From assembly GCA_029260825.1 (NCBI GenBank), contig JAJDCM010000132.1:1-64000 (forward strand): a stretch of DNA of 64,000 bases, given 5' to 3'. The stretch is from Planctomycetota bacterium. GTDB lineage: Bacteria > Planctomycetota > JACOTG01 > JAJDCM01. The notes below the pieces were generated by a model. The model worked only from the letters and a program-made list of their open reading frames with translations, did no database searches and was not told where the DNA came from. The position numbers and the translations under genes are program-made. This document shows, piece after piece, positions 1 through 64,000 of this stretch (the stretch's first letter is position 1; each line of letters opens with the position of its first letter).

Positions 1-157
1 AGCTTTCCGAGCCCCCATCACTCTCTCGCACTCGAAAAGTCGATCAACCTTCGGATCGTCCCCACCCAGCCGCAATGTACCGCTCCGACCCATCCAGCCG
101 GAGCATTGGATTCATCTCTTATTTACAACAGACTCCTAGCCGACGAGGACCTTAGAC

Positions 158-2164
158 ATGACGATCCGCCAGATCCTTTTTGCCCTCTTTTGCCTTGTCC
201 TTTTCCCCATCCAGCCAGCCAGGACGGAGGGGACGGATTGGCCCCAGTTTCGGGGAGCAAATCGAGATGGGCATGCTGCCCCCGCCAATCTCCTTCGGAG
301 CTGGGGAAAAGACGGCCCCCGAGAGCTGTGGCGACGAGACCTCGGAGCTGGCTTCTCCAGCGTCGCTTCCGTCGGGAACTCCCTCTACACCTTGGCCGCT
401 ACCCCTGAAACCGAAGACGTCTTATGCCTGGATGCAACAACCGGACAGACCCGATGGCAAGTCCCCCTCGGGAAACGTTTCAAGGGAACCTTCGGGGATG
501 GACCACGCTCAACCCCCGCCATCGAGGGAGATGTCGTCTACGCGGTAACGTCAGACCTTCAACTCGCCGCTCTTGCCACGAAAGACGGCAAGATTCACTG
601 GCAACACGATCTTCAGGAACTCTTCGGGGCGACACGCCCCCGGTTCGGCTTTTCCCCATCACCTCTCCTCAACGGAGACTTGCTTGTCCTTGAGGTTGGC
701 GGCCCGGAAAAGAAAAGCCTCGTTGCCTTCGACAAGAAAACGGGGGAAACCCGCTGGACCGACCTCGATGGCCCGGCCGGTTCAGCATCTTCGATCTTTG
801 TCGAACTTGGCGGTGAGCCTCAGTACGTTCTCGTCCGGCTCGCGGGCGCCAAGCTGGTCGGTCTATCAAAAGACCGGGAAGAATTGTGGAGCCACCCGGT
901 CGGCCAGGACACCATCTGCATGCCTCTATTCGTTCCTCCAGATCGGTTCTTCTGTTCGTCTGCACAGCAAGGAAACGGTGGAACCATGATTCAGGTGAAC
1001 AGGAGCCAAGACGGTGGCTTCGAGGTAGAGGAGCTCTGGACCGAGCGAAGAATGAGGAACCACTTCAACAATAGCGTCGTGATCGGAAAAAACCTCTACG
1101 GGTTCGACAACGCGACCTTGCGGTGCTTGGATGCGACAACCGGAAAAATCCTCTGGTCTCACCGAGGATTCGGGAAGGGTTCTCTGAGTGCTTGTGGCGA
1201 TCAGCTCTACATCTTGGGGGATCAGGGAACCCTGGCACTGGTTGCTGCCGACTCAAACAAGTATCGAGAACTCGGTCGTGTTCAGGCGATGGAGGGAAGA
1301 GCCTGGACTTCTCCGACCGTGGCCGGAGGAAAGCTCATTGTTCGCGACCTCGATCAGGTTGTCGCCTACGACATCCGGGATCAATCCTCATCGCCTGTAG
1401 CAAACGCGAACACAAGCAACCAATCAAATTCCAGTCCCCGGTCATCCATGGATGGTGAGTCCCTTGATCTGGAGAAGATCCTGGAAAAATACACCGTGGC
1501 GCGAGGAGGGATTGACCACTGGCGTTCCATCAACACCCTGGAAGCAAAAGGGACCTTCGCCGCCTTCAGCGTGAGTGCGCCCTTCACCATGGTCCGCCAT
1601 CGCACCAATCTCTACCGACTTGATTTCAAGATCATGGGAGAGCCCGCAATTCGTGCCCGGGACACGGAGGGACCCTGGTGGGTTTTTCACATGTTCGGTG
1701 CTATCTCTCCCGTGCGGGTTCCGATGAAACCCTATGAGGGGCAGCTTCTCCGGGAGTCCGATTTCGAACCGGCCCTCATCGGTGCAAAGGAAAAAGGGAT
1801 CAAAGTAGAGCTCGCCGGAAAGGGTGACCTCGATGGTCGACCCACCATCAATTTGACTCTGACTTTTCCCGATGAATCCATCGAAACCTGGATGCTCGAT
1901 ACATCCACCTATCTGGAAGCTGCGGTCGACTCGACCATTCATGATTTCACCCAAGGTCAGGCGGCGATGGCTCAGCGAACGTTCTTTTCAGACTTTCGAG
2001 AAGTGGACGGCCTCCTCTTGCCTTATCGGATTGCTCTGGAGTTTGGCGCTCGCCTGGAGGAGTTCACGGTCGATACAGTACGCCTCGGTCACGATATCGA
2101 GGAGTCGTTCTTTGCCCTACCGGCCCCCGCCCCAAAAGACGAGGCAGTCAAAGAAAGCGAGTAG
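158..2164 (+). CDS. Secreted PQQ-type beta-propeller fused to a lipoprotein-carrier-like C-terminal domain
   Basis: 668 aa. Residues 1-23 form a signal peptide, so the protein is exported. Residues about 25-415 are a PQQ-like propeller, with repeated blades such as LDATTGQTRW, FDKKTGETRW and LDATTGKILW and the opening WPQFRGANRDG typical of this family. A Ser/Asn-rich linker follows (about 416-440). The last 220 residues match the LolA/LolB-like fold class, opening with a helix carrying ARGG..HW and running into antiparallel beta strands. The same opening recurs in the gene at 6110-7675. The propeller probably works as a scaffold or binding domain, since no alcohol dehydrogenase catalytic features are obvious. 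ATG start with GAGGA about 10 nt upstream. The fusion is sure from the reading frame; the carrier-like function is inference. Confidence 0.8.
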   Translation: MTIRQILFALFCLVLFPIQPARTEGTDWPQFRGANRDGHAAPANLLRSWGKDGPRELWRRDLGAGFSSVASVGNSLYTLAATPETEDVLCLDATTGQTRWQVPLGKRFKGTFGDGPRSTPAIEGDVVYAVTSDLQLAALATKDGKIHWQHDLQELFGATRPRFGFSPSPLLNGDLLVLEVGGPEKKSLVAFDKKTGETRWTDLDGPAGSASSIFVELGGEPQYVLVRLAGAKLVGLSKDREELWSHPVGQDTICMPLFVPPDRFFCSSAQQGNGGTMIQVNRSQDGGFEVEELWTERRMRNHFNNSVVIGKNLYGFDNATLRCLDATTGKILWSHRGFGKGSLSACGDQLYILGDQGTLALVAADSNKYRELGRVQAMEGRAWTSPTVAGGKLIVRDLDQVVAYDIRDQSSSPVANANTSNQSNSSPRSSMDGESLDLEKILEKYTVARGGIDHWRSINTLEAKGTFAAFSVSAPFTMVRHRTNLYRLDFKIMGEPAIRARDTEGPWWVFHMFGAISPVRVPMKPYEGQLLRESDFEPALIGAKEKGIKVELAGKGDLDGRPTINLTLTFPDESIETWMLDTSTYLEAAVDSTIHDFTQGQAAMAQRTFFSDFREVDGLLLPYRIALEFGARLEEFTVDTVRLGHDIEESFFALPAPAPKDEAVKESE

Positions 2165-2386
2165 CAGCCCCTCCAACCGGCTCGAGCCACTCCCTTTTCG
2201 GCCCAAAGGAGGGTTCGATCATCTCGCCTGCAGGCTAAATCGGGTTCATGGGGTCGCTTCGAGTCCTTGATTGGACGATTTACCGTCTGGCCAAGAAATC
2301 CAATGCCCCTTAAGATAGTAAGAGTCAGCCAAATCTTCCGTCATTCTCGTCCCTTTTCCGGCCCCACTGACTGAAAGACCAACGCC

Positions 2387-3958
2387 ATGACGAAAGCAAC
2401 TTTTCAAAAGCCGGTACGACTTCTTACGATTCTGCTGGCGTTGACTTCTTGCCTGGGAAGCAAGGTTTGCGCCACAACCTTTACGATTTCAAACACCAAT
2501 GACTCAGGTGCAGGTTCCTTGCGGCAAGCCATCCTTGATGCCAACGCAGATGGAACGGCGACCGCCGGAACGCCCCACATCCTTGACGCGACAGGAGCAA
2601 CCGGGACAATCACGATGCTGGGCAACCTGGACATCGTTGCGAACCACATCACTTTGACCGGACCAGCTTCCCTCGGCCTCATTCTGGACGGGGCGAATAC
2701 CTTTAACCTCTTCAGAATTACCGCGGGCGGGTCTCTCACGGTGAGCATCGAGAATCTGATCATTCAGAATGGACTCGCCAATAGTGGCGGAGGGATCTTC
2801 AACGAAGAAGACCTGAATCTTCTCCAGTGCTGGATCAGGGGCAACAGCGCAACCGGGAGCGGTGGAGGTATCCATGTAACAGCTTCAACTGGATCCTCCG
2901 TTAGCATGATTGACTGCATTGTCTCCGGAAACAGCGCAAGCAGCGACGGAGGCGGCATTGCTCTTTTCGGGCAAGGGGCCGTCATTGCTACCAACTGCGT
3001 CATTGCTGGTAACAACGCCGGATCCAGGGGAGGAGGCATCTACCAGGATGCCGCGATGTTCCGTCCTCGGGGGATGCCAAACGGAATTTATGCGAACACC
3101 ATCATCGCACTGAACACAGCCACAGCCAACGGTCCGAACATCTCCGACATAAATGCAAGCTTCGTCACGACCCTTGGCGGGAATCTCATCGGCGACAACA
3201 GTGGAATCTTCAATGAGTTCACCTCCGCGGGACAACCCAACGGGAACGGAGACTATGTCGGCACATCAGCCGAAATGATCGATCCCGATTTTGTCCTCAA
3301 CGCCCCGGTAGCACCCAATATCGGCGGAAACTTTCAGCTACGGCAAGGCTCTTTGGCGATCGACACCGGCGTAGACGGCAATGTGCTGTCCAGCACGGAT
3401 CTGAATGACCGGCCAAGAATCTATGGCGCTTCGGTTGACATCGGAGCTTTCGAGTTTGACTCCACCCTATTTCGCCTTGGCAATGTCAACGCCGGGCTCG
3501 GTCCCATCACCGATGTTCTGTTCGTCAACGGGTCGGCGGGGACAGGCTTTGATCGCGAGGTCGAGATCAACCGAAATGATTCTCTTACCCTCTCGATGGC
3601 CGTGCCGCCATCCCTTCTATCGGCCCCCTTTGTCGCCTACGCGTTTGCCGGCAATAGTGTCCCGTCAAACGAGCGCGCCCTTCCCGCGGGGATCGGCACT
3701 TTCTGCATGCCCAATCCAATCACCGATCCAGGGGCCCCCGCCCTCTCGGCCCCCCTGGAAATCTGGAACAACGTGGGCTTCACCTCATCTCTTGGTCTGG
3801 CCACTCGACCCTCCAGCGCCGCTCCGACGGACTTCGTCGTACTCAACAACGGAACAGGAAGAGCTATAAAAATCTTCGTGCAGGCCTTGATTCGTGACGA
3901 CGCTTCCCTCCACGGCCAGTTCGCGATCACGAACGGCATCTTCATCCTGGTCCCGTAG
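2387..3958 (+). CDS. Secreted right-handed beta-helix surface protein (choice-of-anchor Q type)
   Basis: 523 aa with a signal peptide ending near residue 29. The mature start FTISNTNDSGAGSLRQAI is the usual opening of CSLREA/beta-helix adhesin-like proteins. Residues about 90-230 repeat N-S-x-G-G-G-I/S-x-x-x-C-x-I blocks, as in polymorphic-outer-membrane or pectate-lyase-like helices. NDRPRIYGASVDIGAFEF near 340-357 is the choice-of-anchor Q ending. Residues about 360-523 form a separate beta-rich domain that resembles the end of the protein at 40449-41834. Likely cell-surface or extracellular; substrate unknown. It stands alone, with a hairpin directly after the stop. Confidence 0.8.
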   Translation: MTKATFQKPVRLLTILLALTSCLGSKVCATTFTISNTNDSGAGSLRQAILDANADGTATAGTPHILDATGATGTITMLGNLDIVANHITLTGPASLGLILDGANTFNLFRITAGGSLTVSIENLIIQNGLANSGGGIFNEEDLNLLQCWIRGNSATGSGGGIHVTASTGSSVSMIDCIVSGNSASSDGGGIALFGQGAVIATNCVIAGNNAGSRGGGIYQDAAMFRPRGMPNGIYANTIIALNTATANGPNISDINASFVTTLGGNLIGDNSGIFNEFTSAGQPNGNGDYVGTSAEMIDPDFVLNAPVAPNIGGNFQLRQGSLAIDTGVDGNVLSSTDLNDRPRIYGASVDIGAFEFDSTLFRLGNVNAGLGPITDVLFVNGSAGTGFDREVEINRNDSLTLSMAVPPSLLSAPFVAYAFAGNSVPSNERALPAGIGTFCMPNPITDPGAPALSAPLEIWNNVGFTSSLGLATRPSSAAPTDFVVLNNGTGRAIKIFVQALIRDDASLHGQFAITNGIFILVP

Positions 3959-3961
3959 ACT

Positions 3962-3990
3962 AAAAAAAGAGCCCCCTTTCGGGGGCTCCT
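3962..3990. terminator. Intrinsic terminator between convergent genes
   Basis: A perfect 8-bp stem (GAGCCCCC, 3969-3976, with GGGGGCTC, 3981-3988) closes a TTTC loop. A run of seven A lies to the left (3962-3968), so the T-tract is on the minus strand and termination should be strongest for the di-haem gene ending at 4018. The hairpin also follows the stop of the plus-strand gene by 10 nt, so it may serve both. Confidence 0.8.
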
Positions 3991-4017
3991 TCAGTAGTGA
4001 CAATCATTGTTGACGGG

Positions 4018-5436
4018 TTAGTCGTCGTCGTCGTCGTGATGACGATTGCCGTTGAGTAAATCGTTACTCGGATTCCTCGGCGTGCGCAGCGTCTTCAGGA
4101 ACGCCACAACGTCATCTTGCTGATCTGCGTCAAGAGCATCGAACTCATCCCGGGATGCCTGTCCTTCGCCGCCATGAAGAAGGATCGCCTGGCTGATGGT
4201 TACAGCTCGGCCATCGTGCATGTAGGGAGCCGTGTCGGCAACACCCCAGAGTCTGGCAGTATGGAAGAACGGATCAAGAGCATCGCCGGTCGTTTCGGCG
4301 AGACCAGGCCCCATGTCATGGCGCTTCAGATCGGCAAAAAGCTCGACTCGAACCCCATGCCCGTGCCTTTTGAACTTGGTCGGAGAACGGGAGAGGTCAA
4401 TCTCAAAGAAAACGTTCGCCCAGGGATCTTCGTCCACTTCTGGAAACGCGATCGGGAGATGCCGGTCTTCCGTCGTCAGGGACGGCCGGTGGCAGTCGGC
4501 ACAACCGATGCTCGCGAAAAGATCTCGACCCCGCCTGGCACCACGGCGAACTCGATCCTGGCGAGGTCGCTCCATCGATGTCTGGAAAATATGCATGGCG
4601 GAAAGCTCACCAACCGAAAGCTCGTTCACAACGCCGTCACCATCGGCATCGACCCCGTCGCCGACGATCTCGGAAGGCTGAATCCCATGATGAAACTGCA
4701 TGGCTCCTTGATCAAACTGACGAATCGTTTGACAGCAACCCTTCCGACCAAAAGGTCGAATCACGAGGTCATCATCGACGCCTTCGACATCCGAGGTGTC
4801 AAAGTTCACCCCATCAAAACTGATCCATCCAAAGCTCACACCCTTCGTCTCAAGGGCAATTGAGGCTCCTGGATTCGCTTCTGCCTGGGCCTTGAGTGCC
4901 TGCAAATCCCGGGTCATTTCCTTTGCAAGCATCTCGACGCCACCCGACCCGAAGCTGAAAGGAGGGTTGATCATCCGACCTGAAATCCGGGCGAATCCGT
5001 TCCCTTCGGAATCATCGATGTCGGGATCCACCATGCCCGGAAACGCGCTATCACTTACGTTCCCTACACCGCCAACCGTGAATGTAGACGGGATGGTGGC
5101 GTTACTGAGAACGCTGTGGCATTCCAGGCACGTTTGCGCATCAAGACCATTCATCCGGAGAAAGATCCCGTTGTTTCCCAGGGTCGGTCGCCCACCCGGG
5201 GAAACCGTATCGGCAGGGTTGATCGGACCATCGCCCAATCCATCTTCCAGGTTGAACGGGGTCGAGAAAATTCGCAACCCGTGGGCTCGAATGCTCCGCT
5301 GGTTCATACCCAGAATGTCACCTTGACTGATGCGTGGGGATAGCCGGGGGCCATCATCCGCGATGGCTTCCGGGGACACAAGCATGCCAATTGACGCCGC
5401 TGCCAAAACTGCCAAAACTGCTTTCTTGCTCTGCAT
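4018..5436 (-). CDS. Di-haem cytochrome c peroxidase-like secreted protein
   Basis: 472 aa from the ATG at 5436, chosen because GGGAGG lies 4-5 nt upstream; four more in-frame codons exist upstream. Signal peptide to about residue 27. Two CxxCH haem c sites are visible: TCLECHS near residue 103 and GCADCHRP near 313. The C-terminal block APYMHDGRAVTISQAILLHGG is the conserved end of CcpA/MauG and di-haem oxidoreductase families. Expected periplasmic electron transfer or peroxidase activity; the electron partner is not in the window. The protein ends HHDDDDD, encoded by a GTC/GAC triplet run at 4021-4035. No second cytochrome gene is adjacent. Confidence 0.85.
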   Translation of the reverse strand: MQSKKAVLAVLAAASIGMLVSPEAIADDGPRLSPRISQGDILGMNQRSIRAHGLRIFSTPFNLEDGLGDGPINPADTVSPGGRPTLGNNGIFLRMNGLDAQTCLECHSVLSNATIPSTFTVGGVGNVSDSAFPGMVDPDIDDSEGNGFARISGRMINPPFSFGSGGVEMLAKEMTRDLQALKAQAEANPGASIALETKGVSFGWISFDGVNFDTSDVEGVDDDLVIRPFGRKGCCQTIRQFDQGAMQFHHGIQPSEIVGDGVDADGDGVVNELSVGELSAMHIFQTSMERPRQDRVRRGARRGRDLFASIGCADCHRPSLTTEDRHLPIAFPEVDEDPWANVFFEIDLSRSPTKFKRHGHGVRVELFADLKRHDMGPGLAETTGDALDPFFHTARLWGVADTAPYMHDGRAVTISQAILLHGGEGQASRDEFDALDADQQDDVVAFLKTLRTPRNPSNDLLNGNRHHDDDDD

Positions 5437-6109
5437 AGGACCTCCCATTCACAGAATACGGCAAATACAATCTAAAGACCGAATAGGACAAAAGGCTCCT
5501 GCGATGGGGACAGAGATTCCCCCAGAACGATGCAAGAGCCTGCGAAACGCAGCAAAACTTACTCGTGAGAGTTAAATCGTGAAACTGTCGTTCCGATCCG
5601 GGTGGGTGAATGGCTCGGAGACGATCACCTTCTTGGTATCCATGGCCCCGACGAGGCCGTTCGTTTCATGCAGCTTCCCGTTCGTTGAGCCCGTAAGGGC
5701 CAACGGAATGCTTCACCCCTCCTACGGTAGTGAAGGCAACCGAAAACGGTGGATCACCATGATAACCCAAGTCCGCTCCAATAGAAAGAGGAGAAGCACG
5801 TTCGAGTCAAGCCGCGAAATTTGAGGCTTCTTGGATACATGAGACACCTGAATCGGCTCGAAGAGGCGAAAAATCACCGATACCTAAGAGGAGAACCATG
5901 AACAAGATGTGACGACACATGGTTTGCCGCAGAGGAGTGACATCTGCTCGGGCCGTCACCGAGGACAGATCAAGGAGCACGGAGATTGAGGCAGGAAGAG
6001 GAGGAGAGTTATCACGCTGATAACAATAAATGGGGAAGATACGGCGGGATAAGAGCGAGGGAAATATCGGAGGGATGATGACGCTTCATCACCCCTCCTG
6101 TTGCTTGCA
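5437..6109. other. 673-base gene-free stretch
   Basis: Lies upstream of the di-haem gene and downstream of the CBM9-like gene. Short open frames occur but show no start signals or recognisable protein. Visible structure: an inverted repeat AACCATG (5894-5900) / CATGGTT (5918-5924); a strong GAGGAG before a 4-codon ATG frame at 5898 that stops at TGA; and a perfect 7-bp palindrome at 6008-6024. It probably holds the di-haem promoter, but I cannot pick out -35/-10 boxes. Confidence 0.5.
6008..6024. repeat. Perfect inverted repeat GTTATCA-CGC-TGATAAC
   Basis: Seven-base arms around a 3-base centre, in the intergenic stretch 86 bases past the stop of the CBM9-like gene. It has the size and symmetry of a dimeric repressor operator. 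There is no T-tract, so a terminator is less likely. Function unknown. Confidence 0.5.
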
Positions 6110-7675
6110 TCAGTCTGTAGGAAACGCGGACTCCAGCCCGACCAGCTGGCCGAAGCTACCCACGAAGCCAGATCTTGGATTTACCGGCTGCCACGACGAT
6201 GATTCTTTCTCACGATCAATGAAACGGGTGAGTTGAATTCCCCATTCCTTGTTTTTTCCCGAAACATCAAGCACGGAGAACGGGATTTGAAACTCAGCGG
6301 TCCACCCATCCCGATTGACGGCGACTGCGGACTTCCACTTGGCTTCATAATCAGTGCTCCAAGTGATTCCGTTGTCTTCACCGTATTGATCGCGCTGCAC
6401 CCCAGCGGCGTTGGTTACGAACACAAAAGCACTCTTTCCATCCAGATTGGTATCCAGAAAGAGAGCAATCCGATCCCCATTGACGTCGTCCTTTTCTCCC
6501 GAAACTCGACGGATATCCTTTGGCTTGGTATCCGGAAGATAGATGCCGACGTACAGATGATTATCGTCATACAAGACACTGAACTCGGTTGGCTCCGATG
6601 GCGCGTCAAGATTGTCGGTGATAAAACCCTGCCCTCTCTTGTCGGCGGCCTTCCACACCGCATCCTGAAGATCGCCGTCGATCACCGGATTTTTCCCCAC
6701 AACCCTTCTTGCGTAAAGAGTCTTCTTCGTGGTCAAAGATACGACCGGGGTCATATCCGCAAATACAACCGAGTCAGAAGACATCTTGAGTTGCGATCGA
6801 CTCAACTTGTTCTTCACCGAGAGGTTCACCAGCATATGGAGACCTAGAAGAGCTCGGCCGGTCGGATCATAGGATTGATATCGAACCGGAAACAGAAGAC
6901 CGTCAACCTCTTCATACTCGTCAGTAATCCGCAAGACTTCCGAGAAGGCGTTGACGTTGGCAGGCATTCCCGGAGGAACAGACGCATAGGCCGTCGTATA
7001 CTTCACTCCCGTCAAACGATGGCTCTTGGGGTGAACATAGAGATCATAGTAGCCCTCAGGAATAAGATTCCCATCTCGCTTGAAGATCATTCGAATCTTG
7101 TGAAAATCTCCTTCCTGGCCGGGAAGTCGCCCCTTTCCAGGGTCGAGGATCCTCACATCGCTGCTCTGAGTTAGCCAGGGAAGATTGAGATAGGTGGCGT
7201 GGTGCCAGAGACGCCAGTACGGAGTATTACCTGGCTCGTAATTGTTGCTCCAGACTTTCTTCCCATCGGATGCGATGGACGCTTTTTCAAACGGCAGCTC
7301 CACAAAACCACGGTGAGACTTCATGTCGAGACAGTATTTCCCCGTCCGCCAGATGGACCAAGGTGACCGTGCTACGGAATCGCCATCTCCATCATATCCA
7401 TCTCCATCCCCATCTCCCCCGCCATCGCCTCCATCGGTCGAGGCAAGCGATGAAAGGTGCATGACAAAATCGTAGCTCAGACTAGGAATTCTCTTCCAGC
7501 GCTTCATTCCCCCGTGAGCCACGATCATCTTCTCAATGATGTCCTGAACCTCGAGCGATTCATACTCAGGAGCGTTCTTCGGATCGTCCTGAGCAACCGC
7601 GACATCACACAAACTCAGAGTTAGAAATACCGCCAGGACTCCGCTGACGAGTGGCAATTTTCTCTTCAGGTGCAC
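6110..7675 (-). CDS. Secreted protein with lipoprotein-carrier-like and CBM9-like domains
   Basis: 521 aa from a GTG start at 7675, supported by AAGGAGG seven bases upstream; an in-frame TTG at 7702 has no such site. Signal peptide to about residue 29 (AVAQ). Residues about 40-290 begin with VAHGGMKRWKRI and form a beta-rich domain resembling the C-terminal domain of the protein at 158-2164. A Gly/Asp-rich insertion (DGGDGGGDGDGD) sits near residue 85. Residues about 325-521 are a carbohydrate-binding family 9-like/DUF5916 N-domain-like sandwich, with IDGDLQDAVW, YDDNHLYVGIY, DRIALFLDTN and GWTAEFQIPFSVL. Likely periplasmic or outer-membrane; ligand unknown. Confidence 0.75.
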   Translation of the reverse strand: MHLKRKLPLVSGVLAVFLTLSLCDVAVAQDDPKNAPEYESLEVQDIIEKMIVAHGGMKRWKRIPSLSYDFVMHLSSLASTDGGDGGGDGDGDGYDGDGDSVARSPWSIWRTGKYCLDMKSHRGFVELPFEKASIASDGKKVWSNNYEPGNTPYWRLWHHATYLNLPWLTQSSDVRILDPGKGRLPGQEGDFHKIRMIFKRDGNLIPEGYYDLYVHPKSHRLTGVKYTTAYASVPPGMPANVNAFSEVLRITDEYEEVDGLLFPVRYQSYDPTGRALLGLHMLVNLSVKNKLSRSQLKMSSDSVVFADMTPVVSLTTKKTLYARRVVGKNPVIDGDLQDAVWKAADKRGQGFITDNLDAPSEPTEFSVLYDDNHLYVGIYLPDTKPKDIRRVSGEKDDVNGDRIALFLDTNLDGKSAFVFVTNAAGVQRDQYGEDNGITWSTDYEAKWKSAVAVNRDGWTAEFQIPFSVLDVSGKNKEWGIQLTRFIDREKESSSWQPVNPRSGFVGSFGQLVGLESAFPTD

Positions 7676-7819
7676 AGAGATTCCTCCTTGAATAGGGTTC
7701 AACGATACGATAGCGGCGGGTCCGTCATCCCCGGGTCATCGGGTGAGAACTGGGTCGATGATTTGGCGGCCCTTTTTTCGGCTCGCTTGTCGTTGTATAC
7801 GAAGAGGCTTGAAAAGTGA

Positions 7820-7855
7820 TGTTAAAAATCTAGCATATGTTAAAAAATTAGCACA
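7820..7855. repeat. Tandem 18-bp direct repeat, AT-rich
   Basis: Two adjacent 18-base units (7820-7837 and 7838-7855), each opening TGTTAAAAA and containing TAGCA, agree at 15 of 18 positions. They lie 145-180 bases upstream of the GTG start of the CBM9-like gene, in the intergenic region below the lipase gene. They could be a direct-repeat operator or UP-element-like region. Confidence 0.5.
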
Positions 7856-7940
7856 TAGGATAGCCAGAGCTTTCCTCGTGAACATTCACGGCGTCCAATA
7901 GACAGGTTTTTCTGCAGCTGAGGATCACGACACGACCCGG

Positions 7941-9224
7941 CTACTTGCTCGCGGCCTCGGCCAGGATGCTCTGCAAGCGGGCGATTGCCTTTTGGCTCTT
8001 CAGGATACTCATATGATCCTCGTCAAAGGCGTGGATTCGCTTTGCCTCCTGCTGTGCTTCGTCGGCCAATACACTGGAGAGACTCACGGTTCCATCATCG
8101 TTCCCCGAGGTAAGCATGCTGCTCCCCGAATATCCAAAGAGCAAAAAGTAGTCGGTTTCCTCGGGAAGGGGCGTTTGAAAGAGAGTCTTCAAGAATTCGC
8201 TTCCCGGCGTCATATCCACCCAGGAAGGTGCGGTGACAGGAGACAGGTCTTTTCCTAATTTCGCTGCCCCGTGACCTTGCCACGGAGACGAAACGGAAAC
8301 AAAGAGCCCAAGTGACCAGGAAGGGTCGATCGTATTCCGATTGATAACCGCCCGGGAAACCAGCCCCCCCATGCTATGGGCTACGATATAGATCTCCTCG
8401 AACTCGTGCTGGGTCTGAAGAACTTCCAGCCCAAGATGAATGTAAAAGGACAGGCCACCAAGCGGCAGTCCGGAGGGATAAAAAACAACCCACGGTTGAA
8501 AGACGTCTCGATCCAATGCGTCGATGAACGAGCTATGATCTTGGGGCGCCGCGGAGATGCCGTGGACATAAAGGACAGGGATTTTGTCCGGTGAATACGG
8601 CTCGAGAAAATGAATCCCAAAAAGACCGTCTCGTACGAACTCAAGAGGCTCCCAAAGCCCCCTTACCCCGTTGTCCCGGGAGTAGGTATCTTCAGAGAGG
8701 TCAATGACCTTCCCCAGGTTCAATGTCGCGAGGCGCTGATTCAACTCGGGCAGCCGACTTGCTATCGTGGCCGGGAGTTGGTGACCTGCCTTCGCCTTGG
8801 ACAGCGCAAGCTCGACTTCGGTCACCGCCCCATCCGGAGAGACCACGATCGGTCCGACATCGAAACCGAATGGATCACCATCCTGATACCGAAGATTCAC
8901 ATCTTCATTCAAGAAAGCAAACGCTTCATACTCACCGGCAGGAACGACCGGGAACGAGAACTTCCCCTTGCGATTCGCGACCGAAAGGTAAAGCCCGTGT
9001 TCTTCCTCTCGGAACAGGTGATCTCCGGTCTTGGCAAGAAGAGCAACGAAAATCCCGTGATTGTTACCGGACGACCGGACAACCCCCTGGACCTCTCCCG
9101 CCTCTTCAAGTTGCCCGACGTCTCGGCCAAGCGCCATGAGCTTGCAGCCCGGAACGAAGGCAAAAATAGAAACAAAAAAAAGGACGATCCCCCGCCCACC
9201 TCGTGAACATCGACAATCAGTCAC
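7941..9224 (-). CDS. Lipase-like alpha/beta hydrolase lipoprotein (downstream copy)
   Basis: 427 aa from a GTG at 9224 with AGGAGG five bases upstream; an ATG at 9239 lacks a ribosome site. The N-terminus is hydrophobic and ends in FVPGC, a lipobox-like site. A beta-sandwich-like segment (about 45-150) precedes the hydrolase. The hydrolase domain opens with IPVLYVHGISAAPQDHSSF, and the nucleophile elbow is VAHSMGGLVSR (Ser near residue 290), as in PGAP1/lipase class proteins. SGNDDGTVSL and the late FDEDHMSIL probably carry the acid and His. It follows the longer hydrolase at 9262-11199 by 37 bases on the same strand, so the two are likely cotranscribed paralogues. Confidence 0.8.
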   Translation of the reverse strand: MTDCRCSRGGRGIVLFFVSIFAFVPGCKLMALGRDVGQLEEAGEVQGVVRSSGNNHGIFVALLAKTGDHLFREEEHGLYLSVANRKGKFSFPVVPAGEYEAFAFLNEDVNLRYQDGDPFGFDVGPIVVSPDGAVTEVELALSKAKAGHQLPATIASRLPELNQRLATLNLGKVIDLSEDTYSRDNGVRGLWEPLEFVRDGLFGIHFLEPYSPDKIPVLYVHGISAAPQDHSSFIDALDRDVFQPWVVFYPSGLPLGGLSFYIHLGLEVLQTQHEFEEIYIVAHSMGGLVSRAVINRNTIDPSWSLGLFVSVSSPWQGHGAAKLGKDLSPVTAPSWVDMTPGSEFLKTLFQTPLPEETDYFLLFGYSGSSMLTSGNDDGTVSLSSVLADEAQQEAKRIHAFDEDHMSILKSQKAIARLQSILAEAASK

Positions 9225-9261
9225 AGCACCCTCCTTCATCCAGATTCAACATTCCGCGTTT

Positions 9262-11199
9262 TCACTCCGTTGCTTCGATGACAGCGCTATCATACACTCC
9301 CAGATGAAGATGGAGAATTCGACGTACTTCCAGGATCGCTCGAGAAAACTCCTGAACGTTGTGACCGGCCCTCACAATCTTCTCCGACTGGGCGCCATCA
9401 AGATGGGAACTCTCGTAGGCAACGAGTCCATCGCTTCCCCCGGCCACTCCCGCTTCTTCTTCATTGCCGATGATGCAGTGAAAGGGAATGTCAACGGGTA
9501 GGGGCCAGCTACCGATCTCGCTCGAAATCAGAGAGTCGCCGCGCAGGCCGGTGATTCCAGTTGCGGGTCGATAAGTCTTCTCTTCACCCAGCCTTGTACG
9601 CAGTCGATCCCCAAGTGCTTCCGTGAGAGCCATACTACCCTCAAGAACCCTATTGGGGAGACTGATCAAGCTCGACGCGAAGCTGGAGTACCAGCTCGTG
9701 GCCATATCCGCTCCCCGATGAGGCGTCGCCATGAACACCGCTCGGGTAATAAACGGAAGCCTCTTGTAATAGAGAATCTTTCGAAGCAACTCCCGGTCTT
9801 CTTCACCGACATCAATCTCATCCAGAGGATCCGGAGAAAGCAAGTTCCACATCTTATCTCCCCCTTCGAGGATCTGGAACTTCGTCAACAGGCCTCCCAT
9901 ACTATGGCCACAAATGAGCATGTGGTTGAAGGCTCGGTTATTTCCTTCCGGGTCATATGTTTTCTGCACCTCGAGTAATGTCTCCCGGAGCAGGCTCGCG
10001 GAATACAGAATCGGATTTCCGGTTGGATATCGAAAAAACCAGAACTGATAGCGGTAGCGAAGATCCCGGTCGGCGAGGAGGTCGTTAAACAACGTCATCC
10101 ATGTCATGGGACTGGACATGAGGCCATGAACGAACACAACGGGAATCTTCTCCGGATCATAAGGCTGAATCATCTGGAGACCAAGCTTCCCGGAGTAACC
10201 CCTGGTATTCAGAAGAGCAGCGATTCCGCTGTATTCCTCTCCCTTACCCAGAGTGTACGCCAGTGCCGAGGTCATTTCGATTTCAAGAGGAACCCGATGA
10301 TCATTGACCTCGATCGAGGAGGTTTTGCTCGGGTCAAAGAGTTCGAACTGAGCAGTTTGATACTCCTCACCGATTTCGGACCCAAAGCGAATAAAGGACG
10401 TTGCCGCGAAGCTCTGTTCGATCTGAACATCGGGAGCATCCTCAACCTCCCCATCTTCGCCTAGCGACAAAGGGCGAAAGAACATGCCTTCTATCCCGGC
10501 ACGGACCAGAATCAAAGGAACCCCGAGGCCGTAGCTCCTTGCCGATCCCGGCAAACCGACGGTCTCATAGTTGAAACCGATCAAGATGTCATCGTAATCG
10601 ATCGGGTCAAAATGGTGCTCATCAACCCCAAGCGAAATCTCGACTTCACCAAAAATGACCGGGAGTGTCGATTTCCCCGGGACATAGTCGCCGCTTTCAC
10701 GCCGCTCGACTCGTCGTTCCCGAACGACGGAAAGGACCTTCGCCAGGGATCGATTATAGAAATCACACATCCAGCGGAAACTCGGGTCATAGGCGCTGGC
10801 CTCACCCGCCAGACTCTCGTCGAACAGACCAGCGTAAGCGAAGCGAACCGATGAGAGGAACAGCTTCACTTGCTCTTCCTCCTCGTCAGCCTCTTTTCCC
10901 TGCCGATAACAAAGCTCTGCCAAAAAAAAGGCGATCTCCCGCTCCCTGGTCTCGAGGAGTCGCATATAGAGATCACTCAGGAGCGTCATCGGCTCCTTTT
11001 GAAATCTCTCGAGCTCTCCTTCCCGCCTCAAGAACTGGAGGGTACGTTCACTCGGTTCCGAGGACTCAAGCGCGTTTCGATTCTCACGCTCGAACCAATC
11101 CGAATCATCAATTTCTCTCAGACCGATCGGTGTACTGCAGCCAGAAGCGAAGGAAATGAGGAGAAAAACAGGGAGGGCCAACTGAAGTGTCCTAGCCAT
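9262..11199 (-). CDS. Lipase-like alpha/beta hydrolase lipoprotein (upstream copy)
   Basis: 645 aa. The signal peptide ends in ISFASGC, a good lipobox, so membrane anchoring is expected. The first 350 residues include helical segments and a beta-rich part. The hydrolase domain starts at IPVVFVHGLMSSPMTW. The nucleophile elbow is ICGHSMGGLLTKF (around residue 435), followed by MATPHRG. A likely Asp sits in GGSDGLVAYESSH and a His in RAGHNVQ, so the triad looks complete. First gene of a two-gene run with the related hydrolase at 7941-9224. Lipid or ester substrates are family knowledge; the actual substrate is unknown. Confidence 0.82.
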   Translation of the reverse strand: MARTLQLALPVFLLISFASGCSTPIGLREIDDSDWFERENRNALESSEPSERTLQFLRREGELERFQKEPMTLLSDLYMRLLETREREIAFFLAELCYRQGKEADEEEEQVKLFLSSVRFAYAGLFDESLAGEASAYDPSFRWMCDFYNRSLAKVLSVVRERRVERRESGDYVPGKSTLPVIFGEVEISLGVDEHHFDPIDYDDILIGFNYETVGLPGSARSYGLGVPLILVRAGIEGMFFRPLSLGEDGEVEDAPDVQIEQSFAATSFIRFGSEIGEEYQTAQFELFDPSKTSSIEVNDHRVPLEIEMTSALAYTLGKGEEYSGIAALLNTRGYSGKLGLQMIQPYDPEKIPVVFVHGLMSSPMTWMTLFNDLLADRDLRYRYQFWFFRYPTGNPILYSASLLRETLLEVQKTYDPEGNNRAFNHMLICGHSMGGLLTKFQILEGGDKMWNLLSPDPLDEIDVGEEDRELLRKILYYKRLPFITRAVFMATPHRGADMATSWYSSFASSLISLPNRVLEGSMALTEALGDRLRTRLGEEKTYRPATGITGLRGDSLISSEIGSWPLPVDIPFHCIIGNEEEAGVAGGSDGLVAYESSHLDGAQSEKIVRAGHNVQEFSRAILEVRRILHLHLGVYDSAVIEATE

Positions 11200-11545
11200 G
11201 CCAATCCGTCCTTACTCAATAATACCTAAGTAAAATTACCCATATCCCAGGCACCCTTCTTCAAACTCGCATCGAGGCCCAATCCGCAAATCTACCGAGT
11301 CTCAAAAGGTTTCCCCCTCCTAAGATCACAACTTCTCCCAAACAAGGCCAAATCTTCTTCTAGATTCGAACCCAGATTGGTATGTTTCCGGGAGCCATCT
11401 GGCCCCCTTTGCCCTATCTCAGGGCCCAAATATTGAACAATCGTCGCCATGCTGGACAGACTGAAATCCCAAGTAGCAAAAACCATGACTTGGGGTCGTT
11501 CAAGAGGCAGCTTCGAGGACAAAACCGCTAAATGGAGGAAACCGC
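11200..11545. other. Divergent intergenic region between lipase and efflux operons
   Basis: 346 bases, with no believable gene. The side facing the lipase operon is AT-rich and holds TATTAT on the minus strand (11219-11224), a possible -10 box without a good -35. The efflux operon promoter must lie further right, but I see no clear consensus pair. GGAGG at 11534-11538 is the ribosome site of the adaptor gene. Confidence 0.4.
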
Positions 11546-12901
11546 TTGAACTGTCGTTTCCCGCTTGGACCCTTGCGACTGGTGAGTCTCATCGCTCTTT
11601 CTGCCATTTTCGGCTGCACCGACGACGAAGCAGCTTCGCCCCAGAGCGCAGCCAAAACCGGCCCTCCACCGAAAGTCGTCGTCAAGAAAATCGGCGTAGA
11701 ATCCGTTCCCATTATTCGTGACTTCGTCGCCCGCACGGAAGCGGTCGAGACCATCGACATTCAGGCCCGGGTCGAAGCGATCCTGATCGGTCTTGATTTC
11801 GAAGAGGGAAAACCGGTCAAGGAGGGCGACGTCCTCTACCGGCTTGATCGAAGCACCTTCGAAGCAGACGTCGCCATCGCTCAGGCGAACCTGGCCCAGG
11901 CAAAAGCAAGTCAGCAACTTGCCAAGGAACAGGTGTCAGTTCGAGCGGCCGAAGCATCGCTGGCCCAGGCAAAAGCAAAACTGACAAAAGCTCAGCAGGA
12001 CGTGAGCCGCCTGCGCCCCCTTGCGGAAAAAGACGCCGTTCCGCGTCAGGACCTGGACACGGCTCTCGCGTCGGAGCTTGTCGCAGAGGCAGAGGTGACA
12101 GCCCAGGAAGCGCTTCTCAAGAACTCGACCATCCAGGAAAGGGTCGGTATTCTGGTAGCAGACGCCGAGGCCGCTAGCGCACAGGCCAGGTTGGACCTGG
12201 CAAAGCTCGACCTCGAATACTGTACGATTTCCAGCCCGATCGACGGCCTCATCGGGCGAACCAATATTAATGTTGGAAACCTGGTCGGGCGAGGCGAATC
12301 AACAGTCCTTGCCACCGTTTCCACGATGGATCCCATCTACGTTACATTTGCCATCAGCGAAGAAGAGTATCTAGAACTGGACAATCGAGCCCGTGAAAAG
12401 GGGGCTGGCGATGAAGCTCGGGAAGCAAACAGAAAAGAGAACCCACTCGATCTGATCCTTGCAAACGGCGCTCTCTACCCGGAGAAGGGGGTTGTCGTCA
12501 CCACGGAACGCGCGGTTGCAATAGAAACCGGAACCCTCCAGGTCGTCGCCCGATTTCCGAATCCCGAGAGCCGACTCCGACCGGGGCAGTTCGGGCGGGT
12601 TCGAATTCGCTTGAACCAGATCCCGGATGCGATTCTCTGTCCCCAGCGAGCAGTGATGGAACAGCAGAGCGCAAAGACAGTTCTCGTTGTAGAAGAAGGG
12701 GACAAGGTTGCTTTGCGGACCATTCAGATCCAGGAGCGCTACGGGAATGACTACATCGTTTCTGCGGGTTTGGAGGCGGGAGACAGGGTGATCATCGAGG
12801 GGCAGATGAAAGCTCGCCCCGGATCGACGGTCAACCCCACGGACAAACCGGCCTCCTCCGAGCCGGAGCAGAAAAGCTCGCAACGCCAGGAAGGAAACTA
12901 G
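11546..12901 (+). CDS. RND efflux periplasmic adaptor (membrane fusion protein)
   Basis: 451 aa. The start is TTG, set by GGAGG seven bases upstream; the nearby ATG at 11532 is out of frame and stops after five codons. The signal ends IFGCTD, so the protein is a lipoprotein like AcrA. Domain order: beta-barrel/lipoyl half (about 60-105), a long Ala/Gln/Lys-rich helical hairpin (about 105-225, with repeated LAQAKA), the second lipoyl half with YCTISSPIDGLIGRTN, a beta-barrel (VSTMDPIYVTFAISEEEYL), and the membrane-proximal domain. It links the inner-membrane pump to the outer-membrane factor encoded directly downstream. The extended C-terminus is hydrophilic. Substrate unknown. Confidence 0.93.
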   Translation: MNCRFPLGPLRLVSLIALSAIFGCTDDEAASPQSAAKTGPPPKVVVKKIGVESVPIIRDFVARTEAVETIDIQARVEAILIGLDFEEGKPVKEGDVLYRLDRSTFEADVAIAQANLAQAKASQQLAKEQVSVRAAEASLAQAKAKLTKAQQDVSRLRPLAEKDAVPRQDLDTALASELVAEAEVTAQEALLKNSTIQERVGILVADAEAASAQARLDLAKLDLEYCTISSPIDGLIGRTNINVGNLVGRGESTVLATVSTMDPIYVTFAISEEEYLELDNRAREKGAGDEAREANRKENPLDLILANGALYPEKGVVVTTERAVAIETGTLQVVARFPNPESRLRPGQFGRVRIRLNQIPDAILCPQRAVMEQQSAKTVLVVEEGDKVALRTIQIQERYGNDYIVSAGLEAGDRVIIEGQMKARPGSTVNPTDKPASSEPEQKSSQRQEGN

Positions 12902-12903
12902 GC

Positions 12904-15900
12904 GTGGGCCAGTTCTTCATTCATCGGCCGGTCTTTGCCACCGTCATCTCCCTCGTCATTCTTCTTGGCGGCGGGCTGACCCTGACGACCCTTCCGATTT
13001 CTCTCTATCCTCAGATCACCCCACCGACGGTTGAAGTCGAGGTGAACTACCCAGGAGCCAATGCGGCGACCGTCGAGGAGTCAATTGCCACCGCGATTGA
13101 AACCGAGGTCAATGGCGCCGAAAACATGATCTACTTCTCCTCGAAAAGCTCAAGCGATGGGAGGTATGTTCTCCAGTGCACATTCGAGGTCGGGACAGAT
13201 CTTGACCTGGCGAACGTCGACATCAACAACCGGGTCAACAAGGCAACGCCCAAGCTTCCACCCGAGGCGACCGCCGCCGGCATCTCGATCAAGAAAAAGT
13301 CGCCCGACATGCTCCTGGCAATTTCGCTGTACTCGCCAAACGGGAGCTACGACGATGTATTCCTCTCCAACTACGCCTCTCTGAACCTGGTCGATTCCAT
13401 CGCTCGGACCCCTGGGGTTGGAAGCACGATGATCGTCGGGCAACGAGACTACTCGATGCGATTGTGGCTCCGTCCCGACAAGATGACCAAGCTGGGATTG
13501 ACCGCGGCTGACGTCACCCAGGCGATCAAGGAACAAAACGTCCTCCTTCCCACGGGAGCTGTCGGTCAGCCTCCGGCAAAGGCTGGCGTGGAATTCCAGT
13601 ACGCAATCAATGCCCGGAGTCGTCTGGAGTCGGTGGAAGAGTTCGAAAATATCATCCTGCGCACTCTACCGGACGGCTCGTCCCTCCGAGTGCGTGACGT
13701 GGCGCGAACAGAGCTCGCTGCCAAGTCCTACACTTCGTTCGGTCGCTACAATGGAAAACCGGCAACCGTCATTCTCGTCTACCAGCTTCCCGGGGCAAAC
13801 GCGATTGAAACCGCGAACGGCATCCGCACACTCCTCGCCGGAATGCGCGACAACATGCCCGACGGGCTCACCTACGACATCACCCTCGACAACACGATCT
13901 TCATCACCTCCTCCATCGAAGAGGTCGTGGTCACATTCTTCGAGGCACTGGCCCTTGTGTTGATCGTTGTCTTCATCTTCCTGGGAAGTCTCCGCACAAC
14001 CCTGGTACCGCTCCTTGCCATTCCGGTGTCTCTCATCGGCACCTTTGCTCTTTTTGGCCCACTCGGGTTCTCCATCAACATGCTGACCCTGTTCGGCCTG
14101 ATCCTCGCCATTGGAACCGTCGTCGACGACGCCATCGTGGTCGTGGAATCGGTGGAGCTGTACATCCAGAAAGGGCTGACACCGACCGAAGCTACCGAGC
14201 GAACCATGAAGGAGGTGTCGAGTGTTCTCATTGCCTCCTCCCTTGTTCTTTGCGCGGTGTTTGTACCGGTAGCCTTCATGCCCGGAATTACGGGCCAGCT
14301 CTACCGTCAATTTGCTCTGACGATCTCGGTCTCGATCATTCTCTCTACCATTGTCGCCCTGTCACTGACCCCCGCTCTCTGCCGCATTCTTCTTCGGAAA
14401 CGAAAGCCGATGCGTGGACCGGTCGGTTGGCTGCTTCGAGGTTTCGACAAGCTGGTCGAAAAAACCACGGGAATCTATGCCGCAACGACCCGGGTTCTGG
14501 TTCGCACGGTTGTGGTGGGCCTCGTTCTTCTCGGGGTCTTCTCGTTCGGAACCTGGAAGCTCCTCGATACTCTCCCCGCGGGCTTCGTCCCGGAAGAAGA
14601 TCAGGGCTACATGTTCTGCGCCATCACCCTTCCCGATGGCGCCTCGATGGAACGAACCGACGCAATCGCCAGCCGGGCAGAAAAAGACATCGGCGACATC
14701 CCCGGGGTCCGCAGCATCCTGACCCTGGGAGGCCTCAACTTGCTCACCGGAGCCTACACGTCCAACAACACAAGCCTGATCATCATGCTTGATACCTGGG
14801 AGGAACGGGCAACGCCGGACCTGCAGATCAACTCACTCCTGCAAAAAGTGCGGCAAACCCTCGCCGGTTATCCCGAAGCCATGGGGCTTGCGTTCTCACC
14901 TCCTCCCATTCCTGGACTTGGTACCGCCGGTGGTTTCCAGTTCGAATTGCAAGATCGTTCGGGAACCCGGACCATGGAGGAGCTCGCACAGGCTGGTCAA
15001 TCATTCGCTGCGGCTGCCAGAGAGCGCCCCGAACTTGTTGGGCTGTTCAGCGGGTTCCGGGCCAACGTTCCGCAGGTTTCCTTCGAACTCGACCGGCCCA
15101 AGGCAAAAACTCTGGGAGTACCAATCGATTCGGTCTACCAGAGCCTACAGATCTATCTGGGAGGATTGCAGGTAAACGACCTCAGCCTCTTTGGCCGGAC
15201 CTATAAGGTAATCGTTCAGGCGGAGCCTGAGTTTCGGGTGGACCCAGGTAACCTGAATCAGATCTTCGTGCGGGGCGCAAACCAGGACATGGTTCCTATC
15301 CGGACGATTTCGAAATTTGGATCAACCACCGGGCCCGATTTGATTCAGCGCTATAACATGTTCAGAACCGCTGAAATCTCCGGTGGCGCAGCCCCGGGAT
15401 TCAGCTCCGGTCAGGCCATCACGGCCATGGAAGAGCTGGCGGCCGAAACACTTTCATCCGGCTATGGATTCGATTGGACAGGAACTGCCTATCAAGAAAA
15501 GCAAGCCGGGGGCCAACAGGCACTCGTTTTCCTGCTCGGATTCCTGCTCGTCTTTCTCTTCCTTGCCGCGAACTACGAGAGCTGGGTCATTCCACTGGCG
15601 GTTCTTCTGGGCCTCCCGGTCGCCGTGTTTGGAGCATTATTCGCTGCCTGGTCACGAGACTACATCAATGATATTTACGTTCAGATCGGTCTCGTTCTTC
15701 TCATCGGCCTCGCCGCAAAAACGGCGATCATGGTTGTTGAGTTCGCGAAAACTAAAGTCGAGGGAGGAGCCAGCGTATTCGATGCAACGATCGATGCGGT
15801 GACTCAGAGATTCCGCCCGATCCTCATGACAGCTCTTTCTTTCATCCTCGGAGTGATCCCTCTTGTGGTCGCGGTGGGTGCAGCATCGGGCTCACGCCGC

Positions 15901-16071
15901 TCTCTTGGAACCGCTGTTTTCGGCGGAATGGTTGCTGCAACTCTGATGACCCTGTTCATCACTCCGGTCCTCTTCCGCTTACTCCAGGGATTGGTCTCGA
16001 AGATGAGCGGCTCGAAGGCAAAAACAGCCGAGGCAAATTCAGCTCCCACGGCTTCGGGAGATGATGCGTAA
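12904..16071 (+). CDS. RND multidrug efflux pump, HAE1 (AcrB-like) inner-membrane subunit
   Basis: 1055 aa, normal length for AcrB-type pumps. GTG start two bases after the adaptor stop, with AAGGAA upstream. The N-terminus FFIHRPVFATVISLVI is the family signature. TM4 carries VVDDAIVVVE, with the two Asp that relay protons, and TM10 carries GLAAKTAIMVVEFAK with the matching Lys. Two periplasmic porter regions lie between TM1/2 and TM7/8, so twelve membrane segments are expected. It exports hydrophobic compounds using the proton gradient, as a trimer with the adaptor before it and the factor after it. The stop overlaps the next start by one base (TAATG), implying translational coupling. Confidence 0.96.
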   Translation: MGQFFIHRPVFATVISLVILLGGGLTLTTLPISLYPQITPPTVEVEVNYPGANAATVEESIATAIETEVNGAENMIYFSSKSSSDGRYVLQCTFEVGTDLDLANVDINNRVNKATPKLPPEATAAGISIKKKSPDMLLAISLYSPNGSYDDVFLSNYASLNLVDSIARTPGVGSTMIVGQRDYSMRLWLRPDKMTKLGLTAADVTQAIKEQNVLLPTGAVGQPPAKAGVEFQYAINARSRLESVEEFENIILRTLPDGSSLRVRDVARTELAAKSYTSFGRYNGKPATVILVYQLPGANAIETANGIRTLLAGMRDNMPDGLTYDITLDNTIFITSSIEEVVVTFFEALALVLIVVFIFLGSLRTTLVPLLAIPVSLIGTFALFGPLGFSINMLTLFGLILAIGTVVDDAIVVVESVELYIQKGLTPTEATERTMKEVSSVLIASSLVLCAVFVPVAFMPGITGQLYRQFALTISVSIILSTIVALSLTPALCRILLRKRKPMRGPVGWLLRGFDKLVEKTTGIYAATTRVLVRTVVVGLVLLGVFSFGTWKLLDTLPAGFVPEEDQGYMFCAITLPDGASMERTDAIASRAEKDIGDIPGVRSILTLGGLNLLTGAYTSNNTSLIIMLDTWEERATPDLQINSLLQKVRQTLAGYPEAMGLAFSPPPIPGLGTAGGFQFELQDRSGTRTMEELAQAGQSFAAAARERPELVGLFSGFRANVPQVSFELDRPKAKTLGVPIDSVYQSLQIYLGGLQVNDLSLFGRTYKVIVQAEPEFRVDPGNLNQIFVRGANQDMVPIRTISKFGSTTGPDLIQRYNMFRTAEISGGAAPGFSSGQAITAMEELAAETLSSGYGFDWTGTAYQEKQAGGQQALVFLLGFLLVFLFLAANYESWVIPLAVLLGLPVAVFGALFAAWSRDYINDIYVQIGLVLLIGLAAKTAIMVVEFAKTKVEGGASVFDATIDAVTQRFRPILMTALSFILGVIPLVVAVGAASGSRRSLGTAVFGGMVAATLMTLFITPVLFRLLQGLVSKMSGSKAKTAEANSAPTASGDDA

Positions 16072-17558
16072 TGAAGACCACGTTGCTTCTTTTTTCCGTT
16101 CTACTCCTTCTCACGGCATGCCACGTGGGTCCGGAGTACAAGGCACCCCTGGTTCCCATTCCCGACACATATCGGGGGGCCGATGGCTCCCTGGAAGGTG
16201 CAGAAAATGGCTTGACGATCGGGGACCTCGAATGGCTCGAGGTGTTCAGAGATCCGGTTCTTCAGGAACTCATCAAGACAGCCCTGACCCGGAACCACGA
16301 CCTCCGAATAGCCGCCGAGCGCATCCTTCAGGCTCGATCGGCGGTCACTATTTCTCGCGCCGACCTCTACCCGGACATCCGAGCCGGCGGAAACTACGAG
16401 TACCTGCGAACAACGAACAATGGTGCGACCTCCATTCCTACCGGTGTGGATGAGGAACAAGAACAATGGTCGATCTTCGGCGACCTTACCTGGGAGATCG
16501 ACTTCTGGGGCCGATTCAAGAGTGCCACCGATGCTGCGCGAGCCGAACTCCTCCAGAGCGAATACGCCCGCCATGCCATCATCCAAAGCCTGGTCAACGA
16601 TCTTGCTATCGCTTATTTCGACCTGCTGCTTCTTGATGAGCAACTCGAAATTACCCGGCGCACCTATGAGTCTCGTGAGAAATCCCTCGAACTCGTGCGT
16701 CTGCGCCTTGAGCAAGGCGTCACCAACAAAGTCGAATTCCACCAGTCGGAAAGTCTGGTCCTCCAGACTGCGGTCATTCTACCCCGTATCGAACAGTTCA
16801 TCGAACAACAAGAAAACCTGATTCGAGTTCTCATGGGTGACAATCCGGGTCCCATTCCACGGGGCGAATCACTCCTTGCTCAGAATCGTACCTTTGACGT
16901 TCCAGTGGGCCTACCCTCTGATCTGCTGGGCCGACGCCCCGACGTGAGAAGAGCCGAACAGGGTCTCATTGCCGCCAATGCACGCATCGGGGAAGCAAAA
17001 GCGCTCCTCTACCCCGCCATCCGCCTGACCGCCCTGGGAGGCCTGGCAAGTGAAGAGCTGGGCGACCTGATCGACGCCGGCTCTCGGATCTGGTCCATTG
17101 CTCCCTCAATAACCTTGCCCATCTTCAATGCGGGTCGGCTCCGAAGCAATGTGGAGATCACCGAATCTCAGCAGCGGGAAGCAACGTTGATCTACCTTCA
17201 GATACTCCAGAGTGCATTCCGTGAGGTCGCCGATGCGTTGATTGCAAGACAAAAGCGGGAGGAGATCCGGATCAGAAACGAGCTCCTTGAGGCAAGCCTG
17301 AACAGTCAGGTCGATCTTTCCCAAGATCGCTACCTCGGCGGCGTAACGAGCTACCTGGAAGTTCTCGACTCAGAACGCGATCATTTCACCTCCGAGCTTG
17401 ACCTCGTGGAAGCAGTTCGCGACGAACTCGTTTCCTACGTTCAACTCTACCGCGCTCTTGGTGGCGGTTGGTCTTCGGCCCAGGAGATCGCGACACGAGG
17501 CCCACAAGCAACGGAATCTTCCCCGGAGGACGGTGGTGAGTCGCCACACGGCGAGTAA
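16071..17558 (+). CDS. RND efflux outer-membrane factor (NodT/OprM family lipoprotein)
   Basis: 495 aa. Signal peptide with lipobox LLTACHVGPEYKAP; GPEY..P is typical of NodT-type factors. Two repeated helical/beta segments contain RNHDLRIAAERI, SRADLYPDIRAGG, LLGRRPDVRRAEQGLIAANARIGEAKALLYP and LPIFNAGRLRSNVEI, the conserved landmarks of TolC/OprM proteins. It forms the trimeric outer-membrane duct for the pump. Third gene of the operon, coupled by TAATG to the pump gene. The tail after about residue 470 is hydrophilic and not conserved. Confidence 0.94.
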   Translation: MKTTLLLFSVLLLLTACHVGPEYKAPLVPIPDTYRGADGSLEGAENGLTIGDLEWLEVFRDPVLQELIKTALTRNHDLRIAAERILQARSAVTISRADLYPDIRAGGNYEYLRTTNNGATSIPTGVDEEQEQWSIFGDLTWEIDFWGRFKSATDAARAELLQSEYARHAIIQSLVNDLAIAYFDLLLLDEQLEITRRTYESREKSLELVRLRLEQGVTNKVEFHQSESLVLQTAVILPRIEQFIEQQENLIRVLMGDNPGPIPRGESLLAQNRTFDVPVGLPSDLLGRRPDVRRAEQGLIAANARIGEAKALLYPAIRLTALGGLASEELGDLIDAGSRIWSIAPSITLPIFNAGRLRSNVEITESQQREATLIYLQILQSAFREVADALIARQKREEIRIRNELLEASLNSQVDLSQDRYLGGVTSYLEVLDSERDHFTSELDLVEAVRDELVSYVQLYRALGGGWSSAQEIATRGPQATESSPEDGGESPHGE

Positions 17559-17634
17559 TCGCACCGAAGGTTTGGAAAGAGCGCTGACGGACAGATGTCA
17601 AAGCGCATGTGAAGAACGGGTAATCGGTAGCTGA

Positions 17635-18639
17635 ATGAGAAAACTCATGAAATTCCTGGGCTTCCTTTTCCTTATCATTTTCGTGGTGGTTCTTGGAGCC
17701 TTTACAACGACGGCGATTCGGTTTTCAAACCTACCGGGAGATCTTCTCCGTCAAATGACCGCCGGCATCTACTGCGTTGGGTTTGCCATGTCTTTCCTTT
17801 TCCTCGCCATGAGAAAACGCACCCTGGCAATCTTCTTCGCGGTGACCGCTATTGTGATCATTTGGTGGTGGTTCATCCCGGCAAGAACGGACCGAGATTG
17901 GGTGCCGGAACATGGCATTCAGCCCCATGCAAAATTTGAAGGCGACCTGGTCACCGTCTATAACGTCCGCAACTTCAACTATCGTACGGAAGAAGACTTC
18001 GACGTCGACTACTACGACAAGACCTTTGATCTCTCGAAGATTCAGACCGCAGACTTCGTAAAATCCCTCTGGGACGGCAATACGGATATTGCCCACACAC
18101 TCCTCTCCTTTGGCTTCTCCGATGGCTCATACATCACAATTTCCGTGGAGACCCGAAAAGAGAAAGGAGAAGCCCAAACCGGTCTTCGCGGCTTCTTCAA
18201 ACAATATGAGTTGCTCTACATACTGGGTGACGAGCGCGACTTGCTCGGGCTTCGTACGAACTTCCGAAAAGAAGAAGTCTACTTGTATCCCACCGTGATT
18301 CCGCCCAACGAAGCTCGTGCGACTCTTGTCGACATTCTCGAAAAAGCCAACAAGCTGACCCTGGAGCCCGAGTTCTACAACACCCTCAGTCACAACTGTA
18401 CAACGAGCCTTGTTCCTCACCTGGAAAAGGGAAGGGGGCGGAAGCGAAGATGTGATATACGCCTCTTGCTGAACGGAGAAAGTGATCAGCTAGCGTACGA
18501 AAATGGTTCGATCGACACAGATCTTTCCTTTGAAGAGGCAAGACGGTTCCATCACATCAACCAGTACGTCGAAAACGGAGCTGTCTCCACGGACTATTCT
18601 CGACGAATTCGCCCCCATCTCCCGAAGAAGGGCAAGTGA
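17635..18639 (+). CDS. DUF4105-type membrane protein
   Basis: 334 aa. Two or three hydrophobic segments occupy residues 5-80, ending in IVIIWWWFIPA. The rest is a hydrophilic domain that contains HNCTTSLVPHL (near 258), the conserved cysteine/His motif of DUF4105. The motif suggests a papain-like or acyl-transferring active site, but the family has no firm function. It lies 76 bases after the efflux operon on the same strand and may or may not be cotranscribed. Start taken at the first ATG; ATG at 17647 is an alternative, and neither has a strong ribosome site. Confidence 0.75.
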   Translation: MRKLMKFLGFLFLIIFVVVLGAFTTTAIRFSNLPGDLLRQMTAGIYCVGFAMSFLFLAMRKRTLAIFFAVTAIVIIWWWFIPARTDRDWVPEHGIQPHAKFEGDLVTVYNVRNFNYRTEEDFDVDYYDKTFDLSKIQTADFVKSLWDGNTDIAHTLLSFGFSDGSYITISVETRKEKGEAQTGLRGFFKQYELLYILGDERDLLGLRTNFRKEEVYLYPTVIPPNEARATLVDILEKANKLTLEPEFYNTLSHNCTTSLVPHLEKGRGRKRRCDIRLLLNGESDQLAYENGSIDTDLSFEEARRFHHINQYVENGAVSTDYSRRIRPHLPKKGK

Positions 18640-18645
18640 TGCGTG

Positions 18646-19548
18646 TCAGAAGTTGAGTGAGAAACCGACATAGGGGCCCTCAAAATCAACATCAGCAACG
18701 GCCTTCCCTCCTCGATCACTGAACTCGTAGTCGATACCAATCCAGCGATAACCACCAAGAATGGTGGCATCGAGAAAGCGGGTTCGAAGGATCTTGAACG
18801 TAGCCATGGCATCGACGTCGTAAAAGGAGAGATCCTGATCATCGAACTCTGCCGCAGCACCACTCCCGATGGCGGTGAACTCGAACCGACCGATGGCTTT
18901 GGAGACCCGAGCCGACAGGAAACCAAAGGGAAGAAGGTCATCTCCTGTTACCGTGGTGGCCGGTCCCGTGAGGGAACGGAAGTCGAGCTCGACATCCAGA
19001 ACACCCAGCCCGAACCCGATTCCCAGATCAAGAAGCCAGCTCGGAAGAATATCCACGTACACGCTCCCGGTCACCATGTCGAGCTCGATATCTGATTCAA
19101 CCTGTGTTCCGGCCGTGATTCCGTTTCCGTTTCCAAAATCGATGGTCGTCTCGGCGAATCCAGTTCCTTCGTACTCAACAAAGAGGCCCGAGAAAGAAAA
19201 GTGGAGCCAATCCCAATCGATGTCGAGTCGAGGTTGAGCTGAAGTCTCGTCGTCAAGCCCGAGGGAATCAGCGCTGGTGGTCGTCTGAACGATCCCACGG
19301 GCATTGACCCCAAGGTCGCCGTCGATGTCAAGCTGACCAACCCTCGCCAGAGCTCGAACCCGGGGGATCCACCCTTCTTGCCGCCGAGGACGCTCAAGCT
19401 CCTCCTCGTCTTCCTTTTCTTCCTCCTGAAGACTGCCGAGATCTTGATCCTGGATCATTTCCGCCCAGCTGAAACGAGTCTGGGCCGAGGCGGGAAAGGC
19501 GAGTAGGACGAGCAATCCGAGAGTTGCGAACACAAACAGTGCCTTCAT
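18646..19548 (-). CDS. Outer-membrane beta-barrel-like protein
   Basis: 300 aa from the ATG at 19548, which has GAGGGAGAAG just upstream; the frame extends further but without a signal. Signal peptide ends FPASAQ. An acidic/charged stretch (EEEKEDEEELERPRR) precedes alternating hydrophobic strands with aromatic residues. The chain ends VGFSLNF, the terminal aromatic typical of barrel proteins inserted by BamA. The last 40 residues (GGYRWIGIDYEF) resemble those of the protein at 27253-28218. Not assignable to a transport function. Confidence 0.65.
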   Translation of the reverse strand: MKALFVFATLGLLVLLAFPASAQTRFSWAEMIQDQDLGSLQEEEKEDEEELERPRRQEGWIPRVRALARVGQLDIDGDLGVNARGIVQTTTSADSLGLDDETSAQPRLDIDWDWLHFSFSGLFVEYEGTGFAETTIDFGNGNGITAGTQVESDIELDMVTGSVYVDILPSWLLDLGIGFGLGVLDVELDFRSLTGPATTVTGDDLLPFGFLSARVSKAIGRFEFTAIGSGAAAEFDDQDLSFYDVDAMATFKILRTRFLDATILGGYRWIGIDYEFSDRGGKAVADVDFEGPYVGFSLNF

Positions 19549-19681
19549 GGCTTCTCCCTCTTGACTTTGCGCGAGCATGCCCAACGACTGGAGTCGACTC
19601 TGAAATGGGTCATGGAGGCTAGCAGAGAAAGAAGATCCGTTCAAGAGCCCTTGGCAGCGAATCGTTTATGATCGAGCCCGC

Positions 19682-20516
19682 ATGAATCATGCGGTCAGCG
19701 TTTCCGAAAAAAGTAACTCGAATCACTCTGTTGACTCCAATGACGTACAATATCCGGTCCAGGCCTACCATGGCGACAGGTTGTTATCATCACGGAGTTC
19801 CATCATCGAACGCGAAAACCCCATCGACACGATCGTGGCGCTGCAAAAGATCAGCGCGGGCAGCGATGAGGCCAAAGCCGAGCTGATTCCCGTGGTTTAC
19901 TCTGAGCTACGCGGAATCGCCGCAGCCATCTTTCGACGACAGGATTCCGATCATACTCTGCAGCCAACCGCCCTCGCGCACGAGGCCTACCTTCGCCTCG
20001 TGGACCGGGAGGGCGCAAACTGGGAAAGCCGGGCCCATTTTCTCGCGGTTGCGGCAAAAGCAATGCGACAAATCCTCATCAACCATGCCCGGGACAAGAT
20101 CGCTGCAAAACGAGGGGGAGAAGGATGGAAGAAGGTAACCCTCGACCATATCCTTGCCTCTGTCGACCCCGATCCAATCGACGCCTTGGCGTTTGAAGAT
20201 GCTCTCTCTCGACTCGCCGGACTCAGCGAAAGACAGGCAAACGTCGTAGAGCATCGAATCTAATGAGCCACTGGCGGAAGCCAATTTCGCCAGCCATCGC
20301 ACAGTCCACGACGGAGGATTTGTCGCCGGAATGCACTTTAATCTCCATGAGAACACACCGGAACGGGAGAAGTTCCTCCTTGATCTTGTTGCCGGTCGGG
20401 TGAGAGAGCTCCGTCTCGTGACATCTCCCTCAAGAGACATCGCGCTCAAGGAGCCGGACATGGACCGCTACTGGGGAGGAAAACTATCAGCGACGATTCC
20501 GGTGGAGTTGAAGTAA
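19682..20516 (+). pseudogene. Broken ECF-type sigma factor (TIGR02999-like), region 4 frameshifted
   Basis: The first frame (19682-20263, 193 aa) has an intact region 2 (DHTLQPTALAHEAYLRL, HFLAVAAKAMRQILINHAR) after an unusual 55-residue N-terminal extension, then ends at ERQANVVEHRI and TAA-TGA. In the next frame, from 20262, reads NEPLAEANFASHRTVHDGG, which aligns without gaps to the helix-turn-helix of the intact sigma factor at 44540-45115 (EKETADILGVSERTVRGDW). Between the two blocks the intact protein has six residues (18 nt) where this one has four nucleotides. A net loss of 14 bases therefore broke the gene. The second frame runs to 20516 with unrecognised sequence. Without region 4 the product should not bind -35 promoter elements. 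Confidence 0.75.
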
Positions 20517-20526
20517 GCCTCTCAAG

Positions 20527-20555
20527 TTGACGAACCTGGGAATAACAATTATCAT
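20527..20555 (+). promoter_or_regulatory. Sigma70-type promoter for the 20579 gene
   Basis: TTGACG (20527-20532), a 17-base spacer, then TATCAT (20550-20555). The predicted start of transcription is just before AGGAG at 20566-20570, giving a very short leader to the ATG at 20579. Confidence 0.5.
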
Positions 20556-20578
20556 GCTCTTTCTCAGGAGCAGTTCTC

Positions 20579-21127
20579 ATGGGCGTGAAGGAACATGACG
20601 CGGCGAGTCCCCATTCGACATTGAGCGAAAAGGCAGCCGTGCGTAGGTCGGAAGCACGCCAAAGATCGATCCGCCGACTCGTGCGGTTTGGTGGCGGTAC
20701 AGTGGCGCTCATTCTGATCCTGGGTTGGATCGTCTTTGAAGTCTTCAAACCGCCCCCCTTGATGCCAGAAATGGAACGTTTCATTTCGCAATGGAACATC
20801 GACCCCGAGCTCGCAATTCAGGAATTCAAACACGAGCGTGCGACCGTCAACTGGTCAAGGCTTCGAGCCTCCCTTGAAAACTATACGGGAAGCGCTTCTC
20901 CCCTGATCGATCTGCCAGATCTGAGAAACGCCATCGACACCGGAGAAACCAGAGTGAACCTGGCCTTGATCCCACGCTTCGGGAACTTCCGGGTGATGGG
21001 GAGAGCATATTTCCCGTTTCAGGACGCCTCCCACTGTCGACTTCGAGCATGGTTCCGCTACGAGCTCCTTGGAGATTGGGAACTCTGGCATCTCCAGGTT
21101 CTTTACGGCGGCGTCCCCCCGCAATAA
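20579..21127 (+). CDS. Small single-pass membrane protein, unknown function
   Basis: 182 aa. A charged N-terminal 35 residues precede one membrane segment (VALILILGWIVFEVF, about 43-57), then an approximately 120-residue periplasmic or extracellular domain ending VLYGGVPPQ. I recognise no family. Good AGGAG ribosome site and its own promoter-like sequence. It converges with the DUF5694 gene with a 26-base gap. The location after a broken sigma factor suggests it may once have been its membrane partner, but that is speculation. Confidence 0.6.
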   Translation: MGVKEHDAASPHSTLSEKAAVRRSEARQRSIRRLVRFGGGTVALILILGWIVFEVFKPPPLMPEMERFISQWNIDPELAIQEFKHERATVNWSRLRASLENYTGSASPLIDLPDLRNAIDTGETRVNLALIPRFGNFRVMGRAYFPFQDASHCRLRAWFRYELLGDWELWHLQVLYGGVPPQ

Positions 21128-21153
21128 CGGCAAGACGGTTCCGCTGACCTCTC

Positions 21154-21966
21154 CTACTTCTCGGGTAGAAAACCGAGGGGCGAGACATTCTGGTGGTCCG
21201 GATGATGCTTGACGAAATCGACGAGAAGGCTCTTGTGTCCGGATCCATAGATGACGAGAACTCGTTCATCCTCGTCTTCAATGAGCCTCAGAATGTTGGC
21301 AAAAATCAAGGCATTGCGCCGATACCAATCGGCTAGAAGCTTGGCTCCCGTCGGGTTTTTCGCCGTCCCTGCCTCGGCCAGGACGACATAAAACTCCTGA
21401 CCATCAAATTCCGGGTCATTGTGGGCTCGAAGACTTCTGGCGATGGAGATTTTTGGCCCCTGAATCTCTCCAATCTTCTTTCGAATTTTCTCGATATCCT
21501 GCCCCATACGGGCGACGAGTTTCTCCTGCCCGGCCCTTCCCGCTCCTTCGAAGACCGAATCGAAGTCCAGATCAAGCTTCTCATCGACGCCATAGAGCCG
21601 TTCATGGCCAAGTTGTTTGGCGAGGCGCATGCCGATCTGATCATGTTCATTCCGACTCAAACTGTAATCGCCGGCCTTGTAGGATCGGTACTTCGAGTTG
21701 AAACCGCGATCTTGGCGAGACGGGTATTCGAGAAGAATCTTGGTTGGCTTGAAACGAGCAAGGGCATCCACAACAGCCGCGATCTCTGCCTGACGCTTCG
21801 CCGCAAGCACGTCATCGATCTCGGTGTTCACCAGATCGAGTCCCGGATTGGCGAAGTGAAACGTGCCCAGAACCATCACATCCGCAGCTCGTAAAGGCGA
21901 TGCCCCAACAAGAGAAAAGCCAACGAGAAAGAGAGCCAAAAAACAAACTTGTTGGATGCGGTTCAT
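21154..21966 (-). CDS. Secreted DUF5694-type protein
   Basis: 270 aa from the ATG at 21966 (MNRIQQVC), which begins a clean signal peptide; the frame extends 28 codons upstream without one. The mature protein opens VMVLGTFHFANPGLDLVN and contains KPTKILLEYP, YGVDEKLDLDF and VIYGSGHKSLLVDF, the recurring blocks of DUF5694 proteins, distantly similar to TraB/TIKI-type hydrolases (conserved GTFHF and GxGH). Probably periplasmic. Single gene between two convergent or divergent neighbours. Confidence 0.75.
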   Translation of the reverse strand: MNRIQQVCFLALFLVGFSLVGASPLRAADVMVLGTFHFANPGLDLVNTEIDDVLAAKRQAEIAAVVDALARFKPTKILLEYPSRQDRGFNSKYRSYKAGDYSLSRNEHDQIGMRLAKQLGHERLYGVDEKLDLDFDSVFEGAGRAGQEKLVARMGQDIEKIRKKIGEIQGPKISIARSLRAHNDPEFDGQEFYVVLAEAGTAKNPTGAKLLADWYRRNALIFANILRLIEDEDERVLVIYGSGHKSLLVDFVKHHPDHQNVSPLGFLPEK

Positions 21967-22092
21967 GGCAAGCCTTTGAAATGAGGGGAAGAGACTGACA
22001 AGAAACATTCGCCCGATGCTATTCTCCATGGAGGGAGATCGAAGTTCCAAGGATACGAGGGAGTAAGCGAATCACCCGACGGACTTTCCCGC

Positions 22093-22098
22093 TATAAT
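22093..22098 (+). promoter_or_regulatory. Consensus -10 box upstream of the aminotransferase
   Basis: A perfect TATAAT 70 bases before the ATG at 22168, but no good -35 hexamer at 16-18 bases upstream. If real, it may need an activator. Confidence 0.35.
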
Positions 22099-22167
22099 AC
22101 AGGAAACTTCAAGACCCAGACTCAAAGACCGGAAACGATCGAATCCGGTCCACCTAGGAGATCGACA

Positions 22168-23418
22168 ATGAACCGCAGAGATTTCCTCATGGCCGGACTC
22201 TCCGGTTCCGCTGCGTTGCCGGTTCTGGCCCAGGCAGCCATCTCTACCGAAGCCAAGAAACCAATAGCCTTCTCTCACTCCACCATTCGTTCCCTCTTTC
22301 CTCGACTCAAGGAGGAAACCTATCTCAACTCAGCTGGCATGATGCCCCTTGGAGACTTCTCAAGGGAGGGGCTGGATCGATACCTCGATTGGCAGGCAAG
22401 AGGAGGCGGCGATGGGCGCGAAGAATATCGACAGGAGACGCTTGCGGACGTCCGCTCTCTCTTTGCTCGGTTGATCGGAGCAAAAACCAGGGAGATCGGT
22501 CTTGTCCACTGTACAAAAGCTGGAGAGCAGGTAGTCCTTGATTCGGTAACCGGATTGAACGAAGGCGGGAACCTCGTCACCAACGATCTACACTTTTCCG
22601 GTTCGCTCCACAATCTTGTCGGACTACGACGCGCCGGAACGGACGTTCGCATCGTGCGGTCGAAGGATTTCACCGTCGATGTGGGAAAAATGGAGAAGGC
22701 GATCGACGAGAAAACAAGGGTGGTCTCCGTGACTCTGGTTTCCAACGTGAACGGACATGTCGAGGACATCAAGAAGATCTCGAAGATCGCCCACGCTCAC
22801 GGCGCTCTTGTGTACGCCGACATCATCCAGGCTGCGGGAATCGTCCCGATTGACGTGCACGACCTCGGGATCGACGTTGCTGCCTGCTCCTGTTACAAAT
22901 GGCTCTGTGGTGTGTACGGGACCGGGTTCTTGTTCGTGAGGGAAGAGCTCCAGGGCGCTGAAGTCTCGGATCGGCTTTTTCCCGGCTACGTCCGCCCCAA
23001 CTATCCTCCCTGGGTGAGCAAGGCCGATCCTACTCGAGATGAATTTGGCTTCCGTCAGCCAACCGATGCCCGTCGGTACCAGCCCGGCCATATCAGTTAT
23101 CTCGGATATTGCGCAGCCTACGAAGGACTGCGGTTTCTTGAAAAAGTCGGAATCCAGCGGGCGCTCAACCATTCCGTCTCTCTCAATCGTCGACTCCTCG
23201 AAAAAATCGATAAAAAACGATATCCCTGCATCTCGCCCCATCCGGAAAAGTCCCCGATTGTCTCCTTCCTCCTGGAAAACGAGGAGGCCGTCAGGCCTAT
23301 TCTGAAGAAGGAACACATCGTGGTTTCCCTGGGCAACGGGAGGCTTCGAGTGTCTCCGGCAATCTTCAACGAAGAAGGAGACATCGACCGGTTGGTCGAA
23401 GCCCTGGATAGAGCCTGA
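22168..23418 (+). CDS. Tat-exported class V aminotransferase (cysteine desulfurase/isopenicillin epimerase-like)
   Basis: 416 aa. The start NRRDFLMAGLSGSAALPVLAQ is a twin-arginine signal, so the folded PLP enzyme is probably exported. Class V fold landmarks: TYLNSAGMMPLG near 52, EIGLVHCTKAGEQVVLDSV, HAHGALVYADIIQAAGIVPIDV with the PLP-contacting Asp, and CSCYKWLCGVYGTGFLF with the Schiff-base Lys (near 242). The substrate cannot be told from sequence. Cysteine desulfurases are its relatives, but no catalytic Cys loop is evident. Export of a PLP enzyme of this class is less common than a cytosolic location. Confidence 0.85.
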   Translation: MNRRDFLMAGLSGSAALPVLAQAAISTEAKKPIAFSHSTIRSLFPRLKEETYLNSAGMMPLGDFSREGLDRYLDWQARGGGDGREEYRQETLADVRSLFARLIGAKTREIGLVHCTKAGEQVVLDSVTGLNEGGNLVTNDLHFSGSLHNLVGLRRAGTDVRIVRSKDFTVDVGKMEKAIDEKTRVVSVTLVSNVNGHVEDIKKISKIAHAHGALVYADIIQAAGIVPIDVHDLGIDVAACSCYKWLCGVYGTGFLFVREELQGAEVSDRLFPGYVRPNYPPWVSKADPTRDEFGFRQPTDARRYQPGHISYLGYCAAYEGLRFLEKVGIQRALNHSVSLNRRLLEKIDKKRYPCISPHPEKSPIVSFLLENEEAVRPILKKEHIVVSLGNGRLRVSPAIFNEEGDIDRLVEALDRA

Positions 23419-23521
23419 TCCGGTGTTTACTTCGGCCTCTCCTCGAAAACAAGGAAGCTTCCTGGAGCAGCCTGCAATGAGCGGGTTTGCTCATCGGGAT
23501 AACCCCACATTGCGACAGGAA

Positions 23522-24976
23522 TCAAACCTGCTTGTGTTTCCAGCCCCCCCTCTTGTACAGGATGAACGCAACCGTAGCGAGCACTGATTCCGCCCCCGCA
23601 ACCGACCAGAAGACCCCTTCTGGCCCAAGCCCAACAACGCGGGCCAGGACCCACGCCATGGGAATCTGTAGCACCCAGAAGCAAAACAAATTGATCCAGG
23701 TAGGAGTCATGGTGTCACCTGCCCCGTTAAAGGACTGGATGAGAACCATACCCCATGCATAGAAAATGTAGCCGTAGCTGATGATTCGGAGGCTTGAAAT
23801 TCCGACCGAAGCGATCGCCTCATCCTGAGTAAATACCCCTACGATCGGCCGGGCGAAGAGCACGAACAAAACGGTCACCAGTCCAAGAAAAGCCATATTG
23901 TAGAGTCCGGTGAACCAGACCGCCTTCTCTGCCCGATCCGGCCGTTTTGCCCCAAGATTCTGCCCGACCAGCGTGGCCGCCGCGTTCGAAAGACCCCAGC
24001 TCGGCAAGAGCGCAAACATGATGATGCGAATCGAGATCGTATAGCCTGCAAGAGCATTGCTGCCATAAATCGAGACGATGCGCATCAGGGCAACCCAGCT
24101 CGCTGTTGCGACAAGAAACTGCCCGATCCCGCCAAGAGAGAGCCGGACCAATCGCACCATCACTCCTACGTTCCATCGCCATGCATCCCCCAGGATCGTG
24201 ATATGACCACCTTGCCTACGCATGGCCCAGAACTGATAGAGAACACCGGTCCCTCTGCCGATCGTGGTCGCGACCGCGGCTCCCGTCACTCCCATCTCGG
24301 GAAAGGGGCCAACACCGAAGATAAGACAGGGATCGAGAACGATATTGATGATATTGGCAATCCATAGACTGCGCATCGCGACCGCTGCATCTCCCGCCCC
24401 TCGGAACACCGCGTTGTTGAGGAAGATAAGCATGATCACGATGTTGAAGCCGAGCATCACCCGGGTATAGCCAGCCCCGGCATCAACCGTTTCAGCGCTC
24501 GCACCCATCAAACCAAGGAGTTCCCGGGCATAGAAAAAGCAAGGCGCCCCGATCAAGACAGCCAGGAAAATCCCAAGATAGATCGCTTGAGCTCCGACGG
24601 AAGCGGCCTTCGAAGGCTCCTTCTCACCAATCCGTCGAGCGACAGTAGCGGTTGTTGCCATGCTGAGGCCGATGGCCACTGCGTAAAGGATAGTGAGCAT
24701 CGATTCGGTCAAGCCGACGGTGGCGACAGCCTCTGCCCCGAGTCTTGACACAAAAAAGATGTCACAAACCGCAAAAACCGACTCCATGGCCATCTCAAGA
24801 ACCATCGGAACGGCAAGGAGCAGGATGGCATGCCTGAGTGGGACCGCGGTAAGGTCATGCTGTCCTCCCCGGAGAGATTGGAGTACAAGACTCCACAGTC
24901 CCCGAATTCCCTTCTTGGGAGGGGGTCCTGGCGAAGGGTCAGAATCGGGGGAATTCATAAAATCACTTGAGGTCAT
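23522..24976 (-). CDS. MATE family multidrug/toxin exporter
   Basis: 484 aa with about twelve membrane helices. Landmarks include PLRHAILLLAVPMVLEMAMESV (TM1), VATVGLTESMLTILYAVAIGLSMATTATVARRIGEK (TM2), FRGAGDAAVAMR and FNGAGDTMTPTWINL, all characteristic of MatE domains. Exports cationic compounds using Na+ or H+. A Pro/Ser-rich cytosolic N-terminal 45 residues precede the first helix. Start at ATG 24976 with GGGAG about 10 bases upstream. It converges with the aminotransferase gene. Confidence 0.92.
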   Translation of the reverse strand: MTSSDFMNSPDSDPSPGPPPKKGIRGLWSLVLQSLRGGQHDLTAVPLRHAILLLAVPMVLEMAMESVFAVCDIFFVSRLGAEAVATVGLTESMLTILYAVAIGLSMATTATVARRIGEKEPSKAASVGAQAIYLGIFLAVLIGAPCFFYARELLGLMGASAETVDAGAGYTRVMLGFNIVIMLIFLNNAVFRGAGDAAVAMRSLWIANIINIVLDPCLIFGVGPFPEMGVTGAAVATTIGRGTGVLYQFWAMRRQGGHITILGDAWRWNVGVMVRLVRLSLGGIGQFLVATASWVALMRIVSIYGSNALAGYTISIRIIMFALLPSWGLSNAAATLVGQNLGAKRPDRAEKAVWFTGLYNMAFLGLVTVLFVLFARPIVGVFTQDEAIASVGISSLRIISYGYIFYAWGMVLIQSFNGAGDTMTPTWINLFCFWVLQIPMAWVLARVVGLGPEGVFWSVAGAESVLATVAFILYKRGGWKHKQV

Positions 24977-25311
24977 GCGAAACGGTCTCCCTGCTTAGGA
25001 GAAATAGATGGAGGAGTCTGCTACCGGGGAAATCGAATCGAAATCAAGGCCAGAACTCTTCCGGGGGAAGACTGGTAATCCTTGAGCGACTGGATACGGC
25101 CGCAGGAGACGGCGAAGCAATGCGAAGGCTCCAAAAAAGGAGCCCCGAAAAGCTACGCGGCAGGTTTGATCTTTGTGTTTCGCATGATTCACCCGAGGGA
25201 TGCGTCAAGTTCTCGCAAAGGAGAAGCTTTGACGGGACGCCCGAGAGGTTACTTTGACCGGCAGGGGAATGCAAGCAAAGCTTTGCTCTCCCCCTGCCAT
25301 GTTCAGTCCGA
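24977..25311. other. 335-base gap with an inverted repeat
   Basis: No gene seen. GGCAGGGG (25260-25267) pairs with CCCCTGCC (25291-25298) around an inner AGCAAAGCTTTGCT palindrome, just past the stop of the 25312-26337 gene. It may stabilise or end that transcript, although no T-tract follows. The left end must contain the MATE gene promoter. Confidence 0.45.
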
Positions 25312-26337
25312 CTAGCGTCGAGTCCGATACCACCGATCCGAGTTTGCCTCGGCCATTTCAACCCTGGCCTTGAAGGACCTTGCGGTCGAACTGGATGTAT
25401 CCAGCGAAAGCGCCCGATCCGCGTAGTCTCTCGCATTCTTCAGGGAGCCACGAGCAAGATCAACGCTTCCGGCATTGATCCAGGCTTCGACTGCGTCCTG
25501 GGTCAGAGCAGTATGGGCTCGCTTGATCTCGACAAGCACAGCTTCGTCGTCGCCGTACTTTTTCTGAAGTCCGTCGCACTTCTTCAGCAGGGATTCAAAC
25601 GTCTTCGCTGCCGTCTCGAACATCTTTACTTGCTTGGAGCCTCCCTTTTCTTTGAGGCCATCGATGTTGAGTTTGCGAGCTTTTTCGTACGCCTTTCGAA
25701 GGGGTTTCACTTCCTTCTCGAGGGCCTCGTTTGCCTTGCTCTCAGATTTGGCGGCAGCATCAACTGCTGCTTGATGTTGCTTTTCATCGGCCTCGGCGAC
25801 CTTCCCCTCGATCTTGTCAATAAGCTGGCCAGCTTTCTTGCTCGATGGAGTCTCAGAAAACTCGGTCAGCACTACCGATGCGTACCGTTCGGCATTCTCA
25901 AGATCGCCGTCAGCGAAATACTTTCGGGCCGAATCAAGAACCTTCTTGGCCACTCCATCAATGAGACCGGGCATCTTGAGCGTCTTCTCAACGAGTGCTG
26001 CGTCAAGGGCTCGCGCCTTGTCAGCTTGACCTTTGGCCCGGGAAAACAGACCGTTCTCCGCACAAAACTTGGCAAGCATGAGATGGTTCTGAGCGGTCTT
26101 CTCCATGGCGCTATTTCGGATGCTGTAGAACGAATGGGGGTCCATGTCTCGCGAGTGGAGCTTGATGGTCCCCGACGCTTTCTTCTCCGAGAACCGCACC
26201 GTCACCGAGTTCTCCGTGCTTTCAAGAATTTCAACTTCGTGGATGCGCCCGTTGCGGAGAGCGACTTCCTCGGCCGTCAACTCGCCTGCGACAAAAAGGC
26301 TGATCAGCAGAGCGAAAAGGGTCAAGAGACGAGACAT
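25312..26337 (-). CDS. Secreted coiled-coil/TPR-like protein, unknown function
   Basis: 341 aa, signal peptide to about residue 22. An N-terminal beta segment (LRNGRIHEVEILE...TVRFS, about 25-65) resembles SH3-like domains found in exported planctomycete proteins. After that the protein is almost wholly helical, Lys/Glu/Ala-rich, with heptad-like stretches (about 170-245) and a degenerate TPR near the end (ARDYADRALSLD). Good GGAGC ribosome site. No enzyme motif. Probably a periplasmic scaffold. Confidence 0.6.
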   Translation of the reverse strand: MSRLLTLFALLISLFVAGELTAEEVALRNGRIHEVEILESTENSVTVRFSEKKASGTIKLHSRDMDPHSFYSIRNSAMEKTAQNHLMLAKFCAENGLFSRAKGQADKARALDAALVEKTLKMPGLIDGVAKKVLDSARKYFADGDLENAERYASVVLTEFSETPSSKKAGQLIDKIEGKVAEADEKQHQAAVDAAAKSESKANEALEKEVKPLRKAYEKARKLNIDGLKEKGGSKQVKMFETAAKTFESLLKKCDGLQKKYGDDEAVLVEIKRAHTALTQDAVEAWINAGSVDLARGSLKNARDYADRALSLDTSSSTARSFKARVEMAEANSDRWYRTRR

Positions 26338-26458
26338 AGCAGTTGCTCCTTCTTCTTCCAGGTTAATTCAGATTAGAATCCACTATTGTAGTGAAAAAGC
26401 TCAGGACAGGGAACTACGAAGTGACCTGCCTCCCTGTTCCATGAGAATCGAGGCTCTG

Positions 26459-27265
26459 ATGAGAATGGGAGCCGACAGACCGGAAAAACGGGAGAGCCAG
26501 AGAGTGACCAGAGAGACGACAGCCCAAAAACCGCTCTGGATGACAAATCAGAGGATCCTCTACCCCCTCATTCTTTTCTGGATCCTTCTTTCTTTCGTTC
26601 TGAACCCGCTTATTTCGGAGACGGGCTGGGGAAAATGGCTGCTGATCGGGATCTCTCTTGCCGTCCTGGGAACCGGCTTCCTGACCATTACCCACCGTCG
26701 GAAAGGCCGCGTTTTCGCTCTCCTTTTACTTCTGGCAACGTTCGGCCTTCGACTGCTAAGTGGTGAGAACCTGTCGAACTTCGAGGCAGCCGGCGAGATC
26801 ACCGGAGCAGTCCTTCTGGTCTTTCTTGGCGGCTACATCCTGGTGGATATTTTTGGGCATCCCAGGGTCAATCTGACCACGGTTTGCGGAGCACTCTGCG
26901 TCTATCTGTTTATCGGTTCCACATGGACCGGCCTCTATACCGCGATCTGCATCTGGGAAGAAGAGCCTTCTTTTCGCGGCCTATCAGAGCCCGTGGATCC
27001 AACCGGAAAAAAGATCGGCACCAAGGATTTGAGAGAAGAGCTCCAGTACTTCAGCATGGTGACTCTGACAAGTCTCGGCTACGGAGACATCGTTCCAACG
27101 CGTCCCATTTCCCGCTCTCTCGCTTTCGTGGAGGCCATCCTCGGCCAGCTCTATCTTGTCGTTCTGGTTTCTCGCCTCGTCAGTCTTTACGGCAAGGAAC
27201 AAGGGGGAGAGAGGCAATCAAGGGAAACCGAGAGCGGGTCTGACACGTCCGATCAAAACCGATAG
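26459..27265 (+). CDS. Potassium channel family membrane protein
   Basis: 268 aa from the ATG at 26459, chosen for GAGG five bases upstream; ATGs at 26441 and 26540 are alternatives, and the frame upstream of 26441 overlaps the divergent gene. About six hydrophobic helices. The pore loop reads SMVTLTSLGYGDIVPTR, the K+ selectivity filter (T-x-x-GYGD) of PF07885 channels, between the last two helices. It should conduct K+ across the inner membrane; no RCK/TrkA domain is attached. Its 3' end overlaps the convergent beta-barrel gene by 13 bases. Confidence 0.85.
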   Translation: MRMGADRPEKRESQRVTRETTAQKPLWMTNQRILYPLILFWILLSFVLNPLISETGWGKWLLIGISLAVLGTGFLTITHRRKGRVFALLLLLATFGLRLLSGENLSNFEAAGEITGAVLLVFLGGYILVDIFGHPRVNLTTVCGALCVYLFIGSTWTGLYTAICIWEEEPSFRGLSEPVDPTGKKIGTKDLREELQYFSMVTLTSLGYGDIVPTRPISRSLAFVEAILGQLYLVVLVSRLVSLYGKEQGGERQSRETESGSDTSDQNR

Positions 27266-28218
27266 GCAAGGCCGAGCAGAGGACCGTGAGTGAGAAGATC
27301 GTACTCGAACTTGTTGGCGCCACTTCCTCGGTCATAGTCAATGTCGAGAGCTCGGTAGCCGAGGCTGACAAAGAGGCTAGATGAGATGTCATAGTGCAAG
27401 GTCGCTGCCAGCTGCCAGCTGAGGTCCGATGCGGTTCCAATACCGAATCCACCGACATCCCCACGGAGTGAGAGGGACAACGAGTCGGCAAGAGGAGCTT
27501 GGACCCGCATCCCGACGAACGGATCGAACCAGTCATATCCAGCGTCTCCGTCCCGGGAGGCGGGCCCGAGCTGCACATCAACGTCCAGCTCAAGTTCGAC
27601 CCAGCGAACTCCTCCGATGACCTCAAAGTACACCGGATGGGGATGTTCGGTCGTACCAAGGTCAACTTCCCCCAGCCCATAACCAGCACCGAGCTCGAGG
27701 ATCGTCTCTTCGATCTCTACCTCAATTTCTCCGGATGAGATCTTCGACTCATCGGCAAGCCGAAGGTAGACCCCATCGAAGAAGAACGAAAAGTCCCCCG
27801 ACTGAACCTCGACGTGTCCCATGAGACCCGCTTCGAGCTCACTGAGAAGATCAATGACATCAGAAAAAGCCAGGTTCACATCGCTTGACACACCCCGGGC
27901 GGTCACGTCGCCATCCATCATGGGCAACCACAAATAGAGGGCCGCAAACGCCGAATATCGGGGGGAATCCTCGTCCGGAGAATTCCCCATCTCTTGCATC
28001 TCCGGCTCCTGGAGGTTCAGAGAACCAAGAGCACCATGAGGATTAAGGGGCCCAAAAACATCGGCTTCGAACAAGGTCGAAAATCGAGCTTCTTCCATCG
28101 ACGGAGAAAAGCCCTTTCTTTGAGCCATAGCAACGCCGGGAATCAGTCCGGCGAGAATGACCGAAATTGCTATCGACAGCGGGAAAACCCGACAAAGCGG
28201 TCCTGCGCCCCTGTGCAT
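27253..28218 (-). CDS. Outer-membrane beta-barrel-like protein
   Basis: 321 aa from ATG 28218, which has GGAGA six bases upstream; ATG 28224 is an alternative. Signal peptide ending AMAQ. Strand-like alternation runs through residues about 80-321, and the chain ends LLGLAYRF with terminal Phe. LGYRALDIDYDRGSG near the end parallels GGYRWIGIDYEF in the protein at 18646-19548, so the two are probably paralogues. Likely an outer-membrane porin-like protein of unknown cargo. Confidence 0.65.
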   Translation of the reverse strand: MHRGAGPLCRVFPLSIAISVILAGLIPGVAMAQRKGFSPSMEEARFSTLFEADVFGPLNPHGALGSLNLQEPEMQEMGNSPDEDSPRYSAFAALYLWLPMMDGDVTARGVSSDVNLAFSDVIDLLSELEAGLMGHVEVQSGDFSFFFDGVYLRLADESKISSGEIEVEIEETILELGAGYGLGEVDLGTTEHPHPVYFEVIGGVRWVELELDVDVQLGPASRDGDAGYDWFDPFVGMRVQAPLADSLSLSLRGDVGGFGIGTASDLSWQLAATLHYDISSSLFVSLGYRALDIDYDRGSGANKFEYDLLTHGPLLGLAYRF

Positions 28219-28224
28219 TTTCAT

Positions 28225-28567
28225 TCTCCGAATCGTAAGCGACTTGTTTATTGAAGGCTCCCGTCCTCAAGGAATCGCCGGAGATTCTCCTGCTGCTTGG
28301 GAAGGGACCGTCGAGGATGGAGATCAAGTAGGCCTGTGCCTGGTGGCAAGATGTTACCCCTCGGTGGTGCCGATAACCACATTTTCTTCCGTGACAAATA
28401 TTTCACTCCCTGAGGGCCGCCACCCAACTTCCATCGGCTCTACCCTTGATCGAATTGCCCACATTGTGTACGTCTTGATTCAGAACGGTTCAGTGGGTCG
28501 GTTACGTTATGTGCGGAACTCTTGAATCACGCCACAGTTTCAATGCTCAGAATGAGGAGACGGCCGA
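28225..28567. other. 343-base divergent intergenic region
   Basis: No gene supported; the open frames here lack ribosome sites and family features. It must contain promoters for both flanking genes, but no clear -35/-10 pair is visible. GAGGAG at 28554-28559 serves the next gene. Confidence 0.35.
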
Positions 28568-29089
28568 GTGAGAAGATCCATGACTTTCGTAGGGAAATTG
28601 CCGTGCGCGGCTCTATTACTCCTGCTGGTGTCCCTGGGAGGATGTCAGCTGATCGACCCCATTGAAGTCGACCACACTTTCGGTGATGCGGTCCCTCTGG
28701 ACGGATTCGGATCATCTTACGGCTGGTTGAACCCGACACCTCACGAGACGGGGGATCCCATGATCGACAATCCCGATCTACACAAAACACTTCGGTCCTG
28801 CGCCAGAGCCAAACTCAAGAAGAAGGGGTACACCCTGAATCAAGGTACGCCTGACTTCCTGATCGGCTATGAAATCGGCCGTCGCCCAGGATTCGAGAAG
28901 GCAGAAGTCGGGGTAAAACCGATCGAAGAAGGTGCCATCGCCATGCGAGCAGTGACTCCGAGCAATAGCCTGTTGTGGCACGCAGTTGCCCGAGCCAAAA
29001 TCCTTCACGACAATCCGCCCAAGAAGAAAAAAGACCGATTGGAACGGTCTGTGAACCTACTCCTTGGAACATTCCCGGACGCGGACTGA
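28568..29089 (+). CDS. DUF4136-type lipoprotein
   Basis: 173 aa from a GTG start, placed by GAGGAG eight bases upstream; the ATG at 28580 would be 20 bases from it. Signal with lipobox VSLGGC. The mature part follows DUF4136 layout: a Y/F-x-W start (SSYGWLNP), then a helix KTLRSCARAKLKKKGYTL and GTPDFLIGYEI. These small lipoproteins are widespread in the cell envelope and their role is not settled. Followed 55 bases later by the M48 protease gene on the same strand. Confidence 0.75.
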   Translation: MRRSMTFVGKLPCAALLLLLVSLGGCQLIDPIEVDHTFGDAVPLDGFGSSYGWLNPTPHETGDPMIDNPDLHKTLRSCARAKLKKKGYTLNQGTPDFLIGYEIGRRPGFEKAEVGVKPIEEGAIAMRAVTPSNSLLWHAVARAKILHDNPPKKKKDRLERSVNLLLGTFPDAD

Positions 29090-29143
29090 ATTCTGTAACT
29101 CGCATTGACGACTCCACACCCAGCAAAGCACGAGGTCAATCTC

Positions 29144-30523
29144 ATGACTCGACGACCCCAGGCCATTTTTTCGTTGATTGCCCTCCTCTCACTTTTCGGT
29201 GCAGCGCCAGGTTGCGTCACCGACAAAGTAACCGGCCAAAAGCGATTGGCAGTCGTCCAATGGAGCCCGGAAGAAGAGGTGGAAATCGGCCGCAAATCGG
29301 TCCCACAATTAACCTCATACTATCAAGGGGTCGTTCCCGATCGAGAAGCTCAGGAGTATCTGCGCTCGGTCGTGCTCGAAATGACAACCCACAGCGTTAG
29401 AAGCGCCGACTTCGACTTCACCTTTCAGGTCCTCAATTCGTCAGAAATGAATGCCTTTGCACTCCCCGGTGGTTTTGTTTTCGTCACTCGAGGGCTCCTG
29501 CAAAATCTCGAAACTGAAGCCCAGTTCGTTTCCGTTCTTGGGCACGAACTGGGACACGTGGAGCATCAGCACTCCATGCTGAACCAGACCGGTGGCGCTT
29601 TCACCAACATCATTGCCGCTCCGTTCCGAATCCTCCAGGCTCCCCTTGGCGAAGGCGGAATCCTCTCCAATGCGGTCGGCCTGGCAGGATCACTCGCGAC
29701 GGCAGCACCAGCCCTGCTCTCTCTCAAATTCAGTCGAGATCAAGAGCTTCAAGCTGACGTAAGAGGAGTCTTCTTTGCCGACTCCATGGGCTATGACCCG
29801 AGGGATGCCGATGAAGTCTACCGACTCTTCGCAAGACTCGAGGAAGAGTCGGGAAGCGACACTCCTGGCTTTCTGCGCACTCACCCGGTCAATGAAGCGC
29901 GCATCGAAAAGATCAATGAAACGATCCGAAACGACTATCCGGAAGTACTCTCCAAAAAAGACGGCGACTTCAGAAAAAGTGAAGACCGGTTCAAGAACAT
30001 CCTTCGGGGTCTTGAAGCGACAGCGCCTTCTTTTGAAAAGTATCAAAAAGCCAAGGGGATCATGCAACCCGGGAAAGAGCTCTCGAAAGAGGAGCTCGAA
30101 AAAGCAAAAGGTCTTCTTACCGAGGCTCATCAAGAAGTTCCGACCGAACCTCTATTTTCCATTGCCCTTGCCGAGGTGCTCTTTTATTCCGAGGAACACG
30201 AACAGATTCGTCCACTCCTCGAACAGGCGGTGGCAAGCTATGATGCCTACGACCCGGAACAATCCTACTGGCTCCCCCATTTCTATCTTGGCATCTTGAG
30301 CCTCGCCGAGGGCGATTCAGATCATGCCGTTCGCCAGCTGGAAAAAGCTTCGACCCGTCTTCCCGATCAGCCGCTTGTCATCTTCATCCTGGCTACAGCC
30401 CAGGAACAGAGTGGAGACAAACGAGGGGCAAGGAAGAGCTACGAGATGGCGCTCGACATGACGCCTCGATCGTCCGAAATCAACCAAGCTGCTCGGGAGA
30501 GGCTTGCCGCACTGGGCGGATAA
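29144..30523 (+). CDS. M48-family zinc metalloprotease lipoprotein with TPR tail (BepA/YfgC-like)
   Basis: 459 aa from ATG 29144, with GAGG eight bases upstream; a TTG 13 codons earlier has no support. Lipobox GAAPGC. The protease domain (about 50-265) has NSSEMNAFALPGGFVFVTRGLL and the zinc site GHELGHVEHQHS. The third ligand probably lies in SRDQELQADVRGVFFADSMGYDP. The C-terminal half (about 315-459) is tetratricopeptide-like. This layout matches BepA-type periplasmic proteases that oversee outer-membrane protein assembly. Start of a likely two-gene run with the DUF4136 lipoprotein before it. Confidence 0.88.
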   Translation: MTRRPQAIFSLIALLSLFGAAPGCVTDKVTGQKRLAVVQWSPEEEVEIGRKSVPQLTSYYQGVVPDREAQEYLRSVVLEMTTHSVRSADFDFTFQVLNSSEMNAFALPGGFVFVTRGLLQNLETEAQFVSVLGHELGHVEHQHSMLNQTGGAFTNIIAAPFRILQAPLGEGGILSNAVGLAGSLATAAPALLSLKFSRDQELQADVRGVFFADSMGYDPRDADEVYRLFARLEEESGSDTPGFLRTHPVNEARIEKINETIRNDYPEVLSKKDGDFRKSEDRFKNILRGLEATAPSFEKYQKAKGIMQPGKELSKEELEKAKGLLTEAHQEVPTEPLFSIALAEVLFYSEEHEQIRPLLEQAVASYDAYDPEQSYWLPHFYLGILSLAEGDSDHAVRQLEKASTRLPDQPLVIFILATAQEQSGDKRGARKSYEMALDMTPRSSEINQAARERLAALGG

Positions 30524-30649
30524 TCCACCCCCAAAAAAAGCGAAACGGATACAAAAGACTAGTCCTCCTCATCATTCTCCCCGTCAATTGCAATAGATAC
30601 CAGCGGTACAAACAGAGAGCGAACAACACCTCGAGAGGTCTTTTCAGCG

Positions 30650-31171
30650 ATGCCAAAAAGCCAAGCGAAAACCGTGGACCAGTATCTTGCCAGCCTTCCC
30701 GAGGAACGAGCCGAGGCTCTCGAGGCCGTCCGTGCAACGATCCTGAAGAACCTGAAGAAGGGTTATGAGGAAGGGATTCAATACGGAATGATTGGTTACT
30801 ACGTTCCGCATAGTGAATACCCACCGGGGTATCACTGCGACCCCAAACAACCCTTGCCCTTCGCGAGTCTTGGATCCCAGAAAAACCACATGGGAATCTA
30901 TCTCACCTTCATTTACGGGGACGTAGAGCTAGAGACCTGGTTCCGTAAAGCCTGGACGGACACAGGAAAGAAGCTGGACATGGGAAAGTCCTGCGTCCGC
31001 TTCAAGAAAATCGAGGATGTCCCCCTGAAAGTGATCGGGGAAGCGGTGCGTCGAGTAACCTTGAAGAAGTATTTGGAACGTTATGAGGCTGTCCTCGCAT
31101 CCGTGGGAAAGAAGACAACAAAAACGACCAAAAAGAAAACGGCAAAAAAAACAACCACAGCAAAGAGTTAG
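30650..31171 (+). CDS. DUF1801-family protein with Lys/Thr-rich tail
   Basis: 173 aa, cytosolic. The first 135 residues follow the DUF1801/YdhG-like fold: VDQYLASLPEERAEALEAVRATI, then GIQYGMIGYYVP, then HMGIYLTFIYGD, and CVRFKKIEDVPLKVIGEAVRRV. The last about 25 residues are a basic low-complexity tail (KKTTKTTKKKTAKK), reminiscent of histone-H1-like tails and possibly nucleic-acid binding. GAGG lies 11 bases upstream of ATG. It converges with the beta-lactamase-like gene, 18 bases apart. Confidence 0.75.
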   Translation: MPKSQAKTVDQYLASLPEERAEALEAVRATILKNLKKGYEEGIQYGMIGYYVPHSEYPPGYHCDPKQPLPFASLGSQKNHMGIYLTFIYGDVELETWFRKAWTDTGKKLDMGKSCVRFKKIEDVPLKVIGEAVRRVTLKKYLERYEAVLASVGKKTTKTTKKKTAKKTTTAKS

Positions 31172-31189
31172 CATCGGGCACCGTGGACC

Positions 31190-32569
31190 TCACTCCCTGC
31201 GGGCGAGCCGGTGAGATCGGCCGTTTTCGGTGACCAGCTCCAGGTGGGTCACCCGTTGACCCTCTTCTCGCAAGAATCGCATGACCCCGGTTTCTCCATG
31301 CTGGAAGAATTCTGTCTCGCTGCTGGCGAAGATGGCTCGAGGAGGGGCATTGCTTGGCTCTGCCAATAACTGTCCCTTCTCCCGACTCACCGTGATCGAA
31401 AAACCTCCGCGGATGGAGAAAACTCCGACAAAGGCGTCCATCATCTTTTCATCCAGATCAATCACTTTGCGCTCGGGAAGCGGCTTCCCCATAACCATCC
31501 GGGCGATCTTCCGGGCAACAAAACTCGGAGACGCCACATTGCCTGGAGAGTTGGTCAACACTGCCACATAGATTTCGTCGTCTGGAAGGCTCATGGCGAA
31601 AGTCGAAAAGCCATGAATTCCGCCCCCGTGGGAGACCATGGGATGGTCTACCAACTCACCGATGAAGAACCCGTAGGCATACCGGGTCGAATCACCACCA
31701 TTCAGAGAAAATGGAGAGGTCTGCTTCTTGCTCGACTCCCCACTCAAAAACTCACCACTCCACAACGCAGCATCCCATTTCGCCAGGTCATCCACCGTTG
31801 AAAGCAATGATCCCGCAGCATGGGGCTGGGTCATGCTGAGGTAGGGAGCATTCTGCCACCCCCCATCTCTCCAGCCATACCCCGCTACCCTTCTCGGGAT
31901 GATCCTTTCGTGGTTTCCGTAATAAGAACTCTTCATGTCAAGAAGCTGAAAGATCTGCTCGTCAACAAAAGATTCGTAGCTTTGACCCGATGCCTCTTCG
32001 ATGATGGCCCCAAGCAAAACATAGCCCGAGTTGTTGTATCGAAAGCTCTCCCCCGGAGAGAAGTCAGCAGGAAGATCGTCAAACACATCAATGAGTTCGT
32101 CGATCTCAAGATCAGCCTTGATCTCCTCCGCCATGTACCCCGGGATCCCGGTATAGCTCTTGATTCCCGACGTGTGAGACAGTAGGTGGGCAACGGTTAT
32201 CGTGCGCTCTCCCACCGGATAGTCAGGAAGAAACTTCGTGATCGGGTCATCGACCAGGATCTTTCCCTGCTCCATGAGAATCAAGATTGCCGCCGCCGTG
32301 AATTGCTTCGTAATCGATCCCAAACGGAAAACCATGTCCGGGGTCAGCGCAACGCTCTGTTCGAGGTCGGCCATCCCATAGGCTCCCCGAAAAACAACGT
32401 GGCCCTTTTTTACGGCAATGACGGCCGCACCAGGAGCATCTTGGGCATAGACCCTCGACAAGAATGTGTCGATTGCTCGCGACACATCTTCGGTGCCGTC
32501 CCCTTTGACCCCACGGGGAAAAACCGTTGCAATCAGGACGACAATCGCCCCGACAAGGTACGTTCTCAT
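31190..32569 (-). CDS. Serine hydrolase of the class C beta-lactamase/D-alanyl-D-alanine peptidase fold
   Basis: 459 aa from the ATG at 32569, where a signal peptide (MRTYLVGAIVVLIATVFPRG) begins; the open frame extends back to 32704 through repeat sequence of the neighbouring gene and is not credible there. Active-site motifs are present: SxxK as GSITKQFTAAAIL, YxN as RYNNSGYVLLG, and the KTG equivalent as VSHGGGIHGFS. A C-terminal beta domain follows residue about 385. Periplasmic. The beta-lactam or peptidoglycan role is open, since this fold also covers esterases. It lies one gene away from a BlaI/M56 pair. Confidence 0.85.
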   Translation of the reverse strand: MRTYLVGAIVVLIATVFPRGVKGDGTEDVSRAIDTFLSRVYAQDAPGAAVIAVKKGHVVFRGAYGMADLEQSVALTPDMVFRLGSITKQFTAAAILILMEQGKILVDDPITKFLPDYPVGERTITVAHLLSHTSGIKSYTGIPGYMAEEIKADLEIDELIDVFDDLPADFSPGESFRYNNSGYVLLGAIIEEASGQSYESFVDEQIFQLLDMKSSYYGNHERIIPRRVAGYGWRDGGWQNAPYLSMTQPHAAGSLLSTVDDLAKWDAALWSGEFLSGESSKKQTSPFSLNGGDSTRYAYGFFIGELVDHPMVSHGGGIHGFSTFAMSLPDDEIYVAVLTNSPGNVASPSFVARKIARMVMGKPLPERKVIDLDEKMMDAFVGVFSIRGGFSITVSREKGQLLAEPSNAPPRAIFASSETEFFQHGETGVMRFLREEGQRVTHLELVTENGRSHRLARRE

Positions 32570-32639
32570 GCAGGATCTATGAGCTACGGTCATCCGTCCC
32601 ATTTCCTTCCATTTGTAAAGATATGTTGGATTCTGGACA

Positions 32640-34622
32640 CTAATCGTCACCTCCCTCGCCCACTCCCTCGCCCACTCCCTCTTCCACTCCCTCTTCCACT
32701 CCATAGAAGACGGGCGCAGTCATGTCCACATCCCCCCAGGCGATTCTAAGGGCTTCAAGCTCAGGATGCTCTTCGAATCGCTCAAGAACCAGGGAATAAT
32801 CTTCTCCCTGGGAACGATCACCCATTTCGCGTTTCAGCTCCCCGTTGATCGTGCCCCAGTGGACCACCGAAACCTCTCGTCCTGCGGCAAGACCCATACC
32901 TTCGGTGTTGATCCGATAGGAAAAGACAACGAGTGCATCTGGATAGGCGTCCGATGGCGGAATCGGAGTTTTCGTCATCAACGTGGCCTTGACCGACCAC
33001 CTGGCCACCTCAGGCCGTCCGGATGAAGACGCCCACCAGAGCTTCGAACGAGCCAGGGCCTCCTTGCGCTTCAGAGACCGGGAGTAAAGAGCCAGTTTTT
33101 CAATCGCTCCGCGAAAATTTTCCCTTTCAGAACCGACCTGAAGGGCCCCACCGTTCCAGGGCGAAAGATCTCCCCGAACATCCTTCACTTCGACGCTGAG
33201 AGTCCCATCGATGGTGGCAAAAAGGCTTCCGGAGATGTAACTGATCACGAGGTGATGGGGGCCGACCTCGCCGATTCTTCCCAGTTCAATCCAAGATGGC
33301 TCAAGGCGGTTCGAAGTGCGAAGAGTGAAGAGGAAGGACTCTTTGTGACGAGCAAGAACAAAGTCGGGCTCGCTCTCCTCCGCCCCGAAGGAGAGGATCA
33401 TCTGTTTCGTATCCGAAAGAGGCTTTTTCGTGGCAAGCCCAAGCTCGATTGAGAACTCATTTGAACGCCTGAAATCTCGGGCCAAAGAACTGGAGATATC
33501 TGGTTCGACTTCAAGCCACCCTTCGCTTACATCAAGCCCGAAGTGACGGGTAGGTACCACTCTCCCCTTGCGAAAGAGACGGCAAAGGCGGGGCGAACCA
33601 TCTGGCATTGAAACGGTGTTTGAGCCTCTCAACGTGTCCCACAGGAAAAGAACCTCGCTCCTGTCATTCGATGAGAAACCAGAAGACGTGGAATCGGGCG
33701 CCTGGACAGCCGGCTCTCGCTCGATCCATGATGTGCTCCTTCGGGGGCCTACGGTAAAATCTCCGTACATCCCGTGCTTCGCCTTCCCCAGGGTTCCCAT
33801 TCGCGCGCACCGGGAACCATCGACCGTCATGACGGCCATTGTCCGGGTGTGTTCATCAACCGCAACGATGTAACGGGAGTCGTTTGAAGACCAGCGATGA
33901 TTATCGAACCCTCCCTGGTACTTCCACCACGTGGTGCGATCAATTCCTCCCGGACGCAGAGCAGTAATCGTGCACTCCTTGTGGGGATTGTGAAGAGACG
34001 TGGCACTCCTTCCATCGGGAGAGATGCTCACGGAACACGTTCCCGCAAGAGTGCCTGACTTTCCGTCCGAAGTCCTCCAGGTTCGCTTTGCCACATAGGA
34101 CCAGACACCATCTTCAGCCAGGCGAACATCACATTCGTATCCGCCCAGGCCAAGCCGGGTCAATTCAGGACACTCCTCTTCTTCCCCCGACAGCGAGACG
34201 CGAGTCCATTCCTTGCGTCCTCCTCGTTTCAAGATGACCATGACCGCCTGGTTTCCGGACCAGTGCACACCTCCATTCGGTTCGACTCCCCTGGCAATGG
34301 TGTGGATCGACGAATCACCGGCTCGCATTCTTCCCTTGACCGATGTTCCGTCGATCCAGGCCAACCTCGAGCTATCCGGCGACCATTCCGGTTGGTTCCC
34401 ATTTGCAAGGAAGTTCGAGATCCCATCCGACAGCTCTGTGACATAGAGACGCCCCCCCGCATGATGGACGAGAGCTCCATCGCCACACTCGGAACGGAGC
34501 CATCCCAGGTCGGTCGGGCTTTCCGGTTGATAGGTCGCCGTGGGAACAAGAAGAACGCAAAGAAGAACAAATCCGGGCCACAGTGCGAATCGCCATGACA
34601 TCATCAACATCGATTTGGTCAT
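32640..34622 (-). CDS. Secreted TolB-like propeller plus LamG-like protein, repeat-encoded tail
   Basis: 660 aa with a signal segment (residues 8-30). The first half contains TolB/WD40-like blades (WSPDSSRLAWIDG, SISPDGRSATSLH, WSSNDSRYIVAVDEHTRTMAVMTVDGS). Residues about 380-535 are a concanavalin/LamG-like sandwich ending FRGAIEKLALYSRSLKRKEAL. The C-terminus is GVEEGVEEGVGEGVGEGGDD, coded by a 12-base tandem repeat. Function not known; it probably binds glycan or protein ligands outside the cell. It sits between the beta-lactamase-like gene and the divergent BlaI gene, so could share their control. Confidence 0.65.
   Translation of the reverse strand: MTKSMLMMSWRFALWPGFVLLCVLLVPTATYQPESPTDLGWLRSECGDGALVHHAGGRLYVTELSDGISNFLANGNQPEWSPDSSRLAWIDGTSVKGRMRAGDSSIHTIARGVEPNGGVHWSGNQAVMVILKRGGRKEWTRVSLSGEEEECPELTRLGLGGYECDVRLAEDGVWSYVAKRTWRTSDGKSGTLAGTCSVSISPDGRSATSLHNPHKECTITALRPGGIDRTTWWKYQGGFDNHRWSSNDSRYIVAVDEHTRTMAVMTVDGSRCARMGTLGKAKHGMYGDFTVGPRRSTSWIEREPAVQAPDSTSSGFSSNDRSEVLFLWDTLRGSNTVSMPDGSPRLCRLFRKGRVVPTRHFGLDVSEGWLEVEPDISSSLARDFRRSNEFSIELGLATKKPLSDTKQMILSFGAEESEPDFVLARHKESFLFTLRTSNRLEPSWIELGRIGEVGPHHLVISYISGSLFATIDGTLSVEVKDVRGDLSPWNGGALQVGSERENFRGAIEKLALYSRSLKRKEALARSKLWWASSSGRPEVARWSVKATLMTKTPIPPSDAYPDALVVFSYRINTEGMGLAAGREVSVVHWGTINGELKREMGDRSQGEDYSLVLERFEEHPELEALRIAWGDVDMTAPVFYGVEEGVEEGVGEGVGEGGDD
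32651..32698. repeat. Four tandem copies of a 12-bp unit inside a gene end
   Basis: Units at 32651, 32663, 32675 and 32687. The first two read CTCCCTCGCCCA and the last two CTCCCTCTTCCA, with a partial fifth. The unit is a multiple of three, so copy changes alter the length of the Gly-Val-Glu-Glu tail without frameshifting. Confidence 0.9.
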
Positions 34623-34782
34623 CCCTTCGGCTCAGAACCAATTGGCCTGGATCATGAATAATGAAAAAATAATTACACTTCATTTCAATACGAAAAGATC
34701 CCGGGGGCAACAGCCAAGAACCAAAAAAAGATCCGACAGGGCCTCGCTCCAGGAGAATCTGGCCGGATCAGGCATCTGGAAG

Positions 34783-34812
34783 TTGACGTGGACACACGGG
34801 CAGACCTACAAT
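34783..34812 (+). promoter_or_regulatory. Sigma70-type promoter of the BlaI/M56 operon
   Basis: TTGACG (34783-34788), an 18-base spacer, then TACAAT (34807-34812), about 40 bases before the BlaI ATG. It is the best promoter match in the 228-base divergent gap. Confidence 0.5.
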
Positions 34813-34820
34813 AAAGTGCA
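34807..34820. promoter_or_regulatory. Candidate BlaI operator
   Basis: TACA-ATAAAG-TGCA overlaps the -10 box. BlaI/MecI operators are built on TACA/TGTA dyads, and this one has one mismatch in the right arm and a 6-base centre. Its position would give autorepression. Tentative. Confidence 0.3.
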
Positions 34821-34850
34821 GATATTTTTTCATATGCTACGGATATCGTC

Positions 34851-35273
34851 ATGACCTCACCAAGAACGAACAAAGACCAGGGGCTGCCAAAAGATCGAGG
34901 GCTGAGTCGCCGGGAAAGGCAAATCATGGACATCCTATTCCCACTCGGAGATGCCACGGTTTCGGATGTCGTCGAACGCATGCCGGACAACCCGACCTAC
35001 AACTCGGTACGAGTCACCCTGACGAACCTTGAAAAAAAGGGCCACGTCCGGCACAAGCAAAAAGCCAAGCGGTATGTCTTTTCCCCGACGACAACCCAGA
35101 CGAAGGCACGCCGATCGGCGGTAACCCATCTCCTCGAAACCTTCTTTGCCGGGTCGCCCTCCCAGGCGATTCTGACCATGCTCGACATCTCATCGGAACG
35201 ACTCAGCAAGCAAGAACGCCAGGAAATCGCGCGCATGCTGAAAGAAGCGGAGGGCAAAAAGAATGATGACTGA
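34851..35273 (+). CDS. BlaI/MecI/CopY-family transcriptional repressor
   Basis: 140 aa. Winged helix in residues about 20-90: LSRREREIMDILF-like start (LSRRERQIMDILFPLG), DATVSDVVERMPDNPTYNSVRVTLTNLEKKGHVRHKQKAKRYVFSP. The C-terminal half is the helical dimerisation domain, where the partner protease normally cuts. It overlaps the M56 gene by 11 bases, the standard blaI-blaR arrangement. Expected to repress its own operon and possibly the divergent envelope genes. Confidence 0.92.
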   Translation: MTSPRTNKDQGLPKDRGLSRRERQIMDILFPLGDATVSDVVERMPDNPTYNSVRVTLTNLEKKGHVRHKQKAKRYVFSPTTTQTKARRSAVTHLLETFFAGSPSQAILTMLDISSERLSKQERQEIARMLKEAEGKKNDD

Positions 35274-37242
35274 GATCTTCGATGTCTTTTCCGGATCTCT
35301 CCTGCGGGAACTGGCACTGACCATCTTCTTCAAGGCATCGCTAGTCCTCGGGCTGGCCTATCTTCTGGTTCACAGAAGTCAAAAGTCAGCCGCCCAACGT
35401 CACACCATCTGGACAACGGCTCTTGGAACCCTGACATTCCTCGTTCTTCTGACAGCTATCGTGACACCTCGGTGGAGCCTCCTTCCGAGCCCCGAAAGCC
35501 AGAAAGACCGGACAACCGCCACCCGACCCGTTGAACCGGGAGCTCAATCGGGAGTCCTTGCGTCGTCTCATCGTGAACTCTCTTCGTCAGGGATTCTCGA
35601 ACCGGACCACCAAAAGAAGGACTCCACCCCGCAGACATCCATCGCCTGGTCGACGGAGAACTCGGCCCAGCTAGCTCTTGCCGTCTATCTCTGTGGAGCC
35701 TTCCTTATCCTGGTTCGTTTCGGACGAGCTCTGGGATCCATCCACCGCATCACTCGATCCTCCAGGCCGATTCCCCGAAGAACCCGGCGGCGACTGCAAC
35801 CCCTTGCCAAACGAGCAGTCCCCTGTCTGGTTTCCGATCGCATCTCGGTTCCACTGACCTGGGGGTGGTTTCGCCCGGTGATCCTGGTTCCAAAATCCTC
35901 TTGTTCCTGGTCAAGGGCTCGATGGCTCGCCGTCCTTCTTCACGAGTGTGCCCACATCGAACGACGAGATTACTGCTACCGGCTCTTACAGCTTCTCGCA
36001 TGTGCGACATGCTGGCCAAATCCACTCGTCTGGATGGTAGCTCTTCTGGCCTCCCGCGAACGCGAAAAGGCCTGCGATGACCGGGTCGTTTCTCGAGGAA
36101 TGAACCGAATCGAATACGCCGAGCATCTCTTTGCAATTGCCCGTGCAGCGTCGAACTCAGAACCTCAAGGCGCCATGGGAATGGCGGGCTCTTCCTTCCT
36201 GCGCGATCGTGTTCGCTCGCTCCTACGAGCTCACGCGAATCGAAACCAAACAAGGAAACGAAGTCTCTGGATCCTGATCTCGATTGGCGGACTTCTTCTC
36301 CTCCCGCTCTCCTCTCTTGGCCTCACCATCCCGCACCCCGACAAACCAAAGCCAGGCACGCTCATCCATAGCAGCTCGGCCCATATCCAATCTCTCGTCA
36401 AGAGGCTCGATCACCCCGATTCCTCCGTCCGACAGAAGTCTGCCTGGGTCCTGGCCGAACTGGAGGCATCGGGAGCGGTCGGACCTCTGATGCAGGCTCT
36501 AGCAGATGAAGACCCGGCAGTACGAGGAGTCGTTGCCTGGGCACTGGGAGAGATCAAGGAGCCGTCAGCCATCCAGGCACTCTCTCGAAGCCTCGATGAG
36601 GATCCTGACCCCCTGGTGAGAGAAATGGCAGCTCGCTCCCTGGGTGAAATGGAACACCCGATGTCCTTTCTGCCTCTCTTGCCCGCCCTTCAAGATTCGA
36701 ATCTGGGGGTCAGAAGAGCAGCGGTCTGGGCCCTTGGAGATCTCAGAGACCTTCGAGCCATATCAGTACTCTCCGATATCCTTCTCGGATCAAAGGACGA
36801 AATGATGCGCATCGAGGCGGTCGAGGCCCTGGCATCGCTTCCTGCCATCTTGTCGCCTGCGACGTTCCGGCGAGCTCTTCAGGACGAAAGTCCACGGGTC
36901 CGCGAGTCCATCATCCAGGCCTTTGGTGAAAAGACTCTGGCGGTTCCGGCATTGCATCGTGTTCTCCTGTCCGATCAAGATCTGAAAGTTCGCAACCAAG
37001 CCGCCGAATCCCTGGCGAGAATTGCCCGCAAAGAAAACAGGGAGCTGGAAGCCGTCTCAGCCCTGACAAGAGCTCTTTTTGACAACGACCCGAGAGTCCG
37101 AAGAAACGTGGCAAGATTACTTGGAGAGATCGGTAGTGAAGAGGCGATCGAATCTCTACTTCCTCTACTCCGTGATCCGGACCAGCAAACCAGAGATCAA
37201 GTGATCTGGTCACTGGATGAAATCAACCCATCGAGAGACTAG
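35263..37242 (+). CDS. BlaR1/M56-family membrane metalloprotease with C-terminal HEAT repeats
   Basis: 659 aa. Membrane helices occur near residues 15-40, 45-67 and 130-150, and another near 340-362. The M56 zinc site is VLLHECAHIERRDYCYRLL (near 223-240), with the downstream EREKACDDRVV block. In place of a penicillin-binding sensor domain, residues about 375-659 consist of roughly nine HEAT-like repeats of about 31 residues (for example VRGVVAWALGEIKEPSAIQAL, VRRAAVWALGDLRDLRAI). It probably senses an envelope signal by protein contact and inactivates the BlaI repressor encoded just before it (11-base overlap). The signal is unknown. Confidence 0.88.
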   Translation: MMTEIFDVFSGSLLRELALTIFFKASLVLGLAYLLVHRSQKSAAQRHTIWTTALGTLTFLVLLTAIVTPRWSLLPSPESQKDRTTATRPVEPGAQSGVLASSHRELSSSGILEPDHQKKDSTPQTSIAWSTENSAQLALAVYLCGAFLILVRFGRALGSIHRITRSSRPIPRRTRRRLQPLAKRAVPCLVSDRISVPLTWGWFRPVILVPKSSCSWSRARWLAVLLHECAHIERRDYCYRLLQLLACATCWPNPLVWMVALLASREREKACDDRVVSRGMNRIEYAEHLFAIARAASNSEPQGAMGMAGSSFLRDRVRSLLRAHANRNQTRKRSLWILISIGGLLLLPLSSLGLTIPHPDKPKPGTLIHSSSAHIQSLVKRLDHPDSSVRQKSAWVLAELEASGAVGPLMQALADEDPAVRGVVAWALGEIKEPSAIQALSRSLDEDPDPLVREMAARSLGEMEHPMSFLPLLPALQDSNLGVRRAAVWALGDLRDLRAISVLSDILLGSKDEMMRIEAVEALASLPAILSPATFRRALQDESPRVRESIIQAFGEKTLAVPALHRVLLSDQDLKVRNQAAESLARIARKENRELEAVSALTRALFDNDPRVRRNVARLLGEIGSEEAIESLLPLLRDPDQQTRDQVIWSLDEINPSRD

Positions 37243-37252
37243 TACTAGATCC

Positions 37253-37837
37253 ATGATTGACTCGGACAAACTCCCCACGATTCCCGCAAATCGGGTCGTC
37301 CTCCGCTGGCTCGAAAACGACGATGTGGAATCTCTGTTTTCGATCTTCTCTCACAGGGAAGTCGCAAGATACTGGAGCTCTCCCCCGCTACCGAGCCTGG
37401 CCCATGCCAAAGAACTCCTGACAGAAATCCGAGACTGCTTCGAAAAGAAATCACTCTTTCAATGGGGAGTCGCTCGAGCTGACAATAATCTCATCGTCGG
37501 CACCTGCACCCTGGCAAGTCTCGATCCGAGCAATCGCCGAGCCGAAGTCGGGTTCGCCCTCGGACACGCCCATTGGGGTCAGGGCTATATCACGGAGGCT
37601 CTGACTGCCCTCTTTCATTTCGCCTTCAACGAGTTAAATCTCCACCGCATCGAAGCCGACGTGGATCCTCGCAACGCAGCATCGATCAAGGCCCTGGAAC
37701 GATTAGGGTTTCAGCGCGAAGGACACCTGAGAGAGCGGTGGATCGTCAACGGTGAGATTCAGGACGCTCTATACTATGGTCTACTCGCCCGGGAATGGGT
37801 CAAACGATCGCCGAAGCCGGGAGATAACACCAGATGA
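37253..37837 (+). CDS. GNAT-family N-acetyltransferase (RimJ/RimL-like)
   Basis: 194 aa from ATG 37253; the frame opens at 37217 inside the previous gene but that start is less likely. It begins IPANRVVLRWLENDDVESL, has the acetyl-CoA-binding region VGFALGHAHWGQGYITEAL (the Q/R-x-x-G-x-G/A variant), and HRIEADVDPRNAASIKALERLGFQREGHLRERW, all typical of RimJ/RimL ribosomal-protein or small-molecule acetyltransferases. Eleven bases after the M56 gene, so it is probably in the same transcript. Confidence 0.9.
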   Translation: MIDSDKLPTIPANRVVLRWLENDDVESLFSIFSHREVARYWSSPPLPSLAHAKELLTEIRDCFEKKSLFQWGVARADNNLIVGTCTLASLDPSNRRAEVGFALGHAHWGQGYITEALTALFHFAFNELNLHRIEADVDPRNAASIKALERLGFQREGHLRERWIVNGEIQDALYYGLLAREWVKRSPKPGDNTR

Positions 37838-37849
37838 CTCTAGTGCGGG

Positions 37850-40105
37850 CTAGTCACTTCCAGCCCTTGAGCCTTCCCCCTCTTCACTGACAAGGTCCTC
37901 ATCTCGACCCACTCGATCGATTTCCTTCAGCAAGAAATCAATCTCCATGAAAGGGTCTCCTCCCGACCTCGACCATCGGACCTTTCCTTCCCGATCAATG
38001 AAGATGGTTGAATGCAGCTCCATGTCCTCGAAGTCATCATAGGAGTGAAACCGCCGAGCATTCTCGTGCCCGACATCGGAGAGGAGTCGAAAGGGAAGCT
38101 CACCAAGAGTGAGGGCCGCTTTGTGTTTCTCCGGTGTGGTGGAACTGATGGCCAGGAGTTTCACATCTCGGCTCTTGAAATCATCTGCCTTCTCGCCGAT
38201 CGCGTGAAGCTGCTCGATGCAATGAACACATTCTTCGCCAAGGTAAAACACAAGGAGGACGTTGCTTCCGCGATACTGCTCCAACGTTACCTTCTGCCGG
38301 GTTGAATCCAAGGCGTCGAGAGCCGGGGCAGCATAGGGTCGCCAGGTCTGAGGACCAAGCTCATCAAGAGTCTGACTTCGGTAGTTTCTCTGATGGTGCT
38401 CGTTGCCGGGGGGCGTCGCTTTGAGTCCGAGGTTCTTCACCGAATCCATCCACCGAAGGCCAGCTTCCGCATCCGACCACACCGCCATCAGCTTGCTGTA
38501 TGCAGCCGCGGCTCGATCAAGCTCACCTACGCGATGAAGAGCTCGAGTGAGTCCCGAAAGAGCAAACCCATCGTTGGGGTTGACCTCCAAAGTCTTCTCG
38601 AAACATGACACGGCCAATCCAGCACTCTTGCGGGAAAGGTAGCTTTCCCCCAAAACGGTGTACAGGTGGTGAGGATAGGCGGGAGGGTCGTTTTCCTCCC
38701 GGAAATTTTCCCACTGCTCGTTCGCTGCCTCGCTTAAAAGCCTGATGCCTTCAACATCATTTCCCTTCGCAAGTTCGATTCTTCCCCCGAGATCTTTTAG
38801 CATTCGCCCATGAAAATGCCCCGTGCCACCGCGCCCCTCTTTTTCCTTCTCGACCTTCTTCTTGAGGTCCGAAAGGGCAATCAATTTCTCCATCGCTTTA
38901 TGAACGTCGGCCATTCCAAGGTGGGCAAGCCCCTCTGAATACGCCCGCCACATCTCATCTTCCGTGACGTCGCGCCAGGGGATCGCTCCTTCTTCCAAGA
39001 TCGTCTCCCATGCTTCGAACCTGATCAGCCCGCGAACAAGCGCACGAATCCCTTCCCGATAAATGCTGTAGCCCTTTTCCTTCGCATTGAACTTGGGATC
39101 CAGCGGAGCTGCCAGGAGCTGCATGGCACCGGAACGGGAAAGACCGGGTAAGCCCAGCTGCTCTTGAATGTAGGAGAGATAATTTCGATTATGGGCATAG
39201 TTCCAGTTATGGAAGGGGAGAATCATGCGCTTTTCCATGTAGCGCTTCTCCGTTCGGGTGGCTGAATCCATCCAGATCGCACCCTCGTGCCACAGACCGA
39301 TTCCGCTGTAGATATGACCTGGCATGTGGTTCGCGTGACCGGAATACCAGGCAATGCGGCCGTACTGCTCACAAGAGTCAAGAGCGTAGGATCCATCTTT
39401 TCCATCCCAGTTGTGGATCCGATAATGGTGAGCCCCAGGATGCTCGGGCCTCTTCTCCAGGACTTGAGAGAGAATCGCCTCGTTGCCATAACGACTCGAA
39501 CCGTAAAGGGAAAACAGGGCAAAAAGAGCCTTGGCTTCTTCGTCCTCGGGGTACTCAAGAATGATCATCTCAAGAGCATCCGCAAGCTTATTGAACGCCT
39601 GCTCCTGCTGGGCTTCCGTGGGCTCGACCAGGTCGGCGAGCTCCGGAAGAAAGGCCTTCTCCCACGCCTCGATATAAAGTCGCTCGCGCGCAGTAACCGT
39701 GTCTTTTCGCCGCACGGCTTCATTCAAAAACTCCTTGAGCCGGCCTTGCTCCCCAAAACCGCGACCGGTCGCACGCGCAAGCCCCCAATACGCCATTGCA
39801 CAGTCCGGGTCGAGCTTGAGACACCAACGAAAAGAGCGCTCGGCCTCGTGCCACCAGAAGTTGTGTAGAAGAGTATTCCCCTGATCAAACCATTCCTGGA
39901 CCTCGGGAACAGACGTCGTCACGGGGAAATGAGACTTGCCGATCCCCTCCATTTTCCATGGCTTCTGTCTCGGGCCTTCGTCGAAGGCATCGCCGTGCGC
40001 AGAATGGCCAGAAAAAGCCCCACCCTCCGACTGTTCTTCAAATGCAAAGACCTCAGCCGGCAAAATCGACAGAACCAAGACAGCAGCCGCGAACAACCTA
40101 CGCAT
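37850..40105 (-). CDS. Secreted TPR protein with C-terminal thioredoxin-like (AhpC/TSA) domain
   Basis: 751 aa, signal peptide to residue about 21. Residues about 65-560 contain tetratricopeptide units (AERSFRWCLKLDPDCAMAYWGLARA, AVSCFEKTLEVNPNDGFALSGLTRAL) around a middle region with W/H-rich segments. Residues about 590-730 are a redoxin domain: LEQYRGSNVLLVFYLGEECVHCIEQLHAI with a C-V-H-C pair, then FRLLSDVGHENARRF and STIFIDREGKVRW. The protein likely acts in periplasmic thiol chemistry, with the TPR part recruiting partners. GGAGAG ribosome site. Confidence 0.8.
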   Translation of the reverse strand: MRRLFAAAVLVLSILPAEVFAFEEQSEGGAFSGHSAHGDAFDEGPRQKPWKMEGIGKSHFPVTTSVPEVQEWFDQGNTLLHNFWWHEAERSFRWCLKLDPDCAMAYWGLARATGRGFGEQGRLKEFLNEAVRRKDTVTARERLYIEAWEKAFLPELADLVEPTEAQQEQAFNKLADALEMIILEYPEDEEAKALFALFSLYGSSRYGNEAILSQVLEKRPEHPGAHHYRIHNWDGKDGSYALDSCEQYGRIAWYSGHANHMPGHIYSGIGLWHEGAIWMDSATRTEKRYMEKRMILPFHNWNYAHNRNYLSYIQEQLGLPGLSRSGAMQLLAAPLDPKFNAKEKGYSIYREGIRALVRGLIRFEAWETILEEGAIPWRDVTEDEMWRAYSEGLAHLGMADVHKAMEKLIALSDLKKKVEKEKEGRGGTGHFHGRMLKDLGGRIELAKGNDVEGIRLLSEAANEQWENFREENDPPAYPHHLYTVLGESYLSRKSAGLAVSCFEKTLEVNPNDGFALSGLTRALHRVGELDRAAAAYSKLMAVWSDAEAGLRWMDSVKNLGLKATPPGNEHHQRNYRSQTLDELGPQTWRPYAAPALDALDSTRQKVTLEQYRGSNVLLVFYLGEECVHCIEQLHAIGEKADDFKSRDVKLLAISSTTPEKHKAALTLGELPFRLLSDVGHENARRFHSYDDFEDMELHSTIFIDREGKVRWSRSGGDPFMEIDFLLKEIDRVGRDEDLVSEEGEGSRAGSD

Positions 40106-40448
40106 CCTTTTCTCTCCTTCGAGGGGTGGGCTCCGGGGGAATTCCGATGAGAACCCGCCATCCTAGCCGTTTTGTCGTTTCTACGAAAGCTCGAATCGGG
40201 AGAGCAGTGAACCCAAGGGACGCCGACAGCTCCGAGAAAACTGTGATCGGGCGCAGCCAGGGCATCTTCGCAAAGAAAATCCAACTAACGACTTAAGGAC
40301 CTCCTCTTAGAAAAAAAAATTCTCTTGCCGGTTTCATCCTTCGATTCCGCATCGGGGGTTGAGTCCGGTAAGACGTCCCGGCGCTGAAGACGCTTCGGAC
40401 ACAGAAAGCGAATCCATCGCTGCTACGCAGCCTTGCAGGAGAAATCAA
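40106..40448. other. 343-base divergent intergenic region
   Basis: Holds upstream signals for the TPR-redoxin gene (left) and the surface-protein gene (right). AGAAAAAAAAATTCT near 40309-40323 is a short AT-rich palindrome. AGGAGA at 40437-40442 is the ribosome site for the right gene. No clear promoter hexamers and no gene seen. Confidence 0.35.
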
Positions 40449-41834
40449 ATGAGAGCTCAGATCATCACAGCTACCCGAAAAGCATTTTCCACCTTCACCG
40501 CGATCCTCCTTCTCGCAGGCTCGGCTCTTGCCGGCTCGTGGATCGACACCTCCACCACCAGTATTACTCGCACCAATGTGGGGGATGGACTTTACCGGGT
40601 CACATTCTCCTTCCGGGTCAAGACCGGCTCGACTCCCCCTTTTGCCGGTGGAAGCACCAAGACGAACCTGCGCATCGTCGAGATCGATCCGTGCTTCGAC
40701 GACAAGATTTCCTCGGCTCCTGTATGTGTCGATCTTCCACCCTCGGGGGGGACGAGCACTTTGCAGACGTATACCTACTTCTATCCCTGCGCGTGGGGAG
40801 ATGACATCGGCGTTGAGGTCTCCAACAAGACGGGGTTCACCGGAGCAACCAAGGAGGAAGTCAATCTGCCGGTGGGGGCAAGTGCCGACGATTGCGGACC
40901 CAGTACCAGAACGGGTGGACTTCCTCTCACCCCGACCGCCAGGGCCAATGAGACCCTTCGCTCCTTTTTCATGCCCGGGCCCGAAGAACCGGTGATTCCC
41001 GTCACGAGAGGTCTCTGCGGCACAACCGGAGCGGATCACATCGGTTTTGGCACCGAACTCCTTCCGGACCCGTCACCGCTTGACTACACCTTCTACGAGA
41101 TCACGGTGTTTGATGGTCCTCAGGTCCTTCACCAGGAAATCCTCTGCACCGCCGGATCCCAGGGAAATCCCTCTCAAATCCCCGACAACCAGAGACGGTT
41201 CGGCAAGCCTGTGCGGGGCATCGAGGTTCCGCTCCACGTGCTGGAATTCGCATCCAATCTCTTCGCCACCGTCGACATGATCGACACCAATACGGGCCAG
41301 AATCCCATTCGAGTGTTCCAGGGTTCTTTCGATCAAGGCCAACCGGAGATCCTGGCGCGAGCCGGAAACCTCGGCACGGCAAACGGCCCCTCTTTCGACG
41401 CTCTCAGAATCAACGGAAGTGGAGGGGATGAGAACAGAATCCTCGATGTTGATCGCAGCGGCCCTTTCCAGGTTTCTTTCCTGAGCTTTCCGGGTGCACA
41501 GGGGCAACCTTACAACTACGCAGTCTTTGCCTTCATCGGGGAGAACACCGCTGGGGACCTCTCTCCACATCCGTTTGGACTGGGAGCGGCTTGCTTCCCG
41601 ACTCCTCTTACGGGTGGAGGATCCATCACCCTGCTGAACACCTTGGGCGCGGAAAATCTTCTCGGCGCACCGAGAATTCCGGGCACGCCCCAGGGGCCGG
41701 GAACGGCGATCTCGATTTTTCGCCCCCAGGGTCTCCCTCCGATTGACCTGACTCTTCAGGCCATCATTCCTGACCCATTCAGCCCGAACGGGTTGGCAGG
41801 GTTCTCCAACGCTGTGGTGACTCGAATTCGATAG
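40449..41834 (+). CDS. Secreted surface protein of unknown function, planctomycete-like C-terminal domain
   Basis: 461 aa from ATG 40449, placed by AGGAGA and by the signal peptide (ending GSALAGS). The frame opens 30 codons earlier without signal or ribosome site. Beta-rich throughout, with paired cysteines. The last about 150 residues run from LRINGSGGDENRILDV through YNYAVFAFIGE, FGLGAACFPTPL and IDLTLQAIIPD to NAVVTRIR. This layout repeats in the end of the protein at 2387-3958 (VLFVNGSAG, FVAYAFAGN, GIGTFCMPNPI, IFVQALIRD, NGIFILVP). No enzyme motif. Likely extracellular. Confidence 0.6.
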   Translation: MRAQIITATRKAFSTFTAILLLAGSALAGSWIDTSTTSITRTNVGDGLYRVTFSFRVKTGSTPPFAGGSTKTNLRIVEIDPCFDDKISSAPVCVDLPPSGGTSTLQTYTYFYPCAWGDDIGVEVSNKTGFTGATKEEVNLPVGASADDCGPSTRTGGLPLTPTARANETLRSFFMPGPEEPVIPVTRGLCGTTGADHIGFGTELLPDPSPLDYTFYEITVFDGPQVLHQEILCTAGSQGNPSQIPDNQRRFGKPVRGIEVPLHVLEFASNLFATVDMIDTNTGQNPIRVFQGSFDQGQPEILARAGNLGTANGPSFDALRINGSGGDENRILDVDRSGPFQVSFLSFPGAQGQPYNYAVFAFIGENTAGDLSPHPFGLGAACFPTPLTGGGSITLLNTLGAENLLGAPRIPGTPQGPGTAISIFRPQGLPPIDLTLQAIIPDPFSPNGLAGFSNAVVTRIR

Positions 41835-41859
41835 GGGAAACCATCACCTGGAAACTCAC

Positions 41860-41897
41860 GCTCCTCTCCCTGGCCTGGCTAAGGAGAGGAGCCTTTC
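41860..41897 (+). terminator. Intrinsic terminator after the surface-protein gene
   Basis: A 10-bp perfect stem, GCTCCTCTCC (41860-41869) with GGAGAGGAGC (41883-41892), is followed by CTTTCTT. It lies 26 bases past the plus-strand stop. The right arm overlaps the last codons of the convergent kinase gene. Confidence 0.75.
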
Positions 41898-44527
41898 TTG
41901 TTGCCAGAGTCTCTCGGCTCCGTGTCGAGAGAACGAGCGGGCCTGACCCCGAGATCAAAATTGCTGGAGTCGAACGTGTAGTAATCACGCTTGGCAGATC
42001 GAGCATCAGATGCCACGCTGGAGTGACTTCCTCCCCGGAAGATCCTCTGATCGTCTTTCACTTCCATCAAGCGTAATCCGTCCCCCTCGCGCACGGGAAA
42101 CGTGTAGAGGTCATAGCCATCCAGACACCACTCCCAAACATTTCCGTGAACGTCATGAAGCCCGAAAGGGTTGGCTCGAAAGCTCCCGACCCACGCATGG
42201 GTCATGTGCCCATCGAAGAGCTCAAGCTCATACTGCCAGCTCGCCGGCCCCCCGGCTTCTTTCCCATAACGATCCGCCAGATTCGCAACGCCTTGAAGGG
42301 AGGTCGAGTCATCTCCCGTCCACCATATCGTTCCCGTTCTTGCCCGAGCAGCATATTCCCACTGGGCTTCCGTCGGCAATACCAGCCCCACCTGCCAGAG
42401 CTCCCGGTGACAATCCTCCCAGCTGACATCATCCACGGGAAGGAGTGCTGAGTAAGGTTTTCTTTCCACCGTCCACTCCGGGCGAAAATTGTGCGGACCA
42501 TAGTAGCTTTTATTCTCATGCGCAATCCGCTGCCATTGCCCCTGGGTCATTTCGTATTTGGAGAGAAAGAACGGGTCGAGGGTAACCTCGTGCACCGGCC
42601 CATCTTTTTCCTGGGCGAACGGATCTCGATTCGGACCACTAGCTGGATCTTTCGATCGACCCTTCTGCGCCCCCATGTTGAAGGTTCCTCCCGGAATCAA
42701 CACAAGGACCAAACCTGATTCCTCGCAAAGACGACGTCCCCCCCCAACATCCTGGGGACAAGATCCGCTCTCCAGGTGCGAAAACTCCCAGAGCCCTGAG
42801 TCGGGATCCTGTCCGAGCGGGATGAGACCGAGCTGGGGGATGATCTGGAGTCCGTCGTACCGGGAGCATTCCTCCTTGTCGGCAATGGACGCGATTGCGC
42901 GATCCCATGTATGACGAAACTTGCCGATCGTCTCCTCTTCAATCCTCCCCGCCTGGGCGATCCGATCCTTGACATTCTGGATCGTTCCAACTCTGGCATC
43001 GCCCTTGAGCAATGTGCGAAGCCCCTGCACCAGAGCGGTGAGAATATCGTGCTGCCATAAGTGCTCGGTGTCCGAAAATTCCCACGCCCCCTCACCTCCC
43101 GTAGAGGACTCCCGAAGAAGAGAAAGTGCTCTTTCGTGAAGCGTGAGTCGAGCTCCTAGAATCTGTGCCCGCAACAGCCAGGATCTCAAGTCGGGTAGCA
43201 TTTCCGGATAGGCTGGCCACAAAGTTTTGGCTTCCTCTTCAAGATTCTCGAGCCGTTTCATGTCCGAGAGGCGAAGAACCCTGTCTCTTTCTTCTGTTGC
43301 CCGATAGGCCTGCCATGTAGTTCCCGCAAGGCCAAGAAGAAGAGCAAGAAGCGTCGCCGAAATACCAAGGGTCAGAGCCCTGTTTCGGCGAGCAAACTTC
43401 ATGAGCTGGTAAGCGGTACTCGCCGGGCGGGCGTGGATCGGCTCGACCGCCAGATATCGTCGCACATCTGCCCCCAGCTCGTTCGCGGTCGGATAACGGC
43501 GGGGAGCGTCCTTCTCAAGAGCTTTTGCAACGATCGTCTGCAGATCCTTCGAAAGAGGGTTTCGATGCTCCGAAGTATCAAAGTCCGGCTCGGTTTCCCG
43601 GATGATCCGGGCGGCCTCGGGAAGTGGCTGACCGTTGAGATCGTAGGGAAGCCTTTCGTTCAGGAGCTCATACAAGATCACACCCAGGGAGTAAACATCG
43701 GAGGAGGCGCTTATCGTGCTTCCGGCCTGGCTGCATTGCTCCGGACTCATGTAGGACAACGTCCCGAGAACCTGGGATGCTGTCTGAAAAGTAGCCACCC
43801 GCCGATCCGAATCGGTAATTCGTGCTATTCCAAAATCCAGAACCTTGGGCTGCCCGGCCTCGTCGACCAGAATATTCCCGGGTTTCAGATCCCGGTGAAC
43901 GATTCCCTTCTGGTGTGCATGATGAACCGCATCACAAATCCTGGCAAAAAGATCGAGTCGCTCTTCTGTGGCAAGTTGCCCCTCCACCACGTATCGGAGT
44001 AAGGTCACGCCCCGGATCAGCTCCATGGCAAAGAAGGGCTGCCGACCAAATTCCGATGTGGCTTCCCCCGCCTCAAACACCTGAGCAATCCCCGGATGCT
44101 GAAGGAGAGCCAGAATCCGAGCCTCCTGAGAAAAGCGACGAAGAGAGCCTGAAGTCAAGCAACCGGGTGGAATGATCTTGAGCGCCACCGTGCGCCGCGG
44201 ATTATCCTGCTCCGCCTCATAGACGATCCCCATTCCACCCCGTCCCAGAACACGAAGAATCTTATAGCTTCCTATATTCTTGGGCCGAGGGATCTCATCC
44301 GGCGAGGCCCAGGCATCTTCAGCCAAACCGTCCAGATGAGCGTGGACATCGAGGTCTTTCTCACCGAGAACCCCGAATGCCTTTTCCCGGTGATGAAGGA
44401 GAGACTCAATCTCTTCCCGAAGAGCTACATCGTCGCCACATGACCTTGCGAGAAAGTCCTCTCTCTCTTCGGGATTCACTTCAATCGCTTGAAGGAACAG
44501 GTCAGTAAGGCGATCGTGTCGGTCCAC
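41879..44527 (-). CDS. Ser/Thr protein kinase with transmembrane helix and FGE-sulfatase-like C-terminal domain
   Basis: 882 aa from a GTG at 44527, which has GGAAGG 4-5 bases upstream; the TTG at 44539 directly abuts the sigma gene stop. The kinase domain (about 85-355) has GRGGMGIVYEAEQ, VALKI, HRDLKPGNILVDE, DFGIARI and a MSPEQ segment, so it looks active. One membrane helix is at about 390-412 (LTLGISATLLALLLGLAGTTW). The outer or second half (about 620-880) is a formylglycine-generating-enzyme/SUMF1-like domain: LIPGGTFNMGAQ, YEMTQGQW, LPTEAQWEYAARA, NVWEWCLDGY, IFRGGSHSS. Presumed signal receptor paired with the ECF sigma factor encoded right upstream. Confidence 0.9.
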   Translation of the reverse strand: MDRHDRLTDLFLQAIEVNPEEREDFLARSCGDDVALREEIESLLHHREKAFGVLGEKDLDVHAHLDGLAEDAWASPDEIPRPKNIGSYKILRVLGRGGMGIVYEAEQDNPRRTVALKIIPPGCLTSGSLRRFSQEARILALLQHPGIAQVFEAGEATSEFGRQPFFAMELIRGVTLLRYVVEGQLATEERLDLFARICDAVHHAHQKGIVHRDLKPGNILVDEAGQPKVLDFGIARITDSDRRVATFQTASQVLGTLSYMSPEQCSQAGSTISASSDVYSLGVILYELLNERLPYDLNGQPLPEAARIIRETEPDFDTSEHRNPLSKDLQTIVAKALEKDAPRRYPTANELGADVRRYLAVEPIHARPASTAYQLMKFARRNRALTLGISATLLALLLGLAGTTWQAYRATEERDRVLRLSDMKRLENLEEEAKTLWPAYPEMLPDLRSWLLRAQILGARLTLHERALSLLRESSTGGEGAWEFSDTEHLWQHDILTALVQGLRTLLKGDARVGTIQNVKDRIAQAGRIEEETIGKFRHTWDRAIASIADKEECSRYDGLQIIPQLGLIPLGQDPDSGLWEFSHLESGSCPQDVGGGRRLCEESGLVLVLIPGGTFNMGAQKGRSKDPASGPNRDPFAQEKDGPVHEVTLDPFFLSKYEMTQGQWQRIAHENKSYYGPHNFRPEWTVERKPYSALLPVDDVSWEDCHRELWQVGLVLPTEAQWEYAARARTGTIWWTGDDSTSLQGVANLADRYGKEAGGPASWQYELELFDGHMTHAWVGSFRANPFGLHDVHGNVWEWCLDGYDLYTFPVREGDGLRLMEVKDDQRIFRGGSHSSVASDARSAKRDYYTFDSSNFDLGVRPARSLDTEPRDSGNKKGSSP

Positions 44528-44539
44528 AGTACCTTCCAA

Positions 44540-45115
44540 TCAAGTGGATTCGGAAGACTTCTTGCTCTCACCATCCATTTCACGAGCAAGCCACGCCCTT
44601 GCCAGCTCCCAATCTCCCCGGACCGTTCGCTCCGAGACGCCCAGAATATCCGCCGTCTCCTTCTCGGTGAGCCCGGCAAAGAAGCGGAGTTCAACGACCT
44701 TGCCCTGGCGTTCGCTCTTCTCGCCCAGCTTCAACAGGGCCTCCTCGAGTGACAGCACATCAACGGGAAGAGAGGCTCTTTGGATGAGCTCTGCGTTGAG
44801 AGTGACTCTCTTGAGGTGTCCTCCTCTTTTTTGCGCACCATGGGAGCGAGCATGATCCACAAGAACTTGACGGAGAGTTCGTGCCGCCATCGAAAAAAAC
44901 TCGTTGCGGGTTCTTTGATCGACTCGAGCGTCATCGATGAGACGCAAGTAAATCTCGTGAACAAGGGCAGTGGGCTCGAGAGTATGGTCGGATCGCTCCT
45001 GGCTGAACCGCTTTCTCGCGACGCCACGAAGCTTGTCGTAGATGAGCTGCATGAGTCGGTCGGCCTTGCTGGGATCTCCCGCCATGTGATCGGTGAGATC
45101 TCGGGTTGGGTCCAT
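44540..45115 (-). CDS. ECF-type RNA polymerase sigma factor (TIGR02999-like)
   Basis: 191 aa. Region 2: SDHTLEPTALVHEIYLRLID and FFSMAARTLRQVLVDHARSHGAQKRGG. Region 4: EKSERQGKVVELRFFAGLTEKETADILGVSERTVRGDWELARAWL with an intact helix-turn-helix. GGAG eight bases before ATG. No anti-sigma gene of the classic type is adjacent. Instead a membrane Ser/Thr kinase follows within 15 bases, a pairing common in Planctomycetota and Acidobacteriota, so activity may be controlled by phosphorylation. It serves as the undamaged comparison for the broken copy at 19682. Confidence 0.92.
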   Translation of the reverse strand: MDPTRDLTDHMAGDPSKADRLMQLIYDKLRGVARKRFSQERSDHTLEPTALVHEIYLRLIDDARVDQRTRNEFFSMAARTLRQVLVDHARSHGAQKRGGHLKRVTLNAELIQRASLPVDVLSLEEALLKLGEKSERQGKVVELRFFAGLTEKETADILGVSERTVRGDWELARAWLAREMDGESKKSSEST

Positions 45116-45231
45116 AAAGCCGTCTCCAGGGTGAATCGCCTCTCACCATTTTCTTGCCCTGCCATCTTGACCGTTTATAACATTGTGAACCAAATGGCTC
45201 CGGTCACCACGCTATTCTCGGGAGACGATCC

Positions 45232-46563
45232 ATGACGTCAACTTCAATTCGGTGTTTTCAAGGCTTCCTCATCCTCTCGATCCTCCTTGTCGTCGGATCC
45301 TGCAAGCTAACTCCCTGGGATGCATCCGCCAGGAAATCCCTGGACGAACTGGCGCAGGCGTACGTCAAACTCGTCCTGGACGTTGGCCAGCACGATCCGG
45401 ACTACGTGGACGCCTACTATGGCCCGGCCAAATGGAAGAAGAAGGCGGAATCCTCCGAACGATCTCTCGATCAGCTCGCAGGCGAAGCGAACGCCCTTGA
45501 CAAGGTTCTTCAGCAAATTCCGGCACCGCTCGAAACCGAAGAGATGGAGGCCCTTCGCCACGACTACCTGGTCAAGCAGCTCTCCAGCGTCAGGGCCCGG
45601 ATCGCGATGCTTCAAGGAAAAGAACTTACCTTTGACGAGGAATCAAAAGCCCTTTACGACGCCGTCGCTCCCACCCATACGGAGGAGGATTTTGCCGCAA
45701 CTCTGGCCAACCTTGGAAAAATACTACCAGGCGAAGGAAGCCTCGCTGACCGATATGCTTCATTTCAAAGTAGATATGTGATTCCCCCGGATCGGCTCGA
45801 GGCAGTGTTTCAGGCGGCAATCGACGAGTGTCGCAAGAGAACAAAAAAATATATGCAATTACCGTCCAACGAGAGCTTCGTGGTTGAACAGGTAAAGGGG
45901 AAGTCCTGGAGTGCCTACAACTGGTACCAGGGGAACGGCCAGAGCCTGATTCAGGTCAACGTTGACGTGCCGATCGAAATTGATCGAGCCATCGACCTGG
46001 CATGCCATGAAGGATATCCGGGTCACCACGTCTACAACGCTCTTCTAGAAAAGAACCTCGCCCAGGATAGAAACTGGGTGGAATTTTCTATCTATCCCCT
46101 ATTCAGCCCTCAGTCGCTCATCGCCGAGGGAACTGCCAACTTCGGGATCGAGGTCGCGTTTCCAGGTAACGAGAGAAAGACTTTCGAGAAAGAAACACTG
46201 TTCCCTCTCGCCGGCCTGGATCCAGAATCAATCGATGAGTACTACGAGATGCTGGAATTCAGAGGAAAACTCACCTATGCAGGCAACGAAGCAGCACGAC
46301 GCTACCTGGACGGAAAGATCGACAGGGAAGAAGCCGAGCAATGGCTCATGCGCTATGCCCTCCTGACTCCGGAGCTTGCGAAGCGGCGAGTGCGTTTCTT
46401 TGACCAGTATCGAAGCTACGTGATCAACTACAATCTGGGCCAGGACATGGTGCGGGAATACATCGAAAGAAAGATCGGTGCGAAAGGGACCTCAAGCGAC
46501 CGCTGGGCGGAATTCAAGAAGCTCCTTTCGTCACCACGCCTCCCGTCTGGACTTCTGGACTGA
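45232..46563 (+). CDS. DUF885-type lipoprotein, probable metallo-carboxypeptidase-like
   Basis: 443 aa. Lipobox VVGSCKL. The DUF885 signature HEGYPGHHVYNALLEKN (near 260) carries the two His and Glu expected to bind zinc as in M32-like peptidases. IAEGTANFGIEVAFP supplies a likely third ligand, followed by FRGKLTYAGNEAARRYLDGKI. Shorter than the usual about 550-600 aa DUF885 proteins. Membrane-anchored, facing the periplasm. GGGAGA ribosome site; divergent from the sigma-kinase pair and convergent with the PQQ propeller gene. Confidence 0.82.
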   Translation: MTSTSIRCFQGFLILSILLVVGSCKLTPWDASARKSLDELAQAYVKLVLDVGQHDPDYVDAYYGPAKWKKKAESSERSLDQLAGEANALDKVLQQIPAPLETEEMEALRHDYLVKQLSSVRARIAMLQGKELTFDEESKALYDAVAPTHTEEDFAATLANLGKILPGEGSLADRYASFQSRYVIPPDRLEAVFQAAIDECRKRTKKYMQLPSNESFVVEQVKGKSWSAYNWYQGNGQSLIQVNVDVPIEIDRAIDLACHEGYPGHHVYNALLEKNLAQDRNWVEFSIYPLFSPQSLIAEGTANFGIEVAFPGNERKTFEKETLFPLAGLDPESIDEYYEMLEFRGKLTYAGNEAARRYLDGKIDREEAEQWLMRYALLTPELAKRRVRFFDQYRSYVINYNLGQDMVREYIERKIGAKGTSSDRWAEFKKLLSSPRLPSGLLD

Positions 46564-46581
46564 ATCGTCGCGATCGTAGGC

Positions 46582-47868
46582 TCAACTCTGTCCAGGAAGC
46601 TCGTACCCGGCGATCGTTTTCTTATCTCTTACGTAGAGACGTTGGCCGACCAGAGTGGGAGTGGTCCAGGAGGGGTTCTCGAGAATCTTCACCTTGGCGT
46701 GAATCTCGAAATCCTCTTCTCCGGCGGTCGCAATCATCAAATTTCCCTCCTCGTCCAGGAGAACAAGATGATCGCTTGCTCCGACGAAAATCGTGCGGGC
46801 AAACCCACGCTTGCGAAAGAGGACCGACCCCGTCTTTGCATCCATTCCGTAGAGCCTGGCTGGCTGGGTTCCGGTAGCGATGATCGTGTCCCCAACTCGA
46901 ACCACGTTGTTATGCCCCACCCGGAGTGCTCGTGAAAACCACACTTCCTCCACTTCAGTCGCTCCCTCGGAACGAACAAGCTTGATGGTTCGGCTTCCCC
47001 GGGGAGTGGCCAGGTACAGAAGATTGTCGGCTCCAAAAACAGGAGTACTCATTCCAACGCCTTCCTCGTCATGCTCGAAACTCCAGTAAAGGTCTCCGGT
47101 CTTTGGATCGACGCCCATGACATTCGTGCTCATGAACGAGATCAGCTGATCTTGACCATCAACGCTGGCGAGAATCGGCGAGGAATACCCGTTGGCGTTG
47201 GAGTGCTTCTTCCACACGACCTCGCCCGTCTCCTGCTTCATGGCGAGGAGACCATGCCCCTCACCCCCCAGCGGAACAATGATCAGGTCTTGATACGCAA
47301 GAGGACTCGACGAATAGCCGAAGCGAAGAAATGTCCCGTCGTACTCCTTCATCAGATCTTTGGACCACTGAACCGTTCCCTTCTTCTTGTCTACACAGGT
47401 AACGGTTGCATTGATCCCTGCAGCAAAGATCCGATCCCCGACGAGAAGCGGAGTTGCATTGGGCCCACGTCCAAATTGAAGTTCCGCATCAGCACGATGC
47501 TTCGCTTCATAGGAATGCTCCCACAAGGTTTTTCCCGAATTCGCATCGAGAGCGATGATGGCCTCTTCCTTATCGCTATTTCGATACATCGTATAGAGAA
47601 CACCATCCTCTTCCAGGATGCAGGAATAACCGTCGCCCAGATCCCGGGTCCAGAGCTGCTTGGGGCCGTCTTCCGGCCAATCAACGGATAGCTCGGACGT
47701 GGTGAGGAAATTCCGATCCGGGCCACCCCACTGAAGCCACTGGGCCTCTGCCGACCCAACCAGCCCTCCGACAATGAGAACAAGCATTAGGGAACAATTG
47801 AGAAGGCGTGGGCTCTTGGATCGAGGGCAGAGCAGAGCCATGGGAAAGTTCTCGCACAGGGATTTCAT
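46582..47868 (-). CDS. Secreted PQQ-like beta-propeller protein (BamB-like repeats)
   Basis: 428 aa from the ATG at 47868 (GAGG seven bases upstream); the frame extends another 56 codons without support. A long n-region precedes the signal helix LNCSLMLVLIVGGLVGSAEAQ. Seven or eight blades with ALDANSGKTLWEHSY, CVDKKKGTVQWSKDL, MKQETGEVVWKKHS, VDPKTGDLYWSFEH and MDAKTGSVLFRKR. It starts WLQWGGPDRNFLT, close to the WPQFRGANRDG opening of the propeller at 158-2164 but without the extra C-terminal domain. No catalytic dehydrogenase features; likely a periplasmic scaffold. Confidence 0.85.
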   Translation of the reverse strand: MKSLCENFPMALLCPRSKSPRLLNCSLMLVLIVGGLVGSAEAQWLQWGGPDRNFLTTSELSVDWPEDGPKQLWTRDLGDGYSCILEEDGVLYTMYRNSDKEEAIIALDANSGKTLWEHSYEAKHRADAELQFGRGPNATPLLVGDRIFAAGINATVTCVDKKKGTVQWSKDLMKEYDGTFLRFGYSSSPLAYQDLIIVPLGGEGHGLLAMKQETGEVVWKKHSNANGYSSPILASVDGQDQLISFMSTNVMGVDPKTGDLYWSFEHDEEGVGMSTPVFGADNLLYLATPRGSRTIKLVRSEGATEVEEVWFSRALRVGHNNVVRVGDTIIATGTQPARLYGMDAKTGSVLFRKRGFARTIFVGASDHLVLLDEEGNLMIATAGEEDFEIHAKVKILENPSWTTPTLVGQRLYVRDKKTIAGYELPGQS

Positions 47869-48019
47869 GGTTTGACCTCTTTCCTTCCTTACGATTGAAT
47901 AGAGCCTGTCCACTGGGCGCGCAAGCTGAGTCTTACTCATCTGCAATGCCAGATAACACAGCCTCCTACGGGTGAGGAGTTCAAACGTTGGAGTGAAGGT
48001 GGGGTTCTTACCTGGGAAT

Positions 48020-49534
48020 ATGAAGAGCATGCACAACCGATTCCGATGGTTTCTCGTTCAGACCCTCCTGATCCTGCTCCTCCACCCCGGAATAGGTCAT
48101 TGCCAGGTGCAGCGAATCGATCCTGAATTCCTCCGGTCTTACGGGGCCGACAATTTTTCCCAGCAGTACAAAGACGCCCTCTGGACCTACCTTCAAGCCG
48201 AGGAAAAATATTCAGCCGGAGAGTTTCCAAGAGCCCACCAGCTCCTTGAGAATCTGTGGGCACAGTATCCCGTCGGAAGTCCTGGCTGGGGCGCACTCCC
48301 AGGGCAGCCCTTCGGGATCAATCTTGGCACACCGCCCTGCTATTACGCGCTTCGCATGCTCACCGACATGACCACGTTTCGACTTGAACACCCTCCGCTG
48401 GTTCATCGAGTGGTCGGCGGTCAGCCTGGAGAGGCTGTGAACCTCCCTCCCCGTTCCGCTCTTCTGACCATCGTCGTCGTAGGAGAGACGTCTGGAATTG
48501 AGCCACGAACCGTCCTGGACATCCAGCAAGGAACAGGCCCGTTCGTCGTTCACTCGGTTGACCCCCGGCTCACCGAAAACAGCCACTTTGCCGTGCGCGA
48601 ATCTCTTGCCCTTTTCAAGGAATACACGACAGCGATCACTCGGGGGCGCCTCGGACTTCGGACTCACATCCTCCCTCTTCCCGGCGCCCAGCTTCCCGTA
48701 CGGGCCCAGGTACTTCCAGGCGGCACCTACCATGCCGGTCTCACGAACCTGGCCGACGTGTGGAGTCATGTCCCGCAAGTGATCCAGGAAGAAACCGATT
48801 GGTGGTGGATCATTTATCCTTCCCATGTTCCCGAGCAACACCCGGCCTTCCAGAATTCCGAGTTCATCACCGGTGGCATGGCAACGGGTCCGGACGGAGC
48901 ATCCCCTGCGTTTCTCATCGATGATCGATGGCTCGTACGAAAACCCCCTCACCTCGGAAGCGGCACCTACTCGGATGTGGAGCGACGCCTTTACCTCCCC
49001 CAGTGGCTTCAGCACGAGTTCTTTCACCACCTTTTCCGGACCTATCCTGAGTTCGGACTGGAGGCAACTCCTCATCAGTGGTTCAACCGAGCCTTGTGGC
49101 CCGCCGATTTTGAAGGCAACTACGAAACCGACTACTTTCATGAAGCTCTCGTACGTCGATTCCAAACCGCGAGCACTCCGATCCACGTTGCTCTTCGCTA
49201 CTCGACATCCGACGCTCCCTACGATTTGTTAACGATCAACGACGTGATTGGCACCTATGTGCGGGAACCGGTGGAGAATCCCTGGCACATCGGAGACATC
49301 GAGTTTGTGGCTCCCTTCAACGGGGAGATCCGGTGGAAGAACACCGCCAACGTGAACTGGGGACTTGATCCGAGCCTTTCTTCCGGCCGCTTGCTCACCG
49401 GCCCCGATTGCCCCTATTATGATCCCCCGGTTGGCACCGAGTTCAGGATCGTCTTTTCGCGAGACGAAAATGGAGATCTGACCGACGACATTTCCGGGTT
49501 CACATTCAACGGCGAAACATACCACAAACAATAA
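48020..49534 (+). CDS. Secreted HEXXH protein of unknown family (possible metallopeptidase)
   Basis: 504 aa from ATG 48020 (48029 also possible). Signal peptide ends GIGHCQ. An N-terminal TPR-like helix pair (YKDALWTYLQAEEKYSAGEFPRAHQLLENLW) precedes a central region with VVGETSGIEPR and a catalytic-looking helix LPQWLQHEFFHHLFRTYPEF near 345. H-E-F-F-H is the zinc-binding pattern of gluzincin/metzincin proteases, and ETDYFHEAL about 45 residues later could give another ligand. The C-terminal domain is beta-rich with paired cysteines. I cannot place it in a named family. The microsatellite begins six bases after its stop. Confidence 0.6.
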   Translation: MKSMHNRFRWFLVQTLLILLLHPGIGHCQVQRIDPEFLRSYGADNFSQQYKDALWTYLQAEEKYSAGEFPRAHQLLENLWAQYPVGSPGWGALPGQPFGINLGTPPCYYALRMLTDMTTFRLEHPPLVHRVVGGQPGEAVNLPPRSALLTIVVVGETSGIEPRTVLDIQQGTGPFVVHSVDPRLTENSHFAVRESLALFKEYTTAITRGRLGLRTHILPLPGAQLPVRAQVLPGGTYHAGLTNLADVWSHVPQVIQEETDWWWIIYPSHVPEQHPAFQNSEFITGGMATGPDGASPAFLIDDRWLVRKPPHLGSGTYSDVERRLYLPQWLQHEFFHHLFRTYPEFGLEATPHQWFNRALWPADFEGNYETDYFHEALVRRFQTASTPIHVALRYSTSDAPYDLLTINDVIGTYVREPVENPWHIGDIEFVAPFNGEIRWKNTANVNWGLDPSLSSGRLLTGPDCPYYDPPVGTEFRIVFSRDENGDLTDDISGFTFNGETYHKQ

Positions 49535-49540
49535 CCAATC

Positions 49541-49628
49541 AGTCAGTCAGTCAGTCAGTCAGTCAGTCAGTCAGTCAGTCAGTCAGTCAGTCAGTCAGTC
49601 AGTCAGTCAGTCAGTCAGTCAGTCAGTC
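49541..49628. repeat. Tetranucleotide microsatellite (AGTC) x 22
   Basis: Twenty-two uninterrupted AGTC units (88 bases), preceded by TC. It lies between two convergent genes. The right end runs into the last codons of the minus-strand gene, whose TGA stop (49619-49621) is made by the repeat. Because the unit passes through all three frames and contains TGA on the minus strand, copy changes should not alter that protein. Confidence 0.97.
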
Positions 49629-50698
49629 GTTCGTTGTTGATCGAGCAAGGTCAGCCAGGCGCCTCCATGCAACTCGAGCAGTTGCCGATCTTGCTCCGGT
49701 AGCACCGAGAGACTCGCTTCGCCACCATGCTTCTTCAAGCTTTGATGAACCCGACGAGCCACTCCTACTCCATACTCATCCTCCGCACCCACGAAGAGAT
49801 GTACCTGGATTTTTCGGCGAGCAAACTTGACGAGGTCGTCCTCACTCCATCCGGTCCAACCATAGGTTGAGGCGGTGGAAAGACTCTGCCAGTATTTTCC
49901 AGACATTCGAGAGTAAGTAAGAGCCGGACGCGCTCCACTCGCAAAACCGACCAGGTGAAACCTCCCACCCTCCACCTTGTATTTCCTCTTCAATCGATTC
50001 AACAACCCCTCCATGGCATGGTGAAAAGGATGGGTCCACCAGCCATCTTTCGGAGCGACCGGCACGATGACGATCCATCCCCGGTTCTTGGTTTCTCCTC
50101 CAAAAAGACTCTCCAACATCCAGTCCGCAGACCTCACCCCTTGACCGGGAGGAAAGGCAAAGGCCGCTGGATAGGTTTTCTTCCCGTCAAAGCCCTCGGG
50201 GAGTATCACGTGATATTGAAAGGATTTTCCGTTTCCCTTGTGCACATCGTACTCGTGTTTTCGGGGCATCGGAAAACTCTGCTTCCGTCGAACAGCATCG
50301 AGGTCAGAGTCGGTCTCGAGCAAGTCAAAGTCGAGAAAGCCGGCTTTCATGGCCCGATCAAGCGCCTCCAGCGCCTTGTCAACATCCCCCTTGAGACTGA
50401 GCGAGCAAGCGACATTATAGAGAGAGGTCGCCCGGATCTCGGGAAACTCGGCAGCCTTCTCTCCGGCCTCGATGGACCGGTCATAATTCTTGAGATAGTT
50501 GTGGGCCTGTGCGAGGTTAAACCAGGCGGCCCCGCTCGATGGATCTTCGGCCGTGATGGCCGAAAAGGCTTCAGCCGCCTTTTTCCAGTTTCCGGAACGC
50601 AAATAGCGTTGGCCCTGCTCAAGAGTTGGAGTCCCCCCTGCCAATGCAGGACCGAGTAGAGCCAATACCGAACAGAAGGCGAGTGTAAGCTTGCTCAT
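49619..50698 (-). CDS. Secreted TPR protein with esterase-like alpha/beta domain, nucleophile apparently replaced
   Basis: 359 aa, signal peptide to about residue 21. Residues 25-130 hold TPR units (GQRYLRSGNWKKAAEAFSAITAEDPSSGAAWFNLAQA). Residues about 145-350 follow the esterase D/PHB depolymerase-like fold: YHVILPEGFDGKKTYPAAFAFP, then the elbow FHLVGFASGARPAL, FVGAEDEYGV and LLELHGGAWL. In the elbow the usual G-x-S-x-G reads G-F-A-S-G, so Ala sits where the nucleophilic Ser is expected, while candidate Asp and His remain. It may be inactive or use the neighbouring Ser. The last residues TTD and the stop come from the AGTC repeat. Confidence 0.72.
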   Translation of the reverse strand: MSKLTLAFCSVLALLGPALAGGTPTLEQGQRYLRSGNWKKAAEAFSAITAEDPSSGAAWFNLAQAHNYLKNYDRSIEAGEKAAEFPEIRATSLYNVACSLSLKGDVDKALEALDRAMKAGFLDFDLLETDSDLDAVRRKQSFPMPRKHEYDVHKGNGKSFQYHVILPEGFDGKKTYPAAFAFPPGQGVRSADWMLESLFGGETKNRGWIVIVPVAPKDGWWTHPFHHAMEGLLNRLKRKYKVEGGRFHLVGFASGARPALTYSRMSGKYWQSLSTASTYGWTGWSEDDLVKFARRKIQVHLFVGAEDEYGVGVARRVHQSLKKHGGEASLSVLPEQDRQLLELHGGAWLTLLDQQRTTD

Positions 50699-50899
50699 GT
50701 TTTTCCCTCTTCATTTCTTTTCAATTCATCCAATGCAGTTTTTTTAGCACATCCACCCCGAAAGGAACAGACGGAAACCGCGGCATCGGAAGAAAATCTA
50801 CTCCCCCTGAAAGCCAGTTTGAACTAACCTATAAGCAGATGGGACTCCCTTGTCCGGAGCCAATGGAGGTTTTTTCGACATCATTGACGGAGGCTAACC

Positions 50900-51577
50900 A
50901 TGACTTCTTCCACCTGGATACTATCGATTCTCTTCTCGGTCTTCCTTCCCTTGAGCGCTACAGCTCCGCCTCAAGGAGAAGTCGCGGGAAAGCTCGAAGA
51001 GCTGACAACCAAGGCCAAAGAAGCCTATTCCAACGGGAAGCCCAAAGATGCAGTGAACTACCTTCAACAAGCCATCGGGGCGATCCAGGAAGAGGGTGTC
51101 CAGGGGCTAGCAACCTTCACACCGATCATCCCCAAGAACTGGAAAGCCGACGAGGCAAAAACAACGACAGGGATGTGGGGAGGAGTCGGTGGCACAGCGG
51201 CTAGCTCCTTTCAGTGGAGCAACGTTACCCGCAAGTACGTCCGTGAAAGTGACGGACTCAAGATGGACGTGACCATTTCGAACTGGCCCCAGATCATCAC
51301 CGCTCAGAGAGCTTCCATCCAGATGATCAAATCCAATCCCATGTTTGCTCAGATGATGAATCAAGACCCCAACAAGAAAATGACCATCATTGATCAAGAC
51401 GGCTGGATCGGAATGAGACAGATCCAGAAGGGGAGAAGGGCTGAAATCATGGTCATGGGAAAATCGACCATGGTCATGCTCAAGCTCTCCAAGGACGATG
51501 AAGCGGCTCTCGATCTCTTCTGGAAATCGATGAGACTCAAAGAACTGACGAAGCTGGACGCGTCGACCGACCAATAG
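50900..51577 (+). CDS. Small secreted protein, unknown function
   Basis: 225 aa with signal peptide (STWILSILFSVFLPLSATA). A short helical TPR-like start (KAKEAYSNGKPKDAVNYLQQAIGAI) is followed by a compact alpha/beta domain with W and M-rich stretches (FTPIIPKNWKADEAK, IIDQDGWIGMRQIQKGRRAEIMVMGKSTMVMLKL). No family recognised. GGAGG six bases before ATG. It precedes the large M9-like gene by 57 bases and may share its transcript. Confidence 0.6.
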   Translation: MTSSTWILSILFSVFLPLSATAPPQGEVAGKLEELTTKAKEAYSNGKPKDAVNYLQQAIGAIQEEGVQGLATFTPIIPKNWKADEAKTTTGMWGGVGGTAASSFQWSNVTRKYVRESDGLKMDVTISNWPQIITAQRASIQMIKSNPMFAQMMNQDPNKKMTIIDQDGWIGMRQIQKGRRAEIMVMGKSTMVMLKLSKDDEAALDLFWKSMRLKELTKLDASTDQ

Positions 51578-51634
51578 TCACCCGGATTCAAAACGGCCCC
51601 AGCACTCGTCAGCTGCCCTGAAGAAGGAACATCG

Positions 51635-54600
51635 ATGTCAAATTCGGCCCCGAGCATCGCGCTCCTCTTGCTCCTCGTATTCGCTTCAATTGTCACGGCG
51701 ACACAGCAAGAGCGAGCACCTGCAGGGCACCCCGCCCCGGACTCATCGCTTCCCTGCTGCAGTGCCGTCCCGGCTAACCGACGGGCCACAGTACCTCGAG
51801 TCCTGATGCGTGAACCGACGGTTTCTACTCTCGCCCCAACTCTCGGGCCCTGTTCGTCTTCTGATTTCGCTGCCCTGAGTGGTAATAACCTCGTGAATGC
51901 TATTGCCGGCGCCGGACCTTGCCTGGACGTCTTGTTCAGTTATGACACGGACGTACAGACGGTGATCGCGCCAGCCAACGCGACTCTCGTGGCAAACGCA
52001 ATCTCGTTGGAATCGGCAAACTTGACCGGCAACGCAACCAGGCTGAGGAACATGAGCTACTTCCTCCAGATCGGGTTCTTTCACGAGTTCTATGAGCCTT
52101 CCGTGACCTACGATGCCACGACGGTTTCAAATGCTCAGCAGGCCATGATTGATATCGCAGCAAGCGTGGACTTTCTGGACGAATCCCAGCCGGTAAAAGA
52201 CCTGCGACAGCAATGGATCATCAGCCTTGACAGCACCAACGGAACAGACCTGACTCTCCCGGCCGTTGAGGCCATTCTTTCCCGATACCGGAGCAACCCG
52301 GCTCACGCCATGTCGTTTCAAGAACGAGTCACCGCCTTCAATGCTTTCTTTACTCTGGGGCGCCAGATCAACAACAACTTCATTGCCCTTGGCACGGGAA
52401 GCCCTTGGTACTCCCTCATCAATCAGTCCCTTCACGATGTGATCGACGCCTACGCCCTCGACCTCACAACCGACAGTGACACCGAGCCGATCACGAACAA
52501 TGCGATCTTCGTTTTAGGTCACTTTTCATTTCTCGAGCCAGCTCGCGCGGCTGCCGGACACACATCGCTGACCAGCGCCTACCAGGCTCATCCTCAATAC
52601 CTGGGTCCCTGGCTTCGATCGGTCATCGACCTTGAACACTTCTACAACGGGGAACTCGACAACGGAACACCACTTCCTCTCGCTCAAATCCGGAGCGACG
52701 TTGCCGCGATCGCCCTTCCCAACACTTTCAGCTTCGATCAAGGTCGCTTGACGTTTCGCACGCCTCTTTCTCTGTCTGCGATTGAGGCCCAGTATGAAGC
52801 CATGAAAGAAGTTGGCAGTCAGTTCTTTCGCAAGTGTAGCTCTCTTGATCCAGTACCCGGCGATCTCAACGAATCTCTGACTCTGGTCATCTACGGAAGC
52901 CCGAGTGATTATCAGCTTTATCAACCGTTCTTGTACGGATACAACACGAACAATGGCGGCATCTTCATCGAGGGTGACGGAACGCTATTTACCTACGACC
53001 GAACCCCCCAGCAAAGCATCTATACCCTTGAAGAGCTTCTTCGCCATGAGTACGTACACTATCTCGACTCCCGATATCTGGTGACCGGCGGATTCTATGG
53101 CCCGGGAACCCTCTATCAGGGAGGACGACTTGACTGGTACTCCGAGGGGCTTGCAGAATTCCTGGTGGGGAGCACCCGGTCCCTGGGTGTGCTCCCTCGA
53201 GGAACCCTCCTCTCTCAGATCGAAGGGGACTCCTCACGGATGAGCGTTTCCCAGATCCTGTCGGCGACCTATTCCTCGGGTTTTGGTTTCTACCGCTACG
53301 CGGGCACGTTCTTCAAGTTCCTGGAAGAGGATGAGGCCGACCGCCTTGTCACTCTCTTTGAAGCGATCCTGGGGAACAACCTTGCAAACCTCGATGCTCT
53401 CTACGCGTCCTGGTCTGCCGATTCAGCCTTTCAGAATGCCTATGACACCTGGCTGACGAATCGGATCAACGACTACAACACCAGTAACGGTCCGTTTGCC
53501 GAGGATGTCCCAACAACCCCAACTCCGACGAACCTCCCCGAAAACAACTCTGAATTGATCCGGAGCGAACTACGGGACTCCCTTTCGGCATCCGGAGCCA
53601 GCACATTTTCGGTGTGGGCGGAACGGTTTCATTTCGAAGATGTGATCACGATTCCGACCCAGGGAGCAACCCCAGGCGCCCTCCGAGAAGTTTTCGACGA
53701 GACGATCATGGATGGTTTCGTGGATCAACTCGCGCCTCTCCTCATGAATTTCGAGTCAGCCGTTGCCTGGTGCGGCAACATCCAGGTTGTAGGGCAAAAC
53801 GCAACCGCTCGCTACACGATGGAAGGCCCGTTCAATCCCACTCCGGCGGATCAAACTCCCCCCGCATCCCCCGTAGGTCTTGTCGTAACCGATTCTACTG
53901 GTGTCGCCGACCTTCAATGGCATCCGAATGACGAAGCCGACCTGACCGGCTACAACGTCTATCGGTCGACAAGCTACGACGGCCTTTACTCCCTCCTGAA
54001 CGGCAACGTCGTTTCGCCGACTTCTTATCACGATGGAACCGCCATCCCGGACCAATACTATGCGGTCGCCGCCGTTGATGCTTCTGGCAACGAGTCTCCT
54101 CTTTCGATACAAATTCAGGGTGGCGCCTCGGGTAGGATCCTTCTGGTCGATGGCCACTCCACCCAGAGAGGCTCTTACTTCAATGCCTATTCCTCCGAGC
54201 TTGATCAGCGCAACATCGCCTATGATCGATGGATCCCGGCGATCGATGGAGAACCCACCGCCGCCGTCCTCTCGCCCTACACGCAGGGAATTGTCATCTG
54301 GTCCGTGGGCTATTATGTACCGTCGGATCCGCTTCAACTCAGCCCCGGACGTCAGGCGGCAATCGAAGACTATCTCGACAACGGAGGGAACCTGATCTTC
54401 TCCGGGGCCTACATGGCATCCAACCTCGACCAGACGAGCCTCTTCACCGATTACTTCCACGCTCAACACGTACGCTTCAATGTTGATCTTCCGGAGCTCC
54501 TCGAAGTTCCGGGAAGCCCACTCGGCCTGGGACTTGGCGCCACCATGTCGACGACTTTGTATGAGAGCGAAATTGACCTGAATGCTCCGGCTCAGTCCGC

Positions 54601-55084
54601 TCTCACGTATGATCCAACCTCTGGAGCTGGAATGATTGACTCCAGCGGAACCGCAGTTTTTACCGTTGACGATGGCTACCGGGTCGTCTACTTCGGTTTC
54701 CCCTTCGCCGACCTCACTCAAGAAAGTCGCTCCGATCTCATGGATGGCATCCTCGACTGGATGGTTCCCACCCAACCCCGAGTAGAAATGTTTCCCGGCA
54801 TCGCAGGTGAGCTCAACGAGTTTGCGGTCTACAACGCAAAGCCAGGGGAGCGGATCTTCTTCCTCGCGGGCATCCAACCTGCCAACCTATCCACTCCCTG
54901 CTCGGGGACGTTCCTTGGCATCGATCCGGTACGAATCCTCGCTCGAAAAAACGCAGACGCAAGCGGATTCGCATCCCTCTCTTTTCCCATCGGTGGCGGA
55001 CGGTCCGGATTGACCATCCTCATTCAGGCGGCGATTGTTCCCTCCTGTGAGCTCACCGATGTGCTGCAGTTGACTCTCGAATAG
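51635..55084 (+). CDS. Large secreted M9 collagenase-like metalloprotease with Fn3 and C-terminal domains
   Basis: 1149 aa, signal peptide to about residue 27. Residues about 70-370 are helical, resembling the activator domain of Vibrio/Clostridium collagenases. The catalytic part has EELLRHEYVHYLDSRYL (zinc HEXXH near 475) and LDWYSEGLAEFLVGS, where Glu is the third ligand as in M9. A fibronectin III domain (about 745-830, PASPVGLVVTDSTGVADLQW...YNVYRSTS) and a Rossmann-like segment (RILLVDGHS...) follow. The last about 100 residues (PGIAGELNEFAVYNAKPGERIFFLAG) are a cysteine-paired beta domain. Probably extracellular and protein-degrading; collagen activity is not shown. Confidence 0.75.
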   Translation: MSNSAPSIALLLLLVFASIVTATQQERAPAGHPAPDSSLPCCSAVPANRRATVPRVLMREPTVSTLAPTLGPCSSSDFAALSGNNLVNAIAGAGPCLDVLFSYDTDVQTVIAPANATLVANAISLESANLTGNATRLRNMSYFLQIGFFHEFYEPSVTYDATTVSNAQQAMIDIAASVDFLDESQPVKDLRQQWIISLDSTNGTDLTLPAVEAILSRYRSNPAHAMSFQERVTAFNAFFTLGRQINNNFIALGTGSPWYSLINQSLHDVIDAYALDLTTDSDTEPITNNAIFVLGHFSFLEPARAAAGHTSLTSAYQAHPQYLGPWLRSVIDLEHFYNGELDNGTPLPLAQIRSDVAAIALPNTFSFDQGRLTFRTPLSLSAIEAQYEAMKEVGSQFFRKCSSLDPVPGDLNESLTLVIYGSPSDYQLYQPFLYGYNTNNGGIFIEGDGTLFTYDRTPQQSIYTLEELLRHEYVHYLDSRYLVTGGFYGPGTLYQGGRLDWYSEGLAEFLVGSTRSLGVLPRGTLLSQIEGDSSRMSVSQILSATYSSGFGFYRYAGTFFKFLEEDEADRLVTLFEAILGNNLANLDALYASWSADSAFQNAYDTWLTNRINDYNTSNGPFAEDVPTTPTPTNLPENNSELIRSELRDSLSASGASTFSVWAERFHFEDVITIPTQGATPGALREVFDETIMDGFVDQLAPLLMNFESAVAWCGNIQVVGQNATARYTMEGPFNPTPADQTPPASPVGLVVTDSTGVADLQWHPNDEADLTGYNVYRSTSYDGLYSLLNGNVVSPTSYHDGTAIPDQYYAVAAVDASGNESPLSIQIQGGASGRILLVDGHSTQRGSYFNAYSSELDQRNIAYDRWIPAIDGEPTAAVLSPYTQGIVIWSVGYYVPSDPLQLSPGRQAAIEDYLDNGGNLIFSGAYMASNLDQTSLFTDYFHAQHVRFNVDLPELLEVPGSPLGLGLGATMSTTLYESEIDLNAPAQSALTYDPTSGAGMIDSSGTAVFTVDDGYRVVYFGFPFADLTQESRSDLMDGILDWMVPTQPRVEMFPGIAGELNEFAVYNAKPGERIFFLAGIQPANLSTPCSGTFLGIDPVRILARKNADASGFASLSFPIGGGRSGLTILIQAAIVPSCELTDVLQLTLE

Positions 55085-55165
55085 ATCGCTTTGATACGAA
55101 AAGGAAAAGCGGCAAAGACCCGCAGGGCCTCCGCCGCCATTTTGGTCTTCGGTGAAGCCGAAAGC

Positions 55166-56029
55166 CTATTCGCCCGTAACCAATCTTCCCTTCAATACCC
55201 AGTACAGGTATCTCCTTTTTCCTCCCCCATCGACCCGGCCCCCGAAAACCGTCACCTTGCCTTCCCCGAGGAACGCTGAGAATTGACCGGTGCTTCCACT
55301 ACGTGGCGGAGGAAGTGATTTCTGCGACTCCCCGTCAAAAGAAGAGATGTTGTACCGAGTATCAACCCGGATCAACTTTGCCCCCACCTGGCTCGCGGTC
55401 AGAACCAGGTCGACGTTTGCCTCCGCATAGCCGCCGAGACTGCTTTGGGTGACTCCGCTGCTCATCGTCGTCGTTGAGAAGGGAGCCTCCCGACGGCTTG
55501 TGAATTCCATCGCCTTCCCAAGAACCATGGAATAGGAAAGATCGACAAGATGCACCACACCCTTTTCCCTGATGGACAGCAGTCTTTCCGCCAGCTCTTT
55601 CTCTCCCGCCTCTCCCTGAATATCCGCTGGACTGGGAATTCCCAGCCTGGTCACGGCGGCGGCCTCGACTTCAAAGACCCCCACATCGACCCGAGCAAGA
55701 GTCGGAATCTGCTTCCTTTCTTTCGCCTTCTGGATGGGAACACCCAACGTAACATCGAGAAGTTTCACCACCTCGATCGCCCGATCGACTCCCTCCCTCC
55801 CCACGACAAAGACAGAGTTCGTCTTTTCATCCGGCACGAATTTCACGGTTCGTACCAGTTGCTTCACGAGCTTGACAACATCGGAAGCCTGGCTGTGCCC
55901 CAGCTCCACTCTTTGAAACCTCTCTTCTGGCCTCTCGGCTCGACCAGCTTCCTTGCATTCGCCTCCCGTCGCGGCACAGAAACTCACAACGCCGATTACC
56001 ACTGCACGTAAAACTATCTGCCGGATCAT
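55166..56029 (-). CDS. Secreted secretin-N-like domain protein
   Basis: 287 aa from ATG 56029 (AGGAG seven bases upstream; the adjacent ATG 56032 is also possible). Signal peptide to about residue 20. Residues about 35-110 (RVELGHSQASDVVKLVKQLVRTVKFVPDEKTNSVFVVGREGVDRAIEVVKLLD) match the secretin N-domain/GspD N1-N2 pattern of beta-alpha-beta with NSV.V.G. The rest includes strands that could form part of a secretin, but at under 300 residues it lacks the full secretin core and has no pilus or type II genes nearby. Perhaps a truncated or specialised secretin relative. Confidence 0.6.
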   Translation of the reverse strand: MIRQIVLRAVVIGVVSFCAATGGECKEAGRAERPEERFQRVELGHSQASDVVKLVKQLVRTVKFVPDEKTNSVFVVGREGVDRAIEVVKLLDVTLGVPIQKAKERKQIPTLARVDVGVFEVEAAAVTRLGIPSPADIQGEAGEKELAERLLSIREKGVVHLVDLSYSMVLGKAMEFTSRREAPFSTTTMSSGVTQSSLGGYAEANVDLVLTASQVGAKLIRVDTRYNISSFDGESQKSLPPPRSGSTGQFSAFLGEGKVTVFGGRVDGGGKRRYLYWVLKGRLVTGE

Positions 56030-56280
56030 CATTCGTCTCCTTCGGTCAAAGCACTTTTGGATCAGGGATGGGTCCAAACAACGACCAATAGACGGCTTTC
56101 GGCGTCCGGTATTCCCATTTCTTGGAATTTTCGGGTCCTCCGACTCTCGTGTGGGTAAGTTCAATGAACCTGCAACGAAACGAAACATCTCGAGGGTTGA
56201 ACACACGAGAATGGGGATGATCCGTGGAGTTGAGTATTGTCGCCGCCAGCAATAAACGAACAAAAGAGGTACCTTTTCCC

Positions 56281-57660
56281 ATGACCAAAAAATACGACGC
56301 CATTGTCATTGGAACCGGCCAGGCCGGCCCCTCCCTTGCCGGTAGCCTTGCTGGCGCCGGAAAGAACGTCGCCATCATCGAACGCAAACGATTCGGCGGA
56401 ACTTGCGTCAACAACGGATGCATTCCAACAAAAGCTCTCGTTGCAAGTGCACGAGCAGCGCATGTGGCCAGAACAGCCGAGGACTTCGGTGTCCTCCTCG
56501 ACGGCGACGTCCGAGTAGACATGAAAAAGGTAAAGGCGAGAAAAGACGCTATCGTGCGCAATTCCACCACCGGGGTGGAAAAATGGCTGAAAGGAATGGA
56601 CCGATGCACTGTCTATGAAGGACATGGGAAATTTGTAGGGCCCCGTACTGTTCAAGTCGGTGACGATGTACTCGAGGCCGAGCAGATCTTCATCAACGTT
56701 GGCGGCCGGGCGACGCGCCCCTCCATTCCCGGGCTTGATTCCGTCGACTATCTCACCAACGCGGAAATGATGGAGGTCGACGAAGTGCCCCAGCATCTGA
56801 TCGTTCTGGGTGGCAGCTACATCGGCCTTGAATTTGCTCAGATGTTCCGTCGCTTCGGCAGCAAAGTCACCGTGATACAGCGAGGAGATCGAGTCCTTTC
56901 CCGGGAAGACGAGGATGTCTCGAATGCAGTTCAGCAAATTCTCGAAGGCGAGGGCATTGAAGTACTCACCAGCACTTCGGATTATGTTGTTGAAAAACGC
57001 GATGACCAGATCGCCTTCAAGATGACTTGCGCAGGTGCTTCAAGAGAGATTCTCGGGTCTCACCTTTTCATCGGCGTGGGACGCACTCCCAACACGAGCG
57101 ATCTTGGTCTCTCTGCAGCCGGCATCGAAATCGACGCGAAGGGATTTGTCAAAGTTGATGATCAGCTCCGCACCAGCGTCGAAGGAGTCTGGGCTCTGGG
57201 GGACTGCAACGGCCAGGGAGCCTTCACTCACACGTCCTATAACGATTACGAAATCGTCGCCGCCAACTTACTTCACAACGACCCAAGGCGGGTGAGTGAC
57301 CGGATCACAACCTATGGAGTCTTCATCGATCCGCCCCTTGGACGGGCTGGCATGACCGAAAGAGAGGTCCGCAAATCGGGGCGTCCCGCACTCATGGCTA
57401 CCCGGCCCATGAAACGGGTAGGGCGAGCCGTTGAAAAAGGAGAGACCCAAGGCTTCATGAAGATTCTCGTTGATGCCGAATCCAAGAAAATTCTTGGAGC
57501 CTCCCTCCTCGGCATCGAGGGAGACGAAGCGATCCACTCCATTCTCGACGTGATGTACGCCAAGGCACCATACACGGTGATTCAGAGAGCCATGCACATT
57601 CATCCTACGGTCTCAGAGCTGATCCCAACATTGCTTGGCGACCTCAAGCCTCTGAAATGA
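56281..57660 (+). CDS. FAD-dependent pyridine nucleotide-disulfide oxidoreductase (mercuric reductase-like)
   Basis: 459 aa from ATG 56281; the frame opens at 56224 without support. FAD Rossmann start YDAIVIGTGQAGPSLAGSLAGAGKNVAIIE, redox-active dithiol GGTCVNNGCIPTKAL (Cys near 42 and 47), NAD(P)-binding LIVLGGSYIGLEFAQMFRRFGSKVTVI, second FAD motif GVWALGDCNGQGAFTH, and C-terminal HIHPTVSELIPTL with the His-Glu pair. Intact class I reductase. No lipoyl partner or N-terminal HMA domain, so the substrate may be a small disulfide or metal. The deiodinase-like gene follows 92 bases later on the same strand, so it could supply or recycle reductant, which is inference. Confidence 0.9.
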   Translation: MTKKYDAIVIGTGQAGPSLAGSLAGAGKNVAIIERKRFGGTCVNNGCIPTKALVASARAAHVARTAEDFGVLLDGDVRVDMKKVKARKDAIVRNSTTGVEKWLKGMDRCTVYEGHGKFVGPRTVQVGDDVLEAEQIFINVGGRATRPSIPGLDSVDYLTNAEMMEVDEVPQHLIVLGGSYIGLEFAQMFRRFGSKVTVIQRGDRVLSREDEDVSNAVQQILEGEGIEVLTSTSDYVVEKRDDQIAFKMTCAGASREILGSHLFIGVGRTPNTSDLGLSAAGIEIDAKGFVKVDDQLRTSVEGVWALGDCNGQGAFTHTSYNDYEIVAANLLHNDPRRVSDRITTYGVFIDPPLGRAGMTEREVRKSGRPALMATRPMKRVGRAVEKGETQGFMKILVDAESKKILGASLLGIEGDEAIHSILDVMYAKAPYTVIQRAMHIHPTVSELIPTLLGDLKPLK

Positions 57661-57752
57661 AGACGAGCACCTTCTCCCCAAAACAATGTGTCTGCGCTAT
57701 CCTTAAACTGTCCGTAGTCTATTTTGAAAACCCCTTCGCCAAAGGAAGATCG

Positions 57753-58604
57753 ATGAGGAAACAAAAAAGAGCCCTTCCCTTCCTATGCATCCTGCTCCTG
57801 ACAGGATGCACATCTCTGGAAAGCAAATCCCACCTCGATGCTACCGCCGACACGAGTCCAATCCATCCGGAGAAAACCACGACCGCGAAGCATGAGCCTG
57901 GCGTCCGAAGCGACGAGGATCAGATTCGCAAGTCCCTGACAAAGATGGATCACTACGACGACCGGACAATTCCCGAGGCCAAGATGAAGGGGCTCATCGA
58001 CGATGGACTTTACGATCCCGAGAACGAACACTCCCTCAATGTCGGTGATGAAGCGCCCGACTTCGCACTGATGCCATTGCGGTTTTATGACTTCCGACTG
58101 GCACCGGGATCCATCAACAAAGAGAACGCAGGAACTCTCTTCGAACCGGTGAAGCTCAGTTCCTTTCGCGGCAACAAATCCGTCGTGTTGATTTTCGGAA
58201 GCTACACGTGACCTCCCTTCCGGGACCAGGCTGGTTCCCTCGAAGAAATGGCCAAGACTTACGAAAATGAAGCTCAGTTCCTCATTGTTTACATCAAAGA
58301 AGCTCATCCCTCGGATGACTGGGCAAGCAGGGTCAATTCCAAGATCTCCTACATCAAGGATCCAACCTCCTACTTTGAGCGAGCCCAGGTCGCCAACACA
58401 TGCATGGCACAGCTCGAAATCAATCTTCCGTGTCTCGTTGACAACATGGAAAATCAGACGGCCCGGGCCTACCGTGCCTGGCCTGATCGCCTCTTCGTCG
58501 TAGACAAAGACGGTAAACTTTCATACGTGGGGAAGCCCGGCCCCTTCGGCTTCCTTCCACGGGAAATGGAAGAGGTCCTGAAGAACGAAGTTGGGTCGCC
58601 CTGA
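57753..58604 (+). CDS. Predicted selenoprotein: iodothyronine-deiodinase-family lipoprotein with in-frame TGA
   Basis: 283 aa reading TGA (58209-58211) as selenocysteine 153. ATG 57753 has GGAAG five bases upstream; lipobox LLTGCTS gives Cys19. The thioredoxin-like domain begins VGDEAPDFALMPL, and the core motif is VLIFGSYT-U-PPF, where animal deiodinases have NFGSxTU-PxF. Reading continues in the same frame, with no other stop, into YIKEAHPSDDW, MENQTARAYRAWPDRLFVVDKDG and YVGKPGPFGF, all counterparts of deiodinase landmarks (EEAH.SDGW, AWPERLY, GGPGPYGY). A SECIS-like hairpin follows the TGA. Read without selenocysteine it would be two fragments, 153 and 118 residues. Iodine chemistry is not implied, since bacterial members may be general thiol/selenol reductases. 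Confidence 0.85.
58217..58245 (+). promoter_or_regulatory. Candidate bacterial SECIS element after the in-frame TGA
   Basis: Hairpin beginning 6 bases past the TGA: outer CTTC (58217-58220) with GAAG (58242-58245), small internal loop, then GGGACC (58222-58227) with GGTTCCC (58233-58239) containing one bulged T, and loop AGGCT (58228-58232). The loop lies at positions 20-24 counting the T of TGA as 1. In the E. coli fdhF element a bulged U and an AGGUCU loop sit at about 17-26. It resembles a SelB target, though the bulge is on the opposite arm. Confidence 0.6.
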
Positions 58605-58641
58605 CTTGATTCTTGAATCATGCGGGGGTTCAGGATGAAAA

Positions 58642-58675
58642 AAGCGCCTCGGGTGAATCACCACTCGAGGCGCTT
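58642..58675 (-). terminator. Intrinsic terminator, minus-strand direction
   Basis: A 14-bp stem with one G-T wobble (58642-58655 with 58662-58675) encloses AATCAC. The A-run at 58638-58643 becomes a T-tract on the minus strand, so it ends the Cys-rich gene. It also lies 38 bases past the stop of the selenoprotein gene and may protect that transcript end. Confidence 0.8.
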
Positions 58676-58726
58676 CTCTTACTGACTGAATCGTGGATGG
58701 ATGAACGCTAGAGATCCCACTGATCT

Positions 58727-59317
58727 CTAGACCTTGGTCATCTTCCCATTCTTGAAGGCAACCTTGCACCCGTCGCACTTGCCATTGGTCACGATGCCAA
58801 CCGCACAATCTTCACAATTCGCGGATGCCTTGATGGCCATTTCGAGCATTTCTGCTGCCTTCAAAGCATGTGCGTGATGTTTCTCGCTCTTGAACGCGAG
58901 GTTGCCCACGAACTGAACTTTGCAACCTTCACATTTTCCATTGCTCTTGGCTGCCTCTTTGCAGCCGCCACACTTCATATGATCGGCGGGAATCGCATGG
59001 CCAAGAGCCAACGCCTGAGCGACCGGCGAGCGATAGGCCTTTCCCTTCGCGAAATGGACCTTACATCCATGACAGGAGGAGTTCTTTGCCAACGCCTTTT
59101 CACATCCGCCGCATTCGATTTTCTTGCCTTCGACCTTCTTGCCGGCAAGAGCCTTGTGCAGTTTGGCTGATTTGATCTGTTGACCGGCGAAATAGGCGGT
59201 TCCACAGCAAGCGCCGTTTTCCGCCTTTGCCTTCATGCAGCAATCCCCCGCTTCCGCAGAAGTGCTAAAACCAAAAACCAGCGTAAGTGCCATCCCAACA
59301 AAAAGTAGTGTTCTCAT
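58727..59317 (-). CDS. Secreted 16-cysteine protein with four C-x2-C-x9-C-x2-C repeats
   Basis: 196 aa from ATG 59317; an ATG at 59338 has no ribosome site. Signal peptide ends STSAEAG. Four repeats of about 45-50 residues follow. Three read CGGCEKALAKNSSCHGCK, CGGCKEAAKSNGKCEGCK and CEDCAVGIVTNGKCDGCK, each C-x2-C-x9-C-x2-C followed by V-x-F. The first is CC-x9-CC. Lys-rich and His-containing linkers join them. No CxxCH haem site occurs. The pattern suits four Cys4 metal-binding (zinc-ribbon-like) units outside the cytosol. I do not recognise the family. It converges on the selenoprotein gene with a terminator between. Confidence 0.7.
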   Translation of the reverse strand: MRTLLFVGMALTLVFGFSTSAEAGDCCMKAKAENGACCGTAYFAGQQIKSAKLHKALAGKKVEGKKIECGGCEKALAKNSSCHGCKVHFAKGKAYRSPVAQALALGHAIPADHMKCGGCKEAAKSNGKCEGCKVQFVGNLAFKSEKHHAHALKAAEMLEMAIKASANCEDCAVGIVTNGKCDGCKVAFKNGKMTKV

Positions 59318-59589
59318 CGTGCCTGATCCTTCCTTCATGAAATTGCGGGGCTAGAGACAGTACGCCTCCGAGCCCAAAATGACGGGTCTAGAATCGGCTA
59401 AGTGTGAAAAAAACTGCACTCGGGATGCGCCGGGTGACAGAGCGACTCCCTCATCACTCTCTCGCCCATAGGCCAGGAGATCATAGCGAGGATCGATGAC
59501 CAGAGATGGCCCGGCACTCCCTGGTACCTCGATCGAAACTTGTCATCGTCGATGAATCCCGGGCTCGATGGAATCAGGCCCCTCCACCA

Positions 59590-60738
59590 TCACTGATCCG
59601 ACCCCACAGTAAGCCCCGCCGATTCCGGGAGTCGGGCAAGAACCCCCCAACCTCCAAAGCTCTCTGTAACCGCAAACAAGAGTTCGTTTGAACCAGAACG
59701 CAAAGGAAGATGAAGCCGGTCAAAATGACCGATCGTCCCGAGAAATCGGTAGTCGCGGGACCGATAAGAATTATCCCCCGAGTAGATCAACCGATCATTG
59801 AGGAATACCCGGACCTTATCACTGTATCCAAAGACAAGCTCCTGGATCTTTTCCGTTTCAGCCGAAAGGACGACTCGAGCAAAGACCGTGTCCCGACCGT
59901 CAACAAGCCCCTGAATCCGGGACAGATTGAAGAGTCCGGTCGCTTCGGAGGTAAGTGGTGTCCAGCCACGGCTCGGCTTGTCATCGGAATCAAGCATCGT
60001 CTTCCCCGCTAACATCGACTCCGAAAAGGCCCGGGACACTTGAACGCGCTGCACCGTTTCAGAGCCCGGGGACGGGAACTTCTTCGCCTTCCCTCTCAGT
60101 TCCGGTTTTTCTACCAGCTGATACTTGAAGTTGGAAAAGTGAGCTGATGCGAACCCACCCCCAACACTGAGTCCGATTTTTCCAGGGCGCGGCTTTCTCT
60201 TCAGCTCATGAATAACCACGGCAGGCGCGACGGAATCGTTGATGAACGCCTCAGCTCTCGATCCTGAAACAACGATTCGCACAGCCATCCATTGATTGCT
60301 GGTGTAATCGACAGGAGCGCCGTAGCCATCTCCATGATACAGCTGCCAGGAAGCCACTCCGTTGAAAACCGGAGTGTACTGATTTGCGTCCGGCATTCCT
60401 GATTGGTGAGGGCGAAGATAGAAATGTTCATAGTTTGCGCCATCTTCGACTCGAAAAACCGCGCCCACAAATCCACGGGCTCCGGTAAACGCAATATCGA
60501 ACTCGATGATGCCATCAAGAAATTCTACATCCTCGATCAAGACCGACCCGGCCTGCAGGTGAATCGCAGGACGGCCCAGATGCTCCTCGATCTGGAAACG
60601 ACCGCCCTCCATTTGCCATCGAGGGGAATCGAAGGGAATGATCCCTACCGCCTCCGAGGCGTTTGCCCCGCTTGCAGTCAGCAAAAAAAGAGTGATTCCA
60701 CAGAGAATCCGAAAACAGGAGAAGCGATCAGCGTTCAT
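59590..60738 (-). CDS. Secreted lectin-like (concanavalin/LamG-like) protein, two beta domains
   Basis: 382 aa from ATG 60738 with GAGG six bases upstream; the longer frame to 60837 is unsupported. Signal ends SGANASE. Residues about 30-200 form a jelly-roll typical of 3-keto-disaccharide hydrolase/DUF1080 and LamG proteins: IIEFDIAFTGARGFVGAVFRVEDG, YEHFYLRPHQSG, WMAVRIVVSGSRAEAFIND, KIGLSVGGGFASAHFSNFKY. A second beta domain (about 230-382) contains FARVVLSAETEKIQELVFGYSDKVRVFLNDRLIYSG and ELLFAVTESFGGWGV, like glycoside-hydrolase accessory sandwiches. Probably a glycan-binding exported protein; no catalytic acid pair is evident. Confidence 0.65.
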   Translation of the reverse strand: MNADRFSCFRILCGITLFLLTASGANASEAVGIIPFDSPRWQMEGGRFQIEEHLGRPAIHLQAGSVLIEDVEFLDGIIEFDIAFTGARGFVGAVFRVEDGANYEHFYLRPHQSGMPDANQYTPVFNGVASWQLYHGDGYGAPVDYTSNQWMAVRIVVSGSRAEAFINDSVAPAVVIHELKRKPRPGKIGLSVGGGFASAHFSNFKYQLVEKPELRGKAKKFPSPGSETVQRVQVSRAFSESMLAGKTMLDSDDKPSRGWTPLTSEATGLFNLSRIQGLVDGRDTVFARVVLSAETEKIQELVFGYSDKVRVFLNDRLIYSGDNSYRSRDYRFLGTIGHFDRLHLPLRSGSNELLFAVTESFGGWGVLARLPESAGLTVGSDQ

Positions 60739-60982
60739 GGATATCCTCATTAAAGGTGACGAAGGGCCTGAAGAATAATACGGCTCAGGTGTGGGTGGGT
60801 TAGCCCCGAGATGTCGGGAAGGAATTATTTTGCTCAAAGGAGCTAAAGCTCGAGCGAACCACCCGGGTTAGCAACGGCCATACGAAGCAAGAGGACACAA
60901 AAAGAGAGGTTTTCCCTCCTCCTCCTCTCCCCTCGTCGCCGATAGGTACGAGGTATAGAATAGCCACGGAGCCCGATCGGAC

Positions 60983-61639
60983 ATGCCCAGGAAGTCGATA
61001 TCTTACGAACAGATGGACGGCTTTGGATCACCCTCCGTGCAAGGCTCCTCCGGGAGCGGCATCTTCTCAACCCTTCTCGCAGATGCCTCCTCGTGGTGCC
61101 ACGGAAGGACCTGGTGGTTTCGCCTTCCCCTCTGGGCCTATCTCACCTACGTTTTCTTCTCACACTCTTTTGCCTCCGGAGAGTATGAGAGCATATTTGG
61201 AGGCATCAACCTGGGCATCCATGAACTTGGACACGGTCTGTTTCGTCCCGGCGGCGAGTTCCTCATGTACGCCGGAGGAACAATCGCCCAGTGCCTGGCC
61301 CCCATCATCGCCGGATTCATGTTCCTGAAACAGAGAGACTATTTCGGACTCACAGTTTCCTGGTGCTGGCTGGCAACCAACTTCTGGAACATCTCCTCCT
61401 ATGCCGGCGATGCCCGAGCTCTCCGCTTGACCCTTGTCGCTCCAGGGACCGGGGTGATCCCCCCGGGAGAAGGGGCCTCGATGCACGACTGGCGGTACAT
61501 GCTGGGCCAGCTCGGGATTCTACCCTGGGACAAAACCATCGCGGGCTTCTTCGAATGGGCAGCGGCCGGGATGATGGTTTTCGCTCTCTCGCTGGGAGCC
61601 TGGCTCATGTGGAATATGGCCACGTCCCCCAAGAAATGA
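60983..61639 (+). CDS. Small multi-pass membrane protein with HELGH motif (M50-like)
   Basis: 218 aa with four or five hydrophobic helices. In the second helix region, FGGINLGIHELGHGLFRPGGEFL carries HEXXH, the zinc site of membrane-embedded M50-type proteases. NFWNISSYAGDARAL later may contain the distal Asp ligand (in M50, an LDG/NxxPxxxLDG segment). It is shorter than site-2 proteases and has no PDZ domain; it is closest in look to the M50B-like family. Function unproved. Start at ATG 60983 with a weak, distant GGAG. Confidence 0.55.
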   Translation: MPRKSISYEQMDGFGSPSVQGSSGSGIFSTLLADASSWCHGRTWWFRLPLWAYLTYVFFSHSFASGEYESIFGGINLGIHELGHGLFRPGGEFLMYAGGTIAQCLAPIIAGFMFLKQRDYFGLTVSWCWLATNFWNISSYAGDARALRLTLVAPGTGVIPPGEGASMHDWRYMLGQLGILPWDKTIAGFFEWAAAGMMVFALSLGAWLMWNMATSPKK

Positions 61640-61806
61640 CCACCAGCGAAGTCCCTTCATCCCCACCCCTCCTCGGCTCCCTACCGATATCTTCCCAACG
61701 GCTGTTCCAGCTTGCGGTTTCGCCAGAACCCGACTAGACTGGTCTCACTCAATGTAGGCCCAATTCAACGATCAAAGCCCTCGTAAGTCGATAGGGAGAG
61801 CGCCGG

Positions 61807-62214
61807 ATGAACGAAGAGTCCCAGAACAAAATCTCCAAGCCCGTTGATTCGTCCGGTTCAACGATGGTCATCAAGGCAGATTGGATACCGTCCTTTAAAC
61901 TGCCCAGCAGCGAGGCGCCTCAACTTCAAGTCGAGGTGGTTGGCGGCCCGATGGATGGATCGCGACGAAGAATTAACAAACGAATCATCACCATCGGTCG
62001 AGCCAAAGACACCGATTTTGCCCTTCCCCTCGACCTCATGGTCTCCAATCGACACGCGTCCATCACCCGAGAGGGAGAGCAATACTGGCTGGAAGACCTC
62101 AAAAGCAGTAACGGCACTTACCTCAGTGACAAACAGATTCACGGACGTGTCCTGATCGGACCCGGCACCATCTTTCTCGTGGGTCAAACCTACGTGGAAT
62201 TCATGCCTCAATAA
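61807..62214 (+). CDS. FHA-domain phosphothreonine-binding protein
   Basis: 135 aa, cytosolic. After about 40 disordered residues comes a single forkhead-associated domain: RRINKRIITIGRAKDTDFALPLDLMVSNRHASITREGEQYWLEDLKSSNGTYLSDKQI. The GR, S..H and NGT residues that contact phosphothreonine are all present. Likely reads out Ser/Thr kinase signalling such as that of the kinase at 41879-44527. GGGAG ribosome site. The Clp ATPase gene follows 52 bases later, suggesting they work together. Confidence 0.9.
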   Translation: MNEESQNKISKPVDSSGSTMVIKADWIPSFKLPSSEAPQLQVEVVGGPMDGSRRRINKRIITIGRAKDTDFALPLDLMVSNRHASITREGEQYWLEDLKSSNGTYLSDKQIHGRVLIGPGTIFLVGQTYVEFMPQ

Positions 62215-62266
62215 GAAGCCGAAGAGACCAGGCCCGTACGAACTACCCATCAACAGGATCTACAGA

Positions 62267-64000
62267 ATGAATCTACCACGATTGTCCAAGGCGACCTTCG
62301 AGGTTATTGCCGCGGCGGGAAAGCTCAGCAATGAGTCCGGACATCACTTCTTGGGAGTCGAGCACCTCTTCGTGGAACTCGCTCGAGATCCATCCAGCAC
62401 CCTGGCGAAGACCCTCTCCAAATACACGATCGATCAGGCGATTATCAGCTCCATGCTCCCTGCCAAAGTTGACGAACAGGGAACAAGGGCCTGGGGTGAA
62501 GAGCTCATCTACACCCCTCGCTCTCACAAAGTTCTTCAACTGGCCGGGAAAATCGCCGGGCAAAAAGATCAGGGGAACGTGGAGCCACGCCACGTGGTTG
62601 AGGCCATTTTTCGGGAAGGTCGAAGCGTACCCCTGCGCGTCCTTCGGGCCAAAGGTGTGGACCCGGTCGGCATTCAGGTCGAGCTCGATGACACTCCCGA
62701 GCCAACGGAAAACCCGACCCCGTACCTCGATCGATTCGGTCGAGACATCACCGCCCTTGCTCGATCAGGTTCCCTCACTCCGGTCATCGGGAGGAAAAAA
62801 GAGATCAATCTCCTCTCCCAGGTCCTCCTCCGGAAGAACAAGAACAATCCGGTCCTGACCGGCGATGCGGGAGTCGGCAAGACCGCGGTGGTAGAAGGAT
62901 TCGCCCAGTCTCTGGTTGACCCGGCGTGCCCCGAGCCTCTCCGAAAATGTCGAATTGTCGAGTTATCGATCACCAGCATCGTGGCCGGAACGAAGTTTCG
63001 GGGAGAATTCGAAGAACGAATGGTGAACATCAAGGACGAAGCAAGCAGCGACCCCAACATCATCTTGTTCCTGGATGAACTTCACACCATCGTCGGAGCG
63101 GGCTCCACCGGCACCGATTCCCTTGATGTCTCCAACATCCTGAAGCCGGAACTGGCAAGAGGAACCCTCCGCTGCATCGGCGCAACAACCATCAGTGAGT
63201 ACCGCAAGACGATCGAGCGGGATGCCGCCCTGGATCGCCGCTTCGAGAAGATCCTGGTCGAGGAACCAAATCGAGCGGATGCACTACAAATCCTCCAGGG
63301 AGTCTCGACGTCGCTGGAGGTTCATCATCAGGTCAAGATCAATCCGGATGCCATCGAAGCGGCTCTGGATCTGACCGTCCGCCACCTCCCGGATCGCCGT
63401 CTTCCCGACAAGGCAATCGATGCGCTGGATCAGTCCTGCGCACGGCGAAGGCTCCAGACACTGTGCTCTCCTGAATCCGATACCGAATGCTCCACGAATC
63501 CTCTGCCCATCGAGGCAAAAGATGTTACTCGCACCGTTTCCCAGTGGACCGGCATTCCTCTCGAGCGATTGACAAGCGACGCCAAAGACGCCCTGCTGAA
63601 CGTTGAGGCCGAGCTGCAAAAGCTTGTGGTCGGTCAGGACGAGGCTGTATCGGCGGTATCCAGAGCGATCGTCACCGCTCGCGCCGGTCTTGCCGCCCCC
63701 AATCGACCCATCGGGGTGTTTCTCTTCATGGGCCCGACGGGGGTAGGCAAGACAGAACTGGCGCGGAGTCTGGCCAAGGTGCTTTTTTCCGACGAAAAAC
63801 GACTGGTACGGTTCGACTGCTCCGAGTTCTCCGAACCTCACGGAATTGCCAAGCTGATCGGGGCGCCCCCCGGATACGTGGGGTATGAGGAAGAAGGACT
63901 GCTGATCAGCGCCCTTCGCACTCATCCTCACTCGATCGTTCTGTTTGACGAGATCGAGAAGGCTCATCCCCAGCTCTTCGATCTCTTTCTTCAGATCTTC
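62267..64000 (+). CDS. ClpA/ClpC-like AAA+ ATPase subunit, cut by the window end
   Basis: 578 codons seen; it starts at ATG 62267 with AGGA eight bases upstream and runs off the end without a stop. The N-domain (about 1-150) has ESGHHFLGVEHLFVELARD and PRHVVEAIF. AAA1: GDAGVGKTA (Walker A), ILFLDELHTIVGAG (Walker B), CIGATTISEYRK, DAALDRRFEKI. AAA2: FMGPTGVGKTELARSL, APPGYVGYEEEG, VLFDEIEKAHP. Between the AAA1 end (DKAIDALDQSCARR) and TVSQWTGIPLERL there are only about 30 residues, so the long coiled M-domain of ClpB/ClpV is absent, favouring ClpA-type. It unfolds substrates for a protease or remodelling partner. The adjacent FHA protein may be a client adaptor. Confidence 0.9.
   Translation, partial: MNLPRLSKATFEVIAAAGKLSNESGHHFLGVEHLFVELARDPSSTLAKTLSKYTIDQAIISSMLPAKVDEQGTRAWGEELIYTPRSHKVLQLAGKIAGQKDQGNVEPRHVVEAIFREGRSVPLRVLRAKGVDPVGIQVELDDTPEPTENPTPYLDRFGRDITALARSGSLTPVIGRKKEINLLSQVLLRKNKNNPVLTGDAGVGKTAVVEGFAQSLVDPACPEPLRKCRIVELSITSIVAGTKFRGEFEERMVNIKDEASSDPNIILFLDELHTIVGAGSTGTDSLDVSNILKPELARGTLRCIGATTISEYRKTIERDAALDRRFEKILVEEPNRADALQILQGVSTSLEVHHQVKINPDAIEAALDLTVRHLPDRRLPDKAIDALDQSCARRRLQTLCSPESDTECSTNPLPIEAKDVTRTVSQWTGIPLERLTSDAKDALLNVEAELQKLVVGQDEAVSAVSRAIVTARAGLAAPNRPIGVFLFMGPTGVGKTELARSLAKVLFSDEKRLVRFDCSEFSEPHGIAKLIGAPPGYVGYEEEGLLISALRTHPHSIVLFDEIEKAHPQLFDLFLQIF

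Follow-up and report, generated by a model that had tools for sequence, protein, structure and literature searches.

A deiodinase-like selenoprotein gene with an in-frame UGA codon in a Planctomycetota genome

The window analyzed here, a stretch of 64,000 nucleotides from a Planctomycetota bacterium, contains two open reading frames (57657–58211 and 58248–58604) which, as a sequence-only reading of the region had described, lie in one frame and are split only by a TGA codon at 58209–58211. The locus raises the question of whether this codon is read as selenocysteine (Sec) within a single gene or is a nonsense mutation in a broken one, and, in the former case, what kind of enzyme the gene may encode. 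On the evidence set out below, we regard it as close to certain that the gene at 57753–58604 codes for a T4_deiodinase-family selenoprotein in which UGA 58209–58211 specifies residue Sec153.

Bacterial deiodinase-like selenoproteins have been known since 2005, when Zhang, Fomenko and Gladyshev (PMC1088965) noted Sec and Cys forms and suggested a redox function. They were counted again in the GOS survey of 2008 (PMC2398784), where the table gives no motif, and two later reviews give the motif as UxxC (PMC9312934, PMC13188914). Selenoproteins of Planctomycetes were reported in 2016 (PMC4807772), with deiodinase absent from the main text of that paper. The gene studied here resembles the family of the 2005 and 2008 papers in its PF00837 domain, its in-frame UGA with a bacterial SECIS, and its Cys homologues. 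This gene is a well-supported new member of that family. Of the earlier description as a deiodinase-family bacterial selenoprotein, the family and the Sec residue stand, and any claim to a new class does not. What appears newly described, within the literature searched, is the occurrence of five divergent paralogs in one genome, fusions to EF-hands, and an active site combining UPPF with Cys217; neither five copies per genome nor N-terminal EF-hand fusions were found there.

Gene structure, family and fold

The gene (57753–58604, forward strand) comprises 283 residues with Sec at position 153, and terminates at TGA 58602–58604, which is the sole other in-frame TGA; no further internal stop occurs. 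ATG 57753 is a better candidate for the start than 57657, because a Shine-Dalgarno-like AGGAAG lies ahead of it (57743–57748, forward strand) and because the nearest relative of full length, L093 (56% identity over 282 positions), can be aligned with the product from residue 1 onward and likewise has a lipobox there. The read-through product contains LIFGSYT-U-PPFRDQ, followed by EAHPSDDW, AWPDRLFVV, and GKPGPFGF, the same landmarks that had been picked out previously. The GC content by codon position is about equal on the two sides of the TGA (0.55/0.40/0.65 before and 0.59/0.38/0.64 after), and coding therefore continues past it. A standard gene caller splits such a UGA-recoded gene into two truncated genes.

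The N-terminus is positively charged and carries a hydrophobic stretch and a lipobox with its Cys (MRKQKRALPFLCILLLTG-C, by motif only). The lipobox (LTG-C, 57798–57809, forward strand) has a predicted lipidated Cys19 with Thr at +2; L093 and L094, the relatives nearest to this protein, have a lipobox as well. The earlier proposal of a lipoprotein accordingly holds by motif (LLLTG-C, Cys19), and the product is probably a lipoprotein with a peroxiredoxin/thioredoxin-like fold.

The assignment to PF00837 (T4_deiodinase), also made earlier, is borne out by a profile match with an E value of 3.2e-30 and 105.6 bits, against a curated Pfam cut-off of 27. The NCBIfam model NF038285 ("deiodinase family protein") matched with an E value of 1.3e-49 and 169.5 bits, under its 250-bit cut-off, with the overlap at residues 131–276 covering only the C-terminal part of the 347-position model. 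Among proteins of solved structure, the only sequence matches in the PDB were mouse DIO3 (4tr3, E 8e-20) and DIO2 (9h48, E 4e-18). An AlphaFold model of the protein, built on 60 homologues, showed pLDDT values mostly above 90 in the domain, and a Foldseek search with this model placed DIO2 (9h48) first and DIO3 (4tr3) second, with ResA-like proteins and the 1-Cys peroxiredoxin AhpE below the deiodinases, and the lipoprotein thioredoxin Etrx2 also among the matches. We use "deiodinase" here as a name for the apparent fold and ancestry, not for activity.

Decoding of the UGA codon

Genome-wide statements for the source genome (8.4 Mb, 425 contigs, about 90% complete) rest on profile searches. 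The four components whose presence had been proposed as a check, selA, selB, selD, and tRNA-Sec, were all found: a tRNA-Sec(UCA) scoring 71.5 bits adjoins selA, and selB and selD scored 373 and 371 bits, respectively. UGA 58209–58211 is almost certainly decoded as Sec153 by this SelA/SelB/SelD/tRNA-Sec set. The selD gene (L019, contig C142) carries an in-frame TGA of its own and is probably itself a selenoprotein gene. The same genome contains five PF00837 genes, the highest number among 149 Planctomycetota genomes, each with exactly one in-frame TGA in the context FGS-[YWH]-T-U-PPFR. The five paralogs fall at five separate positions in a tree with 140 relatives and form no cluster; five subfamilies that diverged long ago have therefore retained the same TGA.

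Relatives were drawn from the 149 Planctomycetota genomes (the source genome and its relatives) and from a species-level genome collection. A single-protein query of the genome contigs found no relative, and an alignment query then matched more than 580 places in the species-level collection. Following the removal of duplicates, 144 distinct domains were left. The Sec column held U in 133, C in nine, Ala in one, and a gap in one; the homologue check suggested earlier thus gave U or C with two exceptions, and no TGA was seen at any other column of the 144 domains. Since TGA recurs at one column in 133 of 144 domains and nowhere else in them, chance is excluded as the origin of the codon; the sequence-only reading had called a random nonsense mutation at this point unlikely. 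At least nine phyla are represented by name: Planctomycetota, Verrucomicrobiota, Acidobacteriota, Myxococcota, Binatota, Armatimonadota, Chloroflexota, Gemmatimonadota, and Poribacteria. In a deltaproteobacterial locus (L095), a second deiodinase-like domain has Ala at the Sec position (FGSSASVL); this domain lies near a Sec form and is perhaps an inactive paralog.

A nonsense mutation, or a sequencing error, in an ordinary Cys gene would account for a frame which, without recoding, is interrupted. Given the TGA at the same column in 133 of the 144 relatives, the four other paralogs that carry this TGA in the source genome, the full Sec machinery, and the conserved coding after the TGA, we rejected this explanation and attach practically no credence to it.

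The distribution of tRNA-Sec among the 149 genomes bears on the same question. We set the cut for a true tRNA-Sec ourselves, at best scores of at least 58 bits, with the remainder at about 54 bits or less; in the source genome, matches of the tRNA-Sec model at about 54 bits or less were tRNA-Ser and tRNA-Leu. The family is frequent in Planctomycetota, with a TGA copy in 47 of the 149 genomes, and tRNA-Sec was found in 44 of these 47 compared to 58 of the 102 in which no TGA copy occurs (Fisher p 3e-6). Three genomes, G048, G086, and G138, have a full-length copy of the Cys form, and all three are without a true tRNA-Sec. A true match was also absent from three genomes with a TGA copy (G031, G060, and G130), the last of which is only 82% complete.

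Downstream of the TGA, we noted a SECIS-like hairpin (GGGACCA-GGC-TGGTTCC, 7 bp; 58222–58238, forward strand), the loop of which starts 18 nt past the TGA with G as its first base. The hairpin is retained in L093, and the majority of 65 Sec genes have a similar one, the loop being as a rule GGTC, GGGC, or GGC. The tests were made at family scale, by codon-preserving and arm-shuffling procedures, folding of the whole region being negative for the gene itself (86 nt around and after the TGA, not better than shuffles, z +0.71). Against synonymous-codon shuffles, the stem score gave a mean z of 2.4 in the 65 Sec genes, 0.12 at 260 control places, and 0.6 in four Cys genes. Arm covariation, measured by swapping arms between genes, reached z 5.9 at the best register, with a median of about 0 over all registers. 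For the hairpin of this gene alone, 9 of 300 synonymous shuffles were as good, a modest result, and a search of Rfam at 50000–64000 returned no match. Taken at family scale, the hairpin at 58222–58238 is probably the SECIS of Sec153.

Active site compared with animal deiodinases

Residue roles established in the animal deiodinases (PMC11592359) were used to map the active site. The motif S150-Y-T152-U153-P-P-F156 (58200–58220, forward strand) and the residues Y180, E183, and H185 (58290–58307, forward strand), counterparts of the proton-relay residues Tyr197, Glu200, and His202 of DIO3, show that the Ser/Thr/Tyr/Glu/His relay around the Sec is kept in the alignment to DIO2 and DIO3. The protein further shares with mouse DIO3 and DIO2 the fold, the PPF following the Sec, the EAHPSD-W loop, and the residues Trp190 (Trp207 in DIO3) and R246 (Arg226 in DIO2). 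In contrast, three residues of DIO3 are all replaced by Pro: His219, the second relay His, by P204; Phe258, tied to the thyronine-accommodating change, by P244; and Arg275, tied to the carboxylate clamp, by P262, the last two by alignment (roles from PMC11592359). The second His of loop D is accordingly lacking, with His at this column in 7 of the 144 relatives, and P244 does not vary among the 60 aligned sequences. Because of these three Pro residues, deiodination of thyronines by the protein is unlikely.

The protein also differs from the animal enzymes in its predicted lipoprotein anchor, in place of a transmembrane helix, and in its Cys residues. The proximal Cys of the animal deiodinases corresponds to Tyr151. 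Cys227 (58431–58433, forward strand) falls in the column of the "distal Cys" of mouse DIO2 (Cys205) and is found in 22 of the 144 relatives. Cys217 (58401–58403, forward strand), located in helix 207–220 of the AlphaFold model, is present in 115 of the 144 relatives and absent in mouse DIO2 and DIO3. A regular-expression count had hinted that Cys217 marks Sec forms only, which a proper alignment did not support (110 of 133 Sec forms and five of nine Cys forms, p 0.07). Since its tie to the Sec is not strict, Cys217 is only a candidate for the resolving Cys.

The motif itself is UPPF or UGPF in this gene and nearly all of the 144 relatives, unlike the UxxC given in the two reviews and in agreement with the 2008 table and the animal enzymes. 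At the +3 position after the Sec, F156 stands in the protein, Phe or Tyr in 139 of the 144 domains, and Cys in one. This column bears on a reading as a ResA/TlpA-like periplasmic thiol-disulfide reductase with Sec in place of the attacking Cys, for which the Foldseek ranking of ResA-type proteins just under the deiodinases, together with the match to Etrx2, would speak. Set against the UPPF/UGPF motif with no Cys at +3, and against proton-relay and loop-D residues that are deiodinase-specific, we consider such a reductase improbable.

Proposed function, EF-hand fusions and genomic surroundings

The presence of Cys217 suggests a cycle of Sec/Cys peroxidase or thiol-redox type. Since the relay is kept, the thyronine-site residues are replaced, and Cys217 is present, we prefer a Sec/Cys peroxidase or thiol-redox enzyme, anchored by lipid in the periplasm, to a true deiodinase. 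As a specific assignment, a Sec153/Cys217-type peroxidase or thiol-redox function is tentative, with a likelihood that we place slightly short of even; the explanation as a whole, a selenoprotein that is a putative lipoprotein redox enzyme, we hold to be very probable.

The rival reading as a true reductive dehalogenase, in which the Sec would strip I or Br from halogenated phenolics as in the animal deiodinases, draws on mouse DIO3 (E 8e-20) and DIO2 being the best solved relatives and on the conserved relay, Trp190, and R246. The Pro replacements described above, including the invariant P244 and the scarcity of His at the His219 column, stand against it, as does the point made by Zhang et al. 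(PMC1088965) that bacteria with these proteins would not be expected to contain thyroid hormones. We judge this reading unlikely, to much the same degree as the ResA/TlpA-like one.

For the peroxidase or thiol-redox enzyme that we favour, the following course can be proposed. The acylated lipoprotein, with its peroxiredoxin/thioredoxin-like fold, would face the periplasm or the outer membrane, and the S150/T152/Y180/E183/H185 relay would activate Sec153 for attack on a substrate that is oxidized or electrophilic, the likeliest being a hydroperoxide or an oxidant related to it. Sec153 would then form a selenenylsulfide with Cys217, to be reduced by periplasmic thiol donors. In peroxiredoxins of the Tpx/PrxQ type, the resolving Cys lies in a later helix, to which the Cys217 helix presumably corresponds. 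The protein is like AhpE, Tpx, and PrxQ in its peroxiredoxin-like fold (AhpE by Foldseek) and in having a possible resolving Cys in a helix further along the chain; it is unlike them in its deiodinase-specific insertion and Sec active site, and its peroxidase activity is only a prediction. The residue map (relay kept, thyronine pocket lost, Cys217 new) makes peroxidase versus dehalogenase directly testable and bears on the origin of the animal thyroid-hormone enzymes. In a broader and more doubtful scenario, the UPPF/UGPF proteins with Cys217 would be ancient extracytoplasmic Sec/Cys peroxidases of many phyla, some of them Ca-responsive via EF-hands, and the animal deiodinases would descend from within them, having lost Cys217 and acquired the thyronine pocket.

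The EF-hands were found as N-terminal domains scoring above Pfam cut-offs in all 11 proteins chosen for an EF-like motif, namely L023 and L024 (both paralogs in the source genome), L027, L050, L064, L067, L068, L077, L103, L112, and L115; by a crude motif count, an EF-like motif occurs in 39 of 149 loci. L023 (G000, contig C55) also has a C-terminal extension of ~370 residues without a Pfam match.

Just upstream of the selenoprotein gene lies a gene for an FAD-containing oxidoreductase of the PRK06370 type (56281–57660, forward strand; MerA/RclA-like, CxxxxC). An operon of the two was considered and rejected, as no flanking gene recurs beside the relatives, save for one weak match at L039 (29% identity). 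On the opposite strand, 58727–59338 encodes a Cys-rich, secreted-looking protein without a Pfam match, which has repeated Cys-x-x-Cys-Lys motifs and is convergent with the selenoprotein gene.
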